Origin: a virus | DNA: 50,796 nucleotides | Strand: one strand, 5' to 3' | IMG/VR virus record: IMGVR_UViG_3300005511_000879 | Span: 1 to 50,796 of that record | In this document: one piece after another, positions 1 to 50,796 of the stretch | Numbering within the stretch: position 1 is the first letter of the stretch | How the letters are laid out: each line of letters begins with the position of its first letter | The notes under the pieces: generated by a model | Databases searched by the model: none | What the model was told of the DNA's origin: nothing | The model's input: the letters and a program-made list of their open reading frames with translations, nothing else | Position numbers and translations under genes: made by a program

Positions 1-1134
1 TTGGGCACCATCACGAAACGCAAGCGCGCAGACGGAAGCGTAGCGCACATGGCCCGCATCCGAATCAAGGACGGCGGTGTGGTCGTGTACAGCGAAACCG
101 ACACCTTCGACCGTGAGTCGGCGGCCAAGCTCTGGATCAAAAACCGGGAGGCGGAGCTGTCAAAGCCCGGGGCACTGGAAAAGCTCAAGGCGCCCGACCC
201 CACGCTGGCCGAGGCGATCAAGAAGTACGTCGCCGAGTCGCGCAAGGCGATCGGCAAGACCAAGGCGCAGGTGCTCAACACCGTCGGCGCCACCACGCTT
301 GCCAAGCGGCGCGGATCCACGATCACCAGCGCCGACTGGGTGCAGTTCGCCAAGGATCTCGGCGTTCAACCTCAGACCGCGGGCAACTACCTTTCGCATG
401 TGGCCGCGGTCTATCACCTGGCCAGGCCGGCCTGGGGTTATCAGCTCGATCCGCAGGTGATCGACGACGCGCGCAAGGTGTGCAAATCGCTCGGGCTCAC
501 GTCGAGATCCAATCAGCGCGAGCGGCGCCCCACCCTGGCCGAGCTGGACAAGCTGATGGAGCACTTCGGCCGGATCAAGCGCAAGGACGCAATCCCGATG
601 CGGGAGATCATCTGCTACGCGATCTTCAGCACGCGCCGGCAGGAGGAAATCACCCGGCAGACCTTCGAAGATCTGGACGAAGAACACGCCGAGATCTGGG
701 TGCGGGACATGAAGCACCCCGGCGAGAAAGAGGGCAACGACGTGCGCTGCGCGCTGACGCCCGAGGCGCTGGCGATCATCGTGAACCGCCGCAAGTCTGC
801 CGAGCAGAAGGGGCGGATTTTTCCGCACAACAGCGACTCCATCAGCCGCGCGTTCACGGACGCGTGCGCCCTGTTGGGCATTGAAGACCTCCACTTCCAC
901 GATCTGCGCCACGACGGCATCAGCCGCCTTTTCGAGCTGGGCTGGAACATCCCCAATGTGGCCGGCGTCTCCGGCCATCGGTCCTGGAACTCGCTGCGCC
1001 GATACACACACCTCCGCCAACGCGGCGACAAGTACAACGCCTGGCCTTGGCTGCAGAAGCTCGGCCTCAAGAGACCGGCAGCCTCGGGCGCGGCGCCGCC
1101 TGATACAGCAACGTCAGGGAACGCTTCGCAGTAG
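1..1134 (+). CDS. int: tyrosine-recombinase integrase
   Basis: Site-specific recombinase that would insert and excise the prophage. Of 377 residues, about 1-60 form an N-terminal arm-binding-like region, 65-165 a core-binding SAM-like domain and 175-345 the catalytic domain. The catalytic set is visible: Arg213 in STRRQEE, Lys238 in the beta-hairpin after DLDEEHAEIW, His300 and Arg303 in HDLRH, His326 in GHRS and the nucleophile Tyr335 in RRYTHL. The start is TTG at the first base of the window; MGTITKRKR is a usual N-terminus for this family, so the start is credible although any ribosome site lies outside. Position at the left end fits an attachment site just upstream, not visible here. The gene looks intact. 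Confidence 0.95.
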   Translation: MGTITKRKRADGSVAHMARIRIKDGGVVVYSETDTFDRESAAKLWIKNREAELSKPGALEKLKAPDPTLAEAIKKYVAESRKAIGKTKAQVLNTVGATTLAKRRGSTITSADWVQFAKDLGVQPQTAGNYLSHVAAVYHLARPAWGYQLDPQVIDDARKVCKSLGLTSRSNQRERRPTLAELDKLMEHFGRIKRKDAIPMREIICYAIFSTRRQEEITRQTFEDLDEEHAEIWVRDMKHPGEKEGNDVRCALTPEALAIIVNRRKSAEQKGRIFPHNSDSISRAFTDACALLGIEDLHFHDLRHDGISRLFELGWNIPNVAGVSGHRSWNSLRRYTHLRQRGDKYNAWPWLQKLGLKRPAASGAAPPDTATSGNASQ

Positions 1135-1143
1135 CATGCGCCC

Positions 1144-1383
1144 ATGTGGAAGCCCGAGAAGCCCATCGTGATCGCCGGCGGCGCCCTGACAGATCAGGAG
1201 GCGTGGTGGCATGAATTCCGGAGCGAGTTCTACGACCGCTGCGACGGCGCCGTCGACCGTGAATGGCTCGACATGCTGACCTTCGCGCTCTACCCGCTCA
1301 ATGCCGATCGCGACCCGCGCAAGGCCGCCGAGGTGGCGTTCGTGACCCTGCGGTTCGAGTTTCCGGCCGACGACGAAGGCTAA
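1144..1383 (+). CDS. small hypothetical protein beside integrase
   Basis: A 79-residue acidic protein beginning 9 bases after the integrase stop and on the same strand, so probably co-transcribed with it. It has no membrane segment, signal peptide or motif that I recognise. Amino-acid composition (Trp, Phe and Glu rich) and GC-rich third positions look like a real coding sequence. Small genes next to int are sometimes excisionases, but no helix-turn-helix or winged-helix pattern is evident here, so I do not assign that role. Confidence 0.6.
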   Translation: MWKPEKPIVIAGGALTDQEAWWHEFRSEFYDRCDGAVDREWLDMLTFALYPLNADRDPRKAAEVAFVTLRFEFPADDEG

Positions 1384-1594
1384 GCCTCTCCTGGCCGCCG
1401 GGCCCGCGCGCGGTTCTGCAGTTACTTGAGATCGCTGCTGCCCAGCTCATCGAGCAGGCAGGCCTCGACATCGACCACACGGTGGAAGGCCCCGATACGT
1501 GCCAGGCTGTACGCAGATCTCTGGGAATCACTCGGCACTGTGGCTGGCCCCATTGGCCACGTCTCTACGATCCAGCCCGAAGAGCAATCTGCAT
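1384..1594. other. gap without a convincing gene
   Basis: About 210 bases between the plus-strand genes at the left end and the end of the minus-strand AT-rich cassette. Overlapping open frames exist on the plus strand (for example 1426-1668) but lack a ribosome site and protein-like composition. GC content drops towards 1595. It may hold a junction where the accessory cassette was inserted. Confidence 0.4.
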
Positions 1595-2017
1595 TTAAGC
1601 GGATTCAGCCTCAAACCTTTTTAAGCGCCTACTCTCAAAGTGAAATGTATACATTACCCCGTCAATAAGCACCCCACCGAGAATGTCATAAAACCGTCGA
1701 AATGACGCAGACTGCGTGTCGGGAGTCGGGTCTTTCACGCGCAGTTCAAACACCTCTAAGACGATTGCGGGCCATCCAGGCTCAGGATGCAACCGATCGC
1801 GAAGACCATCCTTCCACGTGACCAGATCGCCCGGCAAAAATTCTTCAATGTCATCATATTCTTGACGACATTTTCTTAGTAATTCCGCATGCGAACTCGG
1901 CGTACCGACCTGCTTACTTCGAATCTTTTGCAGCGCGTCGGTCATCTTGTCGAGATTGTCTTTTGAAGAACTAGCCCAAACTTCAATCAAACTGGATACG
2001 TTCGAGTCTTCTGCCAT
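1595..2017 (-). CDS. hypothetical soluble protein of AT-rich cassette
   Basis: 140 residues, last gene of a three-gene minus-strand cassette (2832 down to 1595), with 8 bases between it and the gene upstream. The N-terminal 50 residues are helical and charged; the C-terminal half is beta-rich and aromatic. No signal peptide, membrane segment or known motif is seen. Codon use is clearly more AT-rich than the surrounding phage genes, which suggests separate acquisition. Function unknown; possible accessory (moron) gene expressed in the lysogen. Confidence 0.7.
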   Translation of the reverse strand: MAEDSNVSSLIEVWASSSKDNLDKMTDALQKIRSKQVGTPSSHAELLRKCRQEYDDIEEFLPGDLVTWKDGLRDRLHPEPGWPAIVLEVFELRVKDPTPDTQSASFRRFYDILGGVLIDGVMYTFHFESRRLKRFEAESA

Positions 2018-2025
2018 TTTCGACC

Positions 2026-2391
2026 TTAGTGAATCAATGCCTCAGATCGCAAGGGTTGAAACTCCTCCAACTCCATGCTGCGCAGAGAACGACCATGTCG
2101 GAGAAGGTTCGACGGAATGAGGTACGGATTCGCCACCTTATGCTCCTCTTGTTCAGGAGCCTGTAGCTGAACAACACTTTCAATTTTCCCCATCCGTTGA
2201 ACGAGTTCTAGCAAAGCTGCATTGACATCGTTAACTGCAACATCAATATCGACTGATGCTGACTGGTGAACATTGGTCATCGCCTCAAGCAATTCATTCT
2301 CAATTCGCATTCGCTCCAACAGAGTTGATCGAAGCGCCCACAGAAAACCTACAAGCGAAGCGATAGAAAGCGCAGAAATGGCGTAGATCAT
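2026..2391 (-). CDS. membrane-anchored coiled-coil protein
   Basis: 121 residues with one N-terminal membrane segment (about residues 3-20, ISALSIASLVGFLWAL), then a heptad-like helical region (about 25-85) and a charged tail. It starts directly at the stop codon of the upstream gene (TAA then ATG), so the two are translationally linked. The topology suggests an inner-membrane anchor with a soluble coiled coil. AT-rich like its neighbours. No family recognised; it may form a complex with the multi-pass protein encoded just upstream. Confidence 0.7.
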   Translation of the reverse strand: MIYAISALSIASLVGFLWALRSTLLERMRIENELLEAMTNVHQSASVDIDVAVNDVNAALLELVQRMGKIESVVQLQAPEQEEHKVANPYLIPSNLLRHGRSLRSMELEEFQPLRSEALIH

Positions 2392-2832
2392 TTAATCTTT
2401 ATAGAGGTACGCTTTGGCACCAATCGAATAAACAATTGACAAAATTGAAAGCCATACATTTATTGCTATGTAATAATCTTCCCGGCTCGCATCAATTCCT
2501 TGTTTCGTCATTTGATACGCAATGATTGCCAAGATCAAAACTACAAAAGGAATTACAAAGAACATCCAGCGTTTCAGCACATTTGAAACTGCGTTCTTCT
2601 TTTGATCCATCTGGAAGTCGATGGCAATACCACTGACGATACCTGTGACAAAAAAGAGAACGGCGCCGTCTTTGATTACAGAAAAAAATGATAGGTCGTG
2701 GGAGCCGAGGCGAGAGCCGATATCAAGCCAAAGCTGAAGCAGACCAAAGAGCAGTGCCAAGAGAGTCCACTCAAAGCCCCTGCCAAGCAACCGCGTAAAG
2801 GTCGCTCCACCGGGTGTCACGCGAGTAGCCAT
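2392..2832 (-). CDS. multi-pass membrane protein of AT-rich cassette
   Basis: 146 residues with about four hydrophobic segments (near 20-36, 50-66, 92-110 and 123-142) and a charged loop DQKKNAVSNVLKRW after the second. First gene of the cassette; AAGG lies upstream of its ATG. No family recognised. Small multi-pass proteins carried by prophages next to the integrase are often involved in superinfection exclusion or other lysogenic conversion, but that is only inference from position and composition. Confidence 0.7.
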   Translation of the reverse strand: MATRVTPGGATFTRLLGRGFEWTLLALLFGLLQLWLDIGSRLGSHDLSFFSVIKDGAVLFFVTGIVSGIAIDFQMDQKKNAVSNVLKRWMFFVIPFVVLILAIIAYQMTKQGIDASREDYYIAINVWLSILSIVYSIGAKAYLYKD

Positions 2833-2942
2833 TCTTTAGCCTTGCGGCCCCTCTAAAAGGATGTTGCACGTTGTCACCGAGCGCAGTGTACTTCGCCAGT
2901 TCAACAGAGCAATCGCTCATCCAAGTGGCGTCACAGAGCAAG

Positions 2943-3641
2943 CTAAATTTCAGGGTCTGCTGGCGTTTGGATCGGTTCCGCAACGAAGACTTCAACTGGC
3001 GCCAGCTTCAGCAGCTTCTGCGCCTCTTCGATCGTGCCGGCGAGCCATACGTCGAACTCATGCATCTCGAGCGGGATCACCGAGCGCTTGTCCTGCTTGT
3101 CTGCCGGCAATGGCTGCTTGGTCACGGGATCGACCTCAGGCTTGTGCATGCGCGACATCAGCGGATGCTCGTTGGCGTTGAGCGTGAGCATGGTGTAGCT
3201 CTCGTGGATCTCGCCGGTGGCCTTGTCGGTCCAGGTATTCCATAAGCCGGCAAGGCCCCATGGCGTTCCATCCGCGCGCCGGAACTGCCACCAAACATTC
3301 TTCCCGGTTTCCCAGTTCGGCTCGTCGAAGGCACTCGCCGGGATGATGCAGCGCTGGCCCCGCTTCCAAGGCTCCTTGTAGCTCGCCTTCGCCTCGAGTT
3401 CTTCGCTGCGCGCGTTGTTCGTCGGGTACTTGAGCTTCGGCTCCTTGGCGAACCACGGGATCAGCCCCCACTGCCCCGTGACCAGCTCGCGCTCGTAGCC
3501 GGTAGCGTGTTTTGCGCGACGGATGAACGGCGCCTGCATGCGCGGGTACACCGCCTTCACCCATCGGGGCGGGCTGTTCTGGCTGATGTGCCAGAAGCTC
3601 TCTATCTCGTAGTCATCAGGGGAGATGTAACGGTTGCACAT
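2943..3641 (-). CDS. SRAP (YedK/HMCES-type) abasic-site protein
   Basis: 232 residues of the SOS response-associated peptidase family, which forms a covalent thiazolidine crosslink with abasic sites in single-stranded DNA. I chose the ATG at 3641 because it exposes the essential Cys2 (MCNRY) after removal of Met1; a longer open frame upstream would hide it. Other family hallmarks are the WGLIPWF block, NNARSE, ASAFDEP and the ANEHPLMSRMHKP block with the active-site histidine. Length is normal for the family. The promoter region it shares with the divergent gene at 3732 holds a LexA box, in keeping with a damage-inducible role. Confidence 0.93.
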   Translation of the reverse strand: MCNRYISPDDYEIESFWHISQNSPPRWVKAVYPRMQAPFIRRAKHATGYERELVTGQWGLIPWFAKEPKLKYPTNNARSEELEAKASYKEPWKRGQRCIIPASAFDEPNWETGKNVWWQFRRADGTPWGLAGLWNTWTDKATGEIHESYTMLTLNANEHPLMSRMHKPEVDPVTKQPLPADKQDKRSVIPLEMHEFDVWLAGTIEEAQKLLKLAPVEVFVAEPIQTPADPEI

Positions 3642-3668
3642 TGGGCCAATTTTGCGCTCGGGATCCGA

Positions 3669-3697
3669 TTGACGGGTGATCTGGGCCGGGATAATAC
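3669..3697 (+). promoter_or_regulatory. sigma-70 promoter for the 3732 gene group
   Basis: TTGACG (3669-3674) and TAATAC (3692-3697) are separated by exactly 17 bases, a good sigma-70 pattern. The -10 element overlaps the left edge of the LexA box, so LexA binding should block it. A leftward promoter for the SRAP gene is probably overlapped too but is less clear. Confidence 0.7.
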
Positions 3698-3714
3698 TGT
3701 ATGCCTTTACAGTA
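3695..3714. promoter_or_regulatory. LexA (SOS) box
   Basis: The 20-base element has the form TACTGT-N8-ACAGTA, that is CTGT-N8-ACAG with matching outer TA bases, the enterobacterial-type LexA consensus also used in betaproteobacteria. It overlaps the -10 element of the rightward promoter and lies 54 bases before the SRAP start codon. Both divergent transcripts are therefore expected to rise after DNA damage. Confidence 0.8.
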
Positions 3715-3731
3715 CATCTAGAGGCTACAGC

Positions 3732-3995
3732 ATGCCAGACCAATCATCCGTGGGGCACGTCGACGGCGCTGACGCTGCCCCTGCCTTCGAGTTCACACAG
3801 CGCGATCCCGAAGTGGTGTTCGCGGCCCTCGCGGCCGAGCTGGGCATCGTCAAGCCAGGTGACAGGCTCGACCAGATGCAGATCGACTTCGCGTACGGCG
3901 TCGCGGAGCTGTGCGCGTCGATCGGCGACCGCTACGGCGATCCGTGCGACGGCAATGCCGGCGAGCACATCCGCGCGGTCTATGGGCCTGTGTGA
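3732..3995 (+). CDS. hypothetical protein under the LexA box
   Basis: 87 residues, acidic (DGADAAPAFEF, PGDRLDQMQIDFAYG), helical in its C-terminal half, with two cysteines. The ATG lies about 18 bases after the LexA box and is the first start after the promoter at 3669. No family recognised. It is the first gene of a plus-strand group running to 4978 and by position should be DNA-damage inducible. It could be an accessory repair or induction factor, but nothing in the sequence proves that. Confidence 0.65.
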   Translation: MPDQSSVGHVDGADAAPAFEFTQRDPEVVFAALAAELGIVKPGDRLDQMQIDFAYGVAELCASIGDRYGDPCDGNAGEHIRAVYGPV

Positions 3996-4013
3996 TGGTG
4001 CCGGGAGGTCGAC

Positions 4014-4430
4014 ATGTTGTGCCACGTAGTCCTGCTGCGATGGCATGGCAATTGGATGTCCCGAGCCCGCGTGACGGATCAGGCAGGCGTGCCGGGCGTG
4101 CTCGATTTCCGGAAGGCCAACCGCGAGCACTACGGCAACACGATGCAGGCGCGGCTCCTGGCCATCAAGAATCTTGAGAAGGACCTTCTGCCGGTCCTGC
4201 AGTACGCGCGCGTGCTGACGATCAAGGAAGGCGGCGTCATGATCGACGGCTTCGAGATCAGCGCCCGCGGCGCGAAGAGCAAGCCCATCCAGACGCGGCA
4301 GACGTGGTGGTGCGTCACGGAGCTGGAAATGGGCTTTGCGGCGCTTGAGCGCATGAGCCCGCGATGCAGCACGGGCTTCGATGTGAATGACGATGAGGAA
4401 GAAGGCTTGCTGCCGGCGTGGCCCAAGTGA
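4014..4430 (+). CDS. hypothetical protein, second gene of SOS group
   Basis: 138 residues. The start is fixed by a strong GGAGG ribosome site five bases before the ATG, 18 bases after the preceding stop. The sequence has a helical middle part (NTMQARLLAIKNLEKDLLP), a KEGGVMIDGFEI beta segment and an acidic tail (DVNDDEEEG). No membrane segment or known motif. Probably co-transcribed from the LexA-controlled promoter. Confidence 0.65.
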   Translation: MLCHVVLLRWHGNWMSRARVTDQAGVPGVLDFRKANREHYGNTMQARLLAIKNLEKDLLPVLQYARVLTIKEGGVMIDGFEISARGAKSKPIQTRQTWWCVTELEMGFAALERMSPRCSTGFDVNDDEEEGLLPAWPK

Positions 4431-4474
4431 TCGCGTGGCACTACCATGCGGGTTCGAAAACGAGGAGAGAAACC

Positions 4475-4978
4475 ATGCGCCACATACTGGCCGCCCTGTT
4501 CCTGATCGCCGCGCAGCCCTCGTGGGCGCTCTACAAATGCGTCGGCGCCAATGGCTCGACCAGCTTCCAGGAAACGCCCTGTGAGCGCGCGCAGGCGCAG
4601 ACCGCAATCAAGCCCTTGGTCGAGGCGCCGAAGCCCGCCGCAGCCCCGCCCAGCGAGCCCGCGGCGCCAGCCGGCAGGCCATCGCTTGATCAGCAGCTCA
4701 AGGAGGCCGAGGCCGACCGGCTGAAGACCCAGGCCGGCTACACGCTGCGCGACAAGACCACTCAGCTCGATCGCCATCAGCGGGCCTGCGACGCACAGCA
4801 GCGCGAGATCCTGGCCAACACGGCGCGGGCACGAAACAACCTGGCCGGCGCCACCTACGCACAGTCGATCGCCACAGAGGCGAATGCCGCCGCCGTGCGC
4901 TGCGAGACGCGGGCACGGGAGCTGCAGGCCGAGGTCGATGAAGCGCGCCGGCAGTGCGCGGCGCGCGGCTGCAGCTGA
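4475..4978 (+). CDS. secreted DUF4124-like protein
   Basis: 167 residues with a clear signal peptide (MRHILAALFLIAAQPSWA, cleavage after Ala18) and then a short domain LYKCVGANGSTSFQETPCE that matches the DUF4124 pattern of periplasmic proteins. A proline/alanine linker (about 50-75) leads to a long charged helix with cysteines. Start chosen at 4475 because GAGGAGAG precedes it and it gives the signal peptide; a longer frame would not. It may be a periplasmic conversion protein of the lysogen. It ends five bases from the convergent Rz1 gene. Confidence 0.7.
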   Translation: MRHILAALFLIAAQPSWALYKCVGANGSTSFQETPCERAQAQTAIKPLVEAPKPAAAPPSEPAAPAGRPSLDQQLKEAEADRLKTQAGYTLRDKTTQLDRHQRACDAQQREILANTARARNNLAGATYAQSIATEANAAAVRCETRARELQAEVDEARRQCAARGCS

Positions 4979-4983
4979 CCGCC

Positions 4984-5256
4984 CTACTTCGCTGGCGGCG
5001 CGCCATCCACCAGGCGCTGGTGCCGGTCCTGACAGGTCCGGTACTCCTTGACGGTGACCAGCGCCCAGCGCAGTAGCGTCTTCCCGGTGCTATCGGGCAG
5101 CGGCTGCAGATCCGGGCACGGCTGGCGCAGGCTGGCCTGGGGCGTCACGTCCTGCGATTGCGTCATTGATGAGGCGCAGCCCGTCATCGTCGAAGCACTG
5201 ATTGCGATACACAGGCCGCTCGACAATTCGGTCGACCATCTGCGTGCGATAGACAT
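4984..5256 (-). CDS. outer-membrane spanin lipoprotein (Rz1-like)
   Basis: 90 residues encoded largely inside and beyond the Rz-like gene in another frame, the classic embedded Rz/Rz1 layout. An N-terminal hydrophobic stretch leads to a lipobox-like MTGC (Cys27). The mature part is rich in Gln and Pro and has the typical CPDLQPLP...RW...VKEYRTCQDRH pattern of betaproteobacterial phage o-spanins. It would fuse inner and outer membranes together with Rz at lysis. ATG at 5256 was chosen as the start that best frames the signal sequence; the lipobox -3 residue is Met, slightly unusual. Confidence 0.75.
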   Translation of the reverse strand: MSIARRWSTELSSGLCIAISASTMTGCASSMTQSQDVTPQASLRQPCPDLQPLPDSTGKTLLRWALVTVKEYRTCQDRHQRLVDGAPPAK

Positions 5257-5455
5257 AGCGGATTTCCTCCTTGGCCTTGAACTGTTCGTGCGCAACTGCG
5301 GCTTCATCGCCCCGTTCGATCTTTTTGAGACGGTCGCGCGACTCGATGCGCGTGCGCTCCAGCTCGGCGGCGTCGTGCCGCCAGGCCTGCGTTTTCCAGC
5401 CGCCGCCGAACCCAATCAGCAGCGCTGCGATGGCAGTGGCGACGTAGACGTACAT
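5090..5455 (-). CDS. inner-membrane spanin (Rz-like)
   Basis: 121 residues with an N-terminal membrane segment (about 3-19, VYVATAIAALLIGFGGG) followed by a charged periplasmic coiled coil (about 25-75). Its start codon overlaps the lysozyme stop (TGATG), so translation is coupled. Size, topology and position directly after the endolysin match i-spanins. Cys91 in RNQCFDDDG could allow dimer formation. The o-spanin gene begins within it. Confidence 0.85.
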   Translation of the reverse strand: MYVYVATAIAALLIGFGGGWKTQAWRHDAAELERTRIESRDRLKKIERGDEAAVAHEQFKAKEEIRYVYRTQMVDRIVERPVYRNQCFDDDGLRLINDAIAGRDAPGQPAPAVPGSAAAAR

Positions 5456-5934
5456 CACGCCACCTCGCCGCCGGCGTCGAGGTATGCGCGGCGCAGTCGG
5501 GCGAGCGAGTGCTCGGGCTGGCCGTAGCCGGCGCCAGGCAGGCTGGCCCACAGATTGCGCACGGCGTCGACGGCCTGGTCGAATTCGCCGGCATCGATCA
5601 TTGGCAGCGCGCCGCGCTCGCGGATGAGATGGATGGCCCACATGTCTTGCGACTGGGGACCGAAGTCTGGCAGATGCAACAGCGCCTGATAGTGCGGCCA
5701 ATGCTTCACCAGGTGCTGGTAGCGGCCCGAGGCAGTCGACCTGAGGCCGCTGCTGTTGATGATCTTCGGCGGCCGGCCTCGCGCGAAGGGATGCGTGCTG
5801 TAGTCGGTGAATATCTCGGGCTTGCCGTCGACGCCCGTCACGATCACGTCGTAGCCCTTGTTCCGTGTGGCCGGGCTGGTGCTGGTGCCTTCCGAAACGG
5901 AGAGCATGTCGAGGAACGCGGTGCGGTTGTTCAT
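5455..5934 (-). CDS. endolysin, lambda R-type lytic transglycosylase
   Basis: 159 residues closely resembling lambda R (glycoside hydrolase family 104), which cleaves peptidoglycan glycan strands. Recognisable stretches are AFLDMLSVSEGTS with the catalytic Glu15, GYDVIVTG, FTDYSTHPF, STASGRYQ, RERGALPMID and NLWASLPGAGYGQPEH. Length equals lambda R. No signal peptide is seen, so it should need a holin. The start overlaps the stop of the upstream lipoprotein gene. Confidence 0.95.
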   Translation of the reverse strand: MNNRTAFLDMLSVSEGTSTSPATRNKGYDVIVTGVDGKPEIFTDYSTHPFARGRPPKIINSSGLRSTASGRYQHLVKHWPHYQALLHLPDFGPQSQDMWAIHLIRERGALPMIDAGEFDQAVDAVRNLWASLPGAGYGQPEHSLARLRRAYLDAGGEVA

Positions 5935-6125
5935 GGTTGGCCTGCGCATTGGACGTAGAGACGAATGACGGTGGCGTAGTGAACAGCGCGCTGTTCGCTC
6001 GTGGGCACCGGGGGAAGTTCCGGCAGCGGCGGGCAGTTGCGCTGCTCGCGCGGCGGCACCGCGACGGAAGTAGCAGCGCAGCCGAGCAGGACGCCCAGCA
6101 CTGCGATCACAAGCGCGGATTTCAT
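5931..6125 (-). CDS. small lipoprotein, second o-spanin candidate
   Basis: 64 residues with a signal sequence and a good lipobox (VLLGC, Cys16), then a proline-rich stretch CPPLPELPPVP and a helix with RAVHYATVIRLYVQC. This resembles Rz1-type o-spanins even though a separate Rz/Rz1 pair lies downstream of the lysozyme. Its start overlaps the stop of the upstream membrane gene. It could be an o-spanin paired with the product at 6122-6598, or another lysis lipoprotein. Confidence 0.7.
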   Translation of the reverse strand: MKSALVIAVLGVLLGCAATSVAVPPREQRNCPPLPELPPVPTSEQRAVHYATVIRLYVQCAGQP

Positions 6126-6598
6126 TGCCGCGGCCCCTGTAGCTTTTGATTCGCCTTGCGGATCTCGTTGTTGACCACGGCCGCCGGCGCGGGGGCACCC
6201 GTGGCCTTGGCGACTGCCTTGGCAGTGATTGCCGCCGACGTTGCCGTCTTCGCTGCGGTTCCCACCTGATCGGCCGCCTCGCCAACGGCCTCAGCCGCGG
6301 TGGTGGTTGCCACCGCGGCATTCGTCGTGGCGACGGCCGCGTCAGCAACGGCGCCGGCGGCTCGGTCGATCCGCTGCCCGTAGGCCAGTTGCAATCGGTC
6401 GATCTCACTCAGGTGATCGGCGCGCTGACGCAGCAGCTGTGCATCAGCGTTGCGCGCAGCCCAGAAGTACCCCGAGCCGAAGCCGCCGAGGAATAGGCTC
6501 CCGATGACGCACAGCGTCTCGATGAGACGACGCCACTGGCGAGGCGGCCGGACCCGCGGCAGATCCTCGAGCGGCGCGCTATCCGTATCACTGTCCAT
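6122..6598 (-). CDS. membrane protein with Ala/Thr-rich helix, lysis cassette
   Basis: 158 residues: a charged cytoplasmic N-terminus (1-24), one membrane segment (about 27-46, CVIGSLFLGGFGSGYFWAA), then a long helix with heptad character and a low-complexity ADAAVATTNAAVATTTAAEA stretch, ending in a basic tail. Topology is that of an i-spanin or holin-associated protein. It overlaps the following lipoprotein gene by four bases and the preceding gene by eleven, so the lysis cassette is tightly coupled. Exact role uncertain. Confidence 0.7.
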   Translation of the reverse strand: MDSDTDSAPLEDLPRVRPPRQWRRLIETLCVIGSLFLGGFGSGYFWAARNADAQLLRQRADHLSEIDRLQLAYGQRIDRAAGAVADAAVATTNAAVATTTAAEAVGEAADQVGTAAKTATSAAITAKAVAKATGAPAPAAVVNNEIRKANQKLQGPRQ

Positions 6599-6956
6599 GA
6601 ATCTGCTCCTTGAGTTGGCGGACCTGATCGCGCAGAGAGCCCAGCTCGGTGGTCTGCGCGGCCAGGGTCTCGTTCATTGCCTTGAGCTGCCCCTTCATTT
6701 CCCACACCTCCTGCAGCGCTTCGTTGCGCTCTGCCGCGAACTTGTCCGCACGCTCTTCGGCCTTGACGCGTGCGGCGCGTTCTCCCTCGAGCAGCGCCTG
6801 CCAGGTCGCCAGCGCTGCAATCTGCCCCGAGCTGTCGGCTCGTTCCTTCGCTTCGGTCGGCTGTCGCTGGCGCCACACCTGATAGCCGCCGGCGGCCGAG
6901 AGAATGAGGAATGCCAGTTGGGCAATCGGGTTGCCGGCGATGTCACCCATGTCCAT
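6588..6956 (-). CDS. holin-like membrane protein with coiled coil
   Basis: 122 residues with one membrane segment near the N-terminus (about 9-28, NPIAQLAFLILSAAGGYQVW) followed by a long coiled coil (about 40-118) rich in Glu, Ala and Gln. It is the first membrane gene of the lysis block, so it is the best holin or holin-regulator candidate, though single-pass proteins with long coiled coils are not typical holins. The start could be ATG 6956 or ATG 6950. Confidence 0.65.
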   Translation of the reverse strand: MDMGDIAGNPIAQLAFLILSAAGGYQVWRQRQPTEAKERADSSGQIAALATWQALLEGERAARVKAEERADKFAAERNEALQEVWEMKGQLKAMNETLAAQTTELGSLRDQVRQLKEQIHGQ

Positions 6957-6976
6957 GTATTGCCTCCGCGCTTTCT

Positions 6977-7207
6977 TTAGATCTCGATGATGTCGATGGG
7001 ACCGGCGTCGATCGCTTCGCCCTCGATCACGCCGCCGCGCACGAAGACGGTCTGGCCGACCGTGGCGGGGCCGGTGGCCGTGATGAGCCCGCCTCCGGGC
7101 AGTTCGACCGTGACAAGGCCATCGTCGATCGCCAGCACGACGCCGGCCTGCAGGGGCGGGCCGGACAGCAAGCCCTGCAGGGCCTTCCAAGGGTTAAACG
7201 CTGACAT
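6977..7207 (-). CDS. small hypothetical tail-associated protein
   Basis: 76 residues, beta-rich and almost free of charge clusters (VVLAIDDGLVTVELPGGGLITATGPATVGQTVFVRGG), suggestive of a small beta-barrel. It overlaps the end of the tail-tip gene by 14 bases and is probably translated with it. Position between tail genes and lysis genes suggests a virion or tail-assembly component. No family recognised. Confidence 0.65.
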   Translation of the reverse strand: MSAFNPWKALQGLLSGPPLQAGVVLAIDDGLVTVELPGGGLITATGPATVGQTVFVRGGVIEGEAIDAGPIDIIEI

Positions 7208-9083
7208 GGGTTTCGACTCCGATGGTTTGCCAGATGGTCAATTTCTTGTCGGCTCGCTGAACGTCGGCCGACACGCTGCGCACGAGCCCGATGCGAGTCG
7301 TGCCCCCGTCGATGTAGCGAACGAACTTGCCCGGGGGAATGATTCCGGTCTCGGCGAGCACAGGGAGGCGCAGCGACACCGCAGCCTGCCGGCCCACGTC
7401 GGCGAGCACGGGCAGCGCGCGCTGGCGGGCGCCGATGGTGTGGGTCATGAGCTGATCGGTCACCATCGGCGCCTCGAGGTCGCCTGCGGTGCCGGCCCGC
7501 GTGGCCTGGCCGATGTACGGCGTCTTCATGCCGCGCACGAAGACGCGGTTGTAGATGGCCTTGTCTGTCCACACGACGCTTTCCTTCTGCACCACGTCGG
7601 AGGGCAGCTCATAGTCGGGCGTCACATCGCCCCACTCCCAAGGCTTGGCCGGGTAGCGGCGCAGCACGCTCAGGGCCTTGCCAGTGTGGTGCGGCTGCAC
7701 ATAGCCGCCGGACGCCGCCGCGATGGCATTGAGGGCCGCCATGTGGCTTCCCTGGAATGACCAGGCGCCGGCGGGCACGAGCCAATCGTCAGGCTGCCAT
7801 CCGGTATCCACGTCCCATCCGAGGCTCACGCCATTGAGCGACAGCACGTCGTTCGCCAGCTGCTGCACGGTGCGGTCGGCGGTCGGGTTGCCGAAGGTCA
7901 GGACGGCCGAGTACGGGGTGTCGAGCACCGCCGCCTTGCCGCGCCCGGTAACGGTCAGGTCAGAACGGGCGAACACCCGCTCACGGCTTATGCCCTCGAC
8001 GATCGCGCGGTATGGGACCCCGTTGATGGTGGCTTCGAGTTCGACGGGCACGCCGTCGACTGGCTCAAGGTCCGGCAGCGCTGCGCCAGGCACGCGCGCC
8101 GAGAAACCCCAGGTCCACGAATCTGCGTCGATGGTCAGGGACATGGACGTGGTCGGGATCAGCACGCTGCCGTCCACACGCCGAAGCATGGCCGAATTGA
8201 TCACGGTGTAAATCCTTCGAACGGGAACGACGACGGTCTCGCCAGGCCCAGGCCCGTCATGCCGCTCGCAAACAAAAACAAGATCGGTGTCCGCGCTCCA
8301 GGGCGCCTCGAACAGCAGATCGCCATCGGGGACATAGCACGGGTCCTCAGGCTGCGGCGGCGTGGTGCTGGAGACGCCAGGCGGCGGCTTGATGGCATCT
8401 TGGTAGCGCGTAGTGCGGCCAATGCTGATCGGCTTGCCGTAGCTCTCGAAGGCCGTGAGGCCGACGAAGAAGGGTTTCGCGTCCTGGAATCGCGCGACGG
8501 CTGCGCGGCGCACGCGGATGCCTTCCTGGAACCGGATGCCCGACACCGCGCCGGCGCGCAGCGCATCCTGGAACCGGGCCTTGGTGCCGACGCGCTGGCG
8601 CAGCGCTTCCTGATAGCGGATACCCACGGTTGCGCCCGCGGGCGCGCCGTCCTGGAACCGCACGCCGATGTCGCGGCGCACCCGCTGGCCGTCTTGGAAC
8701 CGCACCGCGGCGCCCACTGCCAGCGGCGCGGCATCGGCGAAGCGCACCGCCGCGGCGGACGCGAGAGGCTTGCCGTCCTGCTGCCGGATGCTGGTGCCGG
8801 CCTCGATCGGCACGGCCTCCTGAAACCGCACGCCGAGCCGCGAAACGAGCGGGCGCTGCGTGTCGGTGAAGTACCGGACCTCGCCGAGCACGTCCGGCAT
8901 GCCGGCGTCGATGGCACCGCCGATACTGAAGCCGAGCGCCACGCGGCCGACGACATCGGGCATGCCGGCGTCGATCTGGCCGGAGACGATCGCATCGGAG
9001 ATGGGATTGCTGCCATCGTCGCCGAAGACCAGGTCGCCGGTGGTGAGCGGTGCCGCGACGAAGAGAAGATCGACAGCCGCCAC
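7194..9083 (-). CDS. tail-tip protein with 14-residue tandem repeats
   Basis: 629 residues. The N-terminus has two copies of IDAGMPDV-G (about 37-66), then eleven exact-length 14-residue repeats (85-238, pattern VRFQDG-P---G--), a Pro-rich linker (about 237-252), and a large C-terminal half that looks like a tail hub or baseplate protein (RRIYTVINSAMLRR..., DADSWTWGFSARVPG..., a Trp-rich WSFQGSHMAALNAIAAASGGYVQPHHTG segment). Last large gene of the tail module. Probably part of the tail tip or receptor apparatus. No enzymatic motif seen. Confidence 0.75.
   Translation of the reverse strand: MAAVDLLFVAAPLTTGDLVFGDDGSNPISDAIVSGQIDAGMPDVVGRVALGFSIGGAIDAGMPDVLGEVRYFTDTQRPLVSRLGVRFQEAVPIEAGTSIRQQDGKPLASAAAVRFADAAPLAVGAAVRFQDGQRVRRDIGVRFQDGAPAGATVGIRYQEALRQRVGTKARFQDALRAGAVSGIRFQEGIRVRRAAVARFQDAKPFFVGLTAFESYGKPISIGRTTRYQDAIKPPPGVSSTTPPQPEDPCYVPDGDLLFEAPWSADTDLVFVCERHDGPGPGETVVVPVRRIYTVINSAMLRRVDGSVLIPTTSMSLTIDADSWTWGFSARVPGAALPDLEPVDGVPVELEATINGVPYRAIVEGISRERVFARSDLTVTGRGKAAVLDTPYSAVLTFGNPTADRTVQQLANDVLSLNGVSLGWDVDTGWQPDDWLVPAGAWSFQGSHMAALNAIAAASGGYVQPHHTGKALSVLRRYPAKPWEWGDVTPDYELPSDVVQKESVVWTDKAIYNRVFVRGMKTPYIGQATRAGTAGDLEAPMVTDQLMTHTIGARQRALPVLADVGRQAAVSLRLPVLAETGIIPPGKFVRYIDGGTTRIGLVRSVSADVQRADKKLTIWQTIGVETHVSV
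8370..8831 (-). repeat. eleven in-frame 42-bp repeats in tail gene
   Basis: Eleven consecutive 42-base units encode 14-residue repeats. On the plus strand the conserved part of most units is TCCTGGAACCG or a close variant, near 8482, 8524, 8566, 8650 and 8692. Units differ in sequence but not in length, showing selection on protein structure, probably a beta-solenoid or stacked beta-hairpins. Confidence 0.85.
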
Positions 9084-9084
9084 A

Positions 9085-9471
9085 TCACACCACTTTCAGT
9101 TCAGCGAGGATGGCCCGCGCGCCGGCGTACAGCAGCGTACCCGTGGTGCCGCTGATCTTGAGCGCGCCAGCGCCGGCCGCGTCGGAGACATCGCCCGAGC
9201 CGAGCAGCGTGCCCGCGCCGTTGTAGAGATCGAAGGCTGCGGCGTTGCCCTGCGCGAGGATCATGTCGCCGGCGCTGGCGCCCTGCGCGAACACAAGCGC
9301 GTGGTCGATGAAGGTGACTGCGGGCCGCGAGAAGACCATCGTCACCAGCGCCACGCCCGAGCCGTCAAACAGGTTGGCGTAGGCCGCGTTGAGAGGATCG
9401 GTATCGATGAGTGCCGCGATCCCGCCCACGAGCCGCGCGTCCTTGAAGGCTTGAGTAGGAGTGAAGCTCAT
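9085..9471 (-). CDS. tail-associated protein
   Basis: 128 residues, mostly beta-strand-like and Ala/Gly-rich, with MSFTPTQAFKDARLVGGIAALIDTDPLNAAYANLFDGSG at the N-terminus and an alternating hydrophobic centre. Its ATG overlaps the stop of the 461-residue fibre gene (four bases) and it ends two bases before the tail-tip gene. Probably a small tail-tip or fibre subunit; no family assigned. Confidence 0.65.
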   Translation of the reverse strand: MSFTPTQAFKDARLVGGIAALIDTDPLNAAYANLFDGSGVALVTMVFSRPAVTFIDHALVFAQGASAGDMILAQGNAAAFDLYNGAGTLLGSGDVSDAAGAGALKISGTTGTLLYAGARAILAELKVV

Positions 9472-10853
9472 GCGATCAACTCCACGCCACCGTTGGCAAG
9501 GGTCAGGCCGTCCGCGACCACAGCGCGGAAGCTGCCGTTGTGGTCGTAGCTGATGACGGTGTAGGTCTCCGTCTCTTCGATGTAGTCGAACGAATAGGCA
9601 CCCGTGCCCGGCGTGCTCCACACTTCGCGCAGCATCATGCCGTCGCGTTCGCGGTACAGCCTCACGCGCTCGGCCACCGGCACGTTGGGCGTGCCCTTGT
9701 CTTTCGTCGTGCCGCGAAGCCGCGCGCGGGCTTTGGGATCAAAAAGGTAGTTCGGGCGATCACGCAAGCGCTCTGCACGCGAACTCGCGCCTGGATACGC
9801 AGGCATCGCCGCGAGCGATGCGATCGCGATCGATTGCGGCCACCGCGCGGCGGCTGCCTCCAACACGATCAACGGGTGCGTTTCCTCGGCGTCCCGAACC
9901 TGAAGCGAGTTGAAGAACGACGTGGCGTTGTACGACCGCACGCCTACTTCACCGGCAGCGCTGTAGGTGGTGTCCGTGCCCGACAGCTTCAGCACACCGT
10001 TGACGTAGACCTTGTAAGCGGACCCGGTCATCGTCACTCGCAAAGTCAGGTCGCCACTGCCGGTCAGGCCGTGCGCCGCCACCGCGATCTGCGTATAAGA
10101 CCCGGTCGAACTGTTCGACCCCCTTCCGATATACACGTTGCCCGCACCCACACCGGCCGTGTATCCATAGGTGTCGTTGGCGTTGCCCCAGTATGACGTG
10201 CGGAACACGACGGAAGGCTCGCCCTGCAAGTTGATGACTGCCGTGATGTCCACATCGGTCATGCTGGGCATTGCATCGAATCGCACCCGCACATCCGTCA
10301 CAGACCCCGGACCCAACTGGAGCCGGAACCCGTTGGCGATGCCATGAAAAACGCTGGAGCCGGTCGAATACACCGTCTCGCCGGCGATGCTCTGATCGCT
10401 CCAGTTCTTGTCAAACCGCAACTTGCCGGAGATCGTGCGCGTGGTGTTGGCGGTCTTTGCACGCGGCCCCGGCCACTTGATGCCGATGAACGGAATCGAG
10501 TAGCGATCCACCCACGCGGTTCCGTCGTCGGACCACTGCAGGTTGGCCGTCAGCGGGAACATCGTTCGGCCGTCGGCCGCACCGAGCAGGATGTTCGTCA
10601 CGTCCACCTCGCCGCCCGCGCCGAAGTCCCATGCGAGCACCAGCCCTTTGGCGCTCGGCCAGGTGGCGTCGGTGCTCAGGTTGTCATCTTTCAGGTTTGC
10701 CAGCGAGCCCGTTGCCGGTGCGACGCTGCTGCTCAGTGTGGCCGTCGAGTCGACGCGCGTCGTCTCACTGAACAACTGCAATTCGCTGAGCGCAAGCGCG
10801 CCCGCAGCGTACGCCTCCAAACTGTTGACCCGCCAGTAGCGATGCACTGCCAT
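9468..10853 (-). CDS. tail fibre/spike protein with carbohydrate-binding-like domains
   Basis: 461 residues. Residues 1-125 resemble a discoidin/F5-8 type C galactose-binding fold (RYWRVNSLEAYAAGALALSELQLFS, DFGAGGEVDVTNILLG, QWSDDGTAW). Residues about 145-320 resemble a SPRY or lectin-like beta-sandwich (LRVTMTGSAYKVYVNGVLKLSG). The C-terminal 90 residues have the VRLYRERDGMMLREVWSTPGTGAYSFDYI pattern of a small carboxypeptidase-regulatory-like beta domain. Such arrangements are usual for receptor-binding or side-fibre proteins. Confidence 0.75.
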   Translation of the reverse strand: MAVHRYWRVNSLEAYAAGALALSELQLFSETTRVDSTATLSSSVAPATGSLANLKDDNLSTDATWPSAKGLVLAWDFGAGGEVDVTNILLGAADGRTMFPLTANLQWSDDGTAWVDRYSIPFIGIKWPGPRAKTANTTRTISGKLRFDKNWSDQSIAGETVYSTGSSVFHGIANGFRLQLGPGSVTDVRVRFDAMPSMTDVDITAVINLQGEPSVVFRTSYWGNANDTYGYTAGVGAGNVYIGRGSNSSTGSYTQIAVAAHGLTGSGDLTLRVTMTGSAYKVYVNGVLKLSGTDTTYSAAGEVGVRSYNATSFFNSLQVRDAEETHPLIVLEAAAARWPQSIAIASLAAMPAYPGASSRAERLRDRPNYLFDPKARARLRGTTKDKGTPNVPVAERVRLYRERDGMMLREVWSTPGTGAYSFDYIEETETYTVISYDHNGSFRAVVADGLTLANGGVELIA

Positions 10854-10854
10854 A

Positions 10855-12075
10855 TCAGCGCCAAGGTCCGGTCACATCGATGAACGCAATGCCCGTGTTC
10901 GCGGAAGTCGAAGACGCTGTTGTTGCCGACGAACTTGCACAGGTCCACGCCATCAGGTTGCGACCAACCAACGCGCCTGTTCCGGGCGTCCGGTCGCCCA
11001 GCTTGAAAAAGTCCCACAGACCACTTTGAAGGCCAACATACAAGCCAGGGAGCTCGGCGCGCGGGTTCACAGTACCTGATTGAGCCGTGATCTTCTTAGC
11101 GAGATACAGCGCTCCGTCCACAGGGTTGGGGAAGGCACCATGGATGGTTGCCGTCACACCACTGACATAGGCCCCCGCGCCGTTGCCGAAGCCCCAGTTA
11201 TAGGCCGAGTGCGCAACCGCGCTCCCAAGACCCGAATACGCACGAGGCGAGTAGGTGACCGCGTCGAGGTTGTTGCCCAAACAACCCACAACGCTCGACA
11301 CCGTGACAGAGTTGCTAACCGTCAAGATGCATGAATACACGTCCCCTGATGGGCGCAGCGCGATAGGGTCTCCAAAGCCGCGAATCGAGGAAATCTGCTG
11401 CGCGACCGTCTGGCTGTAGCCCGTCTGGATCGAGTGATAGAAAAGACGAGAGTCTGCTGCGAAAGCCCATGCGACGGGCGCGGAAGAAGCCACGTTGCTC
11501 TTGGGCCAATAGCCGCCTCCGCTAATCTGCCCCGCCAGCGGAAACGCTCCGGTGCCCGTGTCGACATCGGTCATCGCTTCGTAGCCGGTGATGCGCATCA
11601 CCTGCGCATTGGTGTCGTCCACACGCAGCAGCATGCCGCTGCCCGCCGGGTCGCTGCTCTTGTAGACCGCCTTGTTGGTGCCGGTAAAGACCTTGGTCCA
11701 GCCGGCCGGGGCCATCTTGATGGTGATCGTGCCGGTGTACGTCCCATCGGGCACGGCCGTGGCGAAGGTCAGGGTGGTGGTCAGCGGGCGGCCCGTGACT
11801 TTTTGCTCGCCGTTCAGGTTGGCAAAGCCGGTCGGTCCACCCGTCACGCCGGCCACCAGGATCACGGAATCCGTGATCGCGCTGTGAGAGCCCGTGAACG
11901 TTGCAGTCGCCACGCCGCCCGCCACGACCAAGGAGGTGAGGGTCTTGGTGTCAAAGCCGGTCAGCAGCAGCGCGTCCAGCCACGCGATGCCGGCGCCCAC
12001 GACGCCGTTGACGACGGGCGCGTTGACCATCGCGCTGCTGAAGTGCTTGACGGAAGTGTCTACGGGAGAGGTCAT
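10855..12075 (-). CDS. tail protein, putative fibre
   Basis: 406 residues, rich in Ser, Thr, Gly and Ala with many predicted beta strands and no membrane or catalytic motif. It contains an immunoglobulin-like stretch (about 45-125, with TTTLTFATAVPDGTYTGTITIKM). It lies between two other tail genes on the same strand with only one base between it and the downstream fibre gene. Function by context: tail-tip or fibre component. Confidence 0.7.
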   Translation of the reverse strand: MTSPVDTSVKHFSSAMVNAPVVNGVVGAGIAWLDALLLTGFDTKTLTSLVVAGGVATATFTGSHSAITDSVILVAGVTGGPTGFANLNGEQKVTGRPLTTTLTFATAVPDGTYTGTITIKMAPAGWTKVFTGTNKAVYKSSDPAGSGMLLRVDDTNAQVMRITGYEAMTDVDTGTGAFPLAGQISGGGYWPKSNVASSAPVAWAFAADSRLFYHSIQTGYSQTVAQQISSIRGFGDPIALRPSGDVYSCILTVSNSVTVSSVVGCLGNNLDAVTYSPRAYSGLGSAVAHSAYNWGFGNGAGAYVSGVTATIHGAFPNPVDGALYLAKKITAQSGTVNPRAELPGLYVGLQSGLWDFFKLGDRTPGTGALVGRNLMAWTCASSSATTASSTSANTGIAFIDVTGPWR

Positions 12076-12084
12076 GCGCTACTT

Positions 12085-13704
12085 TCAGAGGGGGTTGTCG
12101 ATGTCGCCGCGGGCGAGCAATTCGAAGGAATAGTCGAGGCCTGCCGCCGGGCCTTGCTTCACCGTGCGGGCGATCCAGAGCGTCGGCAGCGCGCCCACCG
12201 TCGGCACGAACAAGACATTGCCGATCGACCAGCCGGTGCCCCATCCGGCGATGGGTACGCTGAAGTAGGGCGTGTTCGTGTACGGGTTGATCGGCGCGAT
12301 GAGCGCGTTGATGCTGTAGGTGCCCAGGTTGCCCACGTGCTCGCCGATCACGTCGACGCTCTGCGTGGTCTTGAACACCAGCGCGAAACGCTCGGTGCGC
12401 GCGCCGCGGTTCGTGACCACAATCGGGTAGCCGGTGTCGTTGTAGGTGGCCGGCGCGGGGTTGCCGACCACGGTGTCCGACCAGGTGATGCCGTCCCACG
12501 TGGCCTGGTCGAACACCGGCTTCACCCGCGCGCGCAGGTCGCCGAGCATCATGGCGCTGGAGATGTAGGAGCCGACCGGGAAATCGTGCGTCAGCGCCTT
12601 GAGGCCGGTGATGTCGCCATTGATCTGCGCATCGCGGATTTGCGACATGTCTTCGATGTAGTTCGCCACGCGCACCGGCTGCGAGTAGCCCGTCACGTCC
12701 ACCCAGGTGACGATGCCGGCCTCTTTGTCGACCGTGTAGCCCGTCTGGATGGTCGCGTTGTCGTTGCCGATCACGCGCACGCGTGACAGGCGGGTGCGGC
12801 CGACGTTGACGGTACCGCCGTTGACGGCCGTGGCCGGCGCGGTGGTCTGCTTGTTGCTCAGGACATAGAAGCCGCCCGAGCGGAAGATGGGCACGCGGCC
12901 GTCGGAAGGCAGGCGCACCGGGTCGATGCCGAGCAGCGCCGCGTCCAGCGGCAGGTAGGTGAACGCAACGGCGTTCAGGCGCACGGTCTCCTGCCGGATC
13001 AGGTCGATGTAGGCCGTGGTCAGGCCCGGGATGCCGAGGAAAGACACGTCGACGGCCGACTGCCCCGCCGGCGCCGAGGGCGTCACGCCCACCAGCATGA
13101 CCACGCCCGTGGTGTAGTTCACGCGGCCCTTGATGCGGGTCGTGTTGATGATGCCGTCGCCGTCGGCGCCGACATTGAACGTGGTGCCGTCCTGCATGGT
13201 GCCGAGCACGGTCAGGCTGCCGGTGCGCAGCGGCGCGGTCGGCACCCGGAAGGTGATGGCGTAGGTGGCGAACGGCGTGTCGCTGCCGTTGATGGGCGCC
13301 GCGGCGAGCGCGCGCCAGTTGGTGACGGCCGGCGAGGCGCCAGCAGCCCAGGCGTCGAGCACAACCTCGCCCTGGCCCAGCGACATGGTGCCGACGGTTG
13401 TGCCGTTGCCGGTGACGGGAGAGATGTCCTGCTGCACCTCGCCCGAGGCCTTGACCACGTAGTCCTTGCCGCCGCGGCTGAAGCGCGCACCCGAGATCGA
13501 GAACGCATTGGCGACGTTGGTCTTCAGGTGCAGGTGGTCCATCGTGCCGGACAGGCTGTCGGCGGCCGGCGTGGTGTTGGTGAACTGGGCGGCAGCCGAG
13601 GTGACGCCGCCCAGGTTCAGCGAGAGGATGGTGCTGGCGGCCACCTGCACGAAAGGCACGCGCATGTAAGAGGAGCCGCCGGTGTTGAGATAGATGTCGC
13701 TCAT
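12085..13704 (-). CDS. large tail protein
   Basis: 539 residues, beta-rich. It contains GRVNYTTGVVML (about 193-204), one of the GxVxYxxG units also found repeatedly in the gene upstream. The end has LWIARTVKQGPAAGLDYSFELLARGDIDNPL. The ATG at 13704 begins MSDIYLNTGGSS and lies 11 bases after the upstream stop. Likely a tail-tip or distal tail structural protein; no named family is claimed. Confidence 0.7.
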   Translation of the reverse strand: MSDIYLNTGGSSYMRVPFVQVAASTILSLNLGGVTSAAAQFTNTTPAADSLSGTMDHLHLKTNVANAFSISGARFSRGGKDYVVKASGEVQQDISPVTGNGTTVGTMSLGQGEVVLDAWAAGASPAVTNWRALAAAPINGSDTPFATYAITFRVPTAPLRTGSLTVLGTMQDGTTFNVGADGDGIINTTRIKGRVNYTTGVVMLVGVTPSAPAGQSAVDVSFLGIPGLTTAYIDLIRQETVRLNAVAFTYLPLDAALLGIDPVRLPSDGRVPIFRSGGFYVLSNKQTTAPATAVNGGTVNVGRTRLSRVRVIGNDNATIQTGYTVDKEAGIVTWVDVTGYSQPVRVANYIEDMSQIRDAQINGDITGLKALTHDFPVGSYISSAMMLGDLRARVKPVFDQATWDGITWSDTVVGNPAPATYNDTGYPIVVTNRGARTERFALVFKTTQSVDVIGEHVGNLGTYSINALIAPINPYTNTPYFSVPIAGWGTGWSIGNVLFVPTVGALPTLWIARTVKQGPAAGLDYSFELLARGDIDNPL

Positions 13705-13715
13705 GAGTGCTCCGG

Positions 13716-15770
13716 TCAGGCGTTGGCAACTACGATCGTGTGCCAGGGGCCGTTCGACGAATCGGCCAGGTAGACGTTGTCGAAGGCGGTCAACTGCAGG
13801 GCGACCGGCAGCGGCAGGACCGTGTTGGCGTTGAGCACGAAGGTGCCCGCCGCATAGTTGACGGTGCCCACCGCCACCAGCGCATCGCCCAGGTGCGCCA
13901 CCAGCGCGCCGGCGCCGTCGTCGCTGACCAGGTAGGTGGCGGCTGCGCCCCAATTGACGATGGGGTTGGCGAGGTACTGGGCGCGCAGCTGGCCCGTGAG
14001 CGTGAAGCTGACCGAGCCCGGCGTGATGCCGGTCATGCCGAAGCTGCCCGAGCCGCTGGCGATGGTGAGCGTCGCGGAGGTCTTGGCGGCGCTGTTGATG
14101 TTGACGCTGACCGGTGTGCCGGGCGCGGGCAAGGTGGTCGGCGAGAGGCGGATCGTGCCGCTGGCATAGCTCACCGAGCCGGTGCCGTAGCCGGTCAGGC
14201 CGCCCGCGCCGTCGTCGGTCACGGTGCGCGTGATCGCGCCATCGAGCCAGGTGATGGTGAGCGCGCCGGGCTGGATGACCTTGGCGCCGGCATTGAGCGA
14301 CGATTCGCCGGAGGTGTTGAACGGCCAGTAGAACTTGCCGTTGTTGTCGAGCGTGAGCACGTCGCTGTCGCGGGCAGCGGCAGGCTCCACCCACTGCACG
14401 ATGATGTAGCTGCCCACGTCCGGCAGCGCGCCGAGCGTGACGGCCCAGGTGCCGCTCGTGAAGTTCAGGTTGCCCGAGCCGTAGCCGCTGTCCGCGCCGC
14501 GGATGGCGCCGTCGCCCTGCTCGCGCAGCACGTACCAGCGGCCCTGGCTCATGTAGCTGATTGAGAGCGTGCCGCGCACCGGTACCGGCTCGATGGTGCG
14601 CACATAGCTCAGCGAGCGGGTTTCCTGCTTGACCTCGAAGCCCATCGACTGGTTGACCGACTGCGGGGCCGCGGCGGGCGCGTAGGTCACGGTGTAGGTA
14701 AGGCCGCCGGTACCGAAGATGTTGGTGGTCAGGGCCAGCACGCCGTTCTCGTAGTCGACAGTGCCAACTTGCGCACCCCCGCTCATGAGCCGGCCGCCGC
14801 TGTCGGTGACGGTGATGGCGCCATTGACCACGGACAGCGAGCCCGGGGCGATGCCGCCGCCGATGAAGAGGTTCTGCGTGGTCGTGAAGGTGGCCGTGAT
14901 CGACTGGACGATGGCGCTGCCAGTGGACACCGCGCCGGCCGTGATCTGGTTGGTCCGGGCGTCGGCGATGGGCGTCTCGATCTGCGCGCTGGGCACCAGC
15001 TGCGTGAAGATCGATTCGCCCTTGATGGTGAATTCGCCCATCGAGGCGGCTTCGGTCAGCTTGGTGACGCCGTAGTAGCGCGCGGCGTTGGCCACCACCG
15101 TGTCGCTCAGCTTGGTCAGTAGCGCGATCTGCGCCTTGGTGTACTCGAAGCGCGACATGTCGAAGCCGGGGAAGTCGGCGGTCAGGGTGTTCGCCAGGCG
15201 CAGCGTCAGCACGTAGCGCTGGTAGGTGCCCTTGTCGTCTTCGAAGGTGCGCAGTTCGGACGCGGCCTCGGTAATGCGCACGTACTGCTGGAACTGGTCG
15301 CTGTAGCCTTCGCGCTTGGTCAGCACGAGCGTGGAGCCGATGGCCGGCAGATCGTCGGTCTTCTGGTAGATGAGCAGCGTGTCCTGCCCGTTGACGTGGT
15401 TGCCGTACAGGTAGCCGGCGTACTGCGGCCCGATGGAAAGGTAGGCCTCCATACGCGACACGGCCGCGGTGCGCCGGTCGAAGGTCTCGCCGGTGTTGAA
15501 CAGCGTGGCCGAGACGTTCGCATCGTCGGGCGGCATCGCGACGACGATGTTGGCGTCGAGGAAGTCGTCGACGGTTTCGGTGTCGACGTGCAGGCCCAGC
15601 TTGCGCAGGCTGACGCGCCCGCCGGCGCGCGCGACTTCCGAGATGTCGGGGAAGATGGCGTTGCTGGCGCCGTCGACAACCACCTCGCCCGTCGGCGCGC
15701 CGCCGCCCTCGGGCACGTCTTGCATGACCTGGGTTTTGAGGAACTTGATGTCGCCTTCTTGGATTGGCAT
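13716..15770 (-). CDS. large tail protein with repeated beta modules
   Basis: 684 residues. The N-terminal part (1-300) starts MPIQEGDIKFLKTQVM and has mixed alpha/beta character. The C-terminal half holds four copies of a module of about 70-100 residues whose core reads DDG-G-L followed by G-V-Y--G (for example GTVDYENG, GNLNFTSG, GSVSYASG, GTVNYAAG). This suggests stacked small beta domains on the virion surface. Located in the tail cluster just after the 134-residue protein downstream of the tape measure gene. Confidence 0.75.
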   Translation of the reverse strand: MPIQEGDIKFLKTQVMQDVPEGGGAPTGEVVVDGASNAIFPDISEVARAGGRVSLRKLGLHVDTETVDDFLDANIVVAMPPDDANVSATLFNTGETFDRRTAAVSRMEAYLSIGPQYAGYLYGNHVNGQDTLLIYQKTDDLPAIGSTLVLTKREGYSDQFQQYVRITEAASELRTFEDDKGTYQRYVLTLRLANTLTADFPGFDMSRFEYTKAQIALLTKLSDTVVANAARYYGVTKLTEAASMGEFTIKGESIFTQLVPSAQIETPIADARTNQITAGAVSTGSAIVQSITATFTTTQNLFIGGGIAPGSLSVVNGAITVTDSGGRLMSGGAQVGTVDYENGVLALTTNIFGTGGLTYTVTYAPAAAPQSVNQSMGFEVKQETRSLSYVRTIEPVPVRGTLSISYMSQGRWYVLREQGDGAIRGADSGYGSGNLNFTSGTWAVTLGALPDVGSYIIVQWVEPAAARDSDVLTLDNNGKFYWPFNTSGESSLNAGAKVIQPGALTITWLDGAITRTVTDDGAGGLTGYGTGSVSYASGTIRLSPTTLPAPGTPVSVNINSAAKTSATLTIASGSGSFGMTGITPGSVSFTLTGQLRAQYLANPIVNWGAAATYLVSDDGAGALVAHLGDALVAVGTVNYAAGTFVLNANTVLPLPVALQLTAFDNVYLADSSNGPWHTIVVANA

Positions 15771-15772
15771 GA

Positions 15773-16177
15773 CTAGGCTTCCATGAACTTGAGAGTGACC
15801 AGGTAGAAATCGCCTGCCAGCACGTCGCTGTAGTGCACGACGGGCTTTGCGTCGACGGCGGGCTTGTCCTGGTGGCGGAACTTCACGGTGCGGGCGACGC
15901 CGCGCAGCGTCAGGGTGAAATCGGCGTCGGCGATCGCTGCCCATGCGTTGAGCTGGTCGAGATCGGCGCGGATCATCCAGGCGCTGAATTCGTCCTCCGG
16001 CTGCAGCGTGATCGGGCGGCCGGGTCGCGTTGGATCGCCATCCGCCTGGACGATCAGCGCACCCGTGAGGCCGACATCCACCGACTGCTCGACCGGGCTG
16101 TACTGGTTTTCATCGACCCAGTAGAGATCCGGGTCCAGCTCGAGCGTGTCGCCCAGGTATTCGAGGGTGATGCTCAT
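15773..16177 (-). CDS. tail protein following tape measure
   Basis: 134 residues, acidic N-terminus (EYLGDTLELDPDLYWVDENQYSPVEQSVDVGLTG), beta-rich overall. It overlaps the tape measure stop by four bases (ATGA). The position directly after the tape measure corresponds to lambda gpM-type distal tail proteins; sequence similarity is not evident to me. Probably a distal tail or tail-tip component. Confidence 0.7.
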   Translation of the reverse strand: MSITLEYLGDTLELDPDLYWVDENQYSPVEQSVDVGLTGALIVQADGDPTRPGRPITLQPEDEFSAWMIRADLDQLNAWAAIADADFTLTLRGVARTVKFRHQDKPAVDAKPVVHYSDVLAGDFYLVTLKFMEA

Positions 16178-19100
16178 GACGAACGACCCTTCGTGCGGCC
16201 AATCAGCTCGATCAGCTTCTGCGCGTCCTGTTCCGACGCGACGTTGAAGGTGTCGGCGGCGCCGCTCGGCATCTTCAGTTCGACCTCGTGCTTGGTGCTG
16301 CGTACCCCGGCCGGGTTCTCGAGGCGGCGCAGTTCCTGGGCGAAGCGCGCGCCCATCGCCTGCCAGGCAGCGTCATCGCGGCGCCCCTCGAGCGAGATGA
16401 AGCCCGCGCCATGTCGGTCGACCTGTGCGTTCTGGATTGCGTTCTGCTTGAGCGAGTCGATCACCGTGCGCAGCGCGCCAGCATCACCGGAGGTCAACGT
16501 GCCCGCCTTGAGCTTGTCCCGCAGCTCGAACATCAGGCGGTTGTCCACGGCGTTCTGGCCGGCGAGCCGTTCTTCGCGCGAGTTGCCGAAGGCGGATTGG
16601 ATCGGCTTCGCAGTGTTGTCGGGGCCGATGATTCCCGGGGTGGCGGACCCTTCGGCGCGCACGGTGGCACCATAGGAACGCCATTCGTTCTTGAGCTCCC
16701 CAAGGGTCCGCTTGGTCGAATCACCGAAGTGCTCGGTGGCCTCGCGTGCGCGCAGGAGCGCGTCCTCTGTTTCGAGCCACGCCGGCGCAACGCCCTTGTT
16801 CGCCGCGATCGCCTCGCGCGCCACGCGGGTGAACGCCTCGCGCAACTGGTCGGCGCTGGCCTTGCCGCTGTTCTTCAGGGTGTTGTAGGCGTCGCGCGAG
16901 TTGTCGGCTGCGGCCTTGAGCGCCGTCTGCGTTTGCAAGCCGAAGAACTTCATCGCCTCGCCAGCGCTTTGGATGCCGGGCTTCAGCTCTTCCATCTTCA
17001 CCTTCAGCTCTTCGGCCTTGAGCGTGGCTTGCTGCAGGAAGCCGTCGGCCACCTTGTCGCCGAGCACCTTGCGCACGGCCTCGATCTGCCCGCGCACGCC
17101 GTCCAGCGCCTTCTGGCTGTCGGCGGTGTCGATGCTCTTGGAAAGGCTCGCGGACAGGGCTGTGCCCGTGTCGACGCCCTGCGCCTTCAGGCGATCGAGC
17201 GACCGGATGATCGCTTCCGTGTCGTTGATGGCGCTGCGCGACGCGGCACCAACGCCATCGGCGAGCTGGCTGAAATCGAGCCCGGTGCGACGAATGGCTT
17301 CCCGGGCCGACTGGTCGAGCACGGCCGCCATGCGCTCGGCCTCGCGCGTGGCGCCGGCGAACGCGGCACGTGCGCGGGTTTCGAAAAGCCCGAGGTCTTC
17401 GCCCTTGAGCGCCTGTGCCCATGTCTCTTGGAATTGGCCTGCCGTGATTTTGGAATCGGCGAGCAGCTTGTCGAGCACTGCGCCCGCGTCCTTGATGCCG
17501 GGCACGGTCGAGAGGTCGAAGTCGCGGCCGATCTTGGCGATGGCCTCCGCGGCGCTGTCGCCCTTCGCGCGCATCTCGTCGAACTTCGCGATAGTGCCGG
17601 TGGCGGTCTTCGTCAGCTCGAACTGCTTGTCTCGCGCCTCCTGAAGCGCGAGCGCCAGGGCGCGCTGCTGGGCTGCGGTGGCCTTGGCCGCTTCCTCCTG
17701 CAGCCGCATCCGGTCTTCGGCTTCCTTCATGATCTTGCCGTAGCCGGCCATCTTCGCGGCCGTCTCGCCGATCGCCTGGCCGAAGCGCACGAACTCGGGC
17801 GCGAGCGCGGCCACCGCGAAGCCCATGGGACCGAACAGCCCCGTTGTCGCGCGCCACACGATGCCCGAGCGCGCTGCTGCAGCTGCGCTGGCCGCGGCGC
17901 CAGCGCCGGCGGCAGCGTGGCCCGCCGCACTGGCGCGGGTCGCCGTGGCATTCGCCGCATGGGCGGCCGTGTTGTTGAGCGTGGCGGCCGTGTTGGCCGC
18001 GATGGCCGTGGTCGCGCCCAGGGTCGCCGTGGCCCATTTGTAGGCGTCGGCAGCCAGCCCGGCGATCTTCAGCGCGGCATAGGCCTTGCCGGCGGCGTAG
18101 AGGGTCGAGACGAGCGTGTCGAGGTTCCGAGCCAGCCCGTCGATGATGCGCGCGAGGTTGGCGCTGGACACCATGCCGTTGTCAGTGGCACCGACATACA
18201 GCTGCCATTGGGTCTGCAGGTTCTGCAACGACCGCCCCACTGTCGCCGGCAGTTTGCCAAACTCGGAGGCGACGGCTGCGGACTGGCTCGTGAGCGCACG
18301 GATCACGGTCGATGCCGTCAGCACGCCCTGCTCTGCCTGCTTGCGCAGTTCGCCCGTGGTCAGGTTCAAGCCCTGCGCGAGCGCCTGCGCCAGGCGCGGC
18401 GCCTGTTCCATCACGGAATTGAATTCCTCGCCCCGCAGCACGCCGGACTGCAGGCCCTGGATGAGCTGCGTGAGGGCCGCCTTGGACGCCTCGGCGCCGC
18501 TGCCCGAGAGCTGAATCGCCTGATTGATGGTCTCGGTCAGCGCAAGTGCTTGATCCTGCGCGGCGGCGGCATTGAGCCCGGCGTCGGTCCCTGCCTTCGC
18601 CAAGCGCACGAACAGCGTCGCCGTTTCGTCGAGCGCGCTATTGGTGCGCAGCGCGATCTGCGTGATGCCCTGGAACGCCGTGTTAAAGGCCTGGCCCTCG
18701 CCCGTCGCCAGACGGATACGCGCCTCGAGGTTCTTGAACTGGTCGGCCGTGTCGGTCACGTCCTTGATCAGGCCGCCGACGAAGCTGCCGCCGAGTGCGA
18801 TACCTGCGATCGCCTGAATGCGCCGCAGCTCGTCGCCCACGGAACGGACGCCATCGCGCAGCGTGCGCTGGTCGGTGATCTGGCGCTGCACAGCGCCGTT
18901 CGCGGCAGCGGCCTGCTGGGCAAACGCGGGCGCGAGCCCGTTTACGCGTTCACGGACCTGGCCGATCGCAATTTCGAGGTTGCGCTCTGCCTGAGCGAGC
19001 TGCCCGGTCTCCAGGCCCAGCGAACGCAGCACGCCGCGCGAAGCCTCGAGCGCGGCATTCTTGCTGCCGACCTCGGCACTCAGCTTGCGGGCACTGTTGA

Positions 19101-19674
19101 CGGAGCGGTCGTACTCGGTGGAGAGGGCGCGCTCGGCCTGCTGTGCCCCGCGGGTCGCGCCGACTGCGGCGGTCAGAGAGGCGCGCTGCTCGGCCAGGTT
19201 GGTGCGCAGCTCGCGCACAGTGACCAACAGCTGTGCGTTGGCTTCGCGATACTCATCCGTCCGGCGAGCGCCGCCGGTGTATTCGGTGCGCAGCTTGACC
19301 AGCGCCTGGCGCTGCTCATCGAGATCGGCCTTTGCACCGTCGACGGCAGCGCGGGCGCGGGCTTCAGCTGCGGCAAACGCCGCGGTGGCTGCGGCGGCCT
19401 GCGGCAATTCCGCCCCAAGGCGGTCGACCGCTGCCGACGCGATGTCGAGTTCCTGGCCGAGCTGCTGCGTGGTCCGCCGTAGCGCGTTGAAATTCTGGAT
19501 GGCTTCTTGCTTCGACCCGAGGTTCTGCAGCGCCTCGGCGGCCCTGACCGCTTCCTGCGCAAGTTCGCCGTCGAGCGTGTCGCCGAGCGCGCGGAGTGAT
19601 CCCTCCAGCTGCTTGACGTCGGCTTCGCCCTTGATGCCAGTTTCGATGTCGTACCTGATCTTGGGATCGGTCAC
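16174..19674 (-). CDS. tail tape measure protein
   Basis: 1166 residues. Long coiled coils fill residues 1-290 (Ala, Leu, Arg, Glu rich). Around 300-390 is the conserved tape-measure N-terminal domain (DTADQFKNLEARIRLATGEG, IALRTNSALDETATLFVRLAKAG, GVLRGEEFNSVMEQAPRLA). A hydrophobic, Ala-rich region near 530-620 could be the membrane-inserting segment used in DNA delivery. More coiled coils follow. Length sets tail length at roughly 150-180 nm by the usual proportionality (inference). Largest gene of the window, intact. Confidence 0.92.
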   Translation of the reverse strand: MTDPKIRYDIETGIKGEADVKQLEGSLRALGDTLDGELAQEAVRAAEALQNLGSKQEAIQNFNALRRTTQQLGQELDIASAAVDRLGAELPQAAAATAAFAAAEARARAAVDGAKADLDEQRQALVKLRTEYTGGARRTDEYREANAQLLVTVRELRTNLAEQRASLTAAVGATRGAQQAERALSTEYDRSVNSARKLSAEVGSKNAALEASRGVLRSLGLETGQLAQAERNLEIAIGQVRERVNGLAPAFAQQAAAANGAVQRQITDQRTLRDGVRSVGDELRRIQAIAGIALGGSFVGGLIKDVTDTADQFKNLEARIRLATGEGQAFNTAFQGITQIALRTNSALDETATLFVRLAKAGTDAGLNAAAAQDQALALTETINQAIQLSGSGAEASKAALTQLIQGLQSGVLRGEEFNSVMEQAPRLAQALAQGLNLTTGELRKQAEQGVLTASTVIRALTSQSAAVASEFGKLPATVGRSLQNLQTQWQLYVGATDNGMVSSANLARIIDGLARNLDTLVSTLYAAGKAYAALKIAGLAADAYKWATATLGATTAIAANTAATLNNTAAHAANATATRASAAGHAAAGAGAAASAAAAARSGIVWRATTGLFGPMGFAVAALAPEFVRFGQAIGETAAKMAGYGKIMKEAEDRMRLQEEAAKATAAQQRALALALQEARDKQFELTKTATGTIAKFDEMRAKGDSAAEAIAKIGRDFDLSTVPGIKDAGAVLDKLLADSKITAGQFQETWAQALKGEDLGLFETRARAAFAGATREAERMAAVLDQSAREAIRRTGLDFSQLADGVGAASRSAINDTEAIIRSLDRLKAQGVDTGTALSASLSKSIDTADSQKALDGVRGQIEAVRKVLGDKVADGFLQQATLKAEELKVKMEELKPGIQSAGEAMKFFGLQTQTALKAAADNSRDAYNTLKNSGKASADQLREAFTRVAREAIAANKGVAPAWLETEDALLRAREATEHFGDSTKRTLGELKNEWRSYGATVRAEGSATPGIIGPDNTAKPIQSAFGNSREERLAGQNAVDNRLMFELRDKLKAGTLTSGDAGALRTVIDSLKQNAIQNAQVDRHGAGFISLEGRRDDAAWQAMGARFAQELRRLENPAGVRSTKHEVELKMPSGAADTFNVASEQDAQKLIELIGRTKGRSS

Positions 19675-19714
19675 ACGCGGTGCTCCAGTTTCGGTGCGTT
19701 GGGGTGCGGGAAGG

Positions 19715-19743
19715 CCCCGGCGTGGTCATGCGCCGGGGTTTTT
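19715..19743 (+). terminator. terminator-like hairpin facing right
   Basis: Perfect 8-bp stem CCCCGGCG/CGCCGGGG with an 8-base loop followed by TTTTT on the plus strand. It lies in the only sizeable gap of the tail cluster, between tape measure and tube genes. The U-tract serves plus-strand (antisense) transcription; read leftward the hairpin lacks a U-tract, so it may only attenuate late transcription. Confidence 0.5.
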
Positions 19744-19756
19744 CATCGATCGAGGG

Positions 19757-20518
19757 TTAGGCCACCGGATCGTCGAAGTCGACGACGAACGGCTCCGTCT
19801 TGCCGGCGGGAATCACGAGCGTGCCTTCCAGCTGGACGCCGTTGAACTCGTCGGCGAGGAAGTCGAAGCCCTGCGTGGAACGCAGCGAGGCCTCCCACAC
19901 TTCCACGCGCATCGGGCCGTCGTCGACCAGGTTCACGCCGACGAAGCGCGCCTGCGCGCGAACCTGCACCTGCTTGCCGCCATGGATGCGGGTGCCCGAC
20001 ACCGCCAGCGCAGTGCCCACCACCGTGACAACTTCGTCTTGCGCCACGCTGCCGCTCGCAAGGAACTTCACCTCGCCGGTGGCGTAGTTCACGATGAAAT
20101 CGGTGTCTTTGGTGAGCGCACCGGCAGTTGCACCGGTCAAGCCGAAGCCGGCCTCCACCACCTGGCGCTTCGCCAGTGCCACCCACTTGTCGAGCTTGGC
20201 GACCACAGTGCCGCCGATGCTGCCGGCGCCCTGCGAGTACTGCGACAGAGTGCCCTGGAACTGCATCGCCAGCGCTTCCTTGTCGGCCGCCGAGATGGTG
20301 ATCGCGATCTTCGTGGGCTTCGCGAGTGGAACGGACGCTACGGCCTGGCCGTAGCTCTCACGCTTCTTCGAAGTCTTCTCCTTGACTTCGGAATCGGGTG
20401 TGATCTCGAAGCGGTCGGCGCCGAGCTGGTCGCCCCACCCGCCGTAGGCCTGCGTGGCCGGGTTGTACATGTTGAGCTGAACGGCGCCAGCTCCCAGGAT
20501 TGCTTGTGCGTCTGCCAT
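19757..20518 (-). CDS. major tail tube protein (putative)
   Basis: 253 residues, beta-rich, starting MADAQAILGAGAVQLNMYN. A family-like feature is the ITPDSEVKEKTSKKRESYGQAVASV stretch typical of tube proteins that assemble into hexamer rings, plus a C-terminal domain with DFIVNYATGEVKF. Position between the head-tail completion genes and the tape measure gene is the expected one. The function is inferred mainly from order, size and composition. Confidence 0.7.
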   Translation of the reverse strand: MADAQAILGAGAVQLNMYNPATQAYGGWGDQLGADRFEITPDSEVKEKTSKKRESYGQAVASVPLAKPTKIAITISAADKEALAMQFQGTLSQYSQGAGSIGGTVVAKLDKWVALAKRQVVEAGFGLTGATAGALTKDTDFIVNYATGEVKFLASGSVAQDEVVTVVGTALAVSGTRIHGGKQVQVRAQARFVGVNLVDDGPMRVEVWEASLRSTQGFDFLADEFNGVQLEGTLVIPAGKTEPFVVDFDDPVA

Positions 20519-20549
20519 GAAATTCTCCAGAAGAGGTTGACTGCTCGAC

Positions 20550-21002
20550 TCAGACGTTGAACACGTCGGAGTCGCGATACTCGAGCGAGAAGGTGCCCAG
20601 CACGAGGCCGCCCCCCACGTCGATGTTTTCCAAACGGAATGCGACTTCGCCTTCGCGGTGATTGCTGACCTGCACCAGGTCCTTGAGCCGCGGCAGCGCT
20701 GCCTTGAGGGCGCGCTTTCCGGTGCGGTAGTCCTGATGCGACCCGAGCCGCGCTTCGTCCGACCGGTTGATGACGCCGAGGTTGTAGCGATACACGCGGT
20801 GCATCGGCTTGTTGGCCGGCCCGGGCAGGTCCGATACATCCTCGAAGAACACCACGCGCCCGCCTTCCGCCAGGTCCGTGGCCCGCACGGGGTTGTCCAG
20901 CAGCTTCGCTTCGGCAAAAGCTGGATCTGCCACAAGTGCGGCATAGAGCGCTTTGCCGATCTCGTAGACCGGGCCGTTCGGCAGCTTGTCCGGCGTGCTC
21001 AT
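20550..21002 (-). CDS. tail terminator/completion-like protein
   Basis: 150 residues; size and location upstream of the tube gene match tail terminator proteins of the gpU type. It contains VYEIGKALYAALVADPAFAEAKLLDNP, HRVYRYNLGVINRSDEARLG and a C-terminal strand FSLEYRDSDVFNV. It overlaps the preceding small gene by four bases (ATGA). Sequence similarity to a named family is not certain. Confidence 0.6.
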   Translation of the reverse strand: MSTPDKLPNGPVYEIGKALYAALVADPAFAEAKLLDNPVRATDLAEGGRVVFFEDVSDLPGPANKPMHRVYRYNLGVINRSDEARLGSHQDYRTGKRALKAALPRLKDLVQVSNHREGEVAFRLENIDVGGGLVLGTFSLEYRDSDVFNV

Positions 21003-21331
21003 GCCGTTGCGCTGCCGAGCAGCGCCTCCACTTCGCGACCGTCGGTCTCGCGGCGCGGGTTCTCGAGCAGCCTGAACGCCGTGCCGGTGGGCACGTCGGG
21101 GCCTGCGGGCTCCAGCGCGATCAGCTTGTCGTCGGCACGCACGTCCTGGCCAGCGGCGAAGCGCGCGGTGCGGACGGCCGCAACGGACCGCCCCTCCAGC
21201 ACTTGCTGATCCACGGCCCCGAGGATCACCATCACATCGACGTTCGCGGCGGCGGGCCGCACGCGCGCGAAGAGCGAGGCGAAGTCGGAGCCGAAGAACA
21301 CGGCGGCCAGGTCGTGCGTGTGATCGATCAT
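20999..21331 (-). CDS. head-tail joining-like protein
   Basis: 110 residues starting MIDHTHDLAAVFFGSDFA, five bases downstream of the capsid gene. Alternating strands with FARVRPAAANVDVMVILGAVDQQVLEGRSV resemble the small lambda gpFII-type head-tail connector in size, order and composition. Assigned by context rather than a diagnostic motif. Confidence 0.6.
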   Translation of the reverse strand: MIDHTHDLAAVFFGSDFASLFARVRPAAANVDVMVILGAVDQQVLEGRSVAAVRTARFAAGQDVRADDKLIALEPAGPDVPTGTAFRLLENPRRETDGREVEALLGSATA

Positions 21332-21336
21332 GGCGA

Positions 21337-22368
21337 TCAGCGGACCTTGATACGCATCGTCGCGTTGACGCGATACGGCACGAGCAGCGGCGCCGACTGC
21401 AGCAGCAGGTAGCGCATGCTTGGGTCGTGCTCGAGCCAGCTCTTCGGGAAGTACGCCATGGCCTGCAGCGCCTCGTGATCGAGGATGGCGCCGAACTGGC
21501 GCACGCCTTCCACCTGCGCGGGGGCCGCGGTGCAGATCACCGTGAAGGCCGGCAGCAGCGATTGCTCCTGCGCTTCGGTGTCGCCCGGCATGATGCCCCA
21601 GCCGCTGTAGGTGTAGAAGTTGAAGCCGTCCACGACGCCCTGGAAGATCAGCCCTTCGCGGTTGTGCGCGTCCTGCTGCAGGGTGCTGTTGCCGCGGTAG
21701 CGGTCCAGGCGTTCCTTCACATCGGCATCGGACCGGAAGACCTTCCAAGCGTCGATGGTCATGATCACGTCGGAGATCCCGACGCCGGTGCGCTTGACCA
21801 TCGCGTCGGAATAGTCCTGCAGGCTGTCCAGCGGCTTGATGCCGGCCTCGCCCCAGCGGTTCGCGCCGGACAGCGTGATCGTCAGGTCCGCATGGCGGTC
21901 GAAGTCCACCGTCACCTTGGGGTACTGCGCCCCTTCGACGGTGATCTTGCCGTCGTACAGGGTCTTGGCGGCCATCCACTCGAGGCGGCGCTCGACGCCG
22001 TCGATCTGGTCTTGCAGATCCATGGCGACCAGGATGTCCATGCGCTCCGCCGGCGACAGCTCGCCGCCGCCGATGCGCTCACCCATGACGCGCTTGATGG
22101 CGCGGCCCGGGTGGAACGGGCGCTTGTCCTTGATGTACGCCGGCTTGTAGGTGTCGGTACGGAAGCCGCGGCTGGCGACCAGTTGGCCGGCCACGAGCGG
22201 GCTGACGAAGGGCGCCATGCGGCGCGGGCGGTTCTCCACGTCGAAGTGGATTTCTTCGCTGGATTCTTCGATGACGCTGGGGAAGTAGCGCGAGGCCAGG
22301 CCGAAGTTCGGGACGCGCAGGTCCTCGATCACGGCCACCAGGGCGTCAGTGCTGAAAAGATCGGGCAT
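21337..22368 (-). CDS. major capsid protein, lambda gpE family
   Basis: 343 residues of the Phage_cap_E family (HK97 fold). Recognisable stretches are MPDLFSTDALVAVIEDL at the N-terminus, RRMAPFVSPLVAG, RGFRTDTYKPAYIKDKR, RMDILVAMDLQDQIDGVERRLEW and the C-terminal VPYRVNATMRIKVR. Length is close to lambda gpE. The gene follows the decoration protein, as in lambda (D then E). It would build the shell after scaffold-assisted assembly. Confidence 0.93.
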   Translation of the reverse strand: MPDLFSTDALVAVIEDLRVPNFGLASRYFPSVIEESSEEIHFDVENRPRRMAPFVSPLVAGQLVASRGFRTDTYKPAYIKDKRPFHPGRAIKRVMGERIGGGELSPAERMDILVAMDLQDQIDGVERRLEWMAAKTLYDGKITVEGAQYPKVTVDFDRHADLTITLSGANRWGEAGIKPLDSLQDYSDAMVKRTGVGISDVIMTIDAWKVFRSDADVKERLDRYRGNSTLQQDAHNREGLIFQGVVDGFNFYTYSGWGIMPGDTEAQEQSLLPAFTVICTAAPAQVEGVRQFGAILDHEALQAMAYFPKSWLEHDPSMRYLLLQSAPLLVPYRVNATMRIKVR

Positions 22369-22402
22369 GTTGAGGCTCCAAAAGCTTGTGTTGAGATTCG
22401 TC

Positions 22403-22780
22403 TCAGACCGGGATCTGGTCGATGAGGAAGATGCCCTGATCGCGCAGGGCGTCCTTGACGGAGGCCGCGGTGTGGCCCGTGCCGAAGGTCACGCCGCCCG
22501 TGAGGAAGTCGCCGCGGATGTAGGCGACCGTGGGCGCGTCGGCGTCGGTCGCGTCGGTGTCTTCCACCAGGATGGCGGCCGGCACTTCGGAGCCGTCGGT
22601 CGCGGCGTCCAGGCTCAGTACGTACTTGCCGGTGGCGGTGATCTTGCCGAGCAGAGCGCCGCGCGTGAGGTTCTGGCCCGCCAGCAGCACGATGGGTTCG
22701 CTGATCAGCAGCGCGGCATTGCCGGCAATGAGTCCGCCGGGAACGAAGCCCTCGGACTTGTAGGTTGCGAGAAAAGTCAT
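22403..22780 (-). CDS. head decoration protein, lambda gpD-like
   Basis: 125 residues of the gpD trimeric stabiliser family. Typical features are the long N-terminal arm followed by a strand-rich core (LAGQNLTRGALLGKITATGKYVLSLDAATDGSEVPAAILVED) and a C-terminal YIRGDFLTGGVTFGTGHTAASVKDALRDQGIFL. It would cap trimers of the expanded capsid. Located between protease/scaffold and capsid genes as in lambda. Confidence 0.93.
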   Translation of the reverse strand: MTFLATYKSEGFVPGGLIAGNAALLISEPIVLLAGQNLTRGALLGKITATGKYVLSLDAATDGSEVPAAILVEDTDATDADAPTVAYIRGDFLTGGVTFGTGHTAASVKDALRDQGIFLIDQIPV

Positions 22781-22815
22781 GGTCTTTCCTTGAAGTCGAA
22801 ATGAGGGGACGCGTG

Positions 22816-23217
22816 TCAGGCGCTGACGCCGCGGAGCTTGTTGAAGGCCGCGACGGCGCGCTTGCCAACGCTGCGGTCGGTCTCGGCGCCGGGCGCGGCA
22901 TCGGCCGGCGCCACTGCGCCGGGTGCGGCCGGCGAGGCATCGCCCAGGTGGTCCTTGGCCGCGGCGGCGATGCGCGTGCGCTCGGCCGCCAGCACCTGCT
23001 GCGCGGCGTCGCCGGCGGTGGATTTGCCGTCGAAGGCCAGCTGCTCGATGAGGCCTTCGTGGCCCGGCATGGCGGCGGCACGCACGGCCTGGATGCGCTC
23101 GCGTTCCTGGGTTGCGCCCAGGGTCACGAACTCGGAGCGGATGGTCGCAAACAGCGCCGCGTGGTCCCGCTCGAAGGACTCACGCGTGAGGGTCGGCTTG
23201 TTGTCAGCTTCGGGCAT
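22816..23217 (-). CDS. nested scaffold protein (Nu3-like) from internal start
   Basis: 133 residues in the same frame as the 3' end of the protease gene. The ATG at 23217 (MPEADNKP) has AAGGA exactly seven bases upstream, a better ribosome site than expected by chance inside a gene. The product is acidic, helical and ends in a basic helix (RSVGKRAVAAFNKLRGV) suited to capsid binding. This copies the lambda C/Nu3 arrangement. Confidence 0.65.
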   Translation of the reverse strand: MPEADNKPTLTRESFERDHAALFATIRSEFVTLGATQERERIQAVRAAAMPGHEGLIEQLAFDGKSTAGDAAQQVLAAERTRIAAAAKDHLGDASPAAPGAVAPADAAPGAETDRSVGKRAVAAFNKLRGVSA

Positions 23218-24153
23218 GACAGGTTCCTTTTCACGTTGGGAGGATTCGTCTTCGGGCGCAGCACCGGCAGCCGTTGACAGGACACCCGCGACCGCGAAGA
23301 CCGACGAGCGGCGCTTTGCGTACTTCGCGGGATCGGTGGCCAGGTCCTCCACCAATGCATCGAGCGTGGAAACACCGTCCACGAGCCCTGCATCGATGGC
23401 CTGCTGGCCGCGGAACACACGGCCATCGGCCATGTGCTCCAGAACTTGTTCAGCCGTCGCGCCGCGGTAGGTGGCGACGGCGTCGACGAAGAGGCTGTAG
23501 ACGTAGTCCACGTCCGCCTGGATGAGCGCAAGGCCCTCTTCGGATAGCGGCGCGATGCCGCTTGCCATGCGCTTGTAGCGGCCCGCCGTGATTTCGGTCT
23601 GGGTCTCCGCGGCGCGCGGGTTGTAGTTGTGCGTGGCGACCACGCCGATGCTGCCCGCCTGCACCGTGGGGCCGCTGATGAACACCGCGTTGGAAGCTGC
23701 GCCAAACCAGTAGGCCGCGCTGGCGATGACGCCATCGCTGTGGCTGACGATGGGCTTCTCCGACGACATGGCGTGGATGGCGCTGCCCAGCTCGGGCGTG
23801 CCGATGACGCTGCCGCCAGGGCTGTCGATCGCCAGCACGATGGACTTGACCCGCGAGTCCGCCATCGCGCTCTCGATCTGCTTGGTGGCCATCTGCGTGC
23901 TTAGGCCGCCCGAGATCTGCATGAACAGATTCGCCTTGGGCGCGATCACGCCCTCGATGTTGAGCACCGCCACGCCGCCGGGGTGGACCGCGTAGGCCTG
24001 CTGCTCGCTGTGCAACGGGCGACCCAGCCGGGCTTCCACGGCCGAAATGTCGATCTTCTCGCCCCGCAGGTGCGTGGAATAGATCGCCTGCAGCTCGCGC
24101 AGCTTGTCGGGCTGAATGGCCCAGGCGCTGGTGAGCAAGTCGATGAGGTTCAT
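22816..24153 (-). CDS. S49-family prohead protease (lambda gpC-like)
   Basis: 445 residues. Residues about 60-275 form an SppA/ClpP-type S49 peptidase: AVLNIEGVI, AIDSPGGSV, the nucleophile Ser145 in IASAAYW, SIGVVATH, and Lys194 as a plausible general base. Residues 313-445 are helical and low in aromatic residues, the usual scaffold extension. As in lambda C/Nu3 the scaffold can be made separately from an internal start. The start overlaps the portal stop by four bases. Confidence 0.92.
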   Translation of the reverse strand: MNLIDLLTSAWAIQPDKLRELQAIYSTHLRGEKIDISAVEARLGRPLHSEQQAYAVHPGGVAVLNIEGVIAPKANLFMQISGGLSTQMATKQIESAMADSRVKSIVLAIDSPGGSVIGTPELGSAIHAMSSEKPIVSHSDGVIASAAYWFGAASNAVFISGPTVQAGSIGVVATHNYNPRAAETQTEITAGRYKRMASGIAPLSEEGLALIQADVDYVYSLFVDAVATYRGATAEQVLEHMADGRVFRGQQAIDAGLVDGVSTLDALVEDLATDPAKYAKRRSSVFAVAGVLSTAAGAAPEDESSQREKEPVMPEADNKPTLTRESFERDHAALFATIRSEFVTLGATQERERIQAVRAAAMPGHEGLIEQLAFDGKSTAGDAAQQVLAAERTRIAAAAKDHLGDASPAAPGAVAPADAAPGAETDRSVGKRAVAAFNKLRGVSA

Positions 24154-25814
24154 GGCGTGGTGGCTCCGTCGTCTTCGCCATCAGCCGGCGGCGTCGGCGG
24201 CGTGGCGTCCTTGGGCTCGGAAGGTGCGGGCGCGCCGGCCTTGGGCACCGGCAACATGTCGGCGTCCTTGAGGCGCTGTTCCTCGGCTTGCTTCTGGTCG
24301 AAGGACTCGTTCCAGTCGGTACCGAACAACTCCCACTCGGCGCGCTCGCGCGACAGGAAGCGCGCGTCGACCGCGTCTCGGTAGGCCGCCACTTCGTCCT
24401 TGGGGTTGATGGAGCCCATGCTGTCGCCCGGCCACACGGCGCGCGTGTAGGCCCAGCGCAGCAGCGGATCGGTGAAGAAGCCCGGCGCAACAACGCGGCC
24501 GATGGCGACCGCCTCCGCCAGCCAGGTTTCATAGACGGGCTGGCAGAAGCTGCGGGCGAGCCAGATGCGCACGCTGCGGAAGTAGATCCAGGCATCCAGC
24601 AGGGCCGCGCGGCTCGCGCTGTAGCTCGAATTGAACTGCTTGAGCAGAACTTCGTAGGGGATGCCGAGCGCCATGCCGATCTGGCGCGACACAGCCAGGA
24701 TGAACTTGTCGAAGTTCGGATTCGGCCGCAGCGGGTTGGCGAACTGCGCCTCTTCCCCCTTGGCAAGTCCCACGACGGCGCCCATGCCCATTTCGATGTC
24801 GCCGCCCTGCGGTGCGTCGGAGCCCGGGCCGGAGCCAGGCGCCGCCGGGCCGCCATCCCAGATTGGCGGCGCGGGGTTGCCGCTGTCGGTCTTGATGAAG
24901 ACGGTGAAGTACGCGCTGATGACGGCGGCGGCAATCTCGGCCTCGGTGTAGCGCGAGATCTGCTTGATGCAGCCGATGATCGGCGCGAGGTAGGGGATGC
25001 CGCGCGCCTGGCCCGGGCGGCGCTGGCGGAAGTGATGCAGGATGCGGCGGCGGCCTGTACGGCCGAGGCGGTCGAACCACTGGCCGGCATAGCGATCGCC
25101 GCGCAGGCTCTGCGAACCCGGATGACGGTCATAGATGAAGTAGCCCAGCGGCACGCCGTTGGGGCCGAAGCGCACGCCGCCCGCGAGGTCGTCTGTGTCG
25201 CGGCCACCGCGCGGATTGCCGCAACGATCCGCCTCGAGCGTCTGCAGGCGCAGGCGGTAAGGCTGGGTGCGCGACGGCTGGCCGTCGGGCATGTTGGTGA
25301 AGCAATCGCCACTCTCCAGCGTGCTGCGCAGCGTCAGGTCCTGTTTTTCGTAGAAGTTCTGCTGGCCCTCGATGTCGCACTCGGTGCTGTCTGCGTACAG
25401 GCTGAACTCGGCCTGGACATGGCTCTTCCAGGCGGTGGCCTCCTCCCGGCTCCAACCGAGGATGCCGCGGTGCGGCTGTGCGCTCAGCGCCAGGCCAGTG
25501 CCGACGACGCGGTCGACGTTGGTGTTGATGGCGCCGACGGCAATCGGGCTGGTGCTGGAGAGGTTGCGCGACTGGCCCCGCTGCGTTGACAGCAGTGGAT
25601 GGGAGTCGGCGCGCGCGTCCCTGGCGCGGGGGCGCCAGTTCTTCGACCCGCCGTCATCGCGGCCGGTGCTGCTGCCGCCGAACTCGCCATCCGACAGCCC
25701 TTCCATACTCGGGAGCGAGGCAAGCGCGTCGAACTGCATGCGATCACGCAGGCGCTTCACGCCTGTGGCGGGAGAGACGCCGGCAATGAGTCGATCGAAC
25801 AGGTTGGCGCGCAT
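24150..25814 (-). CDS. portal protein, lambda family
   Basis: 554 residues of the lambda gpB-type portal family. Typical segments are GAINTNVDRVVGTGLALSAQP, LESGDCFTNMP, QTLEADRC, GVPLGYFIYDRHPG, RRPGQARGIPYLAPIIGCIKQI and EVLLKQFNSSYSASRAALLDAW. Twelve copies would form the DNA entry vertex. It lies between a small connector gene and the protease gene, four bases overlapping the latter. Confidence 0.93.
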   Translation of the reverse strand: MRANLFDRLIAGVSPATGVKRLRDRMQFDALASLPSMEGLSDGEFGGSSTGRDDGGSKNWRPRARDARADSHPLLSTQRGQSRNLSSTSPIAVGAINTNVDRVVGTGLALSAQPHRGILGWSREEATAWKSHVQAEFSLYADSTECDIEGQQNFYEKQDLTLRSTLESGDCFTNMPDGQPSRTQPYRLRLQTLEADRCGNPRGGRDTDDLAGGVRFGPNGVPLGYFIYDRHPGSQSLRGDRYAGQWFDRLGRTGRRRILHHFRQRRPGQARGIPYLAPIIGCIKQISRYTEAEIAAAVISAYFTVFIKTDSGNPAPPIWDGGPAAPGSGPGSDAPQGGDIEMGMGAVVGLAKGEEAQFANPLRPNPNFDKFILAVSRQIGMALGIPYEVLLKQFNSSYSASRAALLDAWIYFRSVRIWLARSFCQPVYETWLAEAVAIGRVVAPGFFTDPLLRWAYTRAVWPGDSMGSINPKDEVAAYRDAVDARFLSRERAEWELFGTDWNESFDQKQAEEQRLKDADMLPVPKAGAPAPSEPKDATPPTPPADGEDDGATTP

Positions 25815-25817
25815 CGA

Positions 25818-26054
25818 TCAGTACCTCGGGCGCAAGTAGCGCAGTCGCCGCACGCCGTTTGCCGCGTTCTGCGCGATCGCGATTTCGGCCTGCGTTTCCT
25901 TGATGCCCGCACGCACCTGTTCGAGATCGGCGCGCCGGTTGCGCCGGGCGGTCGATCCCTGGCCGACGCTGTATTCCTGCGAATCCAGAATGCGGGCCTC
26001 GGCGGCGAGATAGGCGTCGAGCCGCGCCTGCAGTTGAGCGAGCGTCAGGCTCAT
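25818..26054 (-). CDS. small head-tail joining protein (gpW/DUF6148-like)
   Basis: 78 residues, almost wholly helical, with LAQLQARLDAYLAAEARILDSQEYSVGQG and RRADLEQVRAGIKETQAEI. The pattern LDAYLAAEAxILxxQxY...R..L..IR.GI is that of DUF6148/gpW-like small phage proteins located just before the portal gene. Three bases separate it from the portal gene, and its start overlaps the preceding gene. Confidence 0.75.
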   Translation of the reverse strand: MSLTLAQLQARLDAYLAAEARILDSQEYSVGQGSTARRNRRADLEQVRAGIKETQAEIAIAQNAANGVRRLRYLRPRY

Positions 26055-26755
26055 GTGCTGAACTTCCTGCTGACCGACTTGGCAGCGGCGTAGAAATCGC
26101 TGGCGAACCCGTCGCGCACGGCGGAGGCGGCGGCGCCCACGAAGTCGAGTCGCGGCCGGTACGTCGGCAGATTGCGGGTGAAGATGAAAAGCGGCTTGAC
26201 GCCCTGGCCTTCGCGCTTCCAGATGCCGCGCGTTTGCTTGCGGCCCATCGCACCGGCGAACACCGAACCGCTGCCGCGCTTCTGCGAGGCCCCGGCGCGC
26301 GTAACCTGTTGGAGGATGGTGCGAATGGTGGTCGGGGCAACGTTGCCGTTCGCGTCCAGCGCCAGCCCGGCGCCGGGCATCGCGCGCTCGTTGGATTGCA
26401 AGATGCCGGCGAAGCGCAGAGCACGCTCGAAGCCCTTCTCGCTGCGCCCGCCGCCCTCCACTTCCGGCAGCAGGTACGACTCGGGCCGGGTGCCGCGCCC
26501 GCCGCGCTGATCCTTGACGGCGATGCGGGCGAACAGCTTGTCCTTCGTCGCGACCTCGATGCGCGTCGCATTGAGCGTGTACGCAACCGGGCTCCTGAAG
26601 GACGTGCTCATCTGCGCGATCACGGCCTTCTGACCGCGCTTCGCGCTCTTGGTCAACGCAGTCGCCGCGGCATAGGGCAGCACGTTCGACGACACATCGC
26701 GAAGATCGCGAATGACATCGGCCATGCTTGGCCCGGTGCGGCGAACGTCGAGCAT
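26051..26755 (-). CDS. minor tail/head-completion protein, gpZ-like
   Basis: 234 residues, basic. The N-terminal part (VLPYAAATALTKSAKRGQKAVIAQMSTSFRSPVAYTLNATRIEVATK) resembles minor tail protein Z-type sequences, and the end (FASDFYAAAKSVSRKFST) fits the same group. Placement before gpW-like and portal genes is unusual compared with lambda but is seen in other betaproteobacterial phages. Overlaps the next gene by four bases. Confidence 0.55.
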   Translation of the reverse strand: MLDVRRTGPSMADVIRDLRDVSSNVLPYAAATALTKSAKRGQKAVIAQMSTSFRSPVAYTLNATRIEVATKDKLFARIAVKDQRGGRGTRPESYLLPEVEGGGRSEKGFERALRFAGILQSNERAMPGAGLALDANGNVAPTTIRTILQQVTRAGASQKRGSGSVFAGAMGRKQTRGIWKREGQGVKPLFIFTRNLPTYRPRLDFVGAAASAVRDGFASDFYAAAKSVSRKFST

Positions 26756-26762
26756 GTGAGGC

Positions 26763-27056
26763 TTAGGCGGTCGGCTTCGCGGCCACGCTGGCGGAGACGC
26801 CGACGCAAGAGCCAGAAAAGTCGTAGCCAGCAGGCGTCTCGCCCGACCAGCTCAACCAGCCGTTCACGCTGACGACGATGTCTTGCTGTTCGCCGGCTTC
26901 GGCCAGCATGTCGACGAACGCGGTTGCGACGGCCAGCGCTTGATCGCGGTCGTTGGCATGGACCGGCTGCTGCTGGACAACCTTGTCCAGCTCTGCGGCC
27001 ACTTTCAGCTTTGCCTCCGCCTTGGTGGCGGCACGAACGTTGAACGAATACGACAT
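26763..27056 (-). CDS. small hypothetical protein at start of head operon
   Basis: 97 residues starting MSYSFNVRAATKAEAKLKVAAELDKVVQQQP, with a helical N-terminal half and a C-terminal VSVNGWLSWSGE...GVSVSV-like strand region. Met at 27056 is preceded by CAGGACT. It is the first gene downstream of the leftward terminator at 27071-27105, so its expression and that of all later genes may need read-through. No family recognised. Confidence 0.65.
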   Translation of the reverse strand: MSYSFNVRAATKAEAKLKVAAELDKVVQQQPVHANDRDQALAVATAFVDMLAEAGEQQDIVVSVNGWLSWSGETPAGYDFSGSCVGVSASVAAKPTA

Positions 27057-27070
27057 GGTGAGTCCTGAAA

Positions 27071-27105
27071 GAAAAATCGCCCCGGCAACAGGAGTCACCG
27101 GGGCG
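27071..27105 (-). terminator. rho-independent terminator facing left
   Basis: Perfect 8-bp stem CGCCCCGG/CCGGGGCG with a 12-base loop, followed on the minus strand by ATTTTTC. It sits between the antitermination-like gene and the head genes, in the direction of late transcription. Confidence 0.75.
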
Positions 27106-27160
27106 GAACGGGGGAACGGGAGACTCCTTGCGGAGACTTAATTTTCTGAATCAGGATGCA

Positions 27161-27709
27161 TCACTGGTGGCCTAAGTTGTCTCCTGTTTGCGAGACACTT
27201 TCGGTGTTGACAGCGGCGGCTTCGACGTGCGATGCGTGACCTTCGTCTGCATCGGCGGCAGGCACCAGCGCGGCCACATGCGGGCCATTTCGTTCGAACG
27301 ATTGCGCCGAGAGATTGAGCCGGCGACGAAACTCCACGAGCACGCGATAGAAGTGCGCGCGCCCTATGCCCAGGGCGGCGGCGGCCGTTTTAACGGGCTT
27401 CACGCGCACCACGTAGTACAGGTCGAACACTTGCTTTTCCAGGCTCTTGGGCTGGCAGGTGTACGCAATATGGAGCGCGGCCATCGATGCGGCGGATATA
27501 GCGTTGTCCGGCTTGTCGCGCAGCGGTCGCGTGCCTGCACCGACCCTCGCTATCGCGGCGGCTTCCTTCGACACTGGCCGTTCTAGTCGGCGCTCGCGGC
27601 ACCAGGTCACCCAGTTTTCGCAGAGGGCATCCAGTTCGCGGTCCCGCTGGTCTATCGACTCTGGCTCTTCGCCATCTGAAAGGTCATGGTGGTCGATATG
27701 AAATGTCAT
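27161..27709 (-). CDS. candidate antitermination/transcription regulator
   Basis: 182 residues. The pattern ALCENWVTWCRERRLERP followed by a helix-turn-helix-like segment (about 95-130, VFDLYYVVRVKPVKTAAAALGIGRAHFYRVLVEFRRRL) resembles the small phage regulators often annotated as Q-type antitermination or sigma-like proteins of Burkholderiales phages. It overlaps the end of the terminase gene by four bases and is followed at once by a strong terminator. That layout supports a role in letting RNA polymerase pass into the head operon, which is inference. Confidence 0.55.
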   Translation of the reverse strand: MTFHIDHHDLSDGEEPESIDQRDRELDALCENWVTWCRERRLERPVSKEAAAIARVGAGTRPLRDKPDNAISAASMAALHIAYTCQPKSLEKQVFDLYYVVRVKPVKTAAAALGIGRAHFYRVLVEFRRRLNLSAQSFERNGPHVAALVPAADADEGHASHVEAAAVNTESVSQTGDNLGHQ

Positions 27710-29820
27710 CGTCGGATTCCTCTGGACATGATTCGGCGGCCCACGTTCACCGGCGCGGCGGGCCGGACGGGGGCCAAGGGTTGGGCGACTGCCGGCGCGG
27801 GTGCCGGGGCCACTGGGGCAGGCAAAGCGGGAGGTTGTCCATACGTGTGGACGGGCTCTGGCGTGGTGGTTTCACGGGGAACGTCGGCTTCGACAGGCGC
27901 AGGCTCGGGTATGGGCTGCGCGACCTCCACTGCGGCGGGCGCGAACAGGTCCCGGGTCAGATTGGCCGGGATCAGCTTTTCCCGCAGTCGCTTCCAGTCG
28001 AGCGCTGACCACTTGTGCAGGCCCAATTGGTACGCGATGGCGAGGTTGTAGACCGACACGTCCCATGCTTCATTCCGCACGCCGTTGGGCAACTCCCATT
28101 GCCGAACGGGCCTGCCCCTGACGAACTTCGTGCGCGGAGATTCCGACACCATCTGGTCGAACCAATCAGGCTGCAGCTTGTCATGGAAGTGCATCGCCCC
28201 TGGACCATCGGCCAGATGCAGGCGCCCCGAGAGATAGTCCTTGGCAACGTCTGTGCCGACCTCCCAACGCTCCACGCCTCCGGGAACCTTGGTCCCGCCC
28301 CAGTCGATGTCGACGCGCGATGGCGAGCTGCTGATGATCGGGCGCAAGGGCCGCGTGGCGCCGGCCAGCACGGTGCAGCTCAGGCCTTTGCGCGCCGCAC
28401 CGTAGTTGTAGACATCCTGCGTATTGGCGCCGCCGGCGTCGATGCCGTAGGCGCTGATCATGAGCGGCTTGCAGCCACTGGCATGCATGAGGGGCGTGCG
28501 GCGGATCTCATCAAGCCGCTGCCACACGCTGCCCGGCGTTTCGGGCGGCTCAGTCGGCGAGCCGATCAGGGTGATGTAGTCGATCACCCAATGTTCCAGG
28601 CCCGGCCCCCAGGCCTCGATCTGTGCCTCGAGGCGGTTCGCCTGGGTGTCGACGGCCATCGTGACCACCAGCGCCGGATCCGGAATGACGCGAGGCACGT
28701 AGTCTTCGGCGCGATCGCGCAACTGCTTGGCCGTCGTCGCGTTCTCGCTGTTCTTGTAGCTCAAGCCCAACCGTGTGTTGTAGAAGGCCTGCATCAGCGT
28801 GTGATCGCCGCGCAGCAGCGCCTGCTTCGCCCGTTCGTACTGGCGGGCAAGCGACAGCCAGCCGATGGCACCGATCGGCATGTAGAAGGCCGACATCGAC
28901 ACGCTGATGGTTTCGCCATCGCCCTGGCTCTTCGCATGCCAGTGCGCGGTGCCGCCGAGCGCCTCGTCGTAGAACATCGTGGTCTTGTGACGTTCCTCGA
29001 TGTCGGCACCGCATTCCGGGCAAGTGAACCATGCGCGGTCCATGAAGCCCGTGTCGGGATCGCGGCGGTAGTGGAAGTTCTCCAGCAGCAGTTCGTGATG
29101 GTGGCCGCAACCCGGGCACGGCACGAGGTAGACCTCCTGCGTTCCCATCGCGTGCAGTTCGTCGATCTTCGAAAAGCCCTCGATGGTCGGGCTGCTGACC
29201 TCATAGAACTTGCAGTCGCGCTCATGCTGCGTTGCGCGCGCTTCGGCGATCTCGACGGAATCCCCTTCGACGAGAGGCGGCAGGCGGTCAACCTCGTCGA
29301 TGAACAGGTACCGAACAGTGATTTCGGCCAGGTTGGCCGCGGCGCCAGCGGTATTGATGTAGAGGGTGGCGTCGCCCTTGAAGTCCTTCGCCTGGCTGGT
29401 GTTGCGCTTGTCCCGGCTCTTTTCCGCCGAGACGCATTCGCGCAGCACCTTCACGTTGCGAATCGACTGCGAGATGCGTGCGCTGAAGCGCTTGGCGAGG
29501 CCGTCGGTCGGCTGCAACGCCAGGATGTTGGCCGGCGCCCGGTGGATGCAGGCGCCGATCCAGTTGATCGCGCTCTGCGTCTTGAACATCTGCGAAGCGA
29601 CCTTGGCCACAACGCGCTTGCATGGGTGCCCGGGCGACAGTACCTGGGCAATGCGGCGCGCGTAGGGTGTGCGCTCGTAGCGGAACGGGCCAGGATGCGG
29701 TGCGCTCTTAGGCAGCACCATGAATTCTTCCGACCACTCGTCGACGCGCAACTCCGGGTCCGGCCGAGCTGCCGCGGTGGCCGTCCTCATCACCAGGTCG
29801 AATCCATCGGCGATGTTCAA
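27706..29820 (-). CDS. terminase large subunit, GpA family
   Basis: 704 residues of the lambda gpA-type terminase family, the ATPase/nuclease that packages DNA. Seen are the Walker A region VAKVASQMFKTQSA, Walker B YLFIDEVDRLP, a zinc-binding pair CPGCG...CPECG, and nuclease acidic residues in VVTMAVDTQANRLEAQIEAWG and ISAYGIDAGG. I chose TTG at 29820 because GGAGG lies seven bases upstream and the codon overlaps the stop of the preceding gene (TTGA); the next ATG is at 29790. The C-terminal 80 residues are Pro/Ala-rich, a species-specific tail. Confidence 0.93.
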   Translation of the reverse strand: MNIADGFDLVMRTATAAARPDPELRVDEWSEEFMVLPKSAPHPGPFRYERTPYARRIAQVLSPGHPCKRVVAKVASQMFKTQSAINWIGACIHRAPANILALQPTDGLAKRFSARISQSIRNVKVLRECVSAEKSRDKRNTSQAKDFKGDATLYINTAGAAANLAEITVRYLFIDEVDRLPPLVEGDSVEIAEARATQHERDCKFYEVSSPTIEGFSKIDELHAMGTQEVYLVPCPGCGHHHELLLENFHYRRDPDTGFMDRAWFTCPECGADIEERHKTTMFYDEALGGTAHWHAKSQGDGETISVSMSAFYMPIGAIGWLSLARQYERAKQALLRGDHTLMQAFYNTRLGLSYKNSENATTAKQLRDRAEDYVPRVIPDPALVVTMAVDTQANRLEAQIEAWGPGLEHWVIDYITLIGSPTEPPETPGSVWQRLDEIRRTPLMHASGCKPLMISAYGIDAGGANTQDVYNYGAARKGLSCTVLAGATRPLRPIISSSPSRVDIDWGGTKVPGGVERWEVGTDVAKDYLSGRLHLADGPGAMHFHDKLQPDWFDQMVSESPRTKFVRGRPVRQWELPNGVRNEAWDVSVYNLAIAYQLGLHKWSALDWKRLREKLIPANLTRDLFAPAAVEVAQPIPEPAPVEADVPRETTTPEPVHTYGQPPALPAPVAPAPAPAVAQPLAPVRPAAPVNVGRRIMSRGIRR

Positions 29821-31070
29821 GCTGCATCCTCCGCGCTGAACAGCAGCGGCTGTACAGCACCATTCTGATAGACCGTTTCCATCACCGTGATACCCAGCGG
29901 TTCGTCGCCGTCCCAGCCGTTCGGCCATGTCTCCGCAGCGATCAGCTCGCGGATGCGAGCCTCCTCCTCGGCGTTGATCAGGCTAATCTCGGGCCGGCGC
30001 AATGCCAGCGCCGAGGCGTTGATCTCGGCCTGGATGGCCAGGATCCGCGCCAGGCCCATGAGGCGCGCTTCGAAGGTGAGCGGACCCATGCGCTGGGGGT
30101 TCTTGCCGATGCTGCCGTCCTTCAGCCGCTCAATGCCCGCCTTCTTCAGCCGGTACTGCGGTTCGCGCAGCTCGCGCCACAGGGGCCGGATGCCCTTCAG
30201 CGGGGCGAGATAGGCCCACCGCGGCAGCTTGAGCACGCTGTCCAGCGCCTTGTCTTCCTGCGCTAGCGGGCAGCCGATGCACCCCGTGCGGGCGTTGATT
30301 TCTTCGGCTTCGTCGCCGCCGTAGGCATCGGCGATCATGGCGGTGGACCAGTCGCCGAACTCGGCCCGGGGCGCCCAGTGCTTGAGCCATTCCCAGACGT
30401 GACACACCCGCCAGTGCAGCAGCGGAGCCAGCGTGGCGATGCGCCCCGCGAGGCCCTTGGCATTGGGCAGCACCTTCTGGTACCAGCCTTGCCCGCATTC
30501 GGCACCGTCCTTGCCGCAGGACATCTCGATGCGTTGGTCCCGGATCGCGCTCTCACCCTGGCGCACGCCCGTGATCATCAGCACGTTGCCTTCGTACTGG
30601 TCCAGGCGCGCAGCAATAGCGGCCTGCATCGGCTCGATCTTGATCTGGCCTGTGCACCAGCGAAGCGTATTGTTGTTGGGCGGAGGTACGCCGCGGCCCA
30701 GGATGTAGACCATGAATCGGTCATCCATCGGTGCCATCACGATCTCAACGCGGATCCCGCGCTCGCGCAGCTCGTCGACGATCTGCATGGCCGCATGCCA
30801 CAGCGGCGGCAGCTCCTGCCGGGTATCGGCCAGGAACACCGTGATGCTGCGTGGGCGCGGGATCTTGCCGGTTTCGATCAGCCAGATGATCATGGTCAGC
30901 GTGGCCGTGCTGTCCTTGCCGCCGCTCCAGGCGATGCCGATGTCCTGGTGATCCGGCAGGTAGGCCTGCAGCGACTGGATCGTGAGCTCGATGCTGTCGG
31001 TCATCTGGAGGCGCTGGCCGCCGTCGAAGAAGGTCCACTGGTGAGGCCTCGTGCTTCGTATGTCTTCCAT
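29817..31070 (-). CDS. DndC-like PP-loop/Fe-S protein (PAPS reductase family)
   Basis: 417 residues. The PP-loop SGGKDST (49-55) shows adenylation chemistry. LRWCTGQIKIEP (Cys139) and GCIGCPL (Cys264, Cys267) match the Fe-S cysteine positions of DndC, the sulfur-inserting enzyme of DNA phosphorothioation; further cysteines are Cys185 and Cys192. Family members activate a substrate with ATP and reduce or transfer sulfur. It lies between the terminase genes with overlapping stops and starts, so it is made with the packaging enzyme. No dndA, B, D or E is present in the window. It could be a PAPS reductase relative with another substrate. Confidence 0.8.
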   Translation of the reverse strand: MEDIRSTRPHQWTFFDGGQRLQMTDSIELTIQSLQAYLPDHQDIGIAWSGGKDSTATLTMIIWLIETGKIPRPRSITVFLADTRQELPPLWHAAMQIVDELRERGIRVEIVMAPMDDRFMVYILGRGVPPPNNNTLRWCTGQIKIEPMQAAIAARLDQYEGNVLMITGVRQGESAIRDQRIEMSCGKDGAECGQGWYQKVLPNAKGLAGRIATLAPLLHWRVCHVWEWLKHWAPRAEFGDWSTAMIADAYGGDEAEEINARTGCIGCPLAQEDKALDSVLKLPRWAYLAPLKGIRPLWRELREPQYRLKKAGIERLKDGSIGKNPQRMGPLTFEARLMGLARILAIQAEINASALALRRPEISLINAEEEARIRELIAAETWPNGWDGDEPLGITVMETVYQNGAVQPLLFSAEDAA

Positions 31071-31642
31071 CAGGTGGCCTCTTTGGGGGGGAGTCGCTCG
31101 AGCATCTGTGCTTCCCAGCCTTCGAAGGCTCGGCGAAGCTCGCTCACGACCTGGTGCTCGATCTCTCTCGCGTCGGCCAGGCCGACCAGCTTCGGGGACA
31201 CCCGCGGGGCGGTGGCGATCACCGCGTCACGCAACTGGCGGAAGGCATCGAAGACGGCGCGCTCGACCGTGGCTCGGTCGACCAGTCGGCCGGCTTCCTT
31301 CGCGTTCTCGCGCTCCTCGCGTTCAACGGCGGCCAGCTCACGGCGTGTGCGCAGCTCGTGGTAGCCGGCATCCTTCGACGCCTGCGCATCTGGCGCGGCG
31401 GATGACTCCGCAGGCGCCGGGGCACCCTGCCCCTCGCCTGTTTCGTTCACCACGGCGTTGCGCCCGCTGTCGGCCCTGGCGCGAGTGTTCTGGCTCCATT
31501 GGATGTCCGCGACGGCCGGGTCGATCTTGCCGTCGATGAGTGAGATCCGCTTCTCGGCGACAGCCTTGGCCACCGCCGACTTGGCGACGCCCCGGCGTCG
31601 GGCGTACTCCGACTGCGTGATCAGCGTCACCTTGTTGTTCAC
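31070..31642 (-). CDS. terminase small subunit, Nu1-like
   Basis: 190 residues. The N-terminal QSEYARRRGVAKSAVAKAVAEKRISLIDGKIDP is the DNA-binding helix-turn-helix typical of Nu1-type small subunits, which recognise the packaging site. A linker (70-90) leads to a helical oligomerisation region (ELRTRRELAAVEREERENAKEAGRLVDRATVERAVFDAFRQLRDAV). It overlaps the next gene at its stop (TGATG). A cos or pac site may lie close by but I could not identify it. Confidence 0.88.
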   Translation of the reverse strand: MNNKVTLITQSEYARRRGVAKSAVAKAVAEKRISLIDGKIDPAVADIQWSQNTRARADSGRNAVVNETGEGQGAPAPAESSAAPDAQASKDAGYHELRTRRELAAVEREERENAKEAGRLVDRATVERAVFDAFRQLRDAVIATAPRVSPKLVGLADAREIEHQVVSELRRAFEGWEAQMLERLPPKEAT

Positions 31643-32148
31643 TTTGCGCGGCCCCGTTCACCGACTTGTTCACTTTTCTCCACGCCTGCGACTGGCGCGA
31701 GCACGGGGGTCGAATTACCCCCATGGCTCCCTGCGGCAGGAGGACCCATAGGGGGGGTGGCCTGTTGCGGGGCCGCCACACGCCCCAGGCTGGTGCGCAG
31801 GCCAGGGGCGACCGGCGGCAACGCCTGACCGCCACCATTCCCGTAGATCGTGACGCTCATGCGATCAGACATCACGTCCACACCGGCCACGCAGATGGCA
31901 TCGATGTCATCAAGGCGGCATGCGTCACCACTCGATCCGCCTTGAGGCGATGGCGTTGCGGTCATCGTCATGCCTGCCGTGGGCACATCGAAACGCAAGT
32001 CCAAGAACGCGCGCACCATGTGCTCGCCGTCGAACTTCACAAAGGCATCCCAACCGGTTGCCAAACGAAGGCGCCCATTGGTCAAGCCGCGCCCCATCAG
32101 GGTCAGCAACTCAGCCAATCGCTGCTCATGTTCCTGCTCTCTGCTCAT
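31639..32148 (-). CDS. hypothetical protein before terminase genes
   Basis: 169 residues with an N-terminal helical part (REQEHEQRLAELLTLMGRGLTNG), a centre with WDAFVKFDGEHMVRAFLDLRFDVP, and a low-complexity Pro/Gly-rich C-terminal third. The start ATG at 32148 has AGGAAAAAGGAA before it. It is the first gene of the packaging operon and abuts the iteron-rich region. No family recognised. Confidence 0.65.
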   Translation of the reverse strand: MSREQEHEQRLAELLTLMGRGLTNGRLRLATGWDAFVKFDGEHMVRAFLDLRFDVPTAGMTMTATPSPQGGSSGDACRLDDIDAICVAGVDVMSDRMSVTIYGNGGGQALPPVAPGLRTSLGRVAAPQQATPPMGPPAAGSHGGNSTPVLAPVAGVEKSEQVGERGRAK

Positions 32149-32173
32149 TTCCTTTTTCCTTTTCAAAGTAAGA

Positions 32174-32389
32174 GTTACGGTGATACGAGCGCGCGTAACA
32201 GGCACACCCGCACCACGCCTAGCGAGTTACGCGGTTACGCGGTTACGACCCATCGCGCATGCATACATGCGCACGCACACCCATGCGCACACGCCCGCAT
32301 GCATTTGGGAGGGTGCGTAACGCCGTAACCCCGTAACAACCCGCGCCGGGCCTTGATTCCGCCGTTACGCATCGCTGTAACTCCGTAAC
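32174..32389. repeat. 8-bp iteron array, candidate replication origin
   Basis: Ten copies of GTTACG or its complement CGTAAC lie in 216 bases, plus one TGTAAC variant. Three direct copies at 8-base spacing (32226, 32234, 32242) face three inverted copies at the same spacing (32316, 32324, 32332). Between them is a GC/AT alternating stretch with GCATGCAT at both sides. More copies sit at 32174, 32194, 32364 and 32384. The array lies immediately beside the replicative helicase gene. Such arrays act as initiator-binding sites. Confidence 0.75.
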
Positions 32390-39801: not shown

Positions 39802-39986
39802 ACCTGGCCGCACTCCCCCGCTGGGCCATTGCCCTGCTGATATTCATTCTGTTCGCCGTCGCCCCGGCCATCGCGCACCTGCTCGACGCGCCCAGCGACA
39901 CCGATGCCGCGCAAGCGGTAGCCCGCGACAAGGCCGATGCGCTCGCGCAGGCCAGGCCTGTCGCCCGTCTTGGAGACACGCCATGA
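39798..39986 (+). CDS. small membrane protein
   Basis: 62 residues with one membrane segment (about 7-26, RWAIALLIFILFAVAPAIAHLL) and an Ala/Asp-rich tail. GTG start overlaps the upstream stop. Topology unclear; an early membrane protein could affect the host envelope or exclusion. Confidence 0.6.
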   Translation: MNLAALPRWAIALLIFILFAVAPAIAHLLDAPSDTDAAQAVARDKADALAQARPVARLGDTP

Positions 39987-40354
39987 AAGCCTCCGGCCTC
40001 TTCTTTCTTTGCGGGCGGCCAAGCCCTGCGCACGCGATCTCGCCCGCCGGCGGCGACACCCTTGTCTGGATGTTGCCGCTGGTGGAGCGCACGAAGCGCG
40101 GCGTGCAGAAGGTCACTGCCTATTGGCCCGGGTCCGATGCCGCCCTGTTCGTGCAGATCCACGAGGCGCGGCTCAAGCCGGGCCAGGCGCTGAACCTCGA
40201 ATTTGACCGCGTGCGCCCCGTGCTGAACGAGCTGACGGCCACCGTCACCAGCTGCGCGCTCGCCCCCGATCGATGGCCGAAGACCGAGGTCGATCCCACC
40301 GCCGCTCCCCAATCCGCAACCACCGCAGCGCCTGGCTGCACGAGCAATTCATGA
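39983..40354 (+). CDS. hypothetical early protein
   Basis: 123 residues; beta-rich centre (DTLVWMLPLVERTKRGVQKVTAYWPGSDAALF, ALNLEFDRVRPVLNELTATVTSCALAP) and a low-complexity end. ATG overlaps the upstream stop. The strand pattern could fit an OB-fold, but no diagnostic motif is present. Confidence 0.6.
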   Translation: MKASGLFFLCGRPSPAHAISPAGGDTLVWMLPLVERTKRGVQKVTAYWPGSDAALFVQIHEARLKPGQALNLEFDRVRPVLNELTATVTSCALAPDRWPKTEVDPTAAPQSATTAAPGCTSNS

Positions 40355-41052
40355 AGAAACACATCATCGGCCTTACGGGCCTCGCAGGCGTTGGCAAAGA
40401 CACCGTCGCCGATCTGCTGATCACGCACTGCGGTTTCCGCAAGCTGGCCTTCGCCGACGCACTGCGCGTAGAAGTCGCCGAGGGTTTCGGCATCGACATT
40501 CGGTTGCTGACCGACCCTGCGACGAAGAACGAGCCGACCGACGCGCTCGCACTTAGCAAGTGCACGCATCGGCCCTTCCTCTATGCCGTGATCGCCACGC
40601 TCGCGGTCCGGGGCGACGCGCCGAAGACTGCCGCCGAATGGGCCATCTTCCTGGCGGCACCTCGATCACCGCGGCAGATCATGCAGTGGTGGGCCACGGA
40701 GTACCGCCGCACTGAAGACCCACGCTACTGGACACGGCAACTGTTGCAACGCGTCGTGGATTACCAGCGCGACGGCGCGATGCGCCTCATCGTGACCGAT
40801 TGCCGCTTCGCCAATGAAGTCGACACGCTGTATGCCATGGGAGGCCTACTCTGGCAGGTGACGCGCCCCGGCGTGAATCCCGATACGACCCCGGAAGGCA
40901 AGCATGTCAGCGCCACGGATGGCTCGCATTTCAAGCCCAGCATCGTCATTGCGAACGCGTACGACATCCGGCACCTGCAGCAGTTGGTCCTGAGCGATTT
41001 CTTCGCCCTGGAGACTGGCATCCCCTCCGCGAAAGTGACGGTGGCCGAATGA
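40351..41052 (+). CDS. deoxynucleoside monophosphate kinase, T4 gp1-like
   Basis: 233 residues. The P-loop GLTGLAGVGKDTVADLL (8-24), the FADALR segment and the SPRQIMQWWATEYRR motif identify a phage dNMP kinase, which phosphorylates dNMPs (in some phages modified ones) for DNA synthesis. Its first codon overlaps the upstream stop and its end overlaps the next gene. Length and motifs look intact. Confidence 0.85.
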   Translation: MKKHIIGLTGLAGVGKDTVADLLITHCGFRKLAFADALRVEVAEGFGIDIRLLTDPATKNEPTDALALSKCTHRPFLYAVIATLAVRGDAPKTAAEWAIFLAAPRSPRQIMQWWATEYRRTEDPRYWTRQLLQRVVDYQRDGAMRLIVTDCRFANEVDTLYAMGGLLWQVTRPGVNPDTTPEGKHVSATDGSHFKPSIVIANAYDIRHLQQLVLSDFFALETGIPSAKVTVAE

Positions 41053-41675
41053 ACTCGCCCCTCCAACACGCCCACGAGGCCGCGGTGGAAGAAGAGAAGG
41101 CGCCGGTCATCTGCACCGTCGCCGGCCCCCGTCAGCCCTTCTCCCCGGAAAGCTACAGCGGCGCCGAGCTGCAGGCCACGTGCCTTCGGCCAGGCGCCTA
41201 CAACGCGTTTGCGCTGCCGAGCCTGTTCAACGGGGCCAGGCGCACGCCGCCGCAGGCGGCGCTCGCCAACAGTGCCGTCCACACGTCGGGACGAACCAAG
41301 CCGGCCTACCTGCCGCGCGCCGGGAGCATTCCCGCGCTTCTGCTTGCCCACCTGCAGGCCAATGGCGGACACATGACCTATTCCGAGGTCGCGCGCCGCT
41401 TCGGCATGCCGCCCAGCAGCACCACGGCCGTCTTCAAGAAGACTCTCGAGGAAGGCCTTTTGCTGCGCATCGTGGTCGAAGGCCGCGCCGCCTTCGCGCT
41501 GCCCGGCTACGTGCCGCCGCCGGCGCCGCCCCGCCCGTCGAAAGAGTTCCTGGCCAGGCAAGCCAAGTTGACGAAGCGCCTGGCCGAGGTCGCCCTGCTG
41601 CAGCAGGAACTGCGAGATCTCCAGGCCCTTGAGCCGGCGCAAGCCGCCGTCTCCCATCAACCGAGCATGTCATGA
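41049..41675 (+). CDS. winged-helix DNA-binding-like protein
   Basis: 208 residues. A winged-helix region (about 92-155) contains GSIPALLLAHLQANGGHMTYSEVARRFGMPPSSTTAVFKKTLEEGLLLRIVVEGRAAFALPGY. A coiled helix follows (ARQAKLTKRLAEVALLQQELRDLQAL). The N-terminal third is unstructured-looking. Probably a phage regulator or replication accessory factor acting early. Confidence 0.7.
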   Translation: MNSPLQHAHEAAVEEEKAPVICTVAGPRQPFSPESYSGAELQATCLRPGAYNAFALPSLFNGARRTPPQAALANSAVHTSGRTKPAYLPRAGSIPALLLAHLQANGGHMTYSEVARRFGMPPSSTTAVFKKTLEEGLLLRIVVEGRAAFALPGYVPPPAPPRPSKEFLARQAKLTKRLAEVALLQQELRDLQALEPAQAAVSHQPSMS

Positions 41676-43849
41676 CCAAACCCGCCACCCACAAGACCTG
41701 TCACGGCGTGCTCCTGCCGCTTGACGCCTTCGCCGCCAACAAGGCCAATCCGGACGGCCTGCAGCGCTACTGCCGCGATTGCCAGAAGGCCCACCGCGCC
41801 GACTGGACAAAGCGCAACGCCGAGAAGATCGCCGCGTACAACGCAAAGCGCCGCGGCGGCGACGCGGCGGCAACCGCCGACGTCGACGCCAAGGCCTCCG
41901 TGCCTTCAAAGGCACTGCGCAAGTCCGGCGTGAAGGGGGATGTGCAAGCCACGGAGCCGGCGCCCACCGGCCTGGCCGAGCTACCCCACTCCGCCATCGT
42001 CCCCAGCCTGACGAACCCGCGCAAGCACTTCGACCATGCCTTCATCACGGAGCTGGCCGAAAGCATCAAGGCGCAGGGCGTGGCGCAGCCGATCTTGGTG
42101 CGCCCGCTGCCGGGCTCGCGCATGGCGGAGACGTACTCCGACCGGCGCGCCGATGCCCCGCGCCCGACGCACGAGATCGTGGCCGGCGAGCAGCGCTGGC
42201 GCGCTTGCGCCCTGGCCGGCGTGCGCATGGTGCCGGCGCTGATTCGCCGCCTGACCGATGCCGAAATGCTGCAGCTGCAACTGGTGGAGAACCTCAAGCG
42301 GCGCGATCTGCATCCGATGGAAGAAGCCGAGGGCTACGAGCGCCTGCGCGACACGCTGGGCATGTCGGCCGAAGACATTGCCGACCGCATCGGCAAGGGC
42401 CGCTCCTATGTCTACAAGAGACTGGCGCTGCTCAACCTCGAGCCCGAGGCGCGGGAGGCCTTCTACGAGGGCAAGCTGACCCGGTCGACGGCCGAACTGG
42501 TGGCAATGCGCCAGCCGAACCTGCAGCTGCAGGTGCTCAAGGAAATCACCGCGCCGGACTTCCACGGCGAGCCGATGAGTTTCCGCAAGGCCAAGGCCCA
42601 CGTCGACGAGCGCTACATGCTGCGGCTCGGCAGCGCCCCGTTCAAGATCACCGACGAGACATTGGTGCCTGAAGCCGGCAGCTGCCGCACGTGCCCGAAG
42701 CGCTCGGGCGCCAACCCCGAGCTGTTCGACGACGTGGCGCACGCGGACACCTGCACCGACCCCACGTGCTTCGCCGGCAAGAAGGAAGCGCACTACGTGC
42801 GGATCCGCGCCGCGGCGGAGGCCAAGGGGCAGACGGTCATCACGGGCCGCGAAGCCAAGGAAATCATGCCCGACAGCAACACGCTGCGCGGCTACACCAA
42901 GGTCGACGATCACCAGGCGCTCGGCGGCCAGATGAAGACCCTGCGCAAGGTGCTCGGCAAGGACATGCCGACGCCCACGCTGATCGAAGACCCGAAGACG
43001 CACGAGCTGGTCGAAGTGCTGCCCACGGCCCAGGTCGGCAAGCTGCTCAAGGAACAGGGCATCACCAAAGCGCCCACGGTCGAGACTAGCGAGGCGGCGG
43101 CACAGCGCCAGGGCGTGGAGACCTTCGAACAGATCTGGCGCAAACAGGCGGTCGAGCGGATCGACGAAGCGCTCGCGGCCGACCTGGGCGAAGGCTTCAG
43201 CGCACCGGTGCAGCGCCTTGTGGCCCACCTGCTGGTCGACGGCCTCGGCACCGAAGAACGGCAACACGTGTGCGCCCTGCTGAAGCTCGGCAAGGTCGCC
43301 CCGCGCGAGGCCATCGAGAGCCACATCGACACCTGTCCCGAGGGTGAATGCGAGCGCGTGCTGATGCTGCTGCTGGTACAGCACGACATGCGCACGCTGG
43401 TCGACGGCGCAACCGGCAAGGCCACCGCCTCTGCGCGCATCGAGGCCGTGGCCAAGGACTTCAACATCGACGTGGCCGCCATCAAGGCCGGCGTGAAGGC
43501 CGCCATGAAGAAGGCGGCCAGCGAGAAGAAGGTCGAGAGCGCCGCCGCTGCGGTGCGCGCCCAGGCTGCGCCCGCCAAGCCCGCGCGCAAGCCGAAGCCC
43601 AGCGCGGCCGAGGCCACCGCCGAGATCGCCAAGCAGATGCAGGCAGCGGCCAACCCCAACGCCTTCACGGTCGGGCAGCGCGTGCAGCTGAAGACCGACC
43701 TGCGCAAAGGCGTCGATGTGTTCAACACGCACGGCGTCGAAGCCGAAGTGCTGCGCCCCCAAGGCGACCGCGCCTGGGAAGTACGGCCCGACACCCTTTC
43801 CTTCTCCCTGATTGCTGACTACACCGAAATGGAGGCTATCCAGCCATGA
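41672..43849 (+). CDS. large ParB-like protein with N-terminal zinc ribbon
   Basis: 725 residues. N-terminal CHGVLLPLDAFAANKANPDGLQRYCRDCQKAHR is a Cys4-type zinc ribbon as in HNH-associated proteins. Residues about 108-330 are a ParB/KorB core: NPRKHFD, HEIVAGEQRWRACALAGV (box II-like, CTP-binding), ENLKRRDLHPMEEAEGY, and an HTH (SAEDIADRIGKGRSYVYKRLALLNL). Cys pairs near 350-385 may bind another metal. The C-terminal 60 residues look like a small beta-barrel. No ParA is present, so plasmid-like partition is unlikely; control of DNA or a nuclease role is possible. Confidence 0.85.
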   Translation: MTKPATHKTCHGVLLPLDAFAANKANPDGLQRYCRDCQKAHRADWTKRNAEKIAAYNAKRRGGDAAATADVDAKASVPSKALRKSGVKGDVQATEPAPTGLAELPHSAIVPSLTNPRKHFDHAFITELAESIKAQGVAQPILVRPLPGSRMAETYSDRRADAPRPTHEIVAGEQRWRACALAGVRMVPALIRRLTDAEMLQLQLVENLKRRDLHPMEEAEGYERLRDTLGMSAEDIADRIGKGRSYVYKRLALLNLEPEAREAFYEGKLTRSTAELVAMRQPNLQLQVLKEITAPDFHGEPMSFRKAKAHVDERYMLRLGSAPFKITDETLVPEAGSCRTCPKRSGANPELFDDVAHADTCTDPTCFAGKKEAHYVRIRAAAEAKGQTVITGREAKEIMPDSNTLRGYTKVDDHQALGGQMKTLRKVLGKDMPTPTLIEDPKTHELVEVLPTAQVGKLLKEQGITKAPTVETSEAAAQRQGVETFEQIWRKQAVERIDEALAADLGEGFSAPVQRLVAHLLVDGLGTEERQHVCALLKLGKVAPREAIESHIDTCPEGECERVLMLLLVQHDMRTLVDGATGKATASARIEAVAKDFNIDVAAIKAGVKAAMKKAASEKKVESAAAAVRAQAAPAKPARKPKPSAAEATAEIAKQMQAAANPNAFTVGQRVQLKTDLRKGVDVFNTHGVEAEVLRPQGDRAWEVRPDTLSFSLIADYTEMEAIQP

Positions 43850-44538
43850 CCACGCCCAACTTCATCTATCTGACCGGCGAGGCGCAGCCACTGAAGCTGG
43901 GCGCAGAGGACCGCCGCTTCTTCGCGATCCCTCAGAAATTCCACGAAGACGCTCTGGACGCCGGCATTGCTGCGTGGTTCGGCGTGAACAAGGTCGAAGC
44001 CGAGAGGAACTTCATTCGCAGCAGGATGGGGGCGGCCGTTGCCGCGGTGCTCAGTGCGAGCATGCCCTGCGGCCACTCGTGCCGCCATGACAGCAAGTTC
44101 GGATTCATCCCCGAAGCGGGATGCCCTGTGCATGACGCCGCCGCACCAGCGGAGGTACCGGCCAGCGAACCCGAACAGTGCTTCAGCACGGACGGGGAAG
44201 AGTTCCGCTACACCGAGCTGCACGAAGCGCTCGACTCTATCGATGGCGATGAAGGCCTGACCGAAGGGCGCGTCATCCACCAGGCGGATGCCGTCCGTCA
44301 AGCCGCCAGCCACTACTTCAGCGTCGACAGCCTGCTCGAAGACATCGGCGAGCGCGCCTACGAAGACGTGGGCGAGTACGCCGACACCTTCCCTGATCTC
44401 GCGAAGCCGAAGGTAGCGGAGCTGCAGGCCATGGTCGCGGCATGGCTCGACGCCAACGTCGACATCAGCTTCTACTCCGTGCGCAACGTGCGCGAGATCA
44501 CCGTGACGGCCGACATGATCAAGGAGCGCCAGTCATGA
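43846..44538 (+). CDS. hypothetical early protein
   Basis: 230 residues, acidic. The centre contains CGHSCRHDSKFGFIPEAGCPVH, a possible metal site (Cys3His2-like), and the C-terminal half is helical (KPKVAELQAMVAAWLDANVDISFYSVRNVREITVTADM). ATG overlaps the ParB-like stop. No family recognised. Confidence 0.65.
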   Translation: MTTPNFIYLTGEAQPLKLGAEDRRFFAIPQKFHEDALDAGIAAWFGVNKVEAERNFIRSRMGAAVAAVLSASMPCGHSCRHDSKFGFIPEAGCPVHDAAAPAEVPASEPEQCFSTDGEEFRYTELHEALDSIDGDEGLTEGRVIHQADAVRQAASHYFSVDSLLEDIGERAYEDVGEYADTFPDLAKPKVAELQAMVAAWLDANVDISFYSVRNVREITVTADMIKERQS

Positions 44539-45407
44539 ACGCCATCATCAACCTGGCGCAGCCCATCACCGCCCTGTTCACCCCCCTGCCGGAGTTCGTG
44601 AGCACCGCCCAGCTGTTAGCCGCGCTCGGCATCGAGCGAGTGGATTACCGCACCGCTATGCACATTCGCGATTGGATGGAGCAGCAATCCTGGCGCCCAA
44701 CCATCCAGCGCGTCAACGGCATTCATGTGCGCGGCTACGCGAGGCCGGCCACCCCGATTGACGACGCCAGCAACCTGCGTGCCCTCATCGTGCAATACGG
44801 CAATGCGTCATATCGGCACGACGCGGGATCCGCCTCTGCGCTGGGCAAGAAGATCAACGCACTGGTCGATTCCAGGGCAGCCGCATCAGCAGCCGCGCAG
44901 CCTGGCGAACCGCAGGATGGCGACCGCCTGAAGTGGCTGATCGACACCATGTCGTGCGAAGCGCTGATCGAGGTCGGGATCTTCCCGTTCGTCATGTCCT
45001 CCGACAGTGACTGGCGAGTGCTGGTCGACGACGCCATGCGAGCGCATGCGAAGCGCTCGCAGGATGGCACGTGCAGGACCATGACCAGCAAGGCGCTGAA
45101 AGCTGTCATCGCGGAACGCCTGCGCCAGCAGTCCGACGAAGGCTGGACCCCGGAGCACGACGACGAGCACGTCAATGACGAACTCGCCGCCATGGCCGCC
45201 TACTACGCCATGCCCGTTGGCGCCCGCGACTGGCCGGCCTCGGAAACCGGCTACGGCGCGACCTTCGGCGAGGCCATCCGCCCCGAGGGCTGGCAAGCCA
45301 AGGAGAGCGATCGGTGGGATGAACTGGTCAAGGCCGGCGCGCTGGTGTTGAGCGAGCTGGAGCGCCTCGAGCGCGCCGATGCTGTCTTGACGGGCGGTGC
45401 GGCATGA
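44535..45407 (+). CDS. two-part hypothetical early protein
   Basis: 290 residues. The N-terminal half (MNAIINLAQPITALFTPLPEFVSTAQLLAALGIERVDYRTAMHIRDWM) includes a small DNA-binding-like helix pair. The C-terminal 105 residues (MTSKALKAVIAERLRQQSDEGWTPEHDDEHVNDELAAMAAYYAMP) match a widespread phage module with the signature ER-RQ---EGWTPEHDD, which exists as a separate gene in other phages. It appears to be a fusion. The module's function is not established. Confidence 0.7.
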   Translation: MNAIINLAQPITALFTPLPEFVSTAQLLAALGIERVDYRTAMHIRDWMEQQSWRPTIQRVNGIHVRGYARPATPIDDASNLRALIVQYGNASYRHDAGSASALGKKINALVDSRAAASAAAQPGEPQDGDRLKWLIDTMSCEALIEVGIFPFVMSSDSDWRVLVDDAMRAHAKRSQDGTCRTMTSKALKAVIAERLRQQSDEGWTPEHDDEHVNDELAAMAAYYAMPVGARDWPASETGYGATFGEAIRPEGWQAKESDRWDELVKAGALVLSELERLERADAVLTGGAA

Positions 45408-47296
45408 ACACGGTTGAGATCAGGCACTTTCATGCGTTCGTGGGCCTGGGCGGCGGCGCACGCGGCTTCAACAAGGCCAATCCACGCGTTGGCAACACGC
45501 AGGCGAAGTTCCGCTGCATCGGCGGCATCGATGTCGACGCGGCGGCCATCCGCGACTTCAACCGGCTCGCCGGTGTCCAGGGCACGGTGCTGGATCTCTT
45601 CGATCGCAGCCAGTACGAGGCGTTTCACGGCCGCACGCCGCCGGCCGCATGGGTCGAGGCCACGGTGGCCGACGTGCACCGCGCGGCCGGCCACGAGCGT
45701 CCGCACATCATCTTTCTCTCGGCTCCGTGCAAGGGCTTCAGCGGCCTGCTGTCCGAAGGCAAGAGCAAGACCGACAAGTACCAGGCGCTCAACCGGCTCA
45801 CGCTGCGCGGCGTGTGGCTGATGCTCGAGGCCTGGAAAGACGATCCGGTCGAAATGATCCTGTTCGAGAACGTGCCGCGCATCGCCACGCGCGGCCGGCA
45901 CCTGCTCGACCAGATCACCGGCCTGCTGCGCAGCTACGGCTACGCAGTGGCCGAGACGACGCACGACTGCGGCGAGATCGGTGGCCTGGCCCAAAGTCGC
46001 AAGCGCTTCCTGCTGGTGGCGCGCCACATCGAGAAGGTGCCGCCCTTCCTGTACGAGCCCGAGAAGCGCCCCCTGCGTGCGGTGGGCGACGTGCTGGGCA
46101 AGATGCTGATGCCGGGCGACATGCGCGCAGGCCCGATGCACCGCATCCCCGCGCTGCAATGGAAGACCTGGGTGCGTCTGGCCTTCGTCGAGGCCGGCAG
46201 CGACTGGCGCAGCCTGAACAAGCTGGCTGTGGAGAACGGGCACCTGCGCGACTACCTGATCGTTCCTGAGATGCATGGCGGTGCCCTCGGAGTGCGAGAG
46301 TGGTCGAAGCCGTCAGGCGTGGTTGCGGGCCGCAGCTTCCCACTGAACGGCGCGTTCTCGGTCGCTGACCCGCGTCAGCAGCTCTATGCAGCCGGCTACG
46401 GCGTCACGTCCTGGGATGCGACCAGCGGCGCCGTAGCGGGAGAGTCGCTGCCGTCGAATGGCAAGTTCGCGGTGGCTGATCCGCGCGCGCCTGCGGCCGC
46501 GCTGCAGTACCAGCAGTACGGCGTGCTGGACTGGGCCGAGCCGATGGGCGCGGTGATCGGCGTGAAGTCGCCTGGCCAAGGCACGTTCAGCGTGGCGGAC
46601 CCGCGCGCCAGCGGCGTGCGCCACAACAACGTGTTCCGCGTGGTGCCGTGGGACAAGCCGGGCACGACGGTCACAGCCGGCACCGGCCCATCCGCCGGCG
46701 GCACCGCGGTAGCAGATCCTCGCCAGCCCGGCCTCGCGTTCAGCAAGTACTCGGTGACGGCGTTCGACGAAGCGGCCGGCACGGTCATCAGCGGTAGCAC
46801 CACCGGCCAGGGCGCATTCGCCGTGGCAGACCCGCGCAGCGGCATCCAGCGCGGCAAGGGCGACAACTACCTGACGGCCGGTCACTACGGCGTGATGCCG
46901 TGGACCGAGCCCGCCGGCGCCGTGAGCGCGGCAGCCGGCCACGACAACGGCCGGTGGAGCGTCGCAGATCCGCGCATGCCTGCCGCGGCCGACAAGGTGG
47001 TGTGCCGCATCCAGGCGCTCGACGGCACCTGGCACCGCCCTTTCACCACGCTGGAACTGGCAGCTCTGCAATCGCTGTTCGATCCGGAGGAACGCTTCGA
47101 GCTGGACGGGTTGAGCGATCAGGCATGGCGCGAGCGTATCGGCAACGCCGTGCCCAGCGACGCCGCCTGCGCAATCGCGGGCGTGATGGGCACCACGCTG
47201 CTGTTGGCCTGGAGCGGCGAGACGTTCATGCTGTCCGCGCAGCCGATCTGGGTGCGCGACGTGGCGATGGCTTTGGCCGTCCAGGGAGGCATCTGA
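45404..47296 (+). CDS. cytosine-C5 DNA methyltransferase with VADPR repeats
   Basis: 630 residues. Motif I FVGLGGGARGF (12-22), motif IV SAPCKGFSG with the nucleophile Cys109, motif VI FENV (154-157), motif VIII QSRKRFLLVA (197-206) and motif X RIGNAVPSDAA are all present, so a C5 methyltransferase is likely active. Between motifs VIII and X, where target recognition occurs, are six repeats of 37-46 residues ending in VADPR. It overlaps its upstream neighbour by four bases. It could protect phage DNA from host restriction. No cognate nuclease is seen. Confidence 0.9.
   Translation: MNTVEIRHFHAFVGLGGGARGFNKANPRVGNTQAKFRCIGGIDVDAAAIRDFNRLAGVQGTVLDLFDRSQYEAFHGRTPPAAWVEATVADVHRAAGHERPHIIFLSAPCKGFSGLLSEGKSKTDKYQALNRLTLRGVWLMLEAWKDDPVEMILFENVPRIATRGRHLLDQITGLLRSYGYAVAETTHDCGEIGGLAQSRKRFLLVARHIEKVPPFLYEPEKRPLRAVGDVLGKMLMPGDMRAGPMHRIPALQWKTWVRLAFVEAGSDWRSLNKLAVENGHLRDYLIVPEMHGGALGVREWSKPSGVVAGRSFPLNGAFSVADPRQQLYAAGYGVTSWDATSGAVAGESLPSNGKFAVADPRAPAAALQYQQYGVLDWAEPMGAVIGVKSPGQGTFSVADPRASGVRHNNVFRVVPWDKPGTTVTAGTGPSAGGTAVADPRQPGLAFSKYSVTAFDEAAGTVISGSTTGQGAFAVADPRSGIQRGKGDNYLTAGHYGVMPWTEPAGAVSAAAGHDNGRWSVADPRMPAAADKVVCRIQALDGTWHRPFTTLELAALQSLFDPEERFELDGLSDQAWRERIGNAVPSDAACAIAGVMGTTLLLAWSGETFMLSAQPIWVRDVAMALAVQGGI
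46301..46975 (+). repeat. six VADPR repeats inside methyltransferase
   Basis: Six repeats with spacings of 37, 40, 39, 38 and 46 residues, pattern W--P-GAV-G-S---G-F-VADPR. The DNA repeats are diverged, so the protein pattern is maintained by selection. They fill the target-recognition region. Confidence 0.85.
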
Positions 47297-47340
47297 TGCG
47301 CCCGTGGACTGCCAACAGCGTGAGATGCGCCGGCGAACTT

Positions 47341-48018
47341 TCAGCGGCGCCAGCGACTGGCGGCCAGTCGAACGCGAAGGCTGAGACGATGCTGAAGATG
47401 CTCCCAACTCTCAGTTGGCTGCGATCGCAGATCGGGAGAGAGTGTCAGCGCACTACGGAACTCCTCAAGTGCCGTCTGAGCCGCCACGAGATCAAACCCT
47501 ATCTGATTGAGTTGGTCGATGGCCGCCGCTCGTGCACTGAACTCGGCTGTATTCATCTCGTCATCTCTCGAGAGATCGATGAGAGCTACGGTTTGCTTCG
47601 CGAACGTGATACGGGTGCACAGCTCCGCAAGGCGGGCGGCATGGGTATGGGGCGACGCACTCAGCCGAACGAGCTGCTCTTCGGACGGAAGAGGCACTGC
47701 AACGAACCGATTGGCTGCGCCGAGGAATTCGAGAATTCCGTCATGTGGCAGCTGGTTCGCCAAGCGCAGATTGACGGACTGTACGTTGAGCACTGCCGCT
47801 CGCATTTCGATCAGCATGAAGGTGACCAGCGCCGCAGTGACGCCGGCGACGGTGACCGCTTCCCGTCGGCGCTGACGCTCCTGCGTACCTGCGATCCGTA
47901 CCGCGAAAAAGATCGCAGCCGCGGCGCCGATCGCTTGCGCCCATCCGGACCACTCGGCCTTCGTCATGCAGAGCGGCCACCAGTTCAATCCGAACAGGCA
48001 GTATTCAGGAGTCGGCAT
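47341..48018 (-). CDS. membrane protein in reverse-strand insert
   Basis: 225 residues. A membrane segment (about 25-43, WAQAIGAAAAIFFAVRIA) and a second hydrophobic helix (about 55-75, VTVAGVTAALVTFMLIEMRAAVL) precede a long helical cytoplasmic part. GAGGAAAA stands before the ATG. It runs against the early operon and seems part of a three-gene minus-strand insert. Accessory function unknown. Confidence 0.75.
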   Translation of the reverse strand: MPTPEYCLFGLNWWPLCMTKAEWSGWAQAIGAAAAIFFAVRIAGTQERQRRREAVTVAGVTAALVTFMLIEMRAAVLNVQSVNLRLANQLPHDGILEFLGAANRFVAVPLPSEEQLVRLSASPHTHAARLAELCTRITFAKQTVALIDLSRDDEMNTAEFSARAAAIDQLNQIGFDLVAAQTALEEFRSALTLSPDLRSQPTESWEHLQHRLSLRVRLAASRWRR

Positions 48019-48072
48019 CGGGGTTTTCCTCGTTGGGCGCGCATCGTAGCGCGCCAGGCGATCGAACCGATG

Positions 48073-48324
48073 TCAGTCCTCAAGTGGCTCGTCGAGCCGC
48101 TTGTCGATGCGCACACGAGCAGCTGCGACCGCCGCATCCAGCGCCGCCTGGTGCGTAGCGAACTCGCCTTTCAGCTTGTCGGCGGTGAAAACCTCGAGTC
48201 CCTTTTCGTTTCGCACCGTATAACCGAACGCCTCGAACATTCCCGGCGCACCGCCGGCACGCGGGAATATCAGGTAGCCACGGTGTTCGATTCGAAGGTC
48301 TGTGTAGGTGTGCTGCTGTTCCAT
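48073..48324 (-). CDS. small hypothetical protein in reverse-strand insert
   Basis: 83 residues, with the N-terminal half beta (RIEHRGYLIFPRAGGAPGMFEAFGYTV) and the C-terminal half a charged helix (ATHQAALDAAVAAARVRIDKRLDE). No signal peptide or known motif. A perfect 7-bp hairpin (48036-48055) lies between this gene and the next one downstream. Confidence 0.7.
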   Translation of the reverse strand: MEQQHTYTDLRIEHRGYLIFPRAGGAPGMFEAFGYTVRNEKGLEVFTADKLKGEFATHQAALDAAVAAARVRIDKRLDEPLED

Positions 48325-48395
48325 CGTGATCTCGATTGTGCAAAGGACACCAGTATCGGCGCGCTCGCCCAACTCTTCCAAGAGGTGAACTCCGC

Positions 48396-48689
48396 CTACT
48401 TCGAGGGCCACGCCGCGGCGATCAGCGCCGCAATCGCCACGAATGCCGCGAGTCCTGCCCAACGGGCTGACCATACCGCGGCATTTGCGGATCGAGTTGC
48501 CGCATCGAGAGCGATGGCCTCGGCCGCCGAACTTCGAGCTGCTTCAGCGCTGCGAATCCATTCACTAGCCAGCGCCCTGCTGCGATCGTCGGCCCAAACA
48601 CCCTGCGCAAGGCCGTTTCGGAGCGCCAGTTCCGGATCGTCGCGCTCGGCCGTCCACGCAATCACTTCTTCCATGGTCCTGAACGCCAT
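48396..48689 (-). CDS. tail-anchored membrane protein in reverse-strand insert
   Basis: 97 residues: a charged helical body and one C-terminal membrane segment (about 75-93, WAGLAAFVAIAALIAAAW). GGAGG lies before the ATG. First gene of the minus-strand insert; its promoter should lie near 48690-48740 but I could not fix it. Confidence 0.7.
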   Translation of the reverse strand: MAFRTMEEVIAWTAERDDPELALRNGLAQGVWADDRSRALASEWIRSAEAARSSAAEAIALDAATRSANAAVWSARWAGLAAFVAIAALIAAAWPSK

Positions 48690-48717
48690 GCCTACCTCCG
48701 TCGGTTGAAAGGACAGT

Positions 48718-48918
48718 ATGCATCTACTCGACACCTCACCCGACCGCATCCGCGCCAAAGAGATCCAGGCGGTGCAGATGCACGCGCAGCAGCTGGTCGA
48801 CTGGGCGCAGCAGCACGGCCTGGTGGTGACCATCACCCTAAAGTCCCTGCCTCCATTGGCCCAGGGCAACTACGTTCCCATCATCGACATTCGGGAGGCA
48901 CACGATGGCGCCGCCTGA
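48718..48918 (+). CDS. small hypothetical protein
   Basis: 66 residues, MHLLDTSPDRIRAKEIQAVQMHAQQLVDWAQQHGLVVTITL then a short strand region. AAAGGA precedes the ATG. It resumes the early operon after the minus-strand insert and overlaps the ASCH-like gene by 14 bases. Common type of phage accessory protein; role unknown. Confidence 0.65.
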   Translation: MHLLDTSPDRIRAKEIQAVQMHAQQLVDWAQQHGLVVTITLKSLPPLAQGNYVPIIDIREAHDGAA

Positions 48919-49660
48919 AGTCGTGAGCACGAGGCCGTGCCCGCCAGTGCCGGCGTTCAAAGAGCGGCCGATCCTGTTCAGCGCGCCGATGGTGCGCGCG
49001 CTGCTCGATGGCAGCAAGACGCAAACGCGGCGCATATTCAAGTTACCGCCGGGATGCGCTTGGTACGGCGGCCTTGGCGGCGAGAAAGAAGGCTGGCTGC
49101 AGGACGACACCGGCCCGGCATGGTGGCACGTCAGCGAGCAGCGCTGCCCCTATGGCCAGCCGGGCGATCGGCTCTGGGTGCGAGAGGCGTGGGCGCCGAG
49201 AGAGATCGATCCCGAGTGCACCACGGCCGCGTACCGCGCCACCGACGACGAGTGCAACGGCCCATGGAAGCCCAGCATCCACATGCCGCGCTGGGCATGC
49301 CGAATGGAGCTGGAGATCATCAGCGTGCGTGTCGAGCGCCTGCAGGACATCAGCGAGGCCGATGCTGTCGCTGAAGGCATTGAGCGTCCCGAGGCCATGA
49401 GCGCCGTGTCCCTGGAGGCCATGGATGTCTGGTCCGAAGGGAGCGAGCGAGCTTGCTTCAACGCACTCAACCAGCCCATTGCCCAGTATCGCCGGTTGTG
49501 GGAATCGCTCAACGCTGCCGGTCGCCCTGCGCTACCGGCGAATCCAAAAAGCAAGCGTTACGCCCGGGTGAAGGCATGGCTCGACAAGCATCCCGACACC
49601 ACGAGCTGGGCCGCGAACCCATGGGTTTGGTGCGTTGAGTTTCGGAGGATTCTGCCGTGA
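48905..49660 (+). CDS. ASCH/PUA-like phage protein
   Basis: 251 residues. The N-terminal KERPILFSAPMVRALLDGSKTQTRRIFK and GDRLWVREAWAP are hallmarks of the ASCH-like phage protein group, which have a PUA-related beta-barrel thought to bind RNA or modified nucleosides. The C-terminus (YRRLWESLN...WLDKHPDTTSWAANPWVWCVEFRRI) is typical. Often annotated as a morphogenetic protein, without proof. Confidence 0.8.
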   Translation: MAPPEVVSTRPCPPVPAFKERPILFSAPMVRALLDGSKTQTRRIFKLPPGCAWYGGLGGEKEGWLQDDTGPAWWHVSEQRCPYGQPGDRLWVREAWAPREIDPECTTAAYRATDDECNGPWKPSIHMPRWACRMELEIISVRVERLQDISEADAVAEGIERPEAMSAVSLEAMDVWSEGSERACFNALNQPIAQYRRLWESLNAAGRPALPANPKSKRYARVKAWLDKHPDTTSWAANPWVWCVEFRRILP

Positions 49661-49914
49661 CCACGCAGTTGACTCGACTCATCGACGCCGCGCGCCAACT
49701 CGCTGGCCAGGACGGCACGTTCCACAGCGGCCGCATCTGGGAGTTCGAGGGTGGCCGCGCCTGCCCCATCGGCTGGGTGGACTGCTCGCAGGCCGTCTTC
49801 GTCGACCTGACCACCGGCGAGCACGATTACGGCGAGCCGGGCGGTGTTGGCGATGCCGACTGTCGCGCCAACTGCAGGCACGGCATGAACCCGCCGGCGG
49901 AGGACACGCTTTGA
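49657..49914 (+). CDS. small hypothetical protein
   Basis: 85 residues. GTG start overlaps the previous stop. The sequence is helical at first (QLTRLIDAARQLAGQDGTF) and then has SGRIWEFEGGRACPIGWVDCSQAVFVDLTTGEHDYG with three cysteines in the end region. No family recognised. Confidence 0.6.
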   Translation: MTTQLTRLIDAARQLAGQDGTFHSGRIWEFEGGRACPIGWVDCSQAVFVDLTTGEHDYGEPGGVGDADCRANCRHGMNPPAEDTL

Positions 49915-50066
49915 CCACGCCCGGCTTCGGCCCAATCTGCTACTCGATGCCGCGCGCGGCGTCGCCGATGCAATCGCGCGAGAAGTTCCTAGGCTGCTGC
50001 AGGCCGGGCGCGCCATCCCATGCCAACGTGCTGCTACAGCTGGCGAATGAAAGTGAGACACCATGA
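49911..50066 (+). CDS. possible very small protein
   Basis: 51 residues if TTG 49911 is used; its start overlaps the upstream stop (TTGA) and its stop overlaps the ATG of the PrtN-like gene. Cys- and Pro-rich. A later ATG at 49947 gives 39 residues. Translation is supported only by the tight overlaps. Confidence 0.4.
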   Translation: MTTPGFGPICYSMPRAASPMQSREKFLGCCRPGAPSHANVLLQLANESETP

Positions 50067-50329
50067 AAACGATCTTCCTGCTGATGGCCCAGTACGACGC
50101 CCGCCCCGTCATTCCGCTTGAGTGGGTGCAGCGCGATTTCTTCAGTCACCTGGACGTGAAGAAGCTGGCTGCAAAGTGCACGACGGGAGAGATCAGGCTG
50201 CCCTTGGTGCGCACGGACCCGAGCAGCCAGAAGTCACCCAAGGGAGTGGGCATTCAGGACCTCGCCCAGTACCTTGATGATCGACAGCAGGCGGCTCGAA
50301 AAGAGCTACAGCAGCTCCAAGACAAGTGA
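50063..50329 (+). CDS. PrtN-like pyocin activator family protein
   Basis: 88 residues of the PrtN family (PF11112), known from the transcriptional activator of Pseudomonas aeruginosa pyocin genes. The conserved stretch MKTIFLLMAQYDARPVIPLEWVQRDFFSHL, then TTGEIRLPLVR and SQKSPKGVGIQDLAQYLD are unmistakable. It is the last gene of the early operon. It could activate late genes or act at the prophage end like an excisionase; both are inferences. Confidence 0.9.
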   Translation: MKTIFLLMAQYDARPVIPLEWVQRDFFSHLDVKKLAAKCTTGEIRLPLVRTDPSSQKSPKGVGIQDLAQYLDDRQQAARKELQQLQDK

Positions 50330-50361
50330 AAACGGCCCGCGCAATGCGGGCCGTTTCTTTT
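50330..50361 (+). terminator. rho-independent terminator after PrtN-like gene
   Basis: 11-bp stem AAACGGCCCGC/GCGGGCCGTTT with a 5-base loop, then CTTTTG. It begins right after the stop codon and closes the early operon. Confidence 0.9.
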
Positions 50362-50366
50362 GTGGT

Positions 50367-50411
50367 GACTGGACCGACAGTGGGCACCGCGGATGGTGTG
50401 TCGGTCCAGTC
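50367..50411. repeat. perfect 13-bp inverted repeat near right end
   Basis: GACTGGACCGACA and TGTCGGTCCAGTC face each other across 19 bases. No T-run follows in either direction, so it does not look like a terminator. It may belong to the prophage end or to host DNA. Two GCCACAT direct repeats follow at 50431 and 50442. Confidence 0.6.
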
Positions 50412-50796
50412 CTTCGGGAGGGGTCAAAGTGCCACATTTGAGCCACATGGCCGATTTGCTTTTCATCCAAGCTGTTGATTCATAACGCTTTTCTTCAGAT
50501 CACCCGTCCAATCCATCATGGGCGCGACGGAGACGATTTTCTCTTTTAGATTCAACAAGTTAGCACTATCCGTCATTGATTTGGAACCGGCGTTGCATGG
50601 GACGCCCCGGTCCTGTCACCTCGGGATGGATATCGGCGACATCGAGCCGGTAGTTTCTCATGGGGCGGCCAGCCGCGGGGCCGTGCGCACCTTGGCGGTG
50701 GCGGGATCGGTCACCACGATCAGTTGCATTCTCAGCGGTTTCTTGCGAACTGAAGAGCGCTCCTTAGCTACCCCGTTGGCCCCCGGTCTTGTTTGA
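50412..50796. other. right-end region without a recognisable gene
   Basis: About 385 bases. A plus-strand open frame (50518-50796, 92 residues) ends exactly at the window edge but lacks a ribosome site and any familiar motif. A minus frame open from the right edge to a stop at 50658 could be the C-terminus of a gene outside the window (ends LRMQLIVVTDPATAKV and so on). I cannot say whether it is phage or host DNA. Confidence 0.4.

Follow-up and report, generated by a model that had tools for sequence, protein, structure and literature searches.

A DndC-related PP-loop gene in the terminase operon of a phage as a candidate for DNA modification

The terminase operon and the DndC-like family

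The window analysed in this study is the whole IMG/VR virus record, 50,796 bases in length, and its features are collected in Table 1. The DndC-like gene, which encodes the protein P0001, lies between the genes of the small (TerS) and large (TerL) terminase subunits. The initial annotation had placed a PP-loop gene of the DndC type between these genes with overlapping starts and stops, and analysis of the sequence bore this out, with the two neighbours identified by phrog_57 and by GpA domains. The TerS stop and the DndC-like start have one base in common in the sequence TGATG, and the DndC-like stop overlaps the TTG start of TerL in the sequence TTGA at 29820. The longest open reading frame of TerL starts at 29928; the TTG start at 29820 was instead placed by homology, since TerL homologues start with MNLADG and the record reads (L)NIADG, which fits this start. 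P0001 belongs to the family phrog_12882 and matches positions 4–403 of the 404 positions of its profile. Because this full-length match reaches 761.6 bits, the DndC-like reading frame does not occur by chance; it is a real gene that is translationally coupled between TerS and TerL.

Table 1. Genes and conserved residues of the window
Feature	Coordinates	Strand	Evidence
TerS, terminase small subunit	31070..31642	minus	phrog_57, 84.5 bits; upstream of the DndC-like gene
P0001, DndC-like PP-loop protein, 417 aa	31070..29817	minus	phrog_12882, 761.6 bits; PF01507, 36.5 bits; DndC models, 103–115.6 bits
PP-loop SGGKDS, residues 49–54	30909..30926	minus	Invariant in 48 homologues
C139 in RWCT, aligned with DndC Cys146	30654..30656	minus	Alignment; invariant in 48 homologues
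C185 and C192 (SCGKDGAEC)	30495..30518	minus	Invariant in phrog_12882, absent from DndC
C223	30402..30404	minus	Invariant in phrog_12882, absent from DndC
GCIGC, C264 and C267, aligned with DndC Cys280 and Cys283	30270..30284	minus	Alignment; invariant in 48 homologues
TerL, terminase large subunit	27706..29820	minus	GpA_ATPase, 200 bits, and GpA_nuclease, 248 bits; downstream of the DndC-like gene
C5-type DNA methyltransferase	45404..47296	plus	PF00145, 45.5 bits; 65% identical to Dobby gp45

The phrog_12882 family is annotated as "phosphoadenosine phosphosulfate reductase" (PAPS reductase), and its member in phiC725A carries the annotation DndC. Relatives of the DndC-like protein were found in 16 phage records, and searches by sequence patterns recovered 311 viral-contig stretches and 134 species-genome stretches, with the genomes including those of Variovorax, Pseudomonas, Rhizobium, Sphingomonas, Methylobacterium, and Hymenobacter. 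The phrog_12882 proteins of phiC725A, Dobby, vB_PaeM-D14A, RR1-A, and Mae-JY29 are, like P0001, full-length homologues, 63–75% identical, and carry the same six cysteines. In the phrog_12882 phages examined, the gene stands beside DNA methyltransferase genes or replication and integrase genes, and in annotated phage relatives it lies near replication, recombination, or integrase genes; P0001, unlike those examined, is encoded in the terminase operon.

Elsewhere in the window, a deoxynucleoside monophosphate kinase is encoded at 40273–41052 on the plus strand (phrog_139, 149.6 bits). In some phages, kinases of this type can be employed for modified nucleotides, so this enzyme may bear on DNA modification. 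At 36528–38220, also on the plus strand, a gene with no Pfam match lies next to that of a HipA-like kinase (PF20613, 31.8 bits), and the two may form a toxin-antitoxin or defence pair.

Relation to DndC and to PAPS reductases

Comparison of P0001 with profiles of DndC and of CysH (PAPS/APS reductase) revealed a closer kinship with DndC. P0001 scored 103 bits with the NCBIfam DndC model TIGR03183, below its cut-off of 290.4, and 115.6 bits with the PADLOC model, versus 16.4 bits with the CysH model, which is far below its cut-off of 154; PF01507, a wider domain than CysH, matched above its cut-off. Profile–profile alignment with DndC gave a score of 285.4 (probability 99.96) over 331 columns, spanning residues 11–375, versus 39.0 (38.7) with CysH, and the extra C-terminal region of phrog_12882 aligned with DndC and not with CysH. 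P0001 has the PP-loop fold in common with CysH, but the CGxH cysteine, which is catalytic in sulfonucleotide reductases, is present in all 13 CysH references and in none of the 48 phrog_12882 members, with C267 being the last cysteine of P0001. In a small tree, phrog_12882, its relative in the Thermus phage Tsatsa, and one DndC-like sequence grouped in one clade that excludes CysH and CysD (support of 0.985), the deeper branches being weak (support of approximately 0.5). These comparisons uphold the kinship with DndC proposed at the outset and indicate that the phage gene is a cousin of DndC, a metabolic PAPS reductase being unlikely because the CGxH cysteine is missing throughout and the CysH profile match is weak.

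DndC and P0001 have in common the SGGKDS PP-loop, the cysteines of the RWCT and GCxxC motifs, and the C-terminal region. Six cysteines (C139, C185, C192, C223, C264, and C267) are invariant across the 48 homologues. In DndC of E. coli B7A, Cys146, Cys280, and Cys283 are the cluster ligands (numbering and roles from PMC12193691). Two further conserved cysteines of DndC, Cys262 and Cys273, are present in eight of eight DndC references and missing from phrog_12882; a DndC-specific cysteine dyad is proposed to act as acceptor and relay of sulfur (PMC10853773). P0001 has three cysteines of its own, C185, C192, and C223, which were also found in the Tsatsa relative. The description of these residues as Fe-S cysteines of the DndC type thus holds for C139, C264, and C267, but not for the missing pair or for the three new invariant cysteines. 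If phrog_12882 holds an Fe-S cluster, its fourth ligand and its sulfur relay must differ from those of DndC. BrxP (type 4 BREX) and SspD are PP-loop sulfur enzymes like P0001, but they gave weaker matches (41.7 and 34.4 bits) and, unlike the stand-alone P0001, belong to multi-gene systems; BrxP is described as being without the DndC cysteine dyad (PMC12839542).

The AlphaFold2 model of P0001 has a pLDDT of 81.8 and a pTM of 0.81, with residues 180–193 below a pLDDT of 50. Fold searches with this model, which covered mainly residues up to approximately 290, matched ATP sulfurylase (Z 15.1, 184 residues, 6.3 Å), NcsA (Z 13.1, 192 residues, 4.0 Å), and TtuA (Z 11.8), as well as FAD synthase, TilS, PAPS reductases, and APS reductases; no DndC chain was present among the matches listed. 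A sequence search of solved structures returned argininosuccinate synthase as the sole match (E of approximately 0.9). The structural comparison with DndC and PAPS reductases that had been suggested for this protein therefore recovered a PP-loop fold through matches of a general kind, and the predicted model points to a fold and not to a function.

DndA, DndD, and DndE had been taken as absent. This holds for DndD and for the cysteine desulfurase family, which had no match in the record in searches that were positive in control genomes; the DndE search gave no match in the record and none in the controls either. Host Dnd proteins are unlikely to serve regularly as partners: 2 of the 49 host genomes contain a DndD that exceeds the cut-off (two more near-full-length matches fell below it). 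DndC exceeded its cut-off in 9 of the 200 genomes of the phylum that were searched, and in one host genome, G051, a full DndC occurs together with a phrog_12882 member. Apart from the cluster of the gene itself, no neighbour cluster was present in more than 46 of the 167 loci. The DndC-like protein probably either needs no partner or relies on general proteins of the host; in vitro, IscS can stand in for DndA (PMC10853773). By sequence, phrog_12882 belongs to the DndC branch, yet is not a true DndC, since the extra cysteine pair is missing, the score lies below the DndC cut-off, the family has cysteines of its own, and no DndD or desulfurase gene was detected.

The TerS–TerL slot and the methyltransferase neighbours

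We surveyed 111 TerL loci, of which 80 were unique and 71 had a recognized TerS. The TerS–TerL gap measured ≤87 bp in 51 loci, 182–586 bp in 8, and >700 bp in 12, one of these 12 (G001) being a second record of the same phage (99.99–100%). Analysis of the other 11 large inserts revealed a C5 DNA methyltransferase in eight (L291, L295, L327, L340, L341, L345, L346, and L348) and a D12 adenine methyltransferase in L357, leaving two inserts without a methyltransferase (L326 and L369). Five of the nine methyltransferases were confirmed by Pfam (L291, L327, L340, L345, and L357, all five of those run being positive), and the assignments of L295, L341, and L346 rest on similarity and that of L348 on reading and similarity. 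One family in related phages accounts for six of the eight C5 genes, so the insertions represent fewer events than loci. With a home-made gene caller that missed some genes and a reference set that would miss rare methyltransferase types, the methyltransferase references matched none of the 596 called genes outside the slot and 7 of the 17 called slot genes; the latter count is partly circular because the reference set holds three slot-derived sequences, while the former is not.

Because 9 of the 11 large inserts hold a DNA methyltransferase and none of the 596 genes outside matched the references, the TerS–TerL gap is a slot for DNA-modification genes, in which the DndC-like gene is one occupant and not a conserved terminase partner. 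Among the 71 surveyed pairs, only this phage (via G001) carries the DndC-like gene in the slot, and all 29 other records searched whole were without it. Conservation of the gene between the terminase genes of other phages, which the initial annotation had proposed to survey, was thus rejected, and the suggested special link to packaging is weak, with the terminase position confined to this phage and the relatives lying near other types of gene.

A sister phage (L266:2322–4690, the same contig as L327) carries in this slot a PP-loop protein of another kind (phrog_424, 177 bits), with a C5 methyltransferase after it. This is a further and separate case in which a PP-loop enzyme is paired with DNA modification.

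Outside the slot, genes were taken to abut when they lie ≤150 bp apart on the same strand. By this definition, the DndC-like gene has a DNA methyltransferase as its direct neighbour in 43 of 167 loci, and the same is true of 76 of 2426 other genes; the loci are centred on the DndC-like gene and somewhat favour its own neighbours. After dereplication to one locus per 92% cluster, the counts were 28 of 137 versus 65 of 2026 (Fisher p 2.8e-13), with 1 of 138 clusters dropped, its chimeric gene itself matching the references. Upstream or downstream of the DndC-like gene, the abutting enzymes belong to two C5 families, to D12, to an SNF2-helicase-methyltransferase type, and to one further type. When the same measure was applied to 15 other recurrent neighbour families, 14 were in no case next to a methyltransferase, and the remaining one was so in 7/15. 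The DndC-like and methyltransferase reading frames share four bases in Dobby, D14A, and RR1-A.

Among family loci, 35 of the 80 from viruses and 28 of the 80 from genomes contain a C5 methyltransferase, versus 35 of 80 RecT control loci. Since the control loci hold these enzymes equally often, only adjacency is special and not presence, and a simple enrichment of C5 methyltransferases near the DndC-like gene was removed by this control; the genomic association with DNA methyltransferases consists of adjacency and slot sharing. PF00145 was found in 16 of 50 viral loci, which is not a rate, as the loci omitted from the 80 were mostly known positives or short, and the search missed the G001 methyltransferase, which is present. 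The SNF2-methyltransferase is present in 36 of 160 family loci versus 2 of 80 RecT loci, a set that is not host-matched.

The C5-type methyltransferase of the window is a homologue of gp45 of Dobby. In Dobby, this gene lies immediately before the DndC-like gene, whereas in the window it lies far off on the opposite strand. The Pfam match of the window enzyme covers residues 100–214 only, and by eye its middle is odd, with repeated segments ending in VADPR. An obligate pairing with this methyltransferase type was rejected, as eight of eight phages with the nearest relatives of the enzyme are without the DndC-like gene. At L005:1–2529, a large protein unites parts of an SNF2-type helicase and of a DNA methyltransferase (phrog_16 and phrog_67, shown for L057), and similar genes recur close to the DndC-like gene in about 30 family loci. 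At L146:9167–11023 (Azohydromonas lata), the N-terminus of an SNF2-type helicase-methyltransferase reads into the DndC-like gene; we rejected a functional fusion, and the locus is probably a decayed prophage junction because the PP-loop is lost. In L032, L033, L035, and L077, a reverse-transcriptase-like gene (360–364 aa, recognized by eye) directly precedes the DndC-like gene.

Proposed function and its alternatives

We propose, with a probability of roughly 0.5, that P0001 is a stand-alone DndC-related PP-loop ATP pyrophosphatase with a probable Fe-S site, which would modify phage DNA, most likely with sulfur, and thereby resist host restriction. ATP would bind to SGGKDS and activate (adenylate) a DNA oxygen, and a host cysteine desulfurase such as IscS would supply sulfur, which would pass via a cluster on C139, C264, and C267, and perhaps one of C185, C192, and C223, to replace that oxygen. 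The protein would thus do the same job as the phage DNA methyltransferases occupying the slot in sister phages, and it is because of these slot-mates that the gene probably marks phage DNA and does not serve sulfur metabolism. The methyltransferases in the same slot and adjoining its relatives strengthen the earlier idea of a mark on phage DNA, and the chemistry and the DNA target are what we infer. To our knowledge, phosphorothioation by DndC alone has no precedent, the known systems needing further subunits. Since a single PP-loop protein is usual in tRNA base thiolation, thiolation of DNA bases merits equal attention to phosphorothioation. More tentatively, one gene may suffice to thiolate DNA, in base or backbone, without the scanning partners of Dnd or Ssp, providing many temperate phages with an anti-restriction mark that replaces or accompanies methyltransferases; in this phage, production in the terminase operon would allow DNA to be marked at packaging.

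A PP-loop enzyme of this kind might instead thiolate or otherwise alter host or phage tRNA, as TtcA, NcsA, and TtuA do, and so tune translation in infection. Action as a single protein, which is usual for tRNA thiolation, counts in favour of such a role, as do the model matches to TilS and to NcsA and TtuA with their [4Fe-4S] clusters, which are about as good as those to other PP-loop enzymes. However, the sequence ties P0001 to DndC, the record contains no tRNA gene, and the neighbours and slot-mates are DNA methyltransferases, which makes a tRNA substrate unlikely. We likewise doubt that the gene is an accessory (moron) gene unrelated to DNA modification that merely lies where accessory genes gather. 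Its relatives do lie near integrases and other accessory genes, and C5 methyltransferases are equally frequent around RecT in similar phages, but all except one of the 15 other recurrent neighbour families never abut a methyltransferase and the large slot inserts are nearly all methyltransferases.

The DndC ancestry with altered cysteines, together with the host genome holding both a full DndC and a phrog_12882 member, would also suit a factor directed against Dnd or Ssp, which would copy the host sulfur mark onto phage DNA or act as a decoy subunit that poisons DndCDE. DndD is nevertheless no more frequent in the host genomes with the gene (2/49) than DndC is in genomes of the phylum (9/200), and we consider this role quite improbable. 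The least credible assignment is a metabolic PAPS/APS reductase, a cysH-type auxiliary gene boosting host sulfate assimilation: the PF01507 match, the family annotation, and the fold common to PAPS and APS reductases agree with it, but the catalytic CGxH is absent from 48 of 48 members, the CysH score is very low, and the C-terminal region aligns with DndC.

Phage PAPS reductases have been read as metabolic (PMC9144972, PMC5463345), and phage cysH/PAPS reductase genes as altering sulfur cycling (e.g., PMC10914622). In Mycobacterium abscessus, a PAPS reductase-like protein of a prophage has been noted to resemble DndC (PMC8092301), and PAPS reductase homologues in mobile elements are discussed in PMC11437467, where the passages concerned leave their function open. 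The literature searched, which covered few subscription papers, yielded no experimental study of phrog_12882 and no report of the TerS–TerL slot. For phrog_12882, to which this statement is limited, the absence of the catalytic motif contradicts the sulfur-metabolism reading. If the proposed DNA modification is true, the family would provide a sulfur-based counterpart to phage methyltransferases and perhaps a DNA sulfur enzyme encoded by a single gene, making it simpler to study a chemistry so far known from multi-gene systems. The TerS–TerL slot serves as a simple finder for other anti-restriction genes.

What the first reader, a model, noticed from the sequence alone, without database searches (positions are those of the whole stretch)
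45404..47296. Cytosine methyltransferase with six VADPR repeats in the target-recognition region
All catalytic motifs are kept, but the region that normally holds one target-recognition domain consists of six repeats of 37-46 residues. Repeated recognition units could allow several target sequences, as in multispecific phage methyltransferases, but here in a regular repeat form.
Basis: partly seen in the sequence, partly recalled or inferred. Interest (0 to 1): 0.75.

Follow-up and report, generated by a model that had tools for sequence, protein, structure and literature searches.

The report
Phage methyltransferase with swappable recognition modules
A phage gene makes a DNA cytosine methyltransferase whose DNA-reading part is a row of six different, interchangeable modules; its relatives carry two to ten such modules in ever-changing combinations, which suggests that one enzyme can mark many DNA sequences and shield the phage from many host restriction enzymes.

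Summary
ORF 45404-47296 (+, 630 aa) is a C5-cytosine methyltransferase with all catalytic motifs. Between motifs VIII and IX lie six repeats of 37-46 aa, found with E 1e-15 to 3e-21 by a profile built without close relatives; 200 shuffles reach at most 5.2 bits. It belongs to a large, apparently undescribed phage family. I collected 191 distinct complete proteins with 2-10 repeats each (1055 repeats). The repeats fall into about 51 types (27 in three or more proteins). First and last repeats are nearly constant; internal ones differ between enzymes with 95-99% identical backbones, and no protein carries the same internal type twice. Each repeat is built around the TL motif of C5-methyltransferase target-recognition domains. 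The residues that define a type sit where DNA-contacting residues lie in M.HhaI and M.HaeIII, on both sides of a freely varying spacer, and the two sides are coupled. Best reading: a multispecific methyltransferase in which each internal repeat is one exchangeable recognition unit, protecting phage DNA. This works like the Bacillus SPbeta-type enzymes but is not detectably related to them beyond the common fold. Neither methylation activity nor any target sequence has been shown; AlphaFold did not resolve the repeats.

The parts
45404..47296 (+). Whole gene: C5-cytosine DNA methyltransferase, 630 aa
45404..46027 (+). Catalytic part, residues 1-208 (motifs I-VIII); PC nucleophile motif at residues 108-109
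   Evidence: invariant columns; fold of the relative L047 matches M.HaeIII (Z 23.1, rmsd 3.1, 270 aligned) and M.HhaI (Z 22.3, rmsd 3.2, 263 aligned)
46028..46264 (+). Conserved linker, residues 209-287, between motif VIII and repeat 1
   Evidence: alignment
46265..46375 (+). Repeat 1 (residues 288-324), type m01, the usual first-slot type; TL pair at residues 306-307 (VV)
46376..46486 (+). Repeat 2 (325-361), type m08; TL pair 343-344 (AV)
46487..46606 (+). Repeat 3 (362-401), type m03; TL pair 383-384 (AV)
46607..46723 (+). Repeat 4 (402-440), type m04; TL pair 422-423 (TV); replaced by type m05 in the 91%-identical relative L002
46724..46837 (+). Repeat 5 (441-478), type m02; TL pair 460-461 (TV)
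46838..46975 (+). Repeat 6 (479-524), type m00, the constant last-slot type (186 of 191 proteins); TL pair 506-507 (AV)
46976..47293 (+). C-terminal part, residues 525-630, with motifs IX (545-557) and X (578-584)

Best explanation
The gene encodes an orphan, multispecific C5-cytosine DNA methyltransferase. A single catalytic domain carries, in the place of one target-recognition domain, an array of about 40-residue modules, each built around one TL motif (aromatic - about 10 variable residues - T/A-V - specificity loop - VADPR). Each internal module is an independent recognition unit: the block before the TL pair and the loop after it contact the bases, the spacer between them is filler. One module at a time would occupy the DNA cleft, so the enzyme methylates a union of several short targets. 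The phage lineage changes its methylation pattern by losing, gaining or replacing modules; the constant first and last modules probably anchor the array or carry a fixed common specificity. The role is protection of phage (or prophage) DNA from several host restriction systems. Shown here: the fold class, the repeat array, the type structure, the coupling of the two flanks, non-redundancy, exchange among near-identical backbones. Inferred: base contact, one-at-a-time use, distinct targets, the anti-restriction role.
For: Position between motifs VIII and IX. PF00145; PHROG 116 'DNA methyltransferase' 1.5e-50. A 15-column profile of the internal repeats, scanned over 20 ordinary C5-methyltransferases (19 from family-level relatives of the Variovorax genome G001, plus SPbeta MtbP), puts its best site 8-60 aa upstream of motif IX in 12 of 20 (expected fraction 0.136, P 1.7e-6), on visible TL motifs such as PSTTIT, PAFTVV, PAFTVN; after dropping three near-copies 9 of 17 against 2.5 on average for column-shuffled profiles, reached by 1 of 1000. 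The TL motif is the published centre of C5 recognition domains with spacing NNN-x10-TL-x3-CCC and DNA contacts on both sides (PMC2413257, passages and section 6). Type information peaks at columns 6-11 and 27-32, with TL at 23-24, including published NNN columns 10-11 (not 12) and all of CCC 28-30; spacer columns 16-22 carry 0.47-0.94 bit against up to 2.48. Non-circular: types defined from the N half alone predict 61-68% of the variation at columns 27-32 but 6-21% at spacer columns 16 and 18-21; types from the C half predict 69% of column 11 and 2-15% of those spacer columns. 0 of 191 proteins carry an internal type twice; slot-preserving shuffles average 54, minimum 38; robust for cuts 0.30-0.48. 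97 distinct module strings in 191 proteins; 225 of 594 pairs with 97-99% backbone identity differ. Natural variant L047 has only the first and last repeats. Known precedent of tandem recognition domains in Bacillus phage enzymes (PMC8936443, passages).
Against: No activity or target data exist for any member that I could find. Both AlphaFold runs left the repeats below pLDDT 50, so the array could not be placed in the DNA cleft. The published TL consensus, scored on the window protein alone, is not above shuffles (9 positions with score 4 or more against a shuffle mean of 7.6), and the repeat HMM gives ordinary methyltransferases no significant score; the link is seen only with the type-weighted profile. 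The order of types is largely kept (535 of 595 co-occurrences in the majority order, 44 of 203 type pairs seen in both orders), so part of the non-redundancy could reflect orthologous slots. No recent exchange between distant backbones was found (1 of 7904 same-type internal comparisons at 90% nt identity or more). N-TL/C-TL triplets match none of the published four-base families (by eye). A search for module-linked site depletion was inconclusive.
Confidence: 0.75

Rival explanations
1. The array is read as a whole: the repeats form one continuous superhelix or solenoid that contacts successive parts of one long or composite DNA site, in the manner of TALE-like repeats, so that each enzyme has one composite target set by its module string.
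For: Regular repeat length and constant VADPR ends; largely conserved order of types; constant first and last modules, as capping units would be.
Against: Each module has its own TL motif, which in known enzymes defines a complete recognition unit. Number ranges from 2 to 10 on like catalytic parts and L047 has the two ends only. Within-type conservation lies in two coupled flanks, not in one or two base-reading positions.
Confidence: 0.12
2. The internal repeats are not recognition units: they are structural filler or a protein-binding surface, and the single specificity comes from the constant last (or first) repeat.
For: Last repeat nearly invariant and directly before motif IX; L047 lacks all internal repeats yet keeps its frame; repeats not resolved by AlphaFold.
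Against: Filler should duplicate freely, yet no protein carries two copies of one internal type and the highest identity between two internal repeats of one protein is 58%. Filler does not explain conserved, coupled type blocks on both sides of a varying spacer.
Confidence: 0.08
3. A recognition array without catalytic use: the enzyme is inactive on DNA in the cell, or acts as a DNA-bound decoy or regulator.
For: No activity known; PA8 carries a truncated gene.
Against: Catalytic residues are invariant in 60 aligned full-length relatives; relatives occur across phages of Pseudomonas, Achromobacter, Marinobacter and Sinorhizobium and in a Variovorax genome.
Confidence: 0.03

Closest known systems
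Multispecific C5-methyltransferases of Bacillus phages (SPbeta, SPR, phi3T, H2) and M.BssHII
   Same: Phage-encoded or phage-derived; one catalytic domain; several TL-centred recognition domains in tandem between motifs VIII and IX (PMC8936443 passages; sizes near 38 aa and the exact target lists are recalled). SPbeta MtbP was fetched; the two TL sites seen in it by eye lie about 47 residues apart.
   Different: No significant sequence similarity to SPbeta MtbP (best E 1.5). Uniform repeat frame with VADPR ends, constant first and last modules, 2-10 modules per enzyme, at least 27 recurrent types. The Bacillus enzymes have 2-5 known targets (recalled).
Monospecific C5-methyltransferases M.HhaI and M.HaeIII
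   Same: Catalytic fold and motifs; a TL motif in the recognition domain.
   Different: One recognition domain of one specificity against an array.
PHROG 116 and PHROG 32684 (phage proteins; the first labelled DNA methyltransferase)
   Same: The window protein scores 1.5e-50 and 2.1e-114.
   Different: Neither name nor category speaks of repeats or multiple specificities.
Type I HsdS and phase-variable Mod recognition-domain exchange
   Same: Swapping of recognition modules on a constant enzyme (recalled).
   Different: Those are alternative single domains per enzyme; here many modules coexist in one polypeptide.

Membership tests
C5-cytosine DNA methyltransferase (PF00145) | Catalytic motifs I, IV (PC), VI (ENV), VIII (QxRxR), IX, X (GNxVP) in order | tested here: met
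   Read from the sequence; invariant in 60 aligned relatives
C5-cytosine DNA methyltransferase (PF00145) | Score above Pfam's gathering cut-off | tested here: met
   45.5 bits against 22
C5-cytosine DNA methyltransferase (PF00145) | C5-methyltransferase fold | tested here: met
   On the two-repeat relative L047, not on the window protein: M.HaeIII Z 23.1, rmsd 3.1, 270 aligned; DNMT1 Z 24.0, rmsd 5.4, 319 aligned. Repeat region not resolved
C5-cytosine DNA methyltransferase (PF00145) | Transfers methyl to C5 of cytosine in DNA | not testable with these tools
   Needs an assay
Multispecific (multi-TRD) C5-methyltransferase | Several recognition units in tandem between motif VIII and motif IX | tested here: met
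   Six repeats at 288-524; 2-10 in 191 relatives. That they are recognition units rests on the rows below
Multispecific (multi-TRD) C5-methyltransferase | Each unit centred on a TL motif | tested here: met
   Profile test 12 of 20, P 1.7e-6; 9 of 17, shuffles 1 of 1000. The published consensus on the single sequence is inconclusive
Multispecific (multi-TRD) C5-methyltransferase | Each unit has its own DNA target | not testable with these tools
   Indirect support only
SPbeta/SPR lineage of Bacillus phage methyltransferases | Recognisable sequence similarity to SPbeta MtbP | tested here: not met
   BLASTP best E 1.5. Not filed in this lineage

The most novel reading that the evidence does not exclude
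The family is a natural combinatorial library of DNA-reading modules with a two-part code: the block before the TL pair reads the 5' part of the target and the loop after it the 3' part; half-modules have been recombined (7 of 17 N-half types pair with two or more C-half types, 9 of 13 C-half types with two or more N-half types). Up to ten modules then give one enzyme up to ten targets, more than any multispecific methyltransferase I can recall.
Probability: 0.4. Interest if true: 0.82.

Novelty: new variant of a known kind. Interest (0 to 1): 0.68.

Why it matters
Multispecific C5-methyltransferases have been known from a few Bacillus phages and M.BssHII. Here is a much larger set in proteobacterial phages (19 of 299 genomes sampled at family level around a Variovorax host carry one), with many natural module combinations (97 distinct strings in 191 proteins). 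It makes an old question directly testable: how the residues around the TL motif encode the DNA target, and how one active site uses many recognition domains in turn. It also gives a source of exchangeable parts for sequence-specific methylation tools, and shows how phages could track the restriction repertoire of their hosts by changing modules.

Tried and rejected
AlphaFold2 on the window protein with 60 relatives: repeats 245-546 under pLDDT 50. AlphaFold2 on L047, the natural two-repeat variant: residues 251-389 under 50. So no claim is made on the fold of the repeats or their place on DNA; the VIA-align comparison speaks for the catalytic part only.

PDB by sequence: the single protein finds nothing relevant (two low-complexity hits at E 0.11 and 0.3); the alignment finds DNMT1 at E 0.0005 at best, over the catalytic part. 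Single-sequence TL regex: not above shuffles. Repeat HMM against 18 ordinary methyltransferases: best score 3.5 bits, no better than unrelated ORFs (6.3 bits).

Recent transfer of modules between distant phages was looked for and not found: the types are old. The absence of repeated internal types depends on the clustering cut: 0 of 115 at cuts 0.30-0.48, 14 and 16 of 115 at 0.55 and 0.60 (shuffle means 51 and 58), no deficit at 0.65-0.70. Counting the end slots, 7 of 191 proteins do carry one type twice.

Link between module presence and frequency of four-base palindromes in about 4.8 kb of flanking DNA per phage, 116 phages, 120 tests: strongest is 19% fewer GGCC with m13 (z -4.25, uncorrected; not controlled for phage relatedness). 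Treated as inconclusive.

Literature: ten searches (listings seen) gave no description of this family or its repeats; only open-licence PMC papers are held and REBASE cannot be searched here. The original Trautner 1996 and Sethmann 1999 papers are not held. Papers looked at by passages only and without bearing on the repeats: PMC12707154, PMC6449724, PMC11200629, PMC3091744, PMC11347163.

Rows dropped before counts: of 328 loci held, the two SPbeta stretches were left out, L026 (truncated) gave no usable protein, 125 gave a protein already seen, and 9 of 200 distinct proteins were incomplete, leaving 191. For the type-information part and, and for the profile, the 116 representatives at 95% backbone identity were used (115 with internal repeats). 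In one search three of 20 ordinary methyltransferases were dropped as near-copies of a fourth.

Full report
What is there. The ORF at 45404-47296 on the + strand encodes 630 residues. It matches Pfam PF00145 (C-5 cytosine-specific DNA methylase, E 8.8e-12) and PHROG 116 (DNA methyltransferase, E 1.5e-50) and 32684 (unknown function, E 2.1e-114; N-terminal part). The catalytic motifs are present in order and their key residues are invariant in 60 aligned relatives. Between motif VIII (197-206) and motif IX (545-557) lie a conserved linker (209-287) and six repeats (288-524) of 37, 37, 40, 39, 38 and 46 residues, each ending VADPR. A profile from 174 distant relatives finds all six with i-Evalues of 1.5e-15 to 2.6e-21; the best score in 200 shuffles is 5.2 bits.

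Where it comes from. The window is an IMG/VR virus record with a lambda-type portal protein, tape-measure protein, ParB-like protein and dNMP kinase among its other genes, so it is a tailed phage or prophage. The next relatives by identity lie in other virus contigs and in a Variovorax genome; 36 named phage records match, mostly Pseudomonas phages, with Achromobacter, Marinobacter and Sinorhizobium ones. In 299 genomes sampled at family level around the Variovorax host, 19 carry the family. Gene neighbours differ between phages; I saw no restriction endonuclease annotated beside the gene in those stretches, and it looks like an orphan methyltransferase.

The family. Four scans of virus contigs by protein alignment (each kept the best 80 of more than 500) plus the earlier loci gave 200 distinct proteins, 191 complete, with 1055 repeats: 2 repeats in 1 protein, 3 in 1, 4 in 23, 5 in 72, 6 in 76, 7 in 8, 8 in 6, 9 in 2, 10 in 2. 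Average-linkage clustering of the 41 profile columns gives 51 types, 27 of them in three or more proteins. One type fills the last slot in 186 of 191 proteins and one type the first slot in 153. Internal types recur in several slots (for example m02 in slots 2-7 and 9) and several types compete for one slot. The window string is m01-m08-m03-m04-m02-m00. Its 91%-identical relative L002 differs at slot 4 (m05), L003 has seven repeats, L004 shares only slot 5 and the last slot by type.

Exchange. There are 97 distinct module strings in 191 proteins. Among pairs with 97-99% identical backbones 225 of 594 differ in their string; at 95-97%, 345 of 609; at 99% or more, 2 of 33 (pairs are not independent). 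L047 keeps only the first and last repeats (477 aa), a natural lack of the whole internal array. L049 has a first repeat cut to 13 residues. Between backbones under 80% identity only 1 of 7904 same-type internal comparisons reaches 90% nucleotide identity, so the types themselves are old and kept by selection, while the exchange seen is among close relatives.

Non-redundancy. No protein of 191 carries two internal repeats of one type; slot-preserving shuffles give 54 on average and never fewer than 38. The result holds for clustering cuts 0.30-0.48 and weakens at looser ones. The highest identity between two internal repeats of one protein is 58% (115 proteins). Tandem arrays normally contain young duplicates; their absence suggests that a second copy of a module is of no use, as expected if each has its own job. 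A caution: the order of types is largely conserved (535 of 595 co-occurrences), so descent from ordered slots may account for part of it.

What the repeat is. C5-methyltransferase recognition domains share a TL motif with a spaced consensus, lying 10-50 residues before motif IX, with DNA-contacting triplets 10 residues before and 3 after the pair; it was used to define recognition domains in multispecific enzymes (PMC2413257: passages, section 6). In the family consensus the pair falls at columns 23-24 with an aromatic residue at column 12, P at 20 and A at 21. Scored on the single window protein the published consensus is not above chance. But a profile of columns 12-26, with each type weighted equally, scanned over 20 ordinary C5-methyltransferases, has its best site 8-60 residues before motif IX in 12 of 20 (P 1.7e-6), including the second TL site of SPbeta MtbP; without near-copies 9 of 17, against a mean of 2.5 for column-shuffled profiles (1 of 1000 reaches 9). 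So the repeats correspond to the TL-centred part of a recognition domain.

Where the types differ. Information on type is concentrated at columns 6-11 (1.66-2.29 bits) and 27-32 (1.64-2.48 bits), and is low at spacer columns 16-22 (0.47-0.94 bit), where residues vary freely within a type. The published contact triplets fall on columns 10-12 and 28-30; column 12 itself, the aromatic, is less type-specific (0.86 bit). Because types were defined on all columns, I repeated this with types from one half only: N-half types account for 61-68% of the variation at columns 27-32 but 6-21% at spacer columns 16 and 18-21; C-half types account for 69% at column 11 and 2-15% at the same spacer columns. Two blocks coupled across a freely varying stretch between them is the pattern of a recognition unit, hard to explain by descent alone. 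The blocks also recombine: 7 of 17 N-half types pair with two or more C-half types, and 9 of 13 C-half types with two or more N-half types.

Mechanism. The best-supported explanation is a multispecific methyltransferase in which each internal repeat is one recognition unit, used one at a time by a shared catalytic domain, to protect phage DNA from several restriction systems. Array, types, coupling and exchange are shown; base contact, separate targets and anti-restriction role are inferred from the Bacillus phage enzymes, in which tandem recognition domains give multiple recognition sequences (PMC8936443, passages), and from the statement that some phages encode multi-specificity C5-methyltransferases for protection (PMC7653180, passages). 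Structure prediction did not help: both models leave the repeats unresolved, though the catalytic part of L047 matches M.HaeIII (Z 23.1, rmsd 3.1, 270 aligned) and M.HhaI (Z 22.3, rmsd 3.2, 263 aligned). No target could be assigned to any module.

Known and new. In kind this is a multi-recognition-domain C5-methyltransferase. It shows no significant sequence relation to SPbeta MtbP and has features that I know from no described member: a uniform repeat frame, constant end modules, up to ten modules and dozens of recurring types. Database annotation in the records seen stops at labels such as 'DNA cytosine methyltransferase' or 'hypothetical protein'. Ten literature searches found no description, with the limits of an open-licence library. 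I rate it a new variant of a known kind.

Noticed in passing
window 40273-41052 (+): A deoxynucleoside monophosphate kinase (PF21448, PHROG 139) lies about 4.4 kb upstream of the methyltransferase; such kinases accompany base modification in some phages (recalled), not tested here.
   Followed up: no
window 41672-43849 (+): A 725-aa ParB-like protein (ParB_N, HTH_ParB) with a short N-terminal match to an endonuclease VII family (PHROG 1035, residues 10-68).
   Followed up: no
window 44535-45407 and 45404 (+): The upstream ORF (unknown function, PHROG 28211) overlaps the methyltransferase start by four bases, suggesting translational coupling.
   Followed up: no
L026:2359-3519 (Pseudomonas phage PA8): A shortened methyltransferase gene: only 54% of the query matches, in two pieces, with a single VADPR match left in the ORF.
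   Followed up: partly
L021:7093-7233 (Pseudomonas phage H66): Besides the full gene, a 141-base ORF annotated as similar to a C5 methylase domain, possibly a remnant.
   Followed up: no
L016:13-1347 and L018:6606-7508: In PotUPM1 an annotated adenine-specific methyltransferase, and in CF418P1 a SAM-dependent methyltransferase, lie near the C5 gene, suggesting modification clusters.
   Followed up: no
family-wide, 14 of 116 representative phages with module m13: GGCC is about 19% rarer, relative to expectation, in the flanking DNA of phages with m13 (z -4.25, uncorrected over 120 tests, not controlled for relatedness).
   Followed up: partly
family-wide, first and last repeat slots: The end modules are nearly constant while the internal ones change; whether they are anchors or a fixed specificity is unexplained.
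   Followed up: partly
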